A stretch of DNA of 35,257 nucleotides. Origin: an uncultured Verrucomicrobiota bacterium (GTDB lineage Bacteria > Verrucomicrobiota > Verrucomicrobiia > Opitutales > Opitutaceae). Shown here piece after piece: positions 1 through 35,257 of this stretch; position 1 is the stretch's first letter, and every line of letters begins with the position of its first letter. The notes beneath the pieces were generated by a model. The model made no database searches and was not told where the DNA came from. It saw only the letters and a list, made by a program, of their open reading frames with translations. The stretch covers positions 1-35,257 of the forward strand of contig CAIRBK010000016.1 of assembly GCA_903876795.1 (NCBI GenBank), in the 5' to 3' direction. The translations under genes and the position numbers were made by a program.

Positions 1-1
1 C

Positions 2-193
2 ACCATCCCCGCCCCGCGCATCCGCGAAATCGAAAGCGTGCTCACTGTCGTCGATGGCAAAGTCGCCCACGCCGCCGCCGAGTTTTCCCCGCTCGCCCCC
101 GCTCCGCTCACCCCGCTCGTCCCCGAGTGGTCGCCCGTAAACCACTTCGGCGCCTACGGGGCGCAAAAATGGCAGAGCGCCCTCGGCCGCTGA
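2..193 (+). CDS. Amidohydrolase (YtcJ/Amidohydro_3 type), C-terminal end only
   Basis: The window opens inside a reading frame whose last 63 residues include a segment reading ESVLTVVDGKVAHAAAEF, followed by a Trp/Pro-rich tail (PEWSPVNHFGAY). A closing beta-strand of the form LTVVxGKVVxxxxEF followed by such a tail is typical of YtcJ-like metal-dependent amidohydrolases, which hydrolyse C-N bonds. The catalytic metal-binding part lies upstream of the window. The gene runs in the same direction as the reductase and porin genes that follow, but 300 bases separate it from the next start, so co-transcription is uncertain. Family assignment rests on the tail alone. Confidence 0.6.
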   Translation, partial: TIPAPRIREIESVLTVVDGKVAHAAAEFSPLAPAPLTPLVPEWSPVNHFGAYGAQKWQSALGR

Positions 194-493
194 TGCGTCG
201 GCCTGAGACTGCTTCGCCGCCGCCTTCGCGACGGCCACGCAGGGTGGCATCCTCCTGGCGCCCACCGGTGCTTGTCGCGGCGCTTGGCGCGTTTCTCAAT
301 AGCTTCGGGCCGCCGCCCGCGCCGATCCCCTTTAAAGCGCCGTCTTCCCGCGAGCAGTTTTGAACACCCACCAAATTGTGGGGATTTACCCACGGTTTTT
401 GAAGCGTAGGGTCGAACTGTTCGGACTTGGTTTTCGGCTGGGCTACGGCTCTCCCCGTCTCCCAAGATGCGCCGGATCCGACGCTATTGCACC
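194..493. other. Non-coding spacer between amidohydrolase and aldo/keto reductase
   Basis: About 300 bases without a convincing gene. Both strands have open frames here because GC is high, but their translations are Arg/Gly/Ala-rich and match no family I know. The only structured element is an imperfect hairpin-rich stretch at 366-393 containing CCCAC/GTGGG arms, listed separately as a repeat. A promoter for the downstream genes would be expected in 394-490, but no clear -35/-10 pair is visible. Confidence 0.5.
366..387 (+). repeat. 22-bp hairpin-forming repeat, copy 1
   Basis: The stretch reads ACCCACCAAA, then TT, then GTGGGGATTT. It matches positions 8688-8709 at 20 of 22 bases, differing only in the two central bases. 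Within it CCCAC and GTGGG form a 5-bp inverted repeat around a 6-base loop. Here a further CCCAC follows at 389-393, so GTGGG could pair on either side. Its function is unknown: a shared regulator site, a small dispersed repeat or a hairpin in a transcript are all possible. Confidence 0.55.
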
Positions 494-1564
494 ATGAAAT
501 ACCTTTTATTGGGCCTCACCGGCCTCTACGTCTCGGAAATCGCGCTCGGCAGCATGACTTTCGGCGGCCAAGGCAATTGGAATGTCATCGGCTCGCTCGG
601 CGTTGACCACGCCGTCGAGCAACTCCGGATATTCGTTGATGCCGGCGGCAACCACCTCGACACCGCCGATATGTATTCCGAAGGGCAAACCGAGACGATC
701 CTCGGCCAAGCCATCCGGAAACTCGGCCTGTCGCCGCACGATCTCGTCCTCGCCACCAAGGTCCGCCACCGGGTCGAAGCGGGCGTCAACGCCGCCGGCT
801 TTTCCCGTGACTACATCCTACGTGCCGCCGAAGCCAGCCTGCGCCGGCTCGGCGTCGACCACCTCGACCTCTACTACCTGCACGACATCGACAAACTAAC
901 GCCGCTTGAGGAGTCCCTGCGGGCGATGGAGGACCTCCAGCGCTCCGGTAAAGTGCGCCACTTCGGCGTTTCCAACTTTCCCGCCTACAAGATCGCCCAA
1001 ACCCTCGGCATTGCAGACCGCCGCGATTGGGACCGGCCGGTGGCCGCCCAGATGTATTACTCGGCGGTCGGCCGCGATATTGAGCACGAGGTGATTCCGG
1101 TCCTGCAGGAGGAGCAGGTTGCGCTCGTCGCCTGGTCCCCTCTGGCCGGCGGGTTCCTGACTGGAAAGTATGCCCGTGACGCCCGCGCTACCGACGGCCG
1201 CCGCCGGGACTTTTCCTTCCCTCCCGTTCCCGATTTGGCGCAAGGCCATGACACCGTCGACGTCTTGCGCGCCATCGCCGCCGAGCGCGGCCTCGCGGTC
1301 TCGCAGATCGCCTTGGCCTGGACGCTCGCACGGCCCGTTTGCGCGAGTGTGATCGTAGGCGCGTCAAATCCGGCGCAATTGAGGGAGAACCTCGGTGCCG
1401 CCGGTGTCGCTCTCACGTCGGCGGAAGTCGACCGCATCGAAGCCGCCTATCCCCGCTCCGACCAGTATCCGCGCTGGCAGGTCGAGTTCCAAAACCGTGA
1501 CCGCCTGGCCGATGCCAAACAGATGCTCCGCCTCGTGGCCGACGACCGTGTTGCCGCCGGCTGA
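494..1564 (+). CDS. Aldo/keto reductase
   Basis: A 356-residue NAD(P)H-dependent aldo/keto reductase of the (beta/alpha)8 barrel superfamily, reducing aldehydes or ketones in the cytoplasm; the substrate cannot be read from sequence. The catalytic tetrad is visible: Asp56 and Tyr61 in LDTADMY, Lys89 in LATKV and His130 in YYLHD. The C-terminal cofactor loop (VIVGASNPAQLREN) is also present. I chose the ATG giving MKYLLLGLTGLYVSEIALGSM because this is the family's standard first strand; an upstream in-frame ATG at 467 would add nine unlikely residues. It is followed after 37 bases by a DJ-1/PfpI gene, suggesting a carbonyl-stress pair. Confidence 0.9.
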   Translation: MKYLLLGLTGLYVSEIALGSMTFGGQGNWNVIGSLGVDHAVEQLRIFVDAGGNHLDTADMYSEGQTETILGQAIRKLGLSPHDLVLATKVRHRVEAGVNAAGFSRDYILRAAEASLRRLGVDHLDLYYLHDIDKLTPLEESLRAMEDLQRSGKVRHFGVSNFPAYKIAQTLGIADRRDWDRPVAAQMYYSAVGRDIEHEVIPVLQEEQVALVAWSPLAGGFLTGKYARDARATDGRRRDFSFPPVPDLAQGHDTVDVLRAIAAERGLAVSQIALAWTLARPVCASVIVGASNPAQLRENLGAAGVALTSAEVDRIEAAYPRSDQYPRWQVEFQNRDRLADAKQMLRLVADDRVAAG

Positions 1565-1601
1565 TTACCCGCTCTTTTCCCGCCACCAGCCTCCTCCATC
1601 C

Positions 1602-2207
1602 ATGTACCCGCTCCGCCGATTTTGCCGGGCATTCGCCGCCCTGATCGCACTCGCCACCTTCGCGCCGGCCACTACCGCCGACCGTCCCCTCGCCGGCCAA
1701 CGCATCGCGCTGTTGCTCGCCGACGAGTTCAACGCCGTCGAAGCCTTCTATCCCTATCTCCGCCTCAAAGAGGCCGGCGCCGAGGTCATACTGATCGGCG
1801 CAGAGCGCGGACGCGCCTACAACGGCCGCGGCCGCTACCCGCTCACGTGTGAGTTGGCCGTGGCCGACGCCCGCGCCGACGACTTTTCCGCCGTCGTCAT
1901 TCCCGGTGGAGATGCCCCGAAACGGATGCGCGAAATTCCAGCGGTGATCGCCTTCGTGCGCGAAATGGCGGCCCGCGACCGGTGGATCGCCGCAGTCTGC
2001 CACGGTCCCCAACTCCTCGGCGCCGCCGATCTATTGCGCGGCCGAAAGATCACCTCGTGGCCGACACTCGACACGGAGCTGCGTTCCTACGGTGCACTGT
2101 GGGAAAATGCCGTCGTGGTCGTGGATGGAAAGCTGATTACCTCGCAGGACCCTTGGACCATTGACCGGTTCACCGCCGAGATCATCGCGCGGCTGGGGCA
2201 CCCGTGA
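1602..2207 (+). CDS. Secreted DJ-1/PfpI family protein
   Basis: A 201-residue member of the DJ-1/PfpI/ThiJ superfamily, whose members include glyoxalases, deglycase-like proteins, chaperones and proteases. The conserved nucleophile elbow is AAVCHGP, with Cys133 followed by His134, and the upstream strand ends in VVIPGG near residue 100, which carries no acidic residue I can assign with confidence. The first 26 residues (basic MYPLRR, hydrophobic AALIALATFAP, then ATTA) form a plausible Sec signal peptide. The protein is therefore probably periplasmic, which is less usual for this mostly cytosolic family. The start used is the ATG at 1602; the frame is open upstream but overlaps the reductase. 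It lies in tandem with the aldo/keto reductase. Confidence 0.85.
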   Translation: MYPLRRFCRAFAALIALATFAPATTADRPLAGQRIALLLADEFNAVEAFYPYLRLKEAGAEVILIGAERGRAYNGRGRYPLTCELAVADARADDFSAVVIPGGDAPKRMREIPAVIAFVREMAARDRWIAAVCHGPQLLGAADLLRGRKITSWPTLDTELRSYGALWENAVVVVDGKLITSQDPWTIDRFTAEIIARLGHP

Positions 2208-2383
2208 TTGCAGCCGCAGGAGACGCCCCCCTCCTTTTTTGATCGGGATCGTGAGTTCAGCCAGCGCGCCCGCGTCGTTCGGCCCTCCCCCAAACGGTGG
2301 ATACGCCGATCCACCTTAACGCCACACATAAACCCCGCCAAATAGACGACGACACCCGCGCGCCCGATTTGATAAGTTGACTT

Positions 2384-3772
2384 ATGCACGTTGCGTTTAG
2401 CTTCTTGTTGCTAGCCTCGGTTTCTGCCGCTGCCGCGCCCGCCGCGCGCGACCCACGCCCGCCCGCCACACCCTACCGCGTGGAGGAGAACTGGGCCTTC
2501 CTGCGCGATCCCGCACTCCGCACCGATCCGGTGGACGCGCTAAAATTCATCCCGCTCGACCCCGAAGGCACTGATTTTGTTACCCTCGGCGGCGAGGCCC
2601 GCCACGTCTGGAGATATTTTCACAACGAGGCATGGGGCGCGCAGCCCGACGACGCCAACGGCTACCACCTCATCCGCCTCATGCTCAACGCCGATGTCCG
2701 CCTCGGCGCGCATTGGCGCATCTACGGCGAACTCAAGAGCGGGCTGGTGGAGGGGAAAATCACCCCGATCCGGCCGGCCGACCGCGACGACCTCGACCTC
2801 CATCAAGCCTTCGTCGAGCGGCGCGATACCACCTCTTCTGTTCCGTGGCTCCTGCGCGTCGGTCGCCAGGAGTTCCACTACGGGAGCGGCCGCATTCTCA
2901 CGTTTCGCGAAGGCCCGAACGTCCGCCAATCCTTCGACGCCGCCCTTTTCCGGGTGCAACCCGGCGCCTGGAAAATCGACACCCTCTGCGCCCGCCCGGC
3001 CGAGACCACCCCGGGCATTTTCGACAACCAGACCGACGACCAACAGCTCATCTACGGATTTTATGCCGTCACCCCGTTGACGCTGCTGAAAGGCGCCAAC
3101 CTGGATCTCTACTACCTCGGCTATGATCGCGATAATGCCCGTTTCCTCGGCCAATCCGGTGACGAGCGCCGTCAGTCCCTCGGCGCGCGCTTCTGGGGCA
3201 GGCGCAACGCACTCGACTATAATTTTGAAGCTCTCTGGCAGTGGGGCGATTTCCGCACCGACGAGATCCGGGCTTGGACCGTGGCCTCCGACACCGGCTA
3301 CACGTTCGCGAGCGCTCCCACCAGCCCACGCCTCGGCCTGAAGGCAAACATCATCAGCGGCGACCGCGACCCGAGCGATGGTCGGCTCGGCACCTTCAAC
3401 GCCCTCTACCCGCGCGGCAACTACTTCGGCGAAATCGGCCTCCTCGGCCCCGCCAACCTCGTCAACCTCCACCCCGGCATCACCGGCAAGTTCAACCGCA
3501 GTTGGGGCTACGGCCTCGCCACCGCCTTCTTCTGGCGCGAAAGCAACAGGGACGGAATCTACAATTCCGGCGGCGCAGTTGTCCGCCCGCCCGGCTCAAG
3601 CACCGCCCGCTACATCGGCACCCAATCCGACTTGAGCATCAACTGGACTTACGACCGTCACTTCAGCGTCGAGGTCTTCTACGCCCACTTTCGACCCGGC
3701 GACTTCCTCCGCGAAACCGGCCGCCACGAGTCCGTGGACTTCCTCTCGCTTGTCACCCGTTACCGTTTCTGA
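2384..3772 (+). CDS. Alginate-export family outer-membrane porin
   Basis: A 462-residue outer-membrane beta-barrel protein of the Alginate_exp family (AlgE-like). It begins with a short signal peptide (MHVAFSFLLLASVSAAAAPA). It continues with alternating amphipathic strands, for example LGGEARHVWRYF and WRIYGELKSGLVEG, plus a DLHQAFVERR segment and VGRQEFHYGSGRI, which I associate with this family. It ends in LVTRYRF, the terminal aromatic signal for barrel insertion. Homologues are often not involved in alginate and probably act as channels for small anionic solutes. It is 16 bases from the DoxX gene, so the two are likely co-transcribed. Substrate unknown. Confidence 0.85.
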   Translation: MHVAFSFLLLASVSAAAAPAARDPRPPATPYRVEENWAFLRDPALRTDPVDALKFIPLDPEGTDFVTLGGEARHVWRYFHNEAWGAQPDDANGYHLIRLMLNADVRLGAHWRIYGELKSGLVEGKITPIRPADRDDLDLHQAFVERRDTTSSVPWLLRVGRQEFHYGSGRILTFREGPNVRQSFDAALFRVQPGAWKIDTLCARPAETTPGIFDNQTDDQQLIYGFYAVTPLTLLKGANLDLYYLGYDRDNARFLGQSGDERRQSLGARFWGRRNALDYNFEALWQWGDFRTDEIRAWTVASDTGYTFASAPTSPRLGLKANIISGDRDPSDGRLGTFNALYPRGNYFGEIGLLGPANLVNLHPGITGKFNRSWGYGLATAFFWRESNRDGIYNSGGAVVRPPGSSTARYIGTQSDLSINWTYDRHFSVEVFYAHFRPGDFLRETGRHESVDFLSLVTRYRF

Positions 3773-3788
3773 AGCGCCACTTTTTCCC

Positions 3789-4217
3789 ATGAACATACCA
3801 AACCAGATACAAGGCCCTGTCGCCCTCCTCGGGCGCTTCCTCCTCGCCATCGCCTGGCTTCCCAGCGGCCTTTCAAAAATCGGCAGCTTCGAGGGCACGC
3901 TCAAATTCGTGCAATCCGTCGGCATGCCCGCGCCGGGGTTCATGCTCGTCTGCGCGATCATCATCGAAGTCGTCGCGGGCGCGCTCCTGCTCGTCGGCTA
4001 TAAGACCCGCTGGGCCGCTCTGGCGCTCATCGCGTTTATGATCCTCGCGACCTACTTTTTCCACAACCCGTGGGCGGTGCCCAAGGAGCAATTCATGGAT
4101 CAGTTCATCCATTTCTCCAAAAACAACGCCATCACCGGCGCGCTCCTCCTGATCCTCGTCTCCGGCCCCGGCCCTTGGAGCCTCGACTCCCGCGCCAAAT
4201 CAAAGACTGCCGCTTAA
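3789..4217 (+). CDS. DoxX family membrane protein
   Basis: A 142-residue integral membrane protein with four predicted helices: around residues 10-30 (LLGRFLLAIAWLPSGLSKI), 50-70, 75-95 and 115-135. The glycine and proline pattern in the first helix and the DoxX-like KTRWAALALIAFMILATYFFHNPW segment (split here by prediction into helix and loop) place it in DoxX/DoxD. Such proteins are quinone- or thiol-linked membrane proteins and often accompany peroxide or sulfur redox genes. I chose the ATG at 3789 because the longer frame starts inside the porin gene. It lies between the porin and the first YcaC-like gene. Confidence 0.88.
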   Translation: MNIPNQIQGPVALLGRFLLAIAWLPSGLSKIGSFEGTLKFVQSVGMPAPGFMLVCAIIIEVVAGALLLVGYKTRWAALALIAFMILATYFFHNPWAVPKEQFMDQFIHFSKNNAITGALLLILVSGPGPWSLDSRAKSKTAA

Positions 4218-4278
4218 TCACCACCACCACCGCCCAATTTCGTCCGCACTGCTCATCAAGCAACTCCCACCAAACCAC

Positions 4279-5022
4279 ATGAACTCGTTCCCATCCCGTC
4301 TCCGCTCGGTTCTCTTCGCCGCCACCGTCGCCTGCCTTGCCAAACTGTCCGCGTATGCCGCGCCCGATTTCACCGCGCCGCTCACCCGCGACAACGCCGC
4401 CGTTCTCTTCATCGACAATCAGACCAACCTCATCGCGGCCTGCCAGTCCATGGAGACCCACCTGTTGATCAACAACACCGTCGGGCTCGCGAAAATTGCC
4501 AAACTCTACGACTTGCCCGTCGTGCTCACCACGACTGGCGGCGGCGGCTCCGGCCCCGCCGGCCCGCTCATCCCGGGCATCACCGAAACGTTCCCCGACG
4601 CCCCCATCATCGACCGGCAAGGTTTCTTCAACTCCATGTCCGACCCTGCCTTTCGCAGTGCGGTCGAGGCCACCAAACGCAAAAAACTCATCATCACCGG
4701 CATCACCACCGACTACTGCGTGATGCTGCCCGCACTCACCGCCCTGCGCGAAGGCTACACCGTCTATGTCGTCACCGATACCTGCGGCTCGTGGACTCCC
4801 GCCATCGAACAGGCCGCCTGGCAGCGCCTGAGCCAGGCCGGCGCCATCCTCACCAACATGCAGGCTCTCGTCGCCGAGCTCCAAAACAACCTCATGCTCG
4901 CCGACCCTGAGGCCGCCAAGGCCAAGCAGCGCGACATGATCGCCTTCTTCGGCACCTACGTCGGGCCCACCGCCCTCATGAACGCCACCTTCCTGCCCAA
5001 ACTCGCCGCCCCGAAGAAATAG
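4279..5022 (+). CDS. Exported isochorismatase-like (YcaC-type) hydrolase
   Basis: A 247-residue cysteine hydrolase of the isochorismatase superfamily, YcaC subgroup. Asp46 (LFIDNQ), Arg113 (IDRQGFF) and Cys147 (TTDYCVMLPAL) correspond to the catalytic triad, with Arg where classical isochorismatases have Lys, as in YcaC-like members. The ITGITTDYCV strand-turn and VVTDTCGS segment are also typical. Unlike most of the family it starts with a Sec-type signal peptide (residues 1-28, ending SAYAA) and so should act in the periplasm. Its substrate is unknown, as for YcaC itself. It ends just before a strong terminator and precedes a cytosolic paralogue. Confidence 0.87.
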   Translation: MNSFPSRLRSVLFAATVACLAKLSAYAAPDFTAPLTRDNAAVLFIDNQTNLIAACQSMETHLLINNTVGLAKIAKLYDLPVVLTTTGGGGSGPAGPLIPGITETFPDAPIIDRQGFFNSMSDPAFRSAVEATKRKKLIITGITTDYCVMLPALTALREGYTVYVVTDTCGSWTPAIEQAAWQRLSQAGAILTNMQALVAELQNNLMLADPEAAKAKQRDMIAFFGTYVGPTALMNATFLPKLAAPKK

Positions 5023-5036
5023 TTCTCCATCCAGCC

Positions 5037-5067
5037 GGGGGCTGATTCGTTTTCAGCCCCCTTTTTT
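5037..5067 (+). terminator. Rho-independent terminator after the exported hydrolase
   Basis: A perfect 8-bp stem, GGGGGCTG at 5037-5044 paired with CAGCCCCC at 5054-5061, closes a 9-base loop and is followed directly by six T. It ends the transcript running from the upstream genes, so the next YcaC-like gene needs its own promoter in 5068-5183 or read-through. Confidence 0.9.
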
Positions 5068-5183
5068 CGGAGATGCATCCACCGGCCGCACTCCGACGCA
5101 GACCGTTCCAAATTCCTGATAATCCGACCCAATTCCCCTGCGCTCGAACGACGTAAGGGGACCAACTTGAAAACTCTCCTCCC

Positions 5184-5861
5184 ATGACCACGAAATTCAC
5201 CGAACTCCTCACGCCCGCCAACTGCCAGATCGCCTTCATCGATCACCAGCCGCAGATGACCTTCGGCGTCGCCAACATCGACCGCCAATCGCTGATCAAC
5301 AACGTCGTCATCGCCGCCAAGGCCGCGAAGACCTTCAAGCTCCCCGTCACCCTCACCGCCGTCGAGACCGAGAGCTTCTCCGGCTACCTCTGGCCGCAAC
5401 TTCTCAACGTGTTTCCCGGCCACGAGGTCATCGAGCGCTCGTCCATGAATTCCTGGGACGACGCGAAATTCGTCGCCTCCGTCAAGGCCGCCAACCGCCC
5501 CAAGCTCGTCCTCGCCTCGCTCTGGACCGAGGTCTGCCTCTGCATGCCCGCCCTCGATGCCCTCGCCGCCGGCTACGAAGTTTACTTCATCACCGATGCT
5601 TCCGGCGGCACCAGCAAGGAAGCCCACGACATGACCGTGCAACGCCTCATCCAGGCAGGCGCCGCGCCCATCACCACGCTCCAGTTCCTCCTCGAGCTGC
5701 AACGCGACTGGGCCCGCAAAGAGACCTACAACGAAGTCACCGGCATGGTCAAAGAGCATTGCGGCGCCTACGGTGTCGGTATCGAGTATGCCGTGACGAT
5801 GGTCCACCACTACCCGCAATCCGCCCTCAAGCCCCACGTCGTCGTCGGCAAATCCCACTAA
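5184..5861 (+). CDS. Cytosolic isochorismatase-like (YcaC-type) hydrolase
   Basis: A 225-residue cysteine hydrolase of the isochorismatase superfamily without a signal peptide. The triad positions are Asp20 (AFIDHQ), Arg85 (VIERSSMNSWDD) and Cys118 (SLWTEVCLCMPAL), close to the numbering of YcaC. The middle and C-terminal parts (FITDASGGTSKEAHDMTVQRLIQAGA and LLELQRDWAR) also read like YcaC, an octameric enzyme of unknown substrate. It is a distant paralogue of the exported hydrolase upstream, from which a terminator separates it. The ABM-domain gene starts 12 bases after its stop, so those two probably share a transcript. Confidence 0.88.
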   Translation: MTTKFTELLTPANCQIAFIDHQPQMTFGVANIDRQSLINNVVIAAKAAKTFKLPVTLTAVETESFSGYLWPQLLNVFPGHEVIERSSMNSWDDAKFVASVKAANRPKLVLASLWTEVCLCMPALDALAAGYEVYFITDASGGTSKEAHDMTVQRLIQAGAAPITTLQFLLELQRDWARKETYNEVTGMVKEHCGAYGVGIEYAVTMVHHYPQSALKPHVVVGKSH

Positions 5862-5873
5862 ATCTTCGCCGCC

Positions 5874-6440
5874 ATGTCCTCGTCCAACGCGCCGCAGCCC
5901 GTCGTCGCTGTTGTCACCCGCCGCGTGCCGCTGTCCGAGGTTCCCGGCATGGAGCGCGACCTGCGCGCCTTTGTTGCCTTTCTCGCCGACCAACCCGGCT
6001 ACGAAGGCGTGCATATCCTCCGCCGCGCCGACGGTGTAAACGAAGAGTTTACGGTCCTCGGCCGCTTCGCCAACGAAGATGCCCGCACGGCGTTCAAAAA
6101 TCTGCCCGGCTACGGCGCGTGGGTCCGACGGCTCGACGCCCACGCGCTCGCGCCGGCCACGATCCACGAGCTCCACGGTCTCGAGGCGTGGTTCACGTTC
6201 CCCGGCGCGCCGTCCGTCAAGGCCCCGCCCGCCTGGAAGATGGCCGCCGTCACTTATCTCGGGGTCAATCTTGTCTCGACCGCGCTCCTTCCGCTCGCGC
6301 CCCGCCTGCTTGGCGCTACCCCATTTCCCTGGTCCAACTTCCTGCTGAACCTCCCGGCCGTCGCCCTCCTAACCTGGGTCGTCATGCCGCTCTTCACCCG
6401 AGCGTTTCGCCGATGGCTCTTCGCGCCCGCTCCGCGCTGA
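5874..6440 (+). CDS. ABM-domain protein with membrane anchor
   Basis: A 188-residue protein with an N-terminal antibiotic biosynthesis monooxygenase (ABM) type ferredoxin-like domain at about residues 8-105: VTRRVPLSEVPGMERDLRAF, then a strand around VHILRR, then a second half. Two hydrophobic helices follow, near 123-145 (VTYLGVNLVSTALLPLAP) and 155-178 (FLLNLPAVALLTWVVMPLF), ending in a basic tail. ABM domains include quinol monooxygenases and heme-degrading enzymes, but many members have no known activity. Fusion to a two-helix anchor is a recurring architecture that places the domain at the inner membrane. Start chosen at the first ATG after the upstream stop, 12 bases away. Confidence 0.82.
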   Translation: MSSSNAPQPVVAVVTRRVPLSEVPGMERDLRAFVAFLADQPGYEGVHILRRADGVNEEFTVLGRFANEDARTAFKNLPGYGAWVRRLDAHALAPATIHELHGLEAWFTFPGAPSVKAPPAWKMAAVTYLGVNLVSTALLPLAPRLLGATPFPWSNFLLNLPAVALLTWVVMPLFTRAFRRWLFAPAPR

Positions 6441-6474
6441 ACCCGATTTTTTTGAGTTAGCGTCGTCCCCTGCG

Positions 6475-6651
6475 AATTACTATGGCGTCAGCGCCGATCT
6501 CCTCACCTGGTTGAGCGCTTCCGCCGACGCGAATCCTCAATGGCAACTTGTGGACGGCACCACCACGCAGACCATCACCGCCCGCGACCAAACCGCGTTG
6601 TCCGTCTCCGCAACGAAACGCTTCCTTTGTTTCAAGATATCCCAGCCGTAG
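6475..6651 (+). pseudogene. Relic of a surface/secreted protein C-terminus
   Basis: A frame without a start codon reads NYYGVSADLLTWLSASAD, then NPQWQLVDGTTTQTITARD, then ends ATKRFLCFKISQP and a stop. Serial Trp/Thr-rich beta-strand segments of the kind SADLxTW...WQLVDGTTTQ...ATKRFLRxKxxQ are what I expect at the very end of large secreted proteins of Verrucomicrobiota. No upstream portion is present: the frame continues only into the end of the ABM-domain gene, in another frame. It looks like the remaining tail of a deleted or recombined gene. The identification is from pattern memory and is tentative. Confidence 0.45.
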
Positions 6652-6787
6652 TTCCGTCGAAACCTACGGTCTCAGTATAAAACCCTGGCGTCCTGTTCCT
6701 CGGTCAGGTTTTGTTTGTATCGATCTCGTAATCCCAGCCGGCTCCACGTCATTGTAACGGCGATACCGTGATACCAACGCCATTGGA

Positions 6788-7662
6788 TCACCTGTCCATC
6801 ACCTCCAGCAACGCCGCCACGAATTCCTCTGGCGCCTCCTCGTGCGGCCAGTGCCCTGCATAACCAAACGTCGTCATCGGTGCTTCGGGAAAAACCTCCC
6901 GCCAAAGCGTCAAAAACGAAGGGGGAAACGCTCCATCCTTCAGTCCCCACATAATCACTGGCGACATCCGCTTCAACTCCGCCCGCCGTGACCACAACTC
7001 GTCGTAAAAACCTCCCGATCCGAGCAACGCTTTTGCCAGCGCGAACAGCACGCGCTCACGCGATTCCGCGTCGGGAAACACCGCCAGATATTGCGCGTGG
7101 ATCGCCTTCGTCAGCTTCCGCCGATCCCCATAAGCCGATGGCATGATCAAGCGCACCGAGGCATTCAACCGTCGATAAAGCCAGCGCCCCAGCGGCCCTC
7201 CCGCCAAAGTCGCCTTCCTCCGCATCGCCGCGTCGTCCGCCATAGACCACAGCCAGGTGTTCACCAGCACCACGCGCTTCACCCGCTCCGGATTCGCGAG
7301 CGCCCAATCGAGCGCGATCGGCCCGCCAAATCATGCACCACCAGCGTCACCGCCTGGCCCACAGGCAAGACCGCCGCCATGCACTCCGCAAAACGACGCG
7401 CATGAGCCTCCGGCCGATAATCCGCCCCCGCCGGCCGGTCCGACAAACCAAAGCCCAGATGATCCGGCGCGACCACCCGGTGGGTCGGGCGCAAGGCCCG
7501 GATCACGTGTCTCCACTCAAAACTCCACGTCGGCGTGCCATGCACCAGCACCACGACCTCGCCCGCACCCTCATCGACGCAGCTCATTTCCCCGTCCGTC
7601 GTCGACACGCGACGCGGTGCAAAGGGATATTCGACCCGATCCAGCCAATTGGGAAAGTTCAT
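6788..7662 (-). pseudogene. Alpha/beta hydrolase (haloalkane-dehalogenase-like), single-base frameshift
   Basis: Two frames together make one alpha/beta hydrolase of about 291 residues. The first (7662 down to about 7325) gives MNFPNWLDRVEYPF, the oxyanion motif VLVHGTPTWSFEWRHVI, PDHLGFGLSD and the nucleophile region LVVHDL. The second, in another frame, gives PIALDWALANPERVKRVVLVN through to the catalytic-acid region WGLKDGAFP and His in GHWPHEE. A gap of one base near 7321-7329 separates them: the sequence encodes HDLAGRS where HDLGGPIALDW is expected, and one extra G restores it. The nucleophile is Asp, as in haloalkane dehalogenases and relatives. It may be a real pseudogene or a sequencing error in a G run. 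Confidence 0.85.
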
Positions 7663-7681
7663 TCCTGACCGTCAACTTTGA

Positions 7682-7697
7682 TTGACTACCTAGTCAA
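7682..7697. promoter_or_regulatory. MarR-type operator palindrome
   Basis: TTGACTACCTAGTCAA is a perfect inverted repeat, two 7-bp arms around CC. It lies between the divergent starts of the hydrolase (7662) and the MarR gene (7740), where an autoregulatory operator would sit. MarR proteins commonly bind TTGACTA/TAGTCAA-like palindromes of 16-20 bp. Binding has not been shown; it is inferred from placement and symmetry. Confidence 0.75.
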
Positions 7698-7739
7698 GCC
7701 GCATTGACGGACCGCCTTCGGGCGCATCACGCTTCGCCC

Positions 7740-8273
7740 ATGAACCACTCGCAACGCCTAGCTCGGGCGCAGACGGAAAACTTCGGCCACGTGCTGCTGG
7801 CTTGCGCCCGCCGCCTCGACGAGCTCGCCCAGGCACGCGTCAACGCCCGCCGTTCCGGTCCGCCCCTCGCCCGCCCCTCCGTGATGCGTCTCGTGCCCTT
7901 CCTCGACGACCGGGCCGGTGTGCGCCCCGCCGATCTCGCCCGCCGCCTCGACGTTTCGAAGCAGGCCATAAACCAGGCACTCGCGCCCCTCCTCGCGGCC
8001 GGTCTCGTCAATCTCGACCCTGATCCCTCCGACGGCCGCGCCCTGCTCGCAAAACTCACTCCGGCCGGCGTGGCGGCATTCCAACTTGGTCTCGACACCC
8101 TCGCTTCTTTCGACGTTTTGCTCGCCGCGCGCATGAGCTCCCCGTCTTTCGAGACGACCTTCAGGGGCCTGCGACAGATCCTCGCCCTGCTCCACGATCC
8201 CGCCTTCGAGCAGGCACCGCCGGTTTCTACGCGCAAACCTAGGTCGCCGCGCTCCGCCCAAGCGCGCTCATGA
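7740..8273 (+). CDS. MarR family transcriptional regulator
   Basis: A 177-residue winged-helix regulator. The recognition helix region is ADLARRLDVSKQAINQALAPLLAAGLVNLDPDPSDGRALLAKLTPAG, with the DGRA wing in its usual place at about residues 96-100 and flanking dimerisation helices. I chose the ATG at 7740 because it follows the palindrome with a suitable leader; a TTG at 7704 would add twelve residues. Divergent placement next to the hydrolase, with a palindrome between them, suggests it represses that gene and itself. The nearby Ohr gene makes peroxide sensing possible, but Cys22 is the only N-terminal cysteine and I would not call it OhrR. Its stop overlaps the convergent HxlR gene by six bases. 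Confidence 0.9.
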   Translation: MNHSQRLARAQTENFGHVLLACARRLDELAQARVNARRSGPPLARPSVMRLVPFLDDRAGVRPADLARRLDVSKQAINQALAPLLAAGLVNLDPDPSDGRALLAKLTPAGVAAFQLGLDTLASFDVLLAARMSSPSFETTFRGLRQILALLHDPAFEQAPPVSTRKPRSPRSAQARS

Positions 8274-8687
8274 CCCTATGTCCGCCGCTCTCGTCAACAT
8301 GGCCTGGGCCCGTGTAACCACACCTTGCCCTTCTCCCCAAGCGCGCAGCGTCTCCAGGGTCGGCATGAGTGACCGACCCAGTTCCGTCAGATCATAGGAA
8401 ACATCGCGCCGATTACGGGGGTTGACCCGGCGCACGACAAATCCATCGCGAACCAACTCTGCGAGGTGCTCCGCCAGCATTTTTTCGGAAGCCATTGGGA
8501 AAATCCGCCGAACTTCGGCAAGTGAACACCGGCCCGAATTAAGCATCCAGATCATCGGCAGTTTCCATCGGCCGCGCAGCAAACTCAGCGCTGCCATTAC
8601 CGGGCACGAAGCGACCAGCTTCAGTTCGTGTTCAAGATGCGCTGACGTTCGCTTCCTGCGCGGTGTGCTTAACGACAAAGACGGCAT
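8268..8687 (-). CDS. HxlR family transcriptional regulator (first of three)
   Basis: A 139-residue HxlR-type winged helix regulator. The family signature is CPVMAALSLLRGRWKLPMIWML, with the redox-candidate Cys28, then CSLAEVRRIFPMASEKMLAEHLAELVRDGFVVRR and a YDLTELGRSL wing. HxlR proteins typically sense electrophiles, quinones or disulfide stress through this N-terminal cysteine. The ATG at 8687 is used; a TTG at 8696 adds three residues. It is divergent from the SDR-Ohr pair with only 43 bases between the start codons, so it very probably controls them. A 22-bp hairpin repeat occupies half that gap. Confidence 0.9.
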   Translation of the reverse strand: MPSLSLSTPRRKRTSAHLEHELKLVASCPVMAALSLLRGRWKLPMIWMLNSGRCSLAEVRRIFPMASEKMLAEHLAELVRDGFVVRRVNPRNRRDVSYDLTELGRSLMPTLETLRAWGEGQGVVTRAQAMLTRAADIGS

Positions 8688-8709
8688 ACCCACCAAAGAG
8701 TGGGGATTT
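8688..8709 (+). repeat. 22-bp hairpin-forming repeat, copy 2
   Basis: The stretch reads ACCCACCAAA, GA, GTGGGGATTT and matches copy 1 at 366-387 in all but the two central bases. Its CCCAC/GTGGG arms around six bases place a small hairpin directly against the HxlR start codon, between it and the SDR gene. It could be the HxlR operator, but copy 1 has no HxlR gene near it, so the alternative of a dispersed repeat is open. Confidence 0.55.
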
Positions 8710-8730
8710 TATGAAAACGGCAACTCGGGT

Positions 8731-9477
8731 ATGAATCCTGCCGTGAAAACAAATTCCTCTCTCGCACTCCAGTCTCAGAACATTGTCGTGCTCGGCGGCT
8801 CCTCCGGGATCGGCCTCGCCGTGGCTGAACTCGCCCTCGCGGCCGGCGCAATCGTGACGCTCATCGCCCGCAATCCCGAACGGCTAAAGGCCGCCGCCGC
8901 CTCGCTCGGTGGCAAGGTCGCCACCCGCGTCGCCGACTGGAACGATCCGGTCGCCCTTGAGGTCGCCCTCGCCCACCTCACGCGGATCGATCACGTCTAC
9001 GTCGCCGCCGGCTCCGCCCATTTCGCCCACGCGCACAAGGATTCGGCCACGGAAAAATTCACCGCGATCCAGGAACGCATTCTCGGCAGCATCCACGCCG
9101 TGCGCATCGCCGCCGGCCGTTTCCCGCCTGGAGGATCCTTTGTCTTCACCGGCGGTATCTCCACCGACCGTCCGGTCGCCGGAGCCTGGGTGACCTGCGT
9201 CGCGACCGCCGCCACCGAGCAACTCGCCCGCACCCTCGCCCTCGACCTCGCGCCGCTGCGTTTCAACGCCATCTCTCCCGGCTGGACCGACACGCCGATG
9301 TGGGACCCGCTGCTCGGGGAGAACAAAGCCGCCGTCTTCGCCTCCGTCGCGGAAAAACTTCCCGTGCGCCGCCTCGCCACCGCCCACGAGGTCGCCGAGG
9401 CCGTGCTGCTCCTCATGCGCGTCGGCTCCATCACCGGTGAAGTCATCCACATCGACGGCGGCGGCCGCCTCGTCTGA
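8731..9477 (+). CDS. Short-chain dehydrogenase/reductase family protein, atypical active site
   Basis: A 248-residue Rossmann-fold protein. NAD(P) binding is supported by LGGSSGIGLAVAELAL (residues 21-36), followed by a basic Arg47 in LIARNPERL that favours NADPH. Ser144 in GGIST is near the position of the catalytic Ser. The usual YxxxK pair is absent: aligning to AATEQLARTLALDLAP puts Thr155 and Thr159 where Tyr and Lys belong, and the usual NAG is AAG. Related proteins with this altered site exist, so it may bind cofactor or act differently rather than being broken. The start is the ATG at 8731. Ohr follows 49 bases later. Confidence 0.82.
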   Translation: MNPAVKTNSSLALQSQNIVVLGGSSGIGLAVAELALAAGAIVTLIARNPERLKAAAASLGGKVATRVADWNDPVALEVALAHLTRIDHVYVAAGSAHFAHAHKDSATEKFTAIQERILGSIHAVRIAAGRFPPGGSFVFTGGISTDRPVAGAWVTCVATAATEQLARTLALDLAPLRFNAISPGWTDTPMWDPLLGENKAAVFASVAEKLPVRRLATAHEVAEAVLLLMRVGSITGEVIHIDGGGRLV

Positions 9478-9526
9478 CGCCCCCCGCGCTACTCACATTT
9501 CCTCCCAACCAAAACAAAATCATCCC

Positions 9527-9940
9527 ATGAAAAATCTCTACACTGCTCACGTCAAAGTCACCGGCGGTCGCGACGGTTCGGCCGTATCCAGCGACGGCCT
9601 GCTCTCAGTAAAACTCGGCTTCCCCAAGGAACTCGGCGGCGCGGGCGACGCCGCCAACCCCGAGCAACTCTTCGTCGCCGGCTATGCTGCCTGTTTCGCC
9701 ACCACGATCAAGGTCCTCGCCGGAGCCCGCTCCATCAAACCCGGCCCCGTCACCATCGACGCCACCGGCGTGCTCTCCGTCCGAGACGACGGCACCTACA
9801 TCGTGTCGCAGGTCACCCTTACCGTCCATGCTCCCGAGCTTGGTGCCAACGGCCCCGCCCTCATCGAGGACGCCAAACGCTATTGCGCCTACTCCAACGC
9901 CACCCGAGGCAACGTCCAGACTGACGTCGTTCTCGCCTGA
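9527..9940 (+). CDS. ohr: Organic hydroperoxide resistance protein (Ohr, OsmC family)
   Basis: A 137-residue thiol peroxidase reducing organic hydroperoxides, using lipoylated or dithiol reductants. The two redox cysteines are in place: peroxidatic Cys56 in GYAACFATT and resolving Cys120 in KRYCAYSNATRGNV, both diagnostic of Ohr rather than OsmC. The VTGGRDGSAVSSDG N-terminal strand pair and EQLFVAGYAACF helix are typical. The ATG at 9527 is the obvious start; the open frame upstream overlaps the SDR. It follows the SDR gene and is probably controlled by the HxlR gene or by the MarR gene 1.3 kb upstream. Confidence 0.95.
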   Translation: MKNLYTAHVKVTGGRDGSAVSSDGLLSVKLGFPKELGGAGDAANPEQLFVAGYAACFATTIKVLAGARSIKPGPVTIDATGVLSVRDDGTYIVSQVTLTVHAPELGANGPALIEDAKRYCAYSNATRGNVQTDVVLA

Positions 9941-9956
9941 GTCAGAATGAGCTAAT

Positions 9957-9992
9957 CCCTACTCCGACGCCTTTGCCCCCGTCGGCGTAGGG
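9957..9992. terminator. Candidate bidirectional hairpin between ohr and lysR
   Basis: CCTAC then T then CCGAC (9958-9968) can pair with GTCGG, C, GTAGG (9981-9991), giving two 5-bp stems split by one mismatch around a 12-base loop. It sits between two genes ending towards each other. There is no T tract on either side, so intrinsic termination is unproven. Confidence 0.4.
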
Positions 9993-10038
9993 CGTTCCTG
10001 AAACCCGCTCCAACCCATAGCGCTCCCGAAAGCCCTGT

Positions 10039-10893
10039 TCACGCCGGACGTTTCAACACCTTGAGCAAGGCCTGCACTCGTGAGCTGGCGTGGTTCTTGC
10101 GCCAGACCAGCGCGATCACCAGCTCGGTCGATTTCGCAACCGGATGCACGCTCAACGCCGCTCGCCCTGGGAACGCCGCCACAATGCCCGCCGGAACCAG
10201 CGCCACGCCCATGCCCGCCGCCACGCACCCCAGGATCGCATGGTAGGAACTGAGCTCGATGATCGGGACGTTTGATCCGCCCCGGCCCAGCCACGTCTCC
10301 ATCCTCCGCCGATATGTGCAACCCGATGCAAAGGCCAACACGCTCAAGCCCGCCAGATCGCGCACCGTCTTGATCGATTCCACCCGGGCCGGGGCCACGA
10401 TCACCCCCGGTTCGCGGCCCAGTTCAGCCGTCTCCAACCGGGCATCCTTCGGCGCGTCCACCACCAGCGCCGTCTCCAATTCCCCGGCCAGCACACGCTC
10501 GCACAAGGCCGTGGTCGATCCGGTCTCCAACTCGATTTTCACTTCGGGATGGTTTTCATGATAACGCGCGAGCGGCTCCGGTAACCGAAGCGCGGCCAGG
10601 CTCTCCAGCGAACCTAGACGCAGGCACCCGCTCGGTGTTTTGTCGTCGAGCGCGCCCTTAGCCTCGTCCGCCAGCGCTAGCAGCCGGTCGGCATAAGCCA
10701 AAAACGTCCGCCCTTCCGGCGAAAGCCGCAGCCGCCGTCCCTCACGGTGGAACAACGGGCGCCCCACGTCGTGCTCCAACCGCTGCACGCGCAGCGTCAC
10801 GTTCGACGGGGCCTTGCGCAGATCCCGCGCCGCCGCGTTGATCCCGCCCAGCACGGCCACCTTGGAAAAGATACGAATATCGGAAAGTTCCAT
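10039..10893 (-). CDS. LysR family transcriptional regulator
   Basis: A 284-residue LysR-type regulator. The N-terminal winged helix reads MELSDIRIFSKVAVLGGINAAARDL, then APSNVTLRVQRLEHDVGRPLF, then REGRRLRLSPEGRTFL; the effector-binding domain follows from about residue 90. I chose the ATG at 10893 because LysR proteins begin MELxxLRxF; an upstream start at 10938 adds 15 untypical residues and would put the palindrome inside the gene. It is divergent from EamA with 73 bases between the start codons, so it probably regulates the EamA-tautomerase-DsrE run. The effector is unknown. Confidence 0.9.
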   Translation of the reverse strand: MELSDIRIFSKVAVLGGINAAARDLRKAPSNVTLRVQRLEHDVGRPLFHREGRRLRLSPEGRTFLAYADRLLALADEAKGALDDKTPSGCLRLGSLESLAALRLPEPLARYHENHPEVKIELETGSTTALCERVLAGELETALVVDAPKDARLETAELGREPGVIVAPARVESIKTVRDLAGLSVLAFASGCTYRRRMETWLGRGGSNVPIIELSSYHAILGCVAAGMGVALVPAGIVAAFPGRAALSVHPVAKSTELVIALVWRKNHASSRVQALLKVLKRPA

Positions 10894-10910
10894 GTTCTGA
10901 TAATCGGAAC
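10894..10910. promoter_or_regulatory. LysR-box palindrome next to the lysR start
   Basis: GTTCTGATAATCGGAAC is symmetric at 14 of 17 positions (GTTC, GAT, ATC, GAAC, with an odd centre) and contains the T-N11-A pattern expected of LysR operators. It touches the lysR ATG and lies 56 bases before the EamA start. Occupation would block lysR expression and could activate the divergent genes. Confidence 0.6.
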
Positions 10911-10966
10911 GAATTATTACCAGTTGTGCCATATTCAAGCATTACAAAAAAGCGTAGTCTGACGCG

Positions 10967-11875
10967 GTGATTCCGAACCCTCCCGCCATCCAAGGCCTCT
11001 TGGGCGCCACCGCCGTCGTGGCGATGTGGACGGGATTCATCCTCATCGGGCGGCTGGGCGTCACCCACAACCTTACGGCCCCCGACGTCATCGCGCTGCG
11101 CTATGCCACGGCGGCGTTGGTCCTCCTGCCGCTTTGGCGGCGGCATGGATGCCCAAACCTCCTGCGTACTCCGCTGATCCTCCTCACCGGATTGGGCGGT
11201 GTCGCCTACGCGGGCTTCACATATGCGGGTTTCGCGCTCGCCCCCGCCGCCCATGCCGGCCTGTTGCTGCCGGGTTTGCTGCCCTTGGGCACGACTCTGC
11301 TTGCCTGGTGCTTGTTGGGACAGCGGCCATCGCTCGCGCAATGGATGGCCAACGCGGGCATCCTCGCAGGACTGGCACTGTTTCTCGGGTTGGCCCGCGA
11401 CGCGTTGTTTCATCCCTCAAGGCTCGGCGATCTGCTCCTCGTCGCCGGGTCCCTCTGTTGGTCGCTCTACGGAGTGCTCATGCGGCGCTGGCGCGTCACC
11501 CCGGTCGAGACCGCCACAGCCGTGGCTGTGTTCACTGCAATCGCCTACCTGCCGGTTTACTGGTTCTGGTTGCCCAAGGGCATTCACCACGCATCGGCGG
11601 ACGAAGTTATCCTTCAAATCATTTACCAAGGGGTGATCGCTTCGGTTATCCAGATGCTGATCTACGTGCGCACCGTGCAGCTCATCGGGCCGGCCAGGCT
11701 CACGATGGCGATGGCGTTTATCGCACCCTTGGTGGCGTTGGCCGCCGTGCCCCTGCTCGGCGAGTCCGTCACCCTCGGCCTCGTCGCCGCCATCGGCGTG
11801 ACGACGATCTCCGCTTGGTGGGGTGGCTACGCTGCTCGTCCGCTCCCAATCACCACCTCCCATGCCCTACGTTAA
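10967..11875 (+). CDS. EamA/DMT family transporter
   Basis: A 302-residue inner-membrane exporter with two EamA repeats and about ten transmembrane helices, starting with GATAVVAMWTGFILIGRLG and the conserved ALRYATAALVLLP segment, with the second repeat from about residue 155 (GDLLLVAGSLCWSLYGVLMRRW). DMT transporters export amino acids, metabolites or drugs; the substrate cannot be told. Translation starts at GTG. It overlaps the tautomerase gene by 14 bases, strong evidence for a single transcript with tautomerase and DsrE. LysR divergent control is likely. Confidence 0.9.
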   Translation: MIPNPPAIQGLLGATAVVAMWTGFILIGRLGVTHNLTAPDVIALRYATAALVLLPLWRRHGCPNLLRTPLILLTGLGGVAYAGFTYAGFALAPAAHAGLLLPGLLPLGTTLLAWCLLGQRPSLAQWMANAGILAGLALFLGLARDALFHPSRLGDLLLVAGSLCWSLYGVLMRRWRVTPVETATAVAVFTAIAYLPVYWFWLPKGIHHASADEVILQIIYQGVIASVIQMLIYVRTVQLIGPARLTMAMAFIAPLVALAAVPLLGESVTLGLVAAIGVTTISAWWGGYAARPLPITTSHALR

Positions 11876-12110
11876 CATCAAAATCACCCGCGACGGCGTC
11901 ACCGCCGCTCAAAAAGCACGGCTCATCGCCGGCGCGACCGAACTGCTCGTGAGCGTGCTCGGCAAAAACCCCGCCACCACCGTCGTCGTGATCGACGAAG
12001 TGGATACGGACAACTGGGGCATCGCCGGCGAGCAAGTCACCGTCCGCCGTTCGCGAAAAACCTCTCCCCTTTCCACTCCCGCCACTCCCACCCAAACCTC
12101 CCACCCATGA
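11862..12110 (+). CDS. 4-oxalocrotonate tautomerase family protein
   Basis: An 82-residue tautomerase of the 4-OT/MIF superfamily. The mature protein would begin with the catalytic proline of MPYVNIKITRDGVTAAQKA, followed by GATELLVSVLGKNPATTVVVIDEVDTDNWGIAGE. Such enzymes tautomerise enol/keto acids or dehalogenate unsaturated acids. The tail (about residues 65-82) is Ser/Thr/Pro-rich and unusual, and may be disordered. It starts inside the EamA gene and its stop overlaps the DsrE start in ATGA, so translational coupling is probable. Confidence 0.92.
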   Translation: MPYVNIKITRDGVTAAQKARLIAGATELLVSVLGKNPATTVVVIDEVDTDNWGIAGEQVTVRRSRKTSPLSTPATPTQTSHP

Positions 12111-12463
12111 AACACGCATTCATCATCCACGCCAGTCCCGCCGAAAATGGCCGCGCCTTCCACGCGCTCACCCACGCCCGCCAAGCCCATGAACGCGGCG
12201 ACGAGACCGCGCTTTACTTTGCCTCCGAGGGCACGGCCTGGCCCGCGTTGCTCGCGGCCGAGACCCACCCTTTCCACGGATTATTTGCCTACGCGCGGGA
12301 CAACGGCGTGCTGAAGGGCGCTTGTGAAAACTGCGCCGCCGCCTTCGGCCACACCGCGAGCGCCGGTGCCGTCTGCACCCTGGTGAAAGGCCCCGCCGCC
12401 AGCTACGGCCAGATCGACATGCTCGGCCTCCACGACGCCGGCTTCCACGTCTGGATATTCTAA
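12107..12463 (+). CDS. DsrE/DsrF-like family protein
   Basis: A 118-residue DsrE-fold protein: HASPAENGRAFHALTHARQAHERGDETALYF is the typical first beta-alpha unit. GACENCAAAFG holds two cysteines (residues 73 and 76) at the position where sulfur-carrying DsrE/TusD proteins have one. The family moves persulfide sulfur or binds small ligands. It is translationally coupled to the tautomerase through an ATGA overlap, and this tautomerase-DsrE pairing next to a LysR gene suggests a joint role, unknown. Cys90 (AVCTLV) may also take part. Confidence 0.85.
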   Translation: MKHAFIIHASPAENGRAFHALTHARQAHERGDETALYFASEGTAWPALLAAETHPFHGLFAYARDNGVLKGACENCAAAFGHTASAGAVCTLVKGPAASYGQIDMLGLHDAGFHVWIF

Positions 12464-12488
12464 CTCCCCCATAAACGCTTTCGCACGT

Positions 12489-12498
12489 CCCCCCCCCC
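12489..12498 (+). repeat. Ten-C homopolymer upstream of a membrane protein gene
   Basis: A run of ten C sits 14 bases before the start codon at 12513. Runs of this length slip during replication and can alter promoter or leader spacing. It is also a place where sequencing is error-prone. Confidence 0.7.
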
Positions 12499-12512
12499 TG
12501 CGGCACCCGTCT

Positions 12513-13202
12513 ATGAACATCGAAGTCCTCTCGACACTCTACGTCTGCCTGCTCAACGGCCTGCTCACGCTGCTTCTCATCTGGATGCTGCGGCGATTGC
12601 GCGCCCCCATCCCCACCATTGCCGGCTTCTCTGCCGTCGCGCTGGGCATGCAGGCCTCCCTGGTCTTGTTCATTCAAACCAAACCCGCGGCGGCGGCCGG
12701 CCTCACCAGCGTGCCTTTCTTCATTGTTCTCGGCGGGGGCGTGGTGGCGGTCGCCAGCGCCATCATGGCTTCCGACATGGGACGCGCACTCGCTTCGGGC
12801 GGACAACTCTGGTTGTTGTTGCCCCAGGGCCTGCGCACACTCTTCGGCGCCGGGTTTCTCATTGAGGGAGCCTACGGCGTGATGCCCGTCCACTTTGCGG
12901 TGAGCGACGGCATCACCCACATCGTCGCCGGCACTCTCTCCCTGATGACCGCATGGGGGCTTGCCCAAAAGATTGTCGGCACCCGCGCCCTCTGGATCGC
13001 GCACCTGTTCGGTCTGCTCGACATCGTCGTCGTGGCAACCGGCATAGCCTTTGTGCTGCTCCCGGAAATCGGTCCGTTTCACAACATCATGCTCGCCGCC
13101 TTTTTCGCCGCGCCGATTTTTGTGACACTGCACCTCATGGGAATCAGGCACCTCCTACGCCCATCAGCAACGCCGCTCCCGGCATTGCAGTCCCGCGAAT
13201 AA
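12513..13202 (+). CDS. Multi-spanning membrane protein, unknown function
   Basis: A 229-residue protein I do not recognise. About six hydrophobic segments are visible: near residues 6-25 (LYVCLLNGLLTLLLIWML), 38-53, 68-85 (PFFIVLGGGVVAVASAIM), 101-120, 127-147 and 160-205 in two parts. Short basic loops and a basic C-terminus (GIRHLLRPSATPLPALQSRE) agree with an inner-membrane protein. No charged motif or family signature stands out. It lies 49 bases after DsrE and 16 bases before the TfoX-like gene, so it may belong to the same run of plus-strand genes. The leader carries a poly-C run. Confidence 0.75.
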   Translation: MNIEVLSTLYVCLLNGLLTLLLIWMLRRLRAPIPTIAGFSAVALGMQASLVLFIQTKPAAAAGLTSVPFFIVLGGGVVAVASAIMASDMGRALASGGQLWLLLPQGLRTLFGAGFLIEGAYGVMPVHFAVSDGITHIVAGTLSLMTAWGLAQKIVGTRALWIAHLFGLLDIVVVATGIAFVLLPEIGPFHNIMLAAFFAAPIFVTLHLMGIRHLLRPSATPLPALQSRE

Positions 13203-13218
13203 TTTTTTCACTGGTTGG

Positions 13219-13548
13219 GTGACCCGCATCCGCTCCCACGGAAAACCTTCGCCGTTTGATCCCGCGCACGCAGCGCCCGACGTCTCCGCCCTGCGCAACC
13301 TCGGCCCGCGTTCGGCCGCGATGCTCGCCGCCGTCAGTATCCGCACCCGCGATGATCTCGCTCGCCACGGCGCGCTCGGCGCCTGCCGACTCCTTCTCGC
13401 CGCCGGACAACCGATCTCGTTGAACCTGGCCTACGCCATCGAAGGCGCGCTCATGGACTGCGATTGGCGCCAAATTCCGCACGACTTCCGCATCCACCTG
13501 GTCAAAGAATTTCGCCTGCTCCAACGCGCCGGAAAATCGTCCCGATGA
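13219..13548 (+). CDS. TfoX C-terminal-domain protein
   Basis: A 109-residue protein consisting of the TfoX/Sxy C-terminal domain only: ALRNLGPRSAAMLAAVSIRT, then RDDLARHGALGACRLLLAAG, then SLNLAYAIEGALMDCDW. That domain resembles a helix-hairpin-helix and is attached to an N-terminal domain in competence regulators; the N-terminal domain is absent here. Stand-alone copies are common and of unknown role. It starts at GTG and its stop overlaps the next ATG (ATGA), so it is translationally coupled to the WYL regulator. A regulatory partnership is possible but is not shown by the sequence. Confidence 0.82.
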   Translation: MTRIRSHGKPSPFDPAHAAPDVSALRNLGPRSAAMLAAVSIRTRDDLARHGALGACRLLLAAGQPISLNLAYAIEGALMDCDWRQIPHDFRIHLVKEFRLLQRAGKSSR

Positions 13549-14504
13549 ACCGCATCGACCGCTTGGTTGCGCTCATTCTTTACCTGCAAGCTCGGCCGGT
13601 CGTCACCGCCCGCGCTATCGCCGCGCACTTCGGGATCGGCGAGCGCACCGTTTACCGCGACATCGCCGCCCTCGGTCAGGCGGGCGTGCCGCTCGTGAGC
13701 GAAGCCGGCGTCGGCTACCGGCTGTTGCGCGACTATTTTCTCCCGCCCGTGCGCCTAGACGCTCGCGAAGCCCACGCCCTCATCACGGGCGGACACCTTG
13801 CCGAGGCCTACACCGACGGAGCCGTTCGCGAAGGACTTCTCTCCACCCGCCGCAAGCTCACCGCGTTGCTGCCGCGCGCATGGCAACTCGAACTGCACCA
13901 CCTCGAAAAACACACCATTGTTGAACGCCCCCATCCGGCTGCTCCGACCACTAACACGAGCACGCTCGCCACAATCCAAGTCGCGCTCGCCCAACGCCGA
14001 CTGCTGCGCTTGACCTACCGCCGCGCCACCGACGAACCCGCCAGCGAGCGCACCGTCGAGCCGCTGGGCCTCGTGCATTATCTCGACCACTGGCATCTCA
14101 TCGCCTGGTGCCGGCTGCGCGGGGCGGTGCGTGACTTCCGTTTGGATCGAATCACGGGTTCCAGGAAGTTGGCCGAAGCCACGCCACCGCGCCCGGACTT
14201 CGATCTTAAAACCTACCTCGAGGAAAACGCCCGCCCCAAGAAACCGTATAACACGCTCCTGAGATTCACTCCGCAGACTTTGCATCGGCTCCCGATGCAC
14301 TGGCACCCGCGTCTCAGAACTGCGGCAAAACAAGCGCACCACGAACTGCACTGCTGGTTCTACGATCAGTCAGAAGCCGTGAGCGCCCTGCTGAGCTGGG
14401 GCACTGGCGTAGTGGTGATTACGCCGAAGCCCTTGAGCAACGCCCTCGCCAAAGCCGCCCAGGCACTGGCGAAGCATCATCGGCTGCCCGCAGATTCCTC
14501 CTGA
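13545..14504 (+). CDS. WYL-domain transcriptional regulator (DeoR-type HTH)
   Basis: A 319-residue regulator with an N-terminal helix-turn-helix (MNRIDRLVALILYLQARPVVTARAIAAHFGIGERTVYRDIAALGQAGVPLVSEAGVGYRL, split into HTH and wing). Its central WYL domain spans about residues 140-215 (RLLRLTYRRATDEPASERTVEPLGLVHYLDHWHLIAWCRLR). A C-terminal extension follows. WYL proteins sense small ligands or nucleic acid. Start chosen at the ATG that overlaps the TfoX-C stop. The next gene, an ABM protein with signal peptide, is 37 bases away and is the natural target, because WYL or YafY regulators are often beside the genes they control. Confidence 0.88.
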   Translation: MNRIDRLVALILYLQARPVVTARAIAAHFGIGERTVYRDIAALGQAGVPLVSEAGVGYRLLRDYFLPPVRLDAREAHALITGGHLAEAYTDGAVREGLLSTRRKLTALLPRAWQLELHHLEKHTIVERPHPAAPTTNTSTLATIQVALAQRRLLRLTYRRATDEPASERTVEPLGLVHYLDHWHLIAWCRLRGAVRDFRLDRITGSRKLAEATPPRPDFDLKTYLEENARPKKPYNTLLRFTPQTLHRLPMHWHPRLRTAAKQAHHELHCWFYDQSEAVSALLSWGTGVVVITPKPLSNALAKAAQALAKHHRLPADSS

Positions 14505-14541
14505 CATAGGGCTGACAGTGCCGGGTGTAAGCTATGCGGGC

Positions 14542-14922
14542 ATGAAACTATTAAAAGCCTTCCTCTTCCTTAACTCGCTCACGCTCGGATTCGCGCAAGC
14601 CGCTGCTTCTCTTCCTGCTCCTCAGGTGGTTGAGATTGCCGAGTTCCGTCTTATCGCCGGGGCCGATGAAACCGCCTTCTTGGCGGCATCCCGCGCCCTC
14701 GACGCTTTTCTCCGCGACTGCGATGGCTTCGTCGCCCGCCAGCTCGTGCGCAACGATGACGGCAAACTCGCCGACCTCGTCACCTGGGCAAGCCTGGCGG
14801 CGGCACAAACCGCCATGAGCAAAGCCGAAAAAGATCCCCGCGCCGGAGCCTACTTTCAGTTCATCGACATGAATTCGGTGAACATGCGCCACCCGACGGT
14901 TGTGCAGCAGTCCGCGCGTTGA
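14542..14922 (+). CDS. Secreted ABM-fold protein
   Basis: A 126-residue protein with a signal peptide (MKLLKAFLFLNSLTLGFAQA) followed by one ferredoxin-like ABM/Dabb-type domain: VVEIAEFRLIAGADETAFLAAS, ALDAFLRDCDGFVARQLVR, and DGKLADLVTWASLAAAQTAM, ending in YFQFID. The layout is that of small heme- or quinol-binding monooxygenase-fold proteins, but no catalytic residue can be named. It differs from the earlier ABM gene, which is membrane-anchored at the other end. The ATG at 14542 begins the signal peptide; a GTG at 14518 would disturb it. It follows the WYL regulator by 37 bases. Confidence 0.75.
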   Translation: MKLLKAFLFLNSLTLGFAQAAASLPAPQVVEIAEFRLIAGADETAFLAASRALDAFLRDCDGFVARQLVRNDDGKLADLVTWASLAAAQTAMSKAEKDPRAGAYFQFIDMNSVNMRHPTVVQQSAR

Positions 14923-15045
14923 TTTCTAAAGTCGATTTCATCGAAGCCTGGGAAGCGACCGAGAGAAACCGCCGTTTATCCGGCTAAACAACCGTTCATC
15001 ACGACTTGATGGCGCTACCCGGTGCCCCCGGCAAAGTTACCCGAC

Positions 15046-15468
15046 ATGAATCCAACCGTCCCGAATATGTCCTCCGTGTCCACGCCCAATCGGCTGCATC
15101 GAATCGCCATCGGGCTACTCAGCCTGGTCTTCATTGTTTCGTTCCTGTTGTCCGTACTAGACGCCAAAGGCACTTATGAAGAATTCGCCCGGCTGGGTTT
15201 TCCCCTCTGGGTCGTGTGGCCGCTGACTGCGGCCAAGGCCTTGGGGGTTCTCGCCATCATCTTCAGCCGTTCGCGGTCTCTCCGGGATTTCGCCTATGCG
15301 GGATTCTTGTATGATCTGCTCCTCGCGATCGGAGCTCATGTGGTGCACGGCGATACGTGGATCGTGGTCGCACTGATCAGCCTGGCCATCTGGGTCTTCG
15401 CCTACGTCACGGAACTCGGATACCGCCGACGCGTCGACGCTGTTCGCGACAGAACCCGGACCACGTGA
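15046..15468 (+). CDS. DoxX-like family membrane protein
   Basis: A 140-residue protein with four helices: around residues 20-40 (IAIGLLSLVFIVSFLLSVLD), 56-75 (GFPLWVVWPLTAAKALGVLAI), 85-102 (DFAYAGFLYDLLLAIGAHVV) and 108-126. The GYF...RLGFPLWVVWPL-type spacing and AGFLYDLLLAIGAH fit the DoxX-like (DoxX_2) family, relatives of the DoxX gene at 3789. The ATG at 15046 is used; a second in-frame ATG lies at 15067 and gives the same core. Function unknown; many members sit near redox or stress genes. It ends before the convergent minus-strand group. Confidence 0.78.
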   Translation: MNPTVPNMSSVSTPNRLHRIAIGLLSLVFIVSFLLSVLDAKGTYEEFARLGFPLWVVWPLTAAKALGVLAIIFSRSRSLRDFAYAGFLYDLLLAIGAHVVHGDTWIVVALISLAIWVFAYVTELGYRRRVDAVRDRTRTT

Positions 15469-15489
15469 CCCTCCACCACCGTCATTGGT

Positions 15490-15890
15490 TTATTTGGCCG
15501 ATTGCATTTCTTTCGCCAAAAAAGCACAGGCAGCCGTCCAAGATTCGCGCACTTCGTCGGTGAAATCGCCGCCCAGCCCCTTTTGGAGAGTCCATAGCAA
15601 CGCCTCGGCCACGGTGGCGTAATGCTCGTCCTTCACCCCATAATCGACATGGCGTTTGCCGGGACCGCGTGCCACGCCGATCAGCTCCTCGGGACGGTCG
15701 AGCCCCTTCACAACCATTCCGAGCATGGTTATAGCTTTTTGCCCTGTTCGCGAATGTCCGAGGTGAAGAGCGGGCGCAGCGAGGGATCGAGCTCGAAGAG
15801 CCGTCCGTAAAAAAGCGTCGCGGCGGTATCGGCGATGGGGGCGACTTTGGACCAGGATTTTTGAACCAGTTGAATTTGGAGCGGTGTGAT
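15490..15890 (-). pseudogene. Bacterial globin with frameshift and lost start codon
   Basis: The minus strand encodes a single-domain globin in two frames. The first part reads ITPLQIQLVQKSWSKVAP, IADTAATLFYGRLFELDPSLRPLF, and REQGKKL. The second, in another frame, reads MLGMVVKGLDRPEELIGVARGPGKRHVDYGVKDEHY and then ALLWTLQKGLG. The proximal-His site is in KRHVDYG. One base is missing at 15731-15736 (codons ...AAG CTA TAA CC ATG CTC where KKLITMLGM is expected), creating a stop. The first codon is ATC where globins begin MTP, and no other start lies in frame. Two independent lesions argue for real gene decay. Confidence 0.8.
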
Positions 15891-15933
15891 TGGTGAAGAC
15901 GTTGAACGTAAACTGAAAGTAAGGCTAAAGTGA

Positions 15934-16434
15934 TTACTCGCCGAGGAGTCGCCCGAGAGTCGCGCCGACTTGCAGGTCGGAGACCTGACCGAAATGGTGG
16001 GCGCGGATACGTCCTTCCTTGTCGATGATCACCAAGCTGGGCGTGCCTTGCAGCCCGTAGGCGCGCATCGTGCGCGGCAGGGGCCATTCGTCGCCTATGC
16101 CGGGGCGATCCACCGCGATGGGAAAGGTCAGCCGGTTTTCGTGGACGAAGACCCGCAAGGCGGCGGGCGTCATGACCTCGTGGTGTTCGAAGACCGAGTG
16201 CAGGCCGATGACCGCAACCTCGCGCGGGTCGAACTGCCGCTGGATCTCACGGGTCTGCGGGATGCCGTGGGCGACGCAGCCGGGGCAGAGCATCTGGAAA
16301 GCGTGGAGCACCACGACGCGGCCGCGCAATGCCTCCAGCGTCAGCGCTTGCTTGGTGTTGAGCCAGAGTTCCGCATCGATGGCGGGGGCGATGGGCCAGT
16401 CGGTGGCGGTGGAAGGAGCGAGTAGAGCGGGCAT
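15934..16434 (-). CDS. Redoxin/TlpA-like thiol-disulfide protein
   Basis: A 166-residue thioredoxin-fold protein of the peroxiredoxin/TlpA group. The active-site is HAFQMLCPGCVAHGIPQ, a CPGC pair at Cys50 and Cys53. The fold follows with a strand at VAVIGLHSVFE, the insertion expected of redoxins and cis-Pro in QGTPSLVIID. No signal peptide is seen, so it may be cytosolic, although some family members are anchored. It is one of four minus-strand genes here (globin, redoxin, exported protein, 78-aa thioredoxin), probably one transcript. The ATG at 16434 is used; the frame upstream is open but unlike the family. Partner and substrate unknown. Confidence 0.82.
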   Translation of the reverse strand: MPALLAPSTATDWPIAPAIDAELWLNTKQALTLEALRGRVVVLHAFQMLCPGCVAHGIPQTREIQRQFDPREVAVIGLHSVFEHHEVMTPAALRVFVHENRLTFPIAVDRPGIGDEWPLPRTMRAYGLQGTPSLVIIDKEGRIRAHHFGQVSDLQVGATLGRLLGE

Positions 16435-16530
16435 GGTGGGAGGGGAAATCAAATGGGCGGCGGTGCCGGCGCGGAGGCCAGAGGTGTTCCGCAGTCGGCC
16501 GCCGCCGCCCAAGTTGCTGGAATTTCGATT

Positions 16531-17271
16531 TTATTGCTTGAGCGCGTAGGGCAGCGACAGATCGCCCGAGGCGACGCTGTAAACCCGCATGACGCCGAGC
16601 ATGGGCATCATCATATCGGTGGTGTTGACCTGCATGTAGCAGGCGACGGCATCGAATTTGAAATCCGTGCGGTTGTTGACGCGGCTGGCCGGCAGCACGA
16701 CGCGGATCACTTTGTCGCGGGTCAGCACGGGGAAGCCGGGCGAATCCATAAACATCGGCATGCCGGGGGCGGTGGGCGGCAGCTTTACGGAGGCGTCGCC
16801 TTTTTTGAACTCCTTCACGGCGAGGCCGCCGGGCACGCGGTCATCCTTGGTGAGGACGACCCAGTGGGGGTGCCAGACGAGACCGTCGTTGTCGTAGATA
16901 CCGTCGCCATTTTCGTCCCAGATGGGCGAGTCGTCGAAGTCGGGATGCGAAGTGAGGGCGAGTGCCACGATGCCCTCGGTCGCGCTGAAACCGATGTCGG
17001 TCGATTTCAACGTGGTGGGGAAAACGTATCCGAGCACGGGTGCGCCATCGAGTTTGCCCGCGGGCTTGGGCTGGGTGTGGCCAGCCTTACCGCCTACAGT
17101 GATTTCGAGTACGATGCTATCAAGGGTGGCGTCGTAACGACCGGTCGTTTCCTTGATCTGGAAATCGTTATCCTTGTTATAGGCGGCGCACGATTCGCAG
17201 GCGAGCGCGAGCGGAGTGGTCGCCAACGCGGCGACGGCGGCGAGGAGCGAAAAGAAGCGGGAACGATTCAT
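16531..17271 (-). CDS. Exported protein with acidic calcium-like loop, unknown function
   Basis: A 246-residue protein I do not recognise. It has a Sec-type signal peptide (residues 1-24), and the mature protein would start at or near a Cys-Glu-Ser-Cys pair (Cys25, Cys28). A loop at residues 119-130 reads DENGDGIYDNDG, an EF-hand-like calcium-binding pattern, next to WHPHWVV (His134, His136), which could bind metal. The rest looks like all-beta secreted-protein sequence. It sits between the redoxin and 78-aa thioredoxin genes, so the CxxC may be kept reduced or oxidised by these. Candidate metal or heme partner, unproven. Confidence 0.6.
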   Translation of the reverse strand: MNRSRFFSLLAAVAALATTPLALACESCAAYNKDNDFQIKETTGRYDATLDSIVLEITVGGKAGHTQPKPAGKLDGAPVLGYVFPTTLKSTDIGFSATEGIVALALTSHPDFDDSPIWDENGDGIYDNDGLVWHPHWVVLTKDDRVPGGLAVKEFKKGDASVKLPPTAPGMPMFMDSPGFPVLTRDKVIRVVLPASRVNNRTDFKFDAVACYMQVNTTDMMMPMLGVMRVYSVASGDLSLPYALKQ

Positions 17272-17341
17272 GGAGGGAGGCAGGAGAATTAAGCGCTGCG
17301 GCGGACAGGTTCCGCAGCGCGTGAGTGCTCTTAGGTGACGA

Positions 17342-17578
17342 TTAGCGAAGGACGGCGATGTCGGCGCCGAAGTTCAGGTGGAGGGCCTGGCCGTCGATCA
17401 CGAGGGCGGGCACGGATTTGACGCCGGCCTTTTCGGCTTCGGCCACGCGGCCCTTGGCGTCGCCGAGGTGGACGATTTCGAGATCGACCTTGGAACGGTC
17501 GAGGTAGTTTACGACGGCGGATTCAGCTGCGAGACAGACCGGGCAGCCGGCGTGATAGAACTTGGCGGAGGTTTTCAT
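17342..17578 (-). CDS. Small thioredoxin/glutaredoxin-like protein
   Basis: A 78-residue thioredoxin-fold protein with KFYHAGCPVCLAAESAV, a CPVC pair at Cys12 and Cys15, and VKSVPALVIDG carrying cis-Pro57 followed by a C-terminal strand and helix. It is the short glutaredoxin/thioredoxin type, which often serves one dedicated partner, such as a redoxin or a DsbD-like protein. It is the first gene of the minus-strand group and starts 170 bases from the divergent HxlR gene at 17748. An operator-like repeat (17673-17709) lies in that gap, so HxlR control of both directions is possible. Confidence 0.82.
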   Translation of the reverse strand: MKTSAKFYHAGCPVCLAAESAVVNYLDRSKVDLEIVHLGDAKGRVAEAEKAGVKSVPALVIDGQALHLNFGADIAVLR

Positions 17579-17672
17579 AGGATGTGTTTTTAAGGTTGGG
17601 TTTTGTTCGTTTCGTCGGCGGCAGAAGCAACCGGCGCCATCACCCTAACGCAGATCGCCGCAGGCTTACAGA

Positions 17673-17709
17673 GGGCACCATTTGGGTAGCTGGGCACCGT
17701 TTAGTGCCC
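17673..17709. promoter_or_regulatory. HxlR-type operator: GGGCAC direct and inverted repeats
   Basis: GGGCACCATTT (17673-17683) recurs as GGGCACCGTTT (17692-17702), 19 bases apart. The second copy also forms a perfect inverted repeat, GGGCAC (17692-17697), six bases, GTGCCC (17704-17709). The array lies between the thioredoxin gene (starts 17578) and HxlR (starts 17748), in a position suited to an autoregulatory or dual operator. Symmetry and placement are seen; binding is inferred. Confidence 0.65.
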
Positions 17710-17747
17710 CCTAGACGGGACGGTTTTGGCGGGGTAGCCTATTGCCG

Positions 17748-18128
17748 ATGAAAGCAAAACATCTCACCCTGCCGGAGCGCTCCGCCTACCGTCGTCTCGA
17801 GGATGTCGTGGGCTGCAAATGGTCGGCCGCCGTGGTGTGCGCGATCCGGCGCGGCGTCACCCGTCCGGGAAAACTGGAGCGCTACATCCCGGGCATTTCG
17901 ACCAAGGTCCTGAACGAACGCCTGCGCAAACTGCGCGAGTATGAGTTGATCGCGCGGGAAGACCAAAGCGACGAAGCCGGGCTGCACGTCGAGTATCGCC
18001 TCACCGACTCGGGGCTGCGCCTGGCGGGAGTCCTTGACCAAATCACCCGTCTCCAAGCGGAACACGATGCGGCGCTCACCACCAAGGTCACCCAACCGGA
18101 GCGCCGCACGAGAAAAAACATGCCATGA
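17748..18128 (+). CDS. HxlR-like transcriptional regulator (second of three)
   Basis: A 126-residue winged helix regulator of the HxlR type: LEDVVGCKWSAAVVCAIRRGVTRPGKLERYIPGISTKVLNERLRKLREYELIAR (split across the helix-turn-helix) and a wing with VEYRLTDSGLRL. Cys24 follows VG where HxlR proteins usually keep a redox cysteine nearer the N-terminus, so the sensing mode may differ. The ATG at 17748 is chosen; a TTG at 17742 adds two residues. The stop overlaps the MOSC start (ATGA), so both are translated together, and the regulator probably controls the MOSC gene through the GGGCAC site upstream. Confidence 0.85.
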   Translation: MKAKHLTLPERSAYRRLEDVVGCKWSAAVVCAIRRGVTRPGKLERYIPGISTKVLNERLRKLREYELIAREDQSDEAGLHVEYRLTDSGLRLAGVLDQITRLQAEHDAALTTKVTQPERRTRKNMP

Positions 18129-18823
18129 AACTCCTCAGCATACAAGTCGGCCTGCCCCGCACGCAGGGCCAAGACGAAGCACCCGATCCGATGGATCGCA
18201 CCTGGACCTCCGGCATCCACAAGGAAACCATCGCCGGCCCTGTGGCCGTTTCCCTGACCGGCCTCGCAGGCGACGGCCAGGCCGATCTCAAAAACCACGG
18301 TGGTCCCGACAAGGCGATCAACGCCTACCCCGCCGACCATTTCGCAGTCTGGAAAACCGAGCTCGGCCTGAGTTTTTCCGCCGGGGCATTTGGCGAGAAC
18401 TTCACCACTTGCGACCTCGTGGAAACAGAGGTGTGCGTCGGCGATACCTTTCGAATCGGCGGGCTCGTGGTGCAAATCACTCAACCCCGCCAGCCCTGCT
18501 GGAAACTCGCGCGCAAGTGGCGCCTCAAAGATTTCGCCGCCCGGGTCGAACAGACCGGGCGCACCGGCTGGTATTTCCGGGTGCTCGAGACCGGATCGGT
18601 CGGCGCGCCGGCGGATTTCATCCTCCTGGACCGTCAGCACCCCGAGTGGACCGTCGCCGCCGCCAACGAAGTCATGTTTCGGCGCAAGACCGACTGGGAA
18701 GCCGCGCTGGCGCTCGCCGCCTGCCCGGCGCTCTCCGCGAGCTGGCAAGCGAGCCTCACCCTCCGCGCCCAAACCCGCACCCTCGCCTCCGATGAAAAGC
18801 GCCTGGGCGGCAACCATCCCTGA
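18125..18823 (+). CDS. MOSC domain protein (YiiM-like)
   Basis: A 232-residue MOSC-domain protein. The core reads LAGDGQADLKNHGGPDKAINAYPADHF (residues 47-73, with the GDxQAD and HGGxDKA signatures), GAFGENFTT, and the conserved cysteine Cys125 in QPRQPCWKLARKW, which in MOSC proteins is a molybdenum-cofactor or thiol ligand. YiiM, the closest pattern, reduces N-hydroxylated compounds with the molybdenum cofactor. The C-terminal extension matches the YiiM group. It is translationally coupled to HxlR, which suggests it is made in response to an electrophile. No molybdenum-cofactor biosynthesis genes are in the window. Confidence 0.85.
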   Translation: MKLLSIQVGLPRTQGQDEAPDPMDRTWTSGIHKETIAGPVAVSLTGLAGDGQADLKNHGGPDKAINAYPADHFAVWKTELGLSFSAGAFGENFTTCDLVETEVCVGDTFRIGGLVVQITQPRQPCWKLARKWRLKDFAARVEQTGRTGWYFRVLETGSVGAPADFILLDRQHPEWTVAAANEVMFRRKTDWEAALALAACPALSASWQASLTLRAQTRTLASDEKRLGGNHP

Positions 18824-19044
18824 TAGCGTTGGAGTTCACCTTACTGCTTCCCCCATCCGGCAGAACTGCACCTCGTCTATTCGGCATCGATGTTTCGATT
18901 CCGCGAATTTGCGATTGTAGCGCGCTCGGCCATTCGTCGTTGCGTTCAAGGCTGCGTTGTTCCCGTCGTGGTGATGATCCCAGCGACCTGCCGCCGCCGC
19001 CGCCGGATAAACCAAATCGGCGCGCCCGCGCCCTCGCGCCCACC
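18824..19044. other. Intergenic region between MOSC and HxlR genes
   Basis: About 220 bases without a gene I can support. Short open frames on both strands give Arg/Ser-rich or low-complexity translations. No hairpin with a T tract was seen and there is no obvious relic. Both flanking genes end here, as MOSC runs rightward and HxlR leftward. Confidence 0.5.
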
Positions 19045-19401
19045 CTACTCCAACGCGCGCGCCGGCTTCGCCAAGCGCCGTTTTTGATGCGCACCACCCC
19101 ACGACGCCATCGCGTCGAGCAGCGGCTGCAAGGTGCGTCCATACGGCGTGAGCGTGTATTCGACCTGCGGCGGCACCTCGGCGAAAACTTCGCGCCGCAA
19201 AATGCTGTCAGCCTCTAGTTCGCGCAGTTGCTGCGTCAGCATTTTCTGCGTGATCCCGCCCACCGCCCGTTGCAGCGCTCCGAAGCGGTGCACGCCCTGG
19301 CGCACCTGCCAGAGGATCGCGGGTTTCCATTTCCCGCCGACCACGTCCAGCGTGGAAATGACAGGACATACTTGGGGATCGAGGCACTCGGATTTTTTCA
19401 T
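19045..19401 (-). CDS. HxlR family transcriptional regulator (third of three)
   Basis: A 118-residue HxlR regulator beginning MKKSECLDPQVCPVISTLDVVGGKWKPAILWQVRQG, with the classical redox cysteine Cys12 in QVCPV and the GGKWKPAILW signature. The rest, GALQRAVGGITQKMLTQQLRELEADSILRREV and a VEYTLTPYGRTLQPLL wing, completes the fold. HxlR proteins of this form are typically electrophile or diamide sensors that repress a neighbouring reductase. It is divergent from the NmrA-like gene, whose start lies 98 bases beyond; that gap is AT-richer than the surroundings and likely carries both promoters and the operator, although I find no clean palindrome. Confidence 0.93.
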   Translation of the reverse strand: MKKSECLDPQVCPVISTLDVVGGKWKPAILWQVRQGVHRFGALQRAVGGITQKMLTQQLRELEADSILRREVFAEVPPQVEYTLTPYGRTLQPLLDAMASWGGAHQKRRLAKPARALE

Positions 19402-19498
19402 AACCAGTTATTTAGCAACATTAGTATCGTTCGCATCGGTATAGTTTAAAAAAGGTGCCTACTAGTCAAAAAATCTGTGATCCGGTAAATTGCCGCCG

Positions 19499-20368
19499 AT
19501 GAAAACTTCCACCGTCCTCGTAACCGGTGCCACCGGCACCGTTGGACGCGCTGTCCTAAGTGCGCTTCACGCTCGCGGCCACGCCGCCACCGCCGCTGTC
19601 CGCTCCCTCGATCGCGTCCCGCCCGAAGCCGCCGGCGGCGTCGTCTTCGACTTCGCCAAGCCCGAGACCTTCGCGCCCGCGCTCGCCGGACATGACCGCC
19701 TCTTCCTCATCGGCCCTCCGCTCGTGCCCGACCTCGACACGTTGATGCGACCGTTCATCGACTTCCTCATCGCTGCCGGCCCGCTCCGCGTCGTCTACCT
19801 CTCCGCCGACGGCATGGATGCACTCCCCGAGCTTCCTTTCCACGCGAACAACGAAAAACTCCTCCGCGCCGCCCCGCACCTCTCGCTCACCGTGCTGCGC
19901 CCCGGGTTCTTCGCTCAAAACTTCGCCAACTACAGCCGGCCCGACATCGAGGAGCGCGGCGTTCTCTTTTTGCCCGCCGGCTCCGGTAAAGCCGCGTTCA
20001 TCGATGTCGCCGACATCGGTCGGAGCGCCGCCGTCGTGCTGAGCGAAGACGGCCACGCCGGGAAAACCTACACCCTCACCGGCCCCGAAGCCTGGTCCAT
20101 GGCCGACGTCGCCGCCACGCTCACTCGACTCCTCGGCCGTCCCGTCCACGATGTCGCGCCCAACCCGGATGTCTTCCGCTCCACGCTCGCGCAAGCCGGC
20201 GTCCCGCCCTTCATCACCGAGTATCTAATCCCGGTTTACGGCCTGATCGCTCGCGGCGCCGCCGCCAATGTGACCGACGATGTCCGCCGCCTCACCGGCC
20301 GGGCCCCCCGCGCGCTCGCCGACGTACTGGCAGAGCAGTTCTCCCCAAAAACAAAACCCACACCCTGA
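19499..20368 (+). CDS. NmrA-like NAD(P)-dependent oxidoreductase
   Basis: A 289-residue atypical short-chain dehydrogenase of the NmrA/NAD(P)-binding group. The cofactor site TGATGTVGRAVLSALHARGH (residues 9-28) has the GxxGxxG pattern and an Arg in AVRSLDR that suggests NADPH. Features of the group follow: FDFAKPETFAPALAGHDRLFLIGPP, VVYLSADGMD, and LRPGFFAQNF, with IDVADIG near the middle. Such proteins include quinone reductase-like and redox-sensing members. The ATG at 19499 is chosen over the TTG at 19490. It is divergent from HxlR, the usual arrangement for HxlR-controlled azo- or quinone-reductases. It lacks a classic YxxxK. Confidence 0.9.
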   Translation: MKTSTVLVTGATGTVGRAVLSALHARGHAATAAVRSLDRVPPEAAGGVVFDFAKPETFAPALAGHDRLFLIGPPLVPDLDTLMRPFIDFLIAAGPLRVVYLSADGMDALPELPFHANNEKLLRAAPHLSLTVLRPGFFAQNFANYSRPDIEERGVLFLPAGSGKAAFIDVADIGRSAAVVLSEDGHAGKTYTLTGPEAWSMADVAATLTRLLGRPVHDVAPNPDVFRSTLAQAGVPPFITEYLIPVYGLIARGAAANVTDDVRRLTGRAPRALADVLAEQFSPKTKPTP

Positions 20369-20561
20369 TCGCCATCCCGCACCGATAGCTCTCGATTGTC
20401 CGGTCGGAAATACGCGTTAACACTCGGGGCCTTTTGTTGATCTCCGGCGCGAGCGGCTTCTCCGTAGCGATGATTGCGGCACGTTCGCCGGCCGCATGAA
20501 ACACGGCTACCTGTCGCCCTCGCGCGCCACAGGTCTCGCGGATTTCAAAAAACACCACCCA

Positions 20562-21020
20562 TCACGGCTTCAACACGTCGCCCAGGCCGCCCAAGAAGCT
20601 CTCGTAGATGGGATGGTTGCGCAGGGACGTTTCGGTGCCCAGGCCGGCACCCTTTTCGAAGTCGTCCTCGACGATCTCGGTGAAGAGCACGGAAACCTCG
20701 GTTCCGCCGTCCAGCGTGGCGGCCAGCCGCACCTTGACGGTCTGCTGGCGGGTCGCCTTCAGTCGGGAGTCGACGTCGAGTGCGGTCACACCCTCGATCA
20801 CGCCTTGGGCGAAACCCGAGCGGGTGATGCGGAAACCCAGACGCTCGGCGGTGGCGCGTGCGGCGTCGAACACCGCGCGGGTGTCGGCCGCATAGACCCG
20901 CTGCCGGTAGGTCGGGCCCGAAAACTTTTCGCGCACGCCGGTGGTAAAATCCTGACGGGCGGTTTCGCACCCGGTAAGGGTCAGCGCGATCAAGAGGACA
21001 AAAAGCAGGCGGGTGTTCAT
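20562..21020 (-). CDS. Small lipoprotein, DUF3568-like possibility
   Basis: A 152-residue lipoprotein: MNTRLLFVLLIALTLTGCETA has a lipobox with Cys18, so the mature protein is acylated and membrane-anchored. The rest reads YRQRVYAADTRAVFDAARATAERLGFRITRSG, a mixed alpha/beta domain found in small lipoproteins with a PbH1-like or TonB-like fold, then LAATLDGGTEVSVLFTEIVE, a strand pair. I do not recognise the family with certainty. The ATG at 21020 begins the signal peptide. It is 13 bases after the PurM stop, so it is probably co-transcribed with purM, but no functional link is known. Confidence 0.78.
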   Translation of the reverse strand: MNTRLLFVLLIALTLTGCETARQDFTTGVREKFSGPTYRQRVYAADTRAVFDAARATAERLGFRITRSGFAQGVIEGVTALDVDSRLKATRQQTVKVRLAATLDGGTEVSVLFTEIVEDDFEKGAGLGTETSLRNHPIYESFLGGLGDVLKP

Positions 21021-21033
21021 GAGTTTGGGAAGA

Positions 21034-22140
21034 TCAACGCACTTGCAGGGTGCTGCCGTCGTAGTCGAGTCCCAGAGAGGGAATGACCACGGCCTTGCGG
21101 TCGCCCTGCTTCCTGACCGTGCCGGCGTGCCAGGCCTTGTAGCCGGAGGCCTTGGCGGCGGCGAGCGTCGCGTCGAGGGCGTCGGGCGATACATAGGCGG
21201 CGAAACCCACTCCCTGATTGTAGGTCGCGTAGGCCTCGCGCAGAGAGATCGGCCCCGCCTCGCGGAGGAATTGGAAGAGCGCCGGTTCGTCGCCGGGATT
21301 CGTGATCTCGTAAACGAAGGGTTCATCGAGGCGCATGAGTTTGCGCCAGCCGTGGCCGGTCACATGGGAAACGTAGTTGAGCTTGATGCCGGACTGCTGG
21401 CACTCGGCCACGAACTTTACATAGATGACCGACGGTGCGAGCAATGCCTCGCCGAAACTGCGCGGATCGCCATGATCTATGGGCGTCTGGTAGCCCTGCG
21501 GGAGCTTCGAGGCGATCAGGCGGCAGAGCGAAAGACCGTTGGTCTGCACGCCGGAGGAGGCGAGGAACACGATGGCGTCACCGTCCCGCACGTCGCCGGT
21601 GATGCGCTGGGACTTGGGCGACACCTTGCCGATGGCGGAGCCGGCGAGCACGATGGCGTCGGCGTTGACGATGCCGCGGAGCGTGGGCGTCTCGCCGCCA
21701 CCCCAGACGGCGCCGGCCTGGCGGCAGCCCTCGGCCCAGCCCTCGACGAGGGCCTCCATGCGCTTGGTGTCGGTGAACCAGGCGGACTCACCCACGGCCG
21801 CGTGCATGGCGACGGAGATGGGCAGGGCGCCGCAGGTCACGAGGTCGTTGACGATGGTGGCGACGGTATCGATGGATATCTCGCGGTAGAAGTTGTTGCC
21901 GGTCTGCGCATAGACGGCGTCGGCCACGAGATTTTTGGTGCCGAGGCCCTCCTCGACGTGGGCCAGGAAGTGGTCGTCGGCCTCCATCAGGTAGCAACTC
22001 TCGCCGCGCGTGTTGGCGGGCTCGGCGTAGCCGTGGAGCTCGAGCAACGGCGCGGTGGTCTTCGCGGCCTTCTGGCAGGCGCGCTTGAAGGCGTCGAGTT
22101 GGTCGTAATTAACGCCAGAGGATTCGTAGGAGAGAGACAT
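21034..22140 (-). CDS. purM: Phosphoribosylformylglycinamidine cyclo-ligase (PurM-type)
   Basis: A 368-residue AIR-synthase family enzyme of the fifth step of purine synthesis (FGAM to AIR with ATP). The N-terminal MSLSYESSGVNYDQLDAFKR matches PurM's opening SYxxAGVDxxxxxxxK. The ATPase domain has a version of DxVxxxVNDLVxxGAxP (IDTVATIVNDLVTCGALP), and WGGGETPTLRGIV is the conserved glycine loop (GGETAE in typical PurM). A C-terminal AIRS_C domain follows from about residue 190. It is divergent from E. coli-type PurM but consistent in length and motifs; a related cyclo-ligase remains possible. It lies in the same direction as purF 236 bases upstream and the lipoprotein gene downstream. Confidence 0.82.
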   Translation of the reverse strand: MSLSYESSGVNYDQLDAFKRACQKAAKTTAPLLELHGYAEPANTRGESCYLMEADDHFLAHVEEGLGTKNLVADAVYAQTGNNFYREISIDTVATIVNDLVTCGALPISVAMHAAVGESAWFTDTKRMEALVEGWAEGCRQAGAVWGGGETPTLRGIVNADAIVLAGSAIGKVSPKSQRITGDVRDGDAIVFLASSGVQTNGLSLCRLIASKLPQGYQTPIDHGDPRSFGEALLAPSVIYVKFVAECQQSGIKLNYVSHVTGHGWRKLMRLDEPFVYEITNPGDEPALFQFLREAGPISLREAYATYNQGVGFAAYVSPDALDATLAAAKASGYKAWHAGTVRKQGDRKAVVIPSLGLDYDGSTLQVR

Positions 22141-22376
22141 GCGTGAAAAGTGATAATGAAACCGGCAATGGGCGCTGATTTCAAGGGGTGCTCAGCGGTT
22201 CCCGCGATGACGAAGCGGGGCGGTGCGCGAACGTCAGCGACTTCAGCCCAGGTCCCGGAGAAAAGCGGGAGACTGGTGCTTCGTATTGTCGTGCCAAATC
22301 GGCATCAGGCACCAGGCGCTGATTGCGGAAAGTGCGGTTGCGCGGCGGCCCGGAGTTGCTCCACTTCGCCATGTGC

Positions 22377-24284
22377 TCAGTAGCTGCGGCCCTCGCCTTT
22401 TTCGAAATACTTCAGGTAGGCCTGGTTGACGACTCGGAAGCCTCCCGGCGTCGGATATTTCCCGGTGAAATACCAGTCGCCGGTGTGGTTGGGCACGGCG
22501 GCGTGGAGATTTTCGATCGTCTGGAAGATGATCTCGAATTCGCCGCGCCAATCGATGTTCCTGGGGCGCACCAGCTCGGTGATCTTGGCGGAGATGACCT
22601 CGGGGGTGAACGGTTCGTAGATCTTGCGGACGTGGTTGACGCACTCGCCCTTGGCCACGGCCTCGCGGCAGAGCTCGTAAACCTCTTGAAGGAGATCGCT
22701 CCGGCCGCGCTCCTTGAGCAGGGCGACGGCGGCCTCGAAGGCCACGAACTTGCCGAGTTCCGACATGTCGATGCCGTAGCAGTCGGGGAAGCGGATCTGC
22801 GGCGCGGTGGACACGATCACAATCTTCCTCGGGTTGAGTCGTGAGAGGATGCGCAAGATGGAGCGTCGGAGCGTGGTGCCGCGCACGATGGAGTCGTCCA
22901 CGCACACGAGGTGATCGCCCGGATTCACCGAGCCGTAGGTGATGTCGTAAACGTGGCTGGCGAGCTGGTTGCGCATGCCCTCCTGGCCGATGAAGGTGCG
23001 TATCTTGATGTCCTTGGAGACAACTTTTTCGCCGCGCGGCCAGTTCCTCAGGATCAGGTCATCGAGCAGCGCGTCGTTCAGTTCGCCGCGTTTGGCGGCC
23101 TCGAGGATGGCGTGCTTCACCTCGTCGCGGCGTTTCTCGCGCAAGGCGTGCAGGAGGCCGTAGTAGGCGACCTCGGCGGTGTTGGGCACAAAACTGAAGA
23201 CGGTGTTTTCCCAATCGTGGCCGACGGCCTTGAGCACCTGGTCGGCAAGGCGGCCGCCGAGTTGTTTGCGCTCCTTGTAGATGTCGATGTCGTTGCCGCG
23301 GGAGAAGTAGATGCGCTCGAAGGAGCAGGCGGTGCGCGGCAGCGGCGCGGTGAACTGCGCTGCGCGGATATGGCCGCTTTTCTTGATGACCACCACATGG
23401 CCCGGCGGGACCTCCCTGGGTTGCTCAATCGCGAGGTCGAAGACGGTCATGAGCGGGGCGCGTTCCGAGGCGAAGGCGATCACCTCGTCATTCTGGAAAT
23501 ACCAGCAAGGGCGGATGCCCGAGGGATCGCGGGCGACGAAAGCATCGCCGTTGCCGATGAGCCCGCAGAGGGTGTAGCCGCCGTCCCACTTCTGGGAGGA
23601 GCGGGTGATGACCCGGGACAGATCGAGTTCGTCGCTGATGCGGCGGGACGTGGCCTCGGGCGTGAGACCTTCTCCGCGCAGTTTGCGAAAAAGTTCCTCG
23701 TGTTCCTCGTCGAGGAAGAAGCCGATTTTTTCGAGCAACGCCTGGGTGTCGGTGGCGAAGATCGGATGCTGGCCCATGGCGATGAGGGAGCGGTTGAGCT
23801 CCTCGGTGTTCGTCATGTTGAAATTGCCGCAGAGCGCGAGGTTGCGGGTGGGCCAGGGAGAGCGGCGGAAATACGGGTGGCAGGACGAAATGTTGTATCC
23901 GCCGCTGGTGCCGTAGCGCAGGTGGCCCATGAGGAGCTCCCCGCCGAAGTCGAAGTGCTTCTTCACCGTCTCGGCAAACTCGGGGTGGATCTCGCCGTTG
24001 GCGACCTTGTCGTTATACTGCGAGAGCAGGGTCTTGAAAATCTTGTCGAGCGGGTTGGTCTTTACGCAGCGCTCGCGGAACATGAACGGCTCGCCGGCTG
24101 GAATGTCGGTCTTCACGCAGGCCACGCCGGCGCCGTCCTGACCGCGGTTGTGCTGCTTCTCCATCAGAAGGAAAAGCTTGGTGAAACCCCAAAGCGGCGT
24201 GCCGTATTTCTCCTGATAATAGGAGAGCGGCTTGAGAAGCCGGACCATCGCAATGCCGCATTCGTGGGTGATCTTGTCGCTCAT
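22377..24284 (-). CDS. purF: Amidophosphoribosyltransferase, long Bacteroidetes/Verrucomicrobia type
   Basis: A 635-residue Gln-PRPP amidotransferase, first committed step of purine synthesis. The N-terminal glutaminase domain has its nucleophile at Cys9 (ITHECGIAMV), preceded by eight residues that may be removed. Other landmarks are QHNRGQDGAG, the HLRYGTSG motif with Arg123, and the GNFNMTN glutamine-binding loop near 153-159. The PRPP-binding loop VCVDDSIVRGTT lies at residues 460-471. E. coli PurF is about 505 residues; this longer form with extra segments resembles a type I recall from Bacteroidetes. The ATG at 24284 is used; an open frame upstream is Arg/Pro-rich and not coding. PurM follows on the same strand. 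Confidence 0.9.
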   Translation of the reverse strand: MSDKITHECGIAMVRLLKPLSYYQEKYGTPLWGFTKLFLLMEKQHNRGQDGAGVACVKTDIPAGEPFMFRERCVKTNPLDKIFKTLLSQYNDKVANGEIHPEFAETVKKHFDFGGELLMGHLRYGTSGGYNISSCHPYFRRSPWPTRNLALCGNFNMTNTEELNRSLIAMGQHPIFATDTQALLEKIGFFLDEEHEELFRKLRGEGLTPEATSRRISDELDLSRVITRSSQKWDGGYTLCGLIGNGDAFVARDPSGIRPCWYFQNDEVIAFASERAPLMTVFDLAIEQPREVPPGHVVVIKKSGHIRAAQFTAPLPRTACSFERIYFSRGNDIDIYKERKQLGGRLADQVLKAVGHDWENTVFSFVPNTAEVAYYGLLHALREKRRDEVKHAILEAAKRGELNDALLDDLILRNWPRGEKVVSKDIKIRTFIGQEGMRNQLASHVYDITYGSVNPGDHLVCVDDSIVRGTTLRRSILRILSRLNPRKIVIVSTAPQIRFPDCYGIDMSELGKFVAFEAAVALLKERGRSDLLQEVYELCREAVAKGECVNHVRKIYEPFTPEVISAKITELVRPRNIDWRGEFEIIFQTIENLHAAVPNHTGDWYFTGKYPTPGGFRVVNQAYLKYFEKGEGRSY

Positions 24285-24470
24285 GATTGGGAACGGGACT
24301 CGGGAAAAGGCTGGGCGTCCGGCGCGCCGGACCGCCGGCGGGGGACGATCGGCGTCCATGATCCCCCCGCGTTCGTGCCCTGCGGGTTTCGCAAGGTGGC
24401 GGGAGTGGCGATCGCGTGGAGTTTCACAGGCCGTTAAAAGAAAACCATGACGCCGTGAATCCCCAGGCGG

Positions 24471-25493
24471 TCAAGGGGTTTTTGACCTGCCATCGGGAAG
24501 CGTCCGATTGCGCGGATGAAACTTGGCGTGCTGGTCAATCAACCGCCCCTCTTCCACCGCCGTGTAAATCTGCGTCGTGGCGATGTTGGCATGGCCGAGC
24601 ATCTCCTGGATGGCCCTCAAATCGGCCCCGCCGCCGAGCAGGTGGGTGGCGAAGGAGTGGCGCAGCAGGTGGGGCTTCACGGCCTTGGCGATGCCCGCGC
24701 TCTTGGCGTATTTCTTGACGAGCACCCAGAGCATCTGCCGCGAGATCGCCGTGCCGCGTTCGCTCAGGAAGAGCTGGCTGCCGGTCTTGGTTTTGACGAA
24801 ATGCGGGCGTCCCGAAACGACGTAGGCGGAGAGCGCCTCGGCGGCCTTGCCGCCGACGGGCACCACCCGCTCCTTGGCTCCCTTTCCGAACACTCGCAGG
24901 AAACCAGCCTGAAGATCGACCTGCTGGAGTGTCAGCCCCGCGAGTTCCGACACGCGCAGTCCGCTGGAGTAAAACAGCTCCAGTATCGCCCGGTCGCGTA
25001 GCGCGTGGGCGCCGCCGCCGACGGGGGCGGACAGCAAGGCGTCGATTTCCACGGCGTTGAGTGTGCCGGGCATTTTGCGCCGCAGCCTGGGTCCTTGCAG
25101 CAGGGCGGTGAAATCGTCGGGACGCGCGCGCTCGCGCACCAGATGGCGGGCAAACATGCGCAACGCCGAGAGCTTTCTCGCGAGACTGGCCGCGGCGTAG
25201 TCCGCGGCCTTGGCGGGCGCGGGCGCGTTGGGCGCGGGTTCAAGTTTGAGCGCATGGAGCCATGACGTCACCTGTTCGCCCGTGGCCGTTTTCCAGCTCT
25301 TCACGCCGGCTCGGGCGAGGTGGGCCGCGCATTGGCGCAGGTCGCTTTCGTAGGCTTCAAGCGTGCGATCCGAGCGCCCGCGCTCAAGGCTGAGTGCATT
25401 GCCAAAATCTACAATAGGTTCCTCCAGGCCGTCGGGCAAGGCACCCGGGCGCGGATCGGCTTCTGAGTCGCTGGAAATATCGGAGTCGGCCAC
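24471..25493 (-). CDS. Tyrosine recombinase XerC/XerD
   Basis: A site-specific tyrosine recombinase of about 340 residues, resolving chromosome dimers at dif or acting on a mobile element. The N-terminal SAM-like domain (SLERGRSDRTLEAYESDLRQ) is complete. The catalytic set is present: Arg180 in SSGLRVSEL, the GKGAKER beta-hairpin lysine, His275 and Arg278 in KPHLLRHSFATH, His301 in LGHANIATTQ and Tyr310. No ATG opens the frame. I use GTG at 25493; TTG at 25502 is the alternative, and it lies inside the infA terminator. The length and lack of neighbouring phage genes point to chromosomal XerD/XerC rather than an integrase, though which one is unclear. Confidence 0.85.
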   Translation of the reverse strand: MADSDISSDSEADPRPGALPDGLEEPIVDFGNALSLERGRSDRTLEAYESDLRQCAAHLARAGVKSWKTATGEQVTSWLHALKLEPAPNAPAPAKAADYAAASLARKLSALRMFARHLVRERARPDDFTALLQGPRLRRKMPGTLNAVEIDALLSAPVGGGAHALRDRAILELFYSSGLRVSELAGLTLQQVDLQAGFLRVFGKGAKERVVPVGGKAAEALSAYVVSGRPHFVKTKTGSQLFLSERGTAISRQMLWVLVKKYAKSAGIAKAVKPHLLRHSFATHLLGGGADLRAIQEMLGHANIATTQIYTAVEEGRLIDQHAKFHPRNRTLPDGRSKTP

Positions 25494-25500
25494 CGGGCAC

Positions 25501-25529
25501 AAAAAAGACGCCGTCGTACCGACGGCGTC
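25501..25529 (-). terminator. Rho-independent terminator of infA
   Basis: On the minus strand GACGCCGTC (25529-25521) pairs perfectly with GACGGCGTC (25515-25507) around GGTAC, followed by six T. It ends infA transcription 46 bases after its stop codon. Its T tract touches the start of the recombinase gene, so that gene needs its own promoter or read-through. Confidence 0.92.
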
Positions 25530-25574
25530 GATGGAAAAAATCGCGAGCGAAAGCCGGCGCGTGACGCGGGCCGC

Positions 25575-25844
25575 TTAGAAGCGGCGCTTGCGCGGCTGGA
25601 AGGGCTGCGGGTTGGCGTCCTTCATGCGGTAGGTGATGCGCGCCTTTTCGAGATCGTAGGGGCTCATCTCCATCTTCACACCGTCGCCCGCCGCGATTTT
25701 GATGAAGTTTTTGCGGAGCTTGCCGGAGATGTGGGCGAGGACGATGTGGCCGTTGGACAGCTGGACCTTGAACATCGTGCCGGGGAGGACGGTCACGACT
25801 TTGCCTTCTACTTCTATGGACTTGCCGTCAGAGGATTCAGACAT
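25575..25844 (-). CDS. infA: Translation initiation factor IF-1
   Basis: An 89-residue OB-fold protein binding the A site of the 30S subunit. The core reads [64 protein letters not shown] (OB strands in order), which is IF-1 down to the terminal YDLxKxRITYR. It has eight extra N-terminal residues (MSESSDGK) and a basic tail (FQPRKRRF) compared with the usual 72 residues, as in several non-proteobacterial lineages. The ATG at 25844 is used. A hairpin terminator follows. The upstream 25845-25993 gap is AT-richer and carries a possible TTGACT -35 at 25942-25937 on the minus strand, without a good -10. Confidence 0.95.
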
Positions 25845-25993
25845 GGTTAACAACGGCAACGAGGCCAGGGACGAGGATGAGCATGGAACGGTTAAGCGAT
25901 ATAAAAGCTACTTGTAAGGCAATTTCCACCCTCGTAAGTCAAGGTTTTACTCGGGAAGCAGGTCTCGACCTACTCTCCGAATCCGTCGCCCCC

Positions 25994-26551
25994 ATGCCGC
26001 CCGCCAACCAAGATTGTCCTTTTGAAAAACGCTTCCCGTCCCAATTGCTGCGCGACGACGCGTTTTTCATGAGCCTGGCCTACAACCAGGCCATCGACGC
26101 CTGGCGGCGCGACGAAGTTCCCATCGGTTGCGTGATCGAACACGGCGGGGAAGCCATCGCGTTCGCACACAACACCGTCGAGAGCTCGCAGGATCCGACT
26201 GCCCACGCCGAGATCCTCGCCATCACCCAGGCCGCCGCCAAGCTGGGCAACTGGCGCCTCGAAAACTGCACGCTCTACGTCACCAAGGAGCCCTGTCCGA
26301 TGTGCTCGGGAGCCACCGTGATGTCCCGACTCAAGCGTGTCTGCTACGCCGTGCCCGACCCCAAGATGGGCTGCCTCGGCGGCGCGACCGACCTCAACGC
26401 CCTCCCTCGCGCCAACCACCGCTCCGAGATCACCGCCGGCGGCGTGCTGGAAGAGGAGTGTCGCACCCTGCTCCAGGCGTTTTTCAAACTGAAGCGCGCG
26501 GCTGACAAGCAAGCCACCCCCGCTCCGGAAACGCCTGGCGAGGCCTCATAA
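25994..26551 (+). CDS. tadA: tRNA-specific adenosine deaminase
   Basis: A 185-residue zinc deaminase converting the wobble A34 of tRNA-Arg to inosine. The active site is complete: His71 and catalytic Glu73 in TAHAEILAI, and Cys101 and Cys104 in KEPCPMCSGA. The conserved IGCVIEHGGEAIAFAHNTVE opening and GCLGGATDLN loop (usually GaxGS) follow the family. The ATG at 25994 is the first that gives a family-like start; the open frame before it runs into the divergent infA leader. It has about 25 extra residues at both ends compared with E. coli TadA. A related nucleoside or guanine deaminase cannot be fully excluded, but PCPMC and size favour TadA. Confidence 0.9.
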   Translation: MPPANQDCPFEKRFPSQLLRDDAFFMSLAYNQAIDAWRRDEVPIGCVIEHGGEAIAFAHNTVESSQDPTAHAEILAITQAAAKLGNWRLENCTLYVTKEPCPMCSGATVMSRLKRVCYAVPDPKMGCLGGATDLNALPRANHRSEITAGGVLEEECRTLLQAFFKLKRAADKQATPAPETPGEAS

Positions 26552-26646
26552 GCGCAACCACTGAGCGGGATTCACTTCGCATCACACTGCGCCCTGCGGA
26601 CAGAAGCCCCTTTCACGCCCCCGCGCCCATCGGTTGAGTCGGCTTC

Positions 26647-28119
26647 ATGTCATTGCCGATTATCATTCAAGGCGGGATGGGGGTTGGGGTGTCTAACTGG
26701 TCTCTGGCCCGGACTGTCGCCGCACAGGGACAGCTGGGCGTCGTCTCCGGAACCCTGTTGCCCGTCGTGTTGGCGAGACGCCTTCAACTCGGCGACACCT
26801 CGGGAAACATGCGTCGCGCCCTCGCCCGATTCCCCTTGCAGGACATGGCGGAGCGCGTGCTCGCCGATTGGTTCATGCCCGAAGGCAAACCCGACGACCG
26901 CCCCTTCAAAGCCGTCGAGATGCCGTCCGTCGACGCCTCGCCCGCGTTCACCGAACTCACCGTGGTCGCCAACTTCGTGGAGATATTCCTCGCCAAGGAA
27001 GGCCACTCAGGCGTGGTCGGAATCAATCTTCTCGAAAAAATCCAGCTTCCCACCCTGCCCTCCCTCTACGGAGCCATGCTCGCCGGCGTCGATTATGTGC
27101 TCATGGGCGCGGGCATACCCCGCGCCATCCCCGGAGCGCTGGATCAACTCGCGCTCGGCCAGGCCGCCCGCCTCAAACTCGACGTCACGGCCGCAGCCGG
27201 TGCCGCCGCGCCCGAGGTGTTCACCGAGTTCGACCCGAAGGGGTTCTTTGGCCGGGCCCAGGCGCCGGGCCTGAAACGACCTTTCTTCGTCGCGATTGTC
27301 AGCTCGGCGACGCTGGCGACCACGCTGGCCCGGAAATCAACCGGCCGGGTCGACGGCTTCATCGTAGAAACCGAATCGGCCGGCGGTCACAACGCGCCGC
27401 CGCGCGGGCCGATGCAACTCAACGCCGAGGGCGAACCGATTTATGGCGAACGCGACCGGCCGGACCTCGACAAAATCCGCGCCCTCGGACTGCCCTTCTG
27501 GGTGGCCGGCTCCCATGCCACCCCGGACCGTCTGGCCGAGGCCCGACGCCTCGGTGCCGCCGGCGTGCAGATCGGCACCGCCTTTGCCTTCTGCGAAGAA
27601 TCCGGCGTCGACCCCCTACTGCGCCAAGAGGTCTGCATCCTAGCCAAGTCCGGCTTGGCCAAGGTCCACACCGACCCTCTCGCCTCGCCCACCGGCTTTC
27701 CGTTCAAGGTCGTCCGCCATCCCGGCACACTGGCCTCGCCCGAGCACTACGCCGCCCGCCCAAGGCTCTGCGACCTCGGCTACCTGCGGGAGACCTTCGT
27801 CCAGGCGGATGGCTCCTTTGGCTACCGCTGCAGCGGAGAATCCGTGGCCAACTACGTCAGCAAAGGTGGCTCGCCAGCCGCCACCGAAGGCCGCAAATGC
27901 CTTTGCAACGGCCTGCTCGCCACCGTCGGCCTCGGACAGCGTACCCGGAATCGCGCCGAACTTCCCCTCGTCACCGCCGGCCAAGAGGTGGCGCATCTCA
28001 CCCGTTACCTCACGGCGGGCCGCTCCAGTTACCATGCCGCCGATGTCATCGCAGGCGTACTCGCCCCGGCCGATAAGGTCACGTGCGCCCCCGCGCTCGC
28101 TACCGCACACAACGCCTGA
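26647..28119 (+). CDS. Nitronate monooxygenase-like flavoprotein
   Basis: A 490-residue TIM-barrel flavoprotein of the nitronate monooxygenase/2-nitropropane dioxygenase group. The N-terminal IIIQGGMGVGVSNWSLARTVAAQGQLGVVSG is the family's flavin-binding opening. Further on come NLLEKIQLPTLPSLYGAMLAGVDYVLMGAGIP, ETESAGGHNAPPRG (phosphate-binding and the catalytic His position in GGH) and VAGSHATPDRLAEARRLGAAGVQIGTAF. It is longer than class I enzymes (about 320-380 aa), with extra C-terminal sequence containing RKCLCNGLLATVG. Relatives oxidise propionate-3-nitronate or act as enoyl reductases; the substrate is not determined. It is on the same strand as the phosphofructokinase 84 bases downstream. 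Confidence 0.85.
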   Translation: MSLPIIIQGGMGVGVSNWSLARTVAAQGQLGVVSGTLLPVVLARRLQLGDTSGNMRRALARFPLQDMAERVLADWFMPEGKPDDRPFKAVEMPSVDASPAFTELTVVANFVEIFLAKEGHSGVVGINLLEKIQLPTLPSLYGAMLAGVDYVLMGAGIPRAIPGALDQLALGQAARLKLDVTAAAGAAAPEVFTEFDPKGFFGRAQAPGLKRPFFVAIVSSATLATTLARKSTGRVDGFIVETESAGGHNAPPRGPMQLNAEGEPIYGERDRPDLDKIRALGLPFWVAGSHATPDRLAEARRLGAAGVQIGTAFAFCEESGVDPLLRQEVCILAKSGLAKVHTDPLASPTGFPFKVVRHPGTLASPEHYAARPRLCDLGYLRETFVQADGSFGYRCSGESVANYVSKGGSPAATEGRKCLCNGLLATVGLGQRTRNRAELPLVTAGQEVAHLTRYLTAGRSSYHAADVIAGVLAPADKVTCAPALATAHNA

Positions 28120-28203
28120 TCGGTTTTGGCCAACAAGCGACCAACCTCACGGCTGGACGGCGCGCCCCCGCCCGCCCACGCTGGGGTTTCCCTTTATCCT
28201 TCA

Positions 28204-29451
28204 ATGAGCAACGCACCCTCACCCACCCGTCCCAAAAAAGTCGCCCTCCTGACCGCCGGCGGTCTCGCGCCGTGCCTCAGCTCCGCCGTCGGCGGGCTCA
28301 TCGAGCGCTACACCGAGATCGCGCCCGACATCGAGATCATCGCCTACCACGGCGGTTACAAAGGCCTGCTCCTCGGCGACAGCTACAAGGTCGGCCCCGC
28401 CGAACGCGCCGCCGCCTCCATCCTCCACCAGCACGGCGGCTCCCCCATCGGTAACTCCCGCGTCAAACTCACCAACGTCAAGGACTGCGTGAAGCGCGGC
28501 TTGGTTAAAGAAGGCCAGGACCCGCAAAAAGTCGCCGCCGACCAGCTCATCAAAGACGGCGTCGATATCCTTCACACCATCGGCGGAGACGACACCAACA
28601 CCGCCGCCGCCGACCTCGCCGCCTTTCTCGCGAAGAACAACTACGGCCTCTCCGTCATCGGCCTGCCCAAGACCATCGACAACGACGTCTACCCCATCCG
28701 CCAATCCCTCGGTGCATGGACCGCCGCAGAGCAGGGAGCCCGCTACTTCCGCAACGTCGTCGCGGAGCACAACGCAAACCCGCGCATGTTGATCATCCAC
28801 GAGGTCATGGGCCGCAACTGCGGCTGGCTCACCGCCGCCACCGCCGCCGAATACCGCAAGCTCCTCGACCGCGAGCAGTTCGTCCCCGGCCTCGGCCTCT
28901 CTCGCGACAACCTCGACGTCCACGCCGTATTCATCCCCGAACTCTCCATTGATCTCGCCGGTGAAGCCGCCCGCCTCAAGGCCGTCATGGACAAGCATGA
29001 CAACGTTAACATTTTCATCTCCGAGGGCGCCGGCGTGGAGTCCATCATCGCCGAGATGCAGGCCAAGGGCCAGGAGGTCCCCCGCGACGCCTTCGGCCAC
29101 GTCAAGCTCGACGCCATCAACCCGGGCAAGTGGTTCGGCGAACAGTTCGCCAAGATGCTCGGAGCCGAAAAAGTGCTCGTCCAAAAGAGCGGCTACTTCG
29201 CCCGCGCCGCCGCCGCCAACCCCGCCGACCTGCGTCTCATCAAGAGCTGCGCCGACCTCGCCGTGGAATGCGCCCTGCGCCGTGAAAGCGGCGTGATCGG
29301 CCACGACGAGGACCGCGGCGGCGTCCTCCGCGCCATCGAGTTCCCCCGCATCAAGGGCGGCAAACCGTTCGACACCACCGCGCCCTGGTTCGGCGAACTG
29401 CTCGCTCAGATCGGCCAGCCCAAGGGCACGGTCGTCCACGTCGCCCATTGA
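28204..29451 (+). CDS. 6-phosphofructokinase, PPi-dependent type
   Basis: A 415-residue phosphofructokinase phosphorylating fructose 6-phosphate in glycolysis or its reverse. The phosphate-donor site reads IGGDDTNTAA (residues 126-135), and Asp where ATP-dependent enzymes have Gly is the pyrophosphate signature. PKTIDNDV (155-162) carries the lysine of PPi enzymes. The substrate loop (EVMGRNCGWL) follows. The N-terminus reads TAGGLAPCLSSAVGGLIERY, with APC where most PFKs have PG, a lineage-specific variant. The ATG at 28204 is chosen; the longer frame is Pro/Ala-rich and untypical. A terminator follows, then rpiB. Confidence 0.88.
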   Translation: MSNAPSPTRPKKVALLTAGGLAPCLSSAVGGLIERYTEIAPDIEIIAYHGGYKGLLLGDSYKVGPAERAAASILHQHGGSPIGNSRVKLTNVKDCVKRGLVKEGQDPQKVAADQLIKDGVDILHTIGGDDTNTAAADLAAFLAKNNYGLSVIGLPKTIDNDVYPIRQSLGAWTAAEQGARYFRNVVAEHNANPRMLIIHEVMGRNCGWLTAATAAEYRKLLDREQFVPGLGLSRDNLDVHAVFIPELSIDLAGEAARLKAVMDKHDNVNIFISEGAGVESIIAEMQAKGQEVPRDAFGHVKLDAINPGKWFGEQFAKMLGAEKVLVQKSGYFARAAAANPADLRLIKSCADLAVECALRRESGVIGHDEDRGGVLRAIEFPRIKGGKPFDTTAPWFGELLAQIGQPKGTVVHVAH

Positions 29452-29458
29452 TACCCCG

Positions 29459-29493
29459 GCCCCGGGTCGCGCCCCATGCGCTCGGGGCTTTTT
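29459..29493 (+). terminator. Rho-independent terminator after the phosphofructokinase
   Basis: GCCCCG (29459-29464) pairs with CGGGGC (29483-29488). A second short GCGC/GCGC pair in the loop extends the structure, and five T follow (29489-29493). It lies eight bases after the phosphofructokinase stop and 78 bases before rpiB, so rpiB has its own start or relies on read-through. Confidence 0.85.
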
Positions 29494-29570
29494 GCGTCCA
29501 CGCGCCGGCCCCCGGATGAGTTTTGGTTTGCCGCCCGGCGGAGGGAAGGCGAAGTAAACGCCCCATTTCC

Positions 29571-30011
29571 ATGAAAACCTTCTCCATCGCCATCGGATCC
29601 GATCACGCCGGCTTTGCCTACAAAGAAGCACTCAAAGCCGCCCTGCTCGCCGACGGCCACACCGTGCGCGATTTCGGCACCTACTCCAACGCCTCCTGCG
29701 ACTATCCCGACTGGATCCGCCCCACCGCCGAGGCCGTCGCCCGCGGAGAGTTTGAGCGAGGCATCGTCCTCGGCGGCTCCGGCAACGGCGAGGCCATCGT
29801 CGCCAACAAGGTCAAGGGCATCCGCTGCGGGCTTTGCTGGAACGAACAGGTCGCCATCTGGAACCGTTCGCACAACGACGCCAACGTCATCTCCATCGGC
29901 GAGCGCACCGTCTCCGAGACCGAGGCCGTGAAGATCGTGAAGACCTGGCTCGCCACCGAGTTCGAGGGCGGCCGCCACATCCCCCGTATCCAGAAAATCG
30001 AGCAGATCTGA
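29571..30011 (+). CDS. rpiB: Ribose-5-phosphate isomerase B, Glu-type
   Basis: A 146-residue RpiB/LacAB family isomerase interconverting ribose 5-phosphate and ribulose 5-phosphate. The opening IAIGSDHAGFAYKEAL and the phosphate-binding GGSGNGEAIVANKVKGIRC are conserved. Most RpiB enzymes have a catalytic Cys in CGTGIG; here that motif is LGGSGNGE, with Glu74 in the position used by mycobacterial RpiB (Glu75). So the active site is the Cys-less form. The NEQVAIWNRSHNDANVISIGER segment completes the dimer active site. ATG at 29571 is used. It follows phosphofructokinase but is separated by a terminator; both feed the pentose/hexose phosphate pool. Confidence 0.92.
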   Translation: MKTFSIAIGSDHAGFAYKEALKAALLADGHTVRDFGTYSNASCDYPDWIRPTAEAVARGEFERGIVLGGSGNGEAIVANKVKGIRCGLCWNEQVAIWNRSHNDANVISIGERTVSETEAVKIVKTWLATEFEGGRHIPRIQKIEQI

Positions 30012-30038
30012 TCGTCGCAGCCCGCGCCGTCGCCCGAC

Positions 30039-30058
30039 CCGCCGCACTGGGGCGGCGG
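30039..30058. terminator. GC hairpin between convergent rpiB and TerB-like gene
   Basis: CCGCCG (30039-30044) pairs perfectly with CGGCGG (30053-30058) around eight bases, within the 52-base gap where two genes converge. No T tract is present on either strand, so its role as a terminator is only a possibility. Confidence 0.35.
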
Positions 30059-30063
30059 CTCGC

Positions 30064-31032
30064 TCACCCTTGGCGCACCAGATTGATGACTTCGCCGGGC
30101 GACAGGTTGGCCGCGCGATGTTCAACCTCGGCCTGATGCCGGCCAAACAGCGAACGTCCATCCGCGAGCAGCACCCGGTAGGTGTCCCGCAGCACCGCCG
30201 TCTCCATCTTCCGGCCTCCCGCGTAGTAACGCAGCGCGAGGCGCCCGATCGCGTAAGTCGCCGCAAACGTGACCGCAGCCCCCGTGCCGGTCCCGGCGGC
30301 CGCCCGTCCGAGCCCGCCCAGCACACCCTTGCCCAAGAGGCCGCCGGCCAGCCCGCCGATCAGTTTTCGCGCATAGCCTTCGACCGCTTGCGAAGCCAGC
30401 CCGGCACCCGCCGTCGCGAGAAAATCTCGGATGTGACCGCGATCCAGCGGATACCCGTGCGCCTTGCCCACGTTATACACCATCCGCATCTGCACCGGCA
30501 CGATGGCCATGGTTGCAAAGGACTGCGGCAGCAACTCCAGCGCGGCCGTCAAAATCGCGTGGTTCAAAATCGATTTCTCCAGCGCGGGAACATCCACCTG
30601 CGCCAGCACGGCACCGCCCGGCGCGCGACCGGGCGCGGGTGCCGCCTCCGCCGGAGGAAGAGCCTGCGCCAAGTCCTCCGCAGTTTTCTCACTGGTCCGC
30701 GCCGACGGCGATTCGCCGAATACGCCGCGCAGCCCCGCCAGAAACGTGATTTCGGCGGCATTCGGCGGCCCGTCGGTCTCGCACACGCCCAAGGCCATCT
30801 CATACGCGAGCAAACGCACTTCCGGCCGGGTCAGCTCCGCAGCCAACGTCTCCACGGGATACTTTCCGGCCAAGACGTCCTGATAAACCACCCAAGGGTT
30901 GAACGCGTCCGTCGCGAAGCCTTCGGTGATGCGTTTGAGCGCGGCGCGTTCGGCATCGGATTTGATGCCATCGGCAAGGGCAGCGTGAAGGAGCAGGGCA
31001 AAAAGGGCGCGTTGTTCGGCGGGTGTGGTCAT
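30064..31032 (-). CDS. TerB-like and DUF697 domain membrane protein
   Basis: A 322-residue protein with two domains. Residues 1-105 (AEQRALFALLLHAALADGIKSDAERAALKRITEGF, then NAAEITFLAGLRGVFG) form a helical TerB-like domain with the acidic D/E positions expected in tellurite-resistance relatives. An Ala/Pro-rich linker follows to about residue 145. The C-terminal domain (about 165-290) reads ILTAALELLPQSFATMAIVPVQMRMVYNVGKAHG and Gly/Ala-rich hydrophobic helices, matching DUF697, normally attached to GTPases. The ATG at 31032 is used; the frame upstream is the shadow of the divergent gene. No GTPase domain is present, so a scaffold or envelope-stress role is only a guess. Confidence 0.78.
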   Translation of the reverse strand: MTTPAEQRALFALLLHAALADGIKSDAERAALKRITEGFATDAFNPWVVYQDVLAGKYPVETLAAELTRPEVRLLAYEMALGVCETDGPPNAAEITFLAGLRGVFGESPSARTSEKTAEDLAQALPPAEAAPAPGRAPGGAVLAQVDVPALEKSILNHAILTAALELLPQSFATMAIVPVQMRMVYNVGKAHGYPLDRGHIRDFLATAGAGLASQAVEGYARKLIGGLAGGLLGKGVLGGLGRAAAGTGTGAAVTFAATYAIGRLALRYYAGGRKMETAVLRDTYRVLLADGRSLFGRHQAEVEHRAANLSPGEVINLVRQG

Positions 31033-31159
31033 AAAAAAAGTGCGCGCATAATAGCCGCCGAGCGGCGAAGCGGCCATTACTCGAATCCACTCCGATTCCA
31101 AACGCCGTCCGGGACGCAGCCACTTGACGCCCCTGCGGCCGCTCCGCCACAGTGCGCCA

Positions 31160-31675
31160 ATGAGCAGCGGCCCTCGTTTTTTCCTTACCGAAGACGGCCG
31201 GCGTACCGGTCCGCACAGCCTCGCCGTGCTCAAACAAAAAGCCGAGCTGGGCGTCATCAAGCCCGACTCCGCCCACGCGCCCGAGGCCGAGCCCGACGCC
31301 TGGGAACCGATCCGTGACTCGTCAGTCCTCCACGAGGAACTCTTCCCGGCCCGCCCAAGTTTCACCTTGGCGCATCGTGCCGTCGAAACGGTCAACACCC
31401 CCGGCGAGCCCCGCCACGCGCCGTCCGTGGACGAGATGCTACGGGCCAACCTCGCCCGTCAGCAAGCCGCGGAAGGCGAGCTGCTCAAGCCGATGCCACC
31501 CCGCTCCAACCGCCGTCGAAACGACTACCTGATCCTGGCGGCGATGATCAACGGACTCGTCGTGGTTAATCTTATCATCGGCCGCCCTTGGTATGACCCG
31601 TTCCTGATCGGCTTTTTCGTCATGGGCAACGTGAGCCTCGCCTGGGTCCTCTTCGGCGTGATGGATCGTTACTGA
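31160..31675 (+). CDS. GYF_2-like domain membrane protein
   Basis: A 171-residue protein with an N-terminal GYF_2/DUF4339-type segment: FFLTEDGRRTGPHSLAVLKQKAELGVIKPDSAHAPEAEPDAWEPIRD (residues 6-52, with the GP and W positions of that fold). A charged linker follows, then two C-terminal transmembrane helices near 122-140 (YLILAAMINGLVVVNLII) and 147-166 (FLIGFFVMGNVSLAWVLFGV). GYF_2 domains bind proline-rich partners in membrane-associated proteins. The ATG at 31160 gives the domain; an upstream start at 31124 would be Arg-rich. It is divergent from the TerB-like gene, and the 127-base gap probably holds both promoters. Function unknown. Confidence 0.75.
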   Translation: MSSGPRFFLTEDGRRTGPHSLAVLKQKAELGVIKPDSAHAPEAEPDAWEPIRDSSVLHEELFPARPSFTLAHRAVETVNTPGEPRHAPSVDEMLRANLARQQAAEGELLKPMPPRSNRRRNDYLILAAMINGLVVVNLIIGRPWYDPFLIGFFVMGNVSLAWVLFGVMDRY

Positions 31676-31765
31676 GCACACTGCGGTCGCACGACGCCAA
31701 ACCCATGCGCGCAACCTCATGCTCGCCCTTGCACTGAACACGCCGCCTGCCACAAACGTTTGCAC

Positions 31766-32251
31766 ATGCCGCTGCCCGCCGAGATCGCCGCTCTGGTAGA
31801 AACTTTCGCCGCCAACGGGGCCAACTATATCGCCTCCGGTTTCAAGGAGGCGCAGGTCCGCCAGCAGTTCATCGATCCGCTCTACGCCGCCCTCGGCTGG
31901 GATGTCGCCAACACCACCGGCTACGTCGAGGCCTACAAGGAGGTCATGCACCAGGACGCCCCCAAGATCGGCTGCGAGACCAAGGCCCCCGACTACTCCT
32001 TCCGCATCGGCGGCAACCGCAAGTTTTTCGTCGAGGCCAAAAAACCTTCCGTCGTACCCAAGGATAACCCCGAGCCCGCTTACCAACTCCGCCGCTACTC
32101 GTGGTCGGCCAAGCTCCCTCTCGGAATTCTCAACGATTTCCAGGAATTCGCTATCTACTACACCTGTGTAAAGCCCGCCGCCGCCGATAATGCCGTGGTC
32201 GCACGCCTCTTCGACCACCGCGACGACAAACCTTCGCGCCATCTCAGTTAA
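31766..32251 (+). pseudogene. N-terminal nuclease fragment of a type IIG-like restriction enzyme
   Basis: A 161-residue frame equals the first domain of a type IIG/Eco57I-like restriction-methylation protein. It reads FKEAQVRQQFIDPLYAALGWDVANTTGYVEAYKEVMHQDAPKIGCETKAPDYSFRIGGNRKFFVEAKKPS (with AxQVRxxFIxPLFxALGW and PD-(D/E)xK residues Asp76, Glu90, Lys92). YQLRRYSWSAKLPLGILNDFQEFAIY follows. In full-length relatives this is followed by a linker and a large methyltransferase/target-recognition part. Here the frame ends ARLFDHRDDKPSRHLS and stops, with no continuation in the other frames. The next gene begins 19 bases later. A stand-alone nuclease protein is possible, but truncation is simpler. 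Confidence 0.75.
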
Positions 32252-32269
32252 ATCCGCCACAGCTCGCCC

Positions 32270-33232
32270 ATGCCCAAAGCCATCAACGCCGACAAACCAC
32301 GCCTCTGGAAATCGGATGTCGCCGCATCGGTCGATCAGTTCAACCAGTGGTTTCTTCGCTTCGCGCCTGAAACCTTTCGTGCCACCCGTCGCATCACCAC
32401 CGAAAAGGTCCACGCTGCGCTCCTAGCCACCCGCGATCTCCAGGATCTCACGCCAGCCGCCCTCCGCGCCTCCCCAGCTGCTCTCTCCACCCTGCGCATG
32501 TGTTCAGCTCCGCCGCTCGCGGTGGATCGACTCATTGGCCTTTCGGGTGCCAGCAAATCACTCGTGAGCTCCATGGAAGAAGGTAAACTTGCCGTTCGCA
32601 TGAACTCTGCCGCGCTCGACGACAACCTCGTTAAACTCTGCTCCATCCTCACCCGTCTCCTGGATCGCGACATTTTTCCGTGGCTCGACGCCTCGACACT
32701 CCGGCCCGCCACTGCCGCTGAGCGTGATCGCGCCGCCACCATCGTTGCCGACCGTCTCTGCAGCGCCGTCGCCAACCCCATTGTCCGCAACGCCCAGGAA
32801 CGCCGTCAGCTCGAGCTCATAGGCGCATGGCTCGATGCCCGCGGCTACCGCCCGCAAGCACTGCCCATCGGCACCGCCCTCACCGACATGCCATCCGGCA
32901 CCTACGCCTTTCGCCTCAATGTTTCCGTTGGCCGCACCCGCCGTGTAAACATCCCCATCGACGCCGTAATCCAGCCCTTCCGCCCCGCCAAAACCCGTCT
33001 CCCTGTCCTCATCGAAGCCAAATCCGCCGGCGATTTCACCAACACCAACAAACGTCGCAAAGAAGAGGCCATGAAGGTCCACCAACTGCGCGCCGAACTC
33101 GGCTCCTCCGTCCGCTTCCTCCTCTTTCTCTGCGGCTACTTCGGTAGCGACTATCTCGGATACGAAGCCGCCGAAGGCATCGACTGGATATGGGAACATC
33201 GCATCGACGACCTCGCCAAACTCGGTTTGTAA
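32270..33232 (+). CDS. XamI-like type II restriction endonuclease
   Basis: A 320-residue protein I assign to the XamI restriction endonuclease family. The reasons are the opening MPKAINADKPRLWKSDVAAS, VDQFNQWFLRFAPETFR and the APPLAVDRLIGLSG helix. Its nuclease core is PD-(D/E)xK-like: Asp231 in IPIDAVIQ, then VLIEAKSAGDFTNTNKRRKEE with Glu249 and Lys251, and a loop of positive charge. XamI recognises GTCGAC. Ten bases separate it from the methyltransferase gene, and it follows a truncated nuclease gene. Start at the ATG 19 bases after that stop. Family assignment is from memory of the N-terminal sequence and its methyltransferase partner. Confidence 0.75.
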   Translation: MPKAINADKPRLWKSDVAASVDQFNQWFLRFAPETFRATRRITTEKVHAALLATRDLQDLTPAALRASPAALSTLRMCSAPPLAVDRLIGLSGASKSLVSSMEEGKLAVRMNSAALDDNLVKLCSILTRLLDRDIFPWLDASTLRPATAAERDRAATIVADRLCSAVANPIVRNAQERRQLELIGAWLDARGYRPQALPIGTALTDMPSGTYAFRLNVSVGRTRRVNIPIDAVIQPFRPAKTRLPVLIEAKSAGDFTNTNKRRKEEAMKVHQLRAELGSSVRFLLFLCGYFGSDYLGYEAAEGIDWIWEHRIDDLAKLGL

Positions 33233-33241
33233 TCAACTCAC

Positions 33242-34843
33242 ATGGTCGCACTCGAACAGCAGCTCCTCGAAACGCGCCGCCAAACCTGGCAACGCGAACT
33301 CGACGCGACCAAATCCGCCGAGGAGCGCAACCGTCTCGGCCAGTTCGCCACTCCCTACCCGCTGGCCGTGCAGATAGCCGCCTATGTCCGGTCCCTGCTT
33401 CCGCCGGCGCACCCGCCTCTCCGCTTCGCCGATCCGTCAGTCGGCTCCGGCAGCTTTTATTCCGCCGCCGCCGAGGTTTTTGGCGCCGACTGCTTCGATC
33501 TCGCCACCGGCATCGAACTCGATCCCGCCTTTGCCGACGCCGCCGAGAACCTCTGGGGCCGCTCCGGCCTGCGCTTGGTGCGTGGTGATTTCACCCGTCT
33601 CATTACCCGCGACGCCTGCCCGCCCGCGCCCAACCTCATCTTGGCCAATCCGCCCTACGTTCGCCACCACCACTTGGATCGCGACGAAAAACTCCGCCTC
33701 CAAGCCATCGTCCTCCAACGCACCGGCCTCAAAACCAGCGGCCTCGCCGGCCTCTACGTTTATTTCCTCCTGCTCGCAACCACTTGGATGGAAAAAGGCG
33801 GTCTCGCCGCCTGGCTCATCCCCTCCGAGTTCATGGACGTGAACTACGGTTCCACCCTCCGCGAATTCCTCTCCACTCGCGTCACCCTCCGCCGCATCCA
33901 CCGCTTCGACCCCGCGGCAGTGCAGTTCGACGACGCCCTCGTTTCCTCCGCCATCGTCGTATTTGAAAACACGACCCCGCCCGCCGCCCACCACGCCGAG
34001 TTCAGCTTTGGCGGCCCGCTCGCCGCCCCCGTGGTCAACGAACCCGTGAGCGCCGCCCGCCTCCGCGCATCCCGCAAATGGTCGGGCTTCCCCCGCCACG
34101 CCACCAACGACCGCCAAATCTCGCGCGACCATGACGACGGCCCCCGCCTCGGTGATTTTTTCCGCATCCAGCGAGGCATAGCCACCGGTGCCAACGACTA
34201 CTTCATCCTACCCCGCGCCGAGGCCCGCCGCCTCGGCCTGCCCGACGCCTGCCTGCGCGCCATCCTGCCCAGCCCGCGTCACCTGCCCGCCACGGTTATC
34301 GAGGCGGAAGCCGATGGCTACCCGCGCATTGAACCCCAACTTTGCCTCATCGACTTCGATATGTCCGAGGAACAAATCGCCGCCCGACACCCCGCGCTCT
34401 GGGCCTACCTGCAAACCGGCGAAGCCGCCGGCGTGCGCGACGGCTACCTCGTCCGCAGTCGTTCCCCTTGGTATAAACAAGAACAACGCAGACCCGCCCC
34501 CTTCCTCTGCACCTACATGGGACGCGGCACTCAGGGCAAAGCCCCTTTTCGCTTCATCTGGAACCGTTCCGCCGCCACAGCCACCAATCTTTATCTTCTG
34601 CTCACGCCCCAAAACGGTCTGGCCAAGATGCTCGCGGCGCACCCCGACCGCGCCGCTTGGCTGCACGCTTGGCTAAACCAAGTCACCGGGGATGAACTCC
34701 GCGGCGTAGGCCGCGTTTACGGTGGCGGCCTCAATAAAATCGAACCCAAGGAACTGGCCCGCATTTGCGCCAAACACCTTCTCGACCAATGGCCTGAAAT
34801 CAGCGCCAACCACGACATGCAGGGAGATCTGTTGTTACAATAA
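33242..34843 (+). CDS. N6-adenine DNA methyltransferase of the restriction-modification pair
   Basis: A 533-residue amino-methyltransferase protecting host DNA from the preceding endonuclease. AdoMet motif I is FADPSVGSGSFYSAAAEVFG (residues 62-81) and the catalytic motif IV is ANPPYVRHHH (Asn136-Tyr139), specifying adenine N6. Before motif I is RLGQFATPYPLAVQIAAYV, the FAT-P start seen in Eco57I/PaeR7I-like enzymes. The C-terminal half (from about residue 240) should be the target-recognition domain, including IQRGIATGANDYFIL and the end motif YGGGLNKIEPKEL. It is complete, with its ATG ten bases after the endonuclease stop, so both are probably co-transcribed. Confidence 0.88.
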   Translation: MVALEQQLLETRRQTWQRELDATKSAEERNRLGQFATPYPLAVQIAAYVRSLLPPAHPPLRFADPSVGSGSFYSAAAEVFGADCFDLATGIELDPAFADAAENLWGRSGLRLVRGDFTRLITRDACPPAPNLILANPPYVRHHHLDRDEKLRLQAIVLQRTGLKTSGLAGLYVYFLLLATTWMEKGGLAAWLIPSEFMDVNYGSTLREFLSTRVTLRRIHRFDPAAVQFDDALVSSAIVVFENTTPPAAHHAEFSFGGPLAAPVVNEPVSAARLRASRKWSGFPRHATNDRQISRDHDDGPRLGDFFRIQRGIATGANDYFILPRAEARRLGLPDACLRAILPSPRHLPATVIEAEADGYPRIEPQLCLIDFDMSEEQIAARHPALWAYLQTGEAAGVRDGYLVRSRSPWYKQEQRRPAPFLCTYMGRGTQGKAPFRFIWNRSAATATNLYLLLTPQNGLAKMLAAHPDRAAWLHAWLNQVTGDELRGVGRVYGGGLNKIEPKELARICAKHLLDQWPEISANHDMQGDLLLQ

Positions 34844-34962
34844 CGATCTATCGAAACTCAAAACGCATTAAGCTAGTTCCGCGCATAAAATGCCCAAAAT
34901 CCGTCCTTCAAAATCTTCGCATGAAAGACTCTCCAAAAAATGGCAACGTATGCCTTTAACCA
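34844..34962 (+). other. Lower-GC spacer after the methyltransferase gene
   Basis: From here to 35160 the sequence is visibly richer in A and T (for example TCAAAACGCATTAAGC) than the rest of the window, suggesting a different origin. A 69-residue open frame at 34890-35099 is rich in Lys, Arg and Trp and matches no family I know. No hairpin followed by T was found for the end of the methyltransferase transcript. Confidence 0.45.
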
Positions 34963-35160
34963 ATGAGGCAGCTGCCTGCCGAACTTGGGAAAGAATTGAT
35001 CAACCTGCTTGGTGGATTTTTAAACGATTGAGCTTTGCAGCCAAACGATGTCGAGGCTCTGAGGATTTGGCTTACGCAAGCCCGCGAAGCTTTTTCTGAC
35101 ATGCCCAGCATCGCTGCGCTTCGTGATATCGTGGAATGTGCCTTGCCTATGCTAAGGTAA
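34963..35160 (+). pseudogene. Small gene with an in-frame stop, unknown
   Basis: From ATG at 34963 one frame reads MRQLPAELGKELINLLGGF, LND, stop (TGA at 35029-35031), and continues in frame as ALQPNDVEALRIWLTQAREAF, SDMPSIAALRDIVECALPMLR, then TAA at 35158. Both halves look like amphipathic helices and the same frame stays open across the TGA. This fits a short coding gene with a premature stop. A 69-residue frame overlapping it in another phase (34890-35099) is less protein-like. I cannot name a family. Confidence 0.35.
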
Positions 35161-35257
35161 GCGACTGACCGGACGCACTTTTCTGGACCACCCGGATTGA
35201 GACTCTGAGCGGGTTGATCTGGTGGGTTTCGGTTTTGGGTTGGGCGTGTCGGTTGAA
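35161..35257 (-). mobile_element. Possible insertion sequence end (transposase C-terminus)
   Basis: On the minus strand a frame enters from beyond the window and reads FNRHAQPKTETHQINPLRVS, then IRVVQKSASGQSLTLA and a stop (35149-35151). Composition (Gln/Arg/Thr-rich) resembles the end of a transposase, and CTGGACCACCCGG on the plus strand resembles IS ends. The frame runs into the low-GC stretch. No inverted repeat pair can be checked because the other end lies outside. Weak identification. Confidence 0.3.

Follow-up and report, generated by a model that had tools for sequence, protein, structure and literature searches.

A XamI-type restriction-modification pair behind the probable remnant of a type IIG gene in an uncultured Opitutaceae bacterium

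A seemingly complete pair of XamI-type restriction endonuclease and methyltransferase lies directly behind a type IIG gene that appears to have been cut after its nuclease domain, and in our view it is highly probable that one restriction-modification (R-M) system has here taken over from another, the remaining 5′ piece (hereafter the stump) being most likely silent. The locus belongs to an uncultured Verrucomicrobiota bacterium of the family Opitutaceae (assembly GCA_903876795.1) and was analyzed within a stretch of 35,257 nucleotides from contig C16, referred to as the window. Read in this way, the locus is ordinary defence-gene turnover. It offers a clear case of an R-M system located in what is left of a different one, for which a longer second copy of the older gene in the same genome allows comparison, and it cautions against taking every short nuclease frame beside an R-M pair for a third subunit.

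From the layout and the comparisons below we infer the order of events, the horizontal arrival of the pair, its activity and specificity, and the silence of the stump. The ancestral state would have been a type IIG gene behind the gene at 31160-31675, at the place where relatives carry an E1 dehydrogenase gene. Of 985 codons, about 830 at the 3′ side of this gene would then have disappeared, their place being taken by a complete R-M pair of the XamI type, which would be followed by insertion elements. In this pair, the endonuclease would cut unmodified DNA at its own site, whilst the methyltransferase would protect the host at the same site. Finally, the stump, left without the methyltransferase and target-recognition parts and probably under much weaker purifying selection than before, is most likely without function; it could at best serve as upstream sequence for the operon.

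Organization of the locus

Three open reading frames follow each other on the plus strand, namely the stump (31766-32251, 161 aa, from ATG to TAA), a XamI-family type II restriction endonuclease (32270-33232, 320 aa) and its putative cognate DNA methyltransferase of the Eco57I type (33242-34843, 533 aa), separated by gaps of 18 and 9 bases; in the stump frame, an alternative TTG start is found two codons before the ATG at 31766. These are the frames of the initial annotation, which had regarded the first as only the N-terminal nuclease domain of a type IIG enzyme (with Asp76, Glu90 and Lys92), the other two as a XamI-like endonuclease and its methyltransferase, and the whole as one restriction system in place of most of another. 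The domain searches, together with longer relatives of the stump in its own genome, genus and phylum, bear out this description. Its remark on GC-rich codons in all three genes also holds, with GC3 values of 0.80 for the stump, 0.71 for the endonuclease (slightly lower) and 0.77 for the methyltransferase; the range in five genes that flank them, two of which have approximate starts, is 0.76-0.87.

The gene preceding the stump (31160-31675, plus strand) is conserved in the genus, where an E1 dehydrogenase gene usually follows it; its product may be GYF-like, and it had no match in Pfam, NCBIfam or PHROGs. Its last 52 bases and the 90 intergenic bases that follow (31624-31765, plus strand) form a stretch that, at 94% identity, also precedes a type IIG gene on another contig of the host (C78). 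On the minus strand, a gene with sub-threshold DUF533/TerB similarity (30064-31026) is located between an rpiB gene and this upstream gene, and in five of the eight relatives' loci showing both rpiB and the upstream gene, at most 90 bases separate these two. At the other side of the pair, the last 98 bases of the window (35160-35257, minus strand) run off the contig end and are 90% identical to a sequence from another genus (G420:C95:638-735) in which an rve/rve_3 integrase-core frame ends. Because of this match, the window probably closes with the end of an IS3-like insertion element, the IS3 label being based on the integrase core. Between this element and the methyltransferase gene, positions 34963-35157 hold a short, degenerate frame interrupted by a single TGA, which gave no translated match among the other loci compared.

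The stump and its full-length relatives

The stump matches the PADLOC model REase_MTase_IIG (E 3.6e-39) at positions 9-158 of 1011, as well as Pfam HSDR_N (E 1.2e-8), and no NCBIfam model matches either the stump or the XamI endonuclease. It shares with type IIG enzymes the N-terminal PD-(D/E)xK nuclease domain but differs from them in having neither methyltransferase nor target-recognition domains, since the frame stops at codon 162. The residues Asp76, Glu90, Lys92 and Gln107 are invariant across the 25 aligned relatives (alignment A3). An AlphaFold2 model with a mean pLDDT of 85, which falls to about 60 in the last blocks, combines a confident core with an uncertain end, and predicts that the stump retains a foldable nuclease core. 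The best Foldseek match of this model was the type IIG enzyme DrdV (E 4.6e-4, with a TM of only 0.43-0.47), the likeness to BpuSI being weak; further matches, with modest scores, were an HsdR fragment and a protein with a restriction endonuclease-like fold, and a search of solved structures by sequence gave one match, at E 0.97 only.

The host assembly, a draft of 3.57 Mb in 103 contigs, contains a second type IIG copy on contig C78, which is open for 533 codons up to the contig end and has its own nuclease domain. A genome of the same genus (G006) encodes a complete homologue of 985 aa with the domains HSDR_N (26-135), Eco57I (497-675) and TaqI_C (789-908). In the aligned part, the stump is 78% identical in amino acids to the C78 copy and 81-83% to the G006 protein. 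The initial annotation had suggested looking at the domain border of full-length enzymes, and the border can indeed be placed: the BLASTN match between the window and C78 (528 of 609 columns identical) runs from 31624 to 32231, where the reported match ends, so that the homology stops near codon 155, 38 bases before the XamI start at 32270. The last six or so codons of the stump would be junction sequence. When the G006 protein was compared with the host assembly, only weak matches of 30-33%, in the methyltransferase part, were found besides C78, and the remaining 830 or so codons of the stump's gene are therefore absent from the assembly.

Relatives of the stump occur in 22 of the 387 sampled genomes of the phylum, at 25 places. 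Leaving the stump aside, 22 of the other 24 places align with a type IIG protein over more than 300 aa, one of these longer relatives (G305) carrying an internal deletion. As for the two exceptions, in G143 the match continues to the end of the available sequence, and in G299 it ends after 113 aa, the next frames being without type IIG similarity and with no XamI adjoining. Among 72,556 plasmid records, 33 contain a relative of the stump, and all ten among the matches listed are annotated as N-6 DNA methylase. In these samples, stand-alone fragments of this kind are rare.

The C78 copy (C78 1-1743, L003) is itself a mosaic. Over the first 155 codons it shows 97% identity to the copy in a genome from another genus (G303) and 84% to the stump, and the 142 bases that precede it are 94% identical to those in the window.

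History of the site

In the genus, the E1 dehydrogenase gene is found directly 3′ of the upstream gene in six of eight loci (L026-L031), a count that excludes one locus ending with its contig (L024) and two pieces in G010; of the other two loci, L023 carries the upstream gene twice, the extra copy lying before E1, and L025 has other frames instead. In the host, the E1 gene is located at C83:300, behind a multi-copy repeat of about 140 bases that occurs at ten other places in the genome, eight of which are contig starts. Both contigs end in repeats, and C16 would presumably join C83. Visual inspection of the 300 bases preceding the E1 gene revealed no type IIG remainder. Given the mosaic in C78, type IIG genes may have moved or recombined at this site more than once.

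The insertion-element-like sequence found at the window end and where C83 begins, as well as the draft state of the assembly, leave some room for a different history, in which an IS-mediated or other deletion removed the 3′ portion of the older gene, or the junction is an assembly artefact, and the XamI pair stands there by chance. We consider this unlikely: the stump DNA differs by 14-16% from its three nearest copies and is therefore not a chimaera with one of them, and the 38 bases from the last homologous position to the XamI start are too few for an insertion element.

Selection on the stump

Changes unique to each of four sequences (the stump, C78, G006 and G303) were counted over 155 codons. 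The synonymous and nonsynonymous changes amounted to 19 and 22 in the stump, 3 and 1 in C78, 13 and 3 in G006, and 6 and 0 in G303, which gives a nonsynonymous to synonymous count of 22/19 for the stump against 4/22 for the other three pooled (Fisher p=0.002). With the last seven codons left out (codons 1-148), the contrast is weaker, 17/19 against 4/21 (p=0.015). A count with three sequences and G006 as outgroup gave no difference (22/20 for the stump and 12/14 for C78, p=0.80), the contrast being visible once G303 was added. At 58 conserved columns, compared in the 18 closer of the 25 rows of A3, the stump deviates at six positions, including E63Q and D132Y, compared with none in C78, none in G303 and two in G006; two remoter relatives deviate at 15 and 8. 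Given this excess of nonsynonymous changes over the relatives, decay of the stump is probable, even if the catalytic residues are kept. On the other hand, its nonsynonymous share is lower than the neutral expectation (22/41, p=0.001; 17/36 in codons 1-148, p=9e-5), which fits past constraint and could also reflect a weak present one. The best fit to these counts would be a gene once constrained and then released.

A stand-alone N-terminal PD-(D/E)xK fragment of a type IIG enzyme has been described in Haloferax volcanii, where HVO_A0006 (219 aa) is flanked by transposition genes on an archaeal plasmid (PMC4389544, PMC5867850). This protein resembles the stump as a free nuclease fragment and differs from it in that no XamI pair is mentioned beside it in the relevant passages of those reports. 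It was first thought to affect methylation, with a split enzyme being proposed (PMC4389544); the effect on methylation was reportedly not confirmed in the follow-up (PMC5867850). The stump might be a retained free nuclease domain pairing in trans with either the C78 enzyme or the XamI methyltransferase, as a split or hybrid enzyme, although we hold this to be very improbable. The narrower proposal, that it works as a spare nuclease subunit for the C78 type IIG enzyme in the manner of HVO_A0006, appeals to the presence in the same genome of a type IIG copy whose frame stays open over 533 codons, and is likewise very improbable: C78 carries its own nuclease domain, the stump shows more nonsynonymous change, and a triple deletion including HVO_A0006 is reported to have left the m6A motif unaffected (PMC5867850).

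The XamI pair

The endonuclease matches Pfam RE_XamI (PF09572) over positions 2-256 of 256 (E 8.6e-101, 337 bits with a cut-off of 25). Asp231, Glu249 and Lys251, the presumed PD-(D/E)xK residues, are invariant in the 42 sequences of a second alignment (A4). For this alignment, six of 80 public loci were left out, five with an in-frame stop (L050, L066, L074, L087 and L097) and a short one (L093), every second of the remaining 74 was omitted, and only L033-L036 were taken from the loci of the phylum. The AlphaFold2 model of the endonuclease has a mean pLDDT of 91. A search of solved structures by sequence gave no match, and Foldseek gave none below E 0.001; weak similarities to Can2/Card1 nucleases (TM 0.25-0.30) were discarded. 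The methyltransferase matches Eco57I in Pfam (E 3.8e-11) and MTase_II in PADLOC (E 3.9e-154), and shows DPSVGSGSF followed by NPPY, presumably motifs I and IV in the gamma order of what is probably an N6-adenine enzyme. The pair looks complete and should act as a plain type II system.

The founding XamI member has the site GTCGAC. This hexamer is seen 13 times in the host contigs C16 and C78, where 33.0 are expected, and 11 times in ten relatives' loci in which no XamI was found, where 28.3 are expected. The depletion is equal with and without XamI, and site avoidance is therefore uninformative about the specificity of the pair.

XamI was present in one of the 13 genomes of the genus and in nine of 288 of the phylum, the host included, a patchy distribution that points to a pair probably acquired by horizontal transfer.

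Occurrence of the trio and precedents

Other XamI loci were surveyed with one genome per species, taking the best 80 of at least 506 confirmed candidates, plus eight loci of the phylum (L033-L040). A relative of the window's methyltransferase is present in 85 of these 88; the three misses are L088, where the gene starts at the end of the record, and two distant XamI relatives (L039 and L040). By contrast, neither tblastn nor an HMM built from A3, which did recover both positive controls, found a relative of the stump in any of the 88. Upstream sequence of at least 500 nt was available in 71 of the 80 public loci, the other nine being weak tests; the same applies to L039, where less than 300 nt precede the XamI frame. 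The initial annotation had offered as an alternative a three-gene system, for which stand-alone fragments of the same length would be common beside XamI genes; such fragments are rare, and in this sample of the best 80 of at least 506 candidates and eight phylum loci there is none. A short nuclease serving as a working third subunit of the XamI pair is very unlikely, since neither the common strand with gaps of 18 and 9 bases, nor the kept catalytic residues and confident core model, nor the sub-neutral nonsynonymous share offsets the lack of any stump-like gene in the 88 loci searched, the deviations at six of 58 conserved columns (0, 0 and 2 in the nearest relatives) and the higher nonsynonymous change than in relatives.

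Under the reading we prefer, turnover of one system by another, the pair is a typical XamI-type II system, with both genes, the endonuclease preceding the methyltransferase, the spacing of a few bases seen in most loci and the invariant residues, the sole departure being the stump before it. Its endonuclease is 72-74% identical to relatives, among the best 80 of at least 506 candidates, in metagenome-assembled genomes named Phycisphaerales, Verrucomicrobiaceae and Acidobacteria.

In Campylobacter upsaliensis, CupORF237P is described as one R-M complex inserted into another, and the same source mentions that such an insertion was suggested for Helicobacter pylori (PMC2630997). The H. pylori case is reportedly that of Nobusato et al. 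(2000). These cases share with the present locus one R-M system inside or in place of another; they concern other families, and of the older system nothing but the 5′ end is kept here. As stated in the respective sources, IS-linked movement of R-M genes has been shown in E. coli (PMC3031569), and insertion between genomes has been described for PabI-family R-M pairs (PMC4615327). A literature search found no paper on the stump, XamI and methyltransferase trio, which is not proof of its absence; what is already in print, going by the passages concerned, is the insertion of an R-M system into another (PMC2630997) and the stand-alone type IIG fragment (PMC4389544).

The survey also brought up some variants of the pair. 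The endonuclease and methyltransferase are fused into a single open frame in two of 89 XamI loci (the window, the best 80 of at least 506 candidates and the eight phylum loci), both on the minus strand: L033 (G015:C11, 1-2496; at least 832 aa, checked with Pfam) and L035 (G027:C94, 1-2445; at least 815 aa). The distant XamI relatives of L039 (G244) and L040 (G275) are found without the usual methyltransferase, and a frame adjoining that of L040 presumably encodes a cytosine-5 methyltransferase, to judge by a sequence motif.
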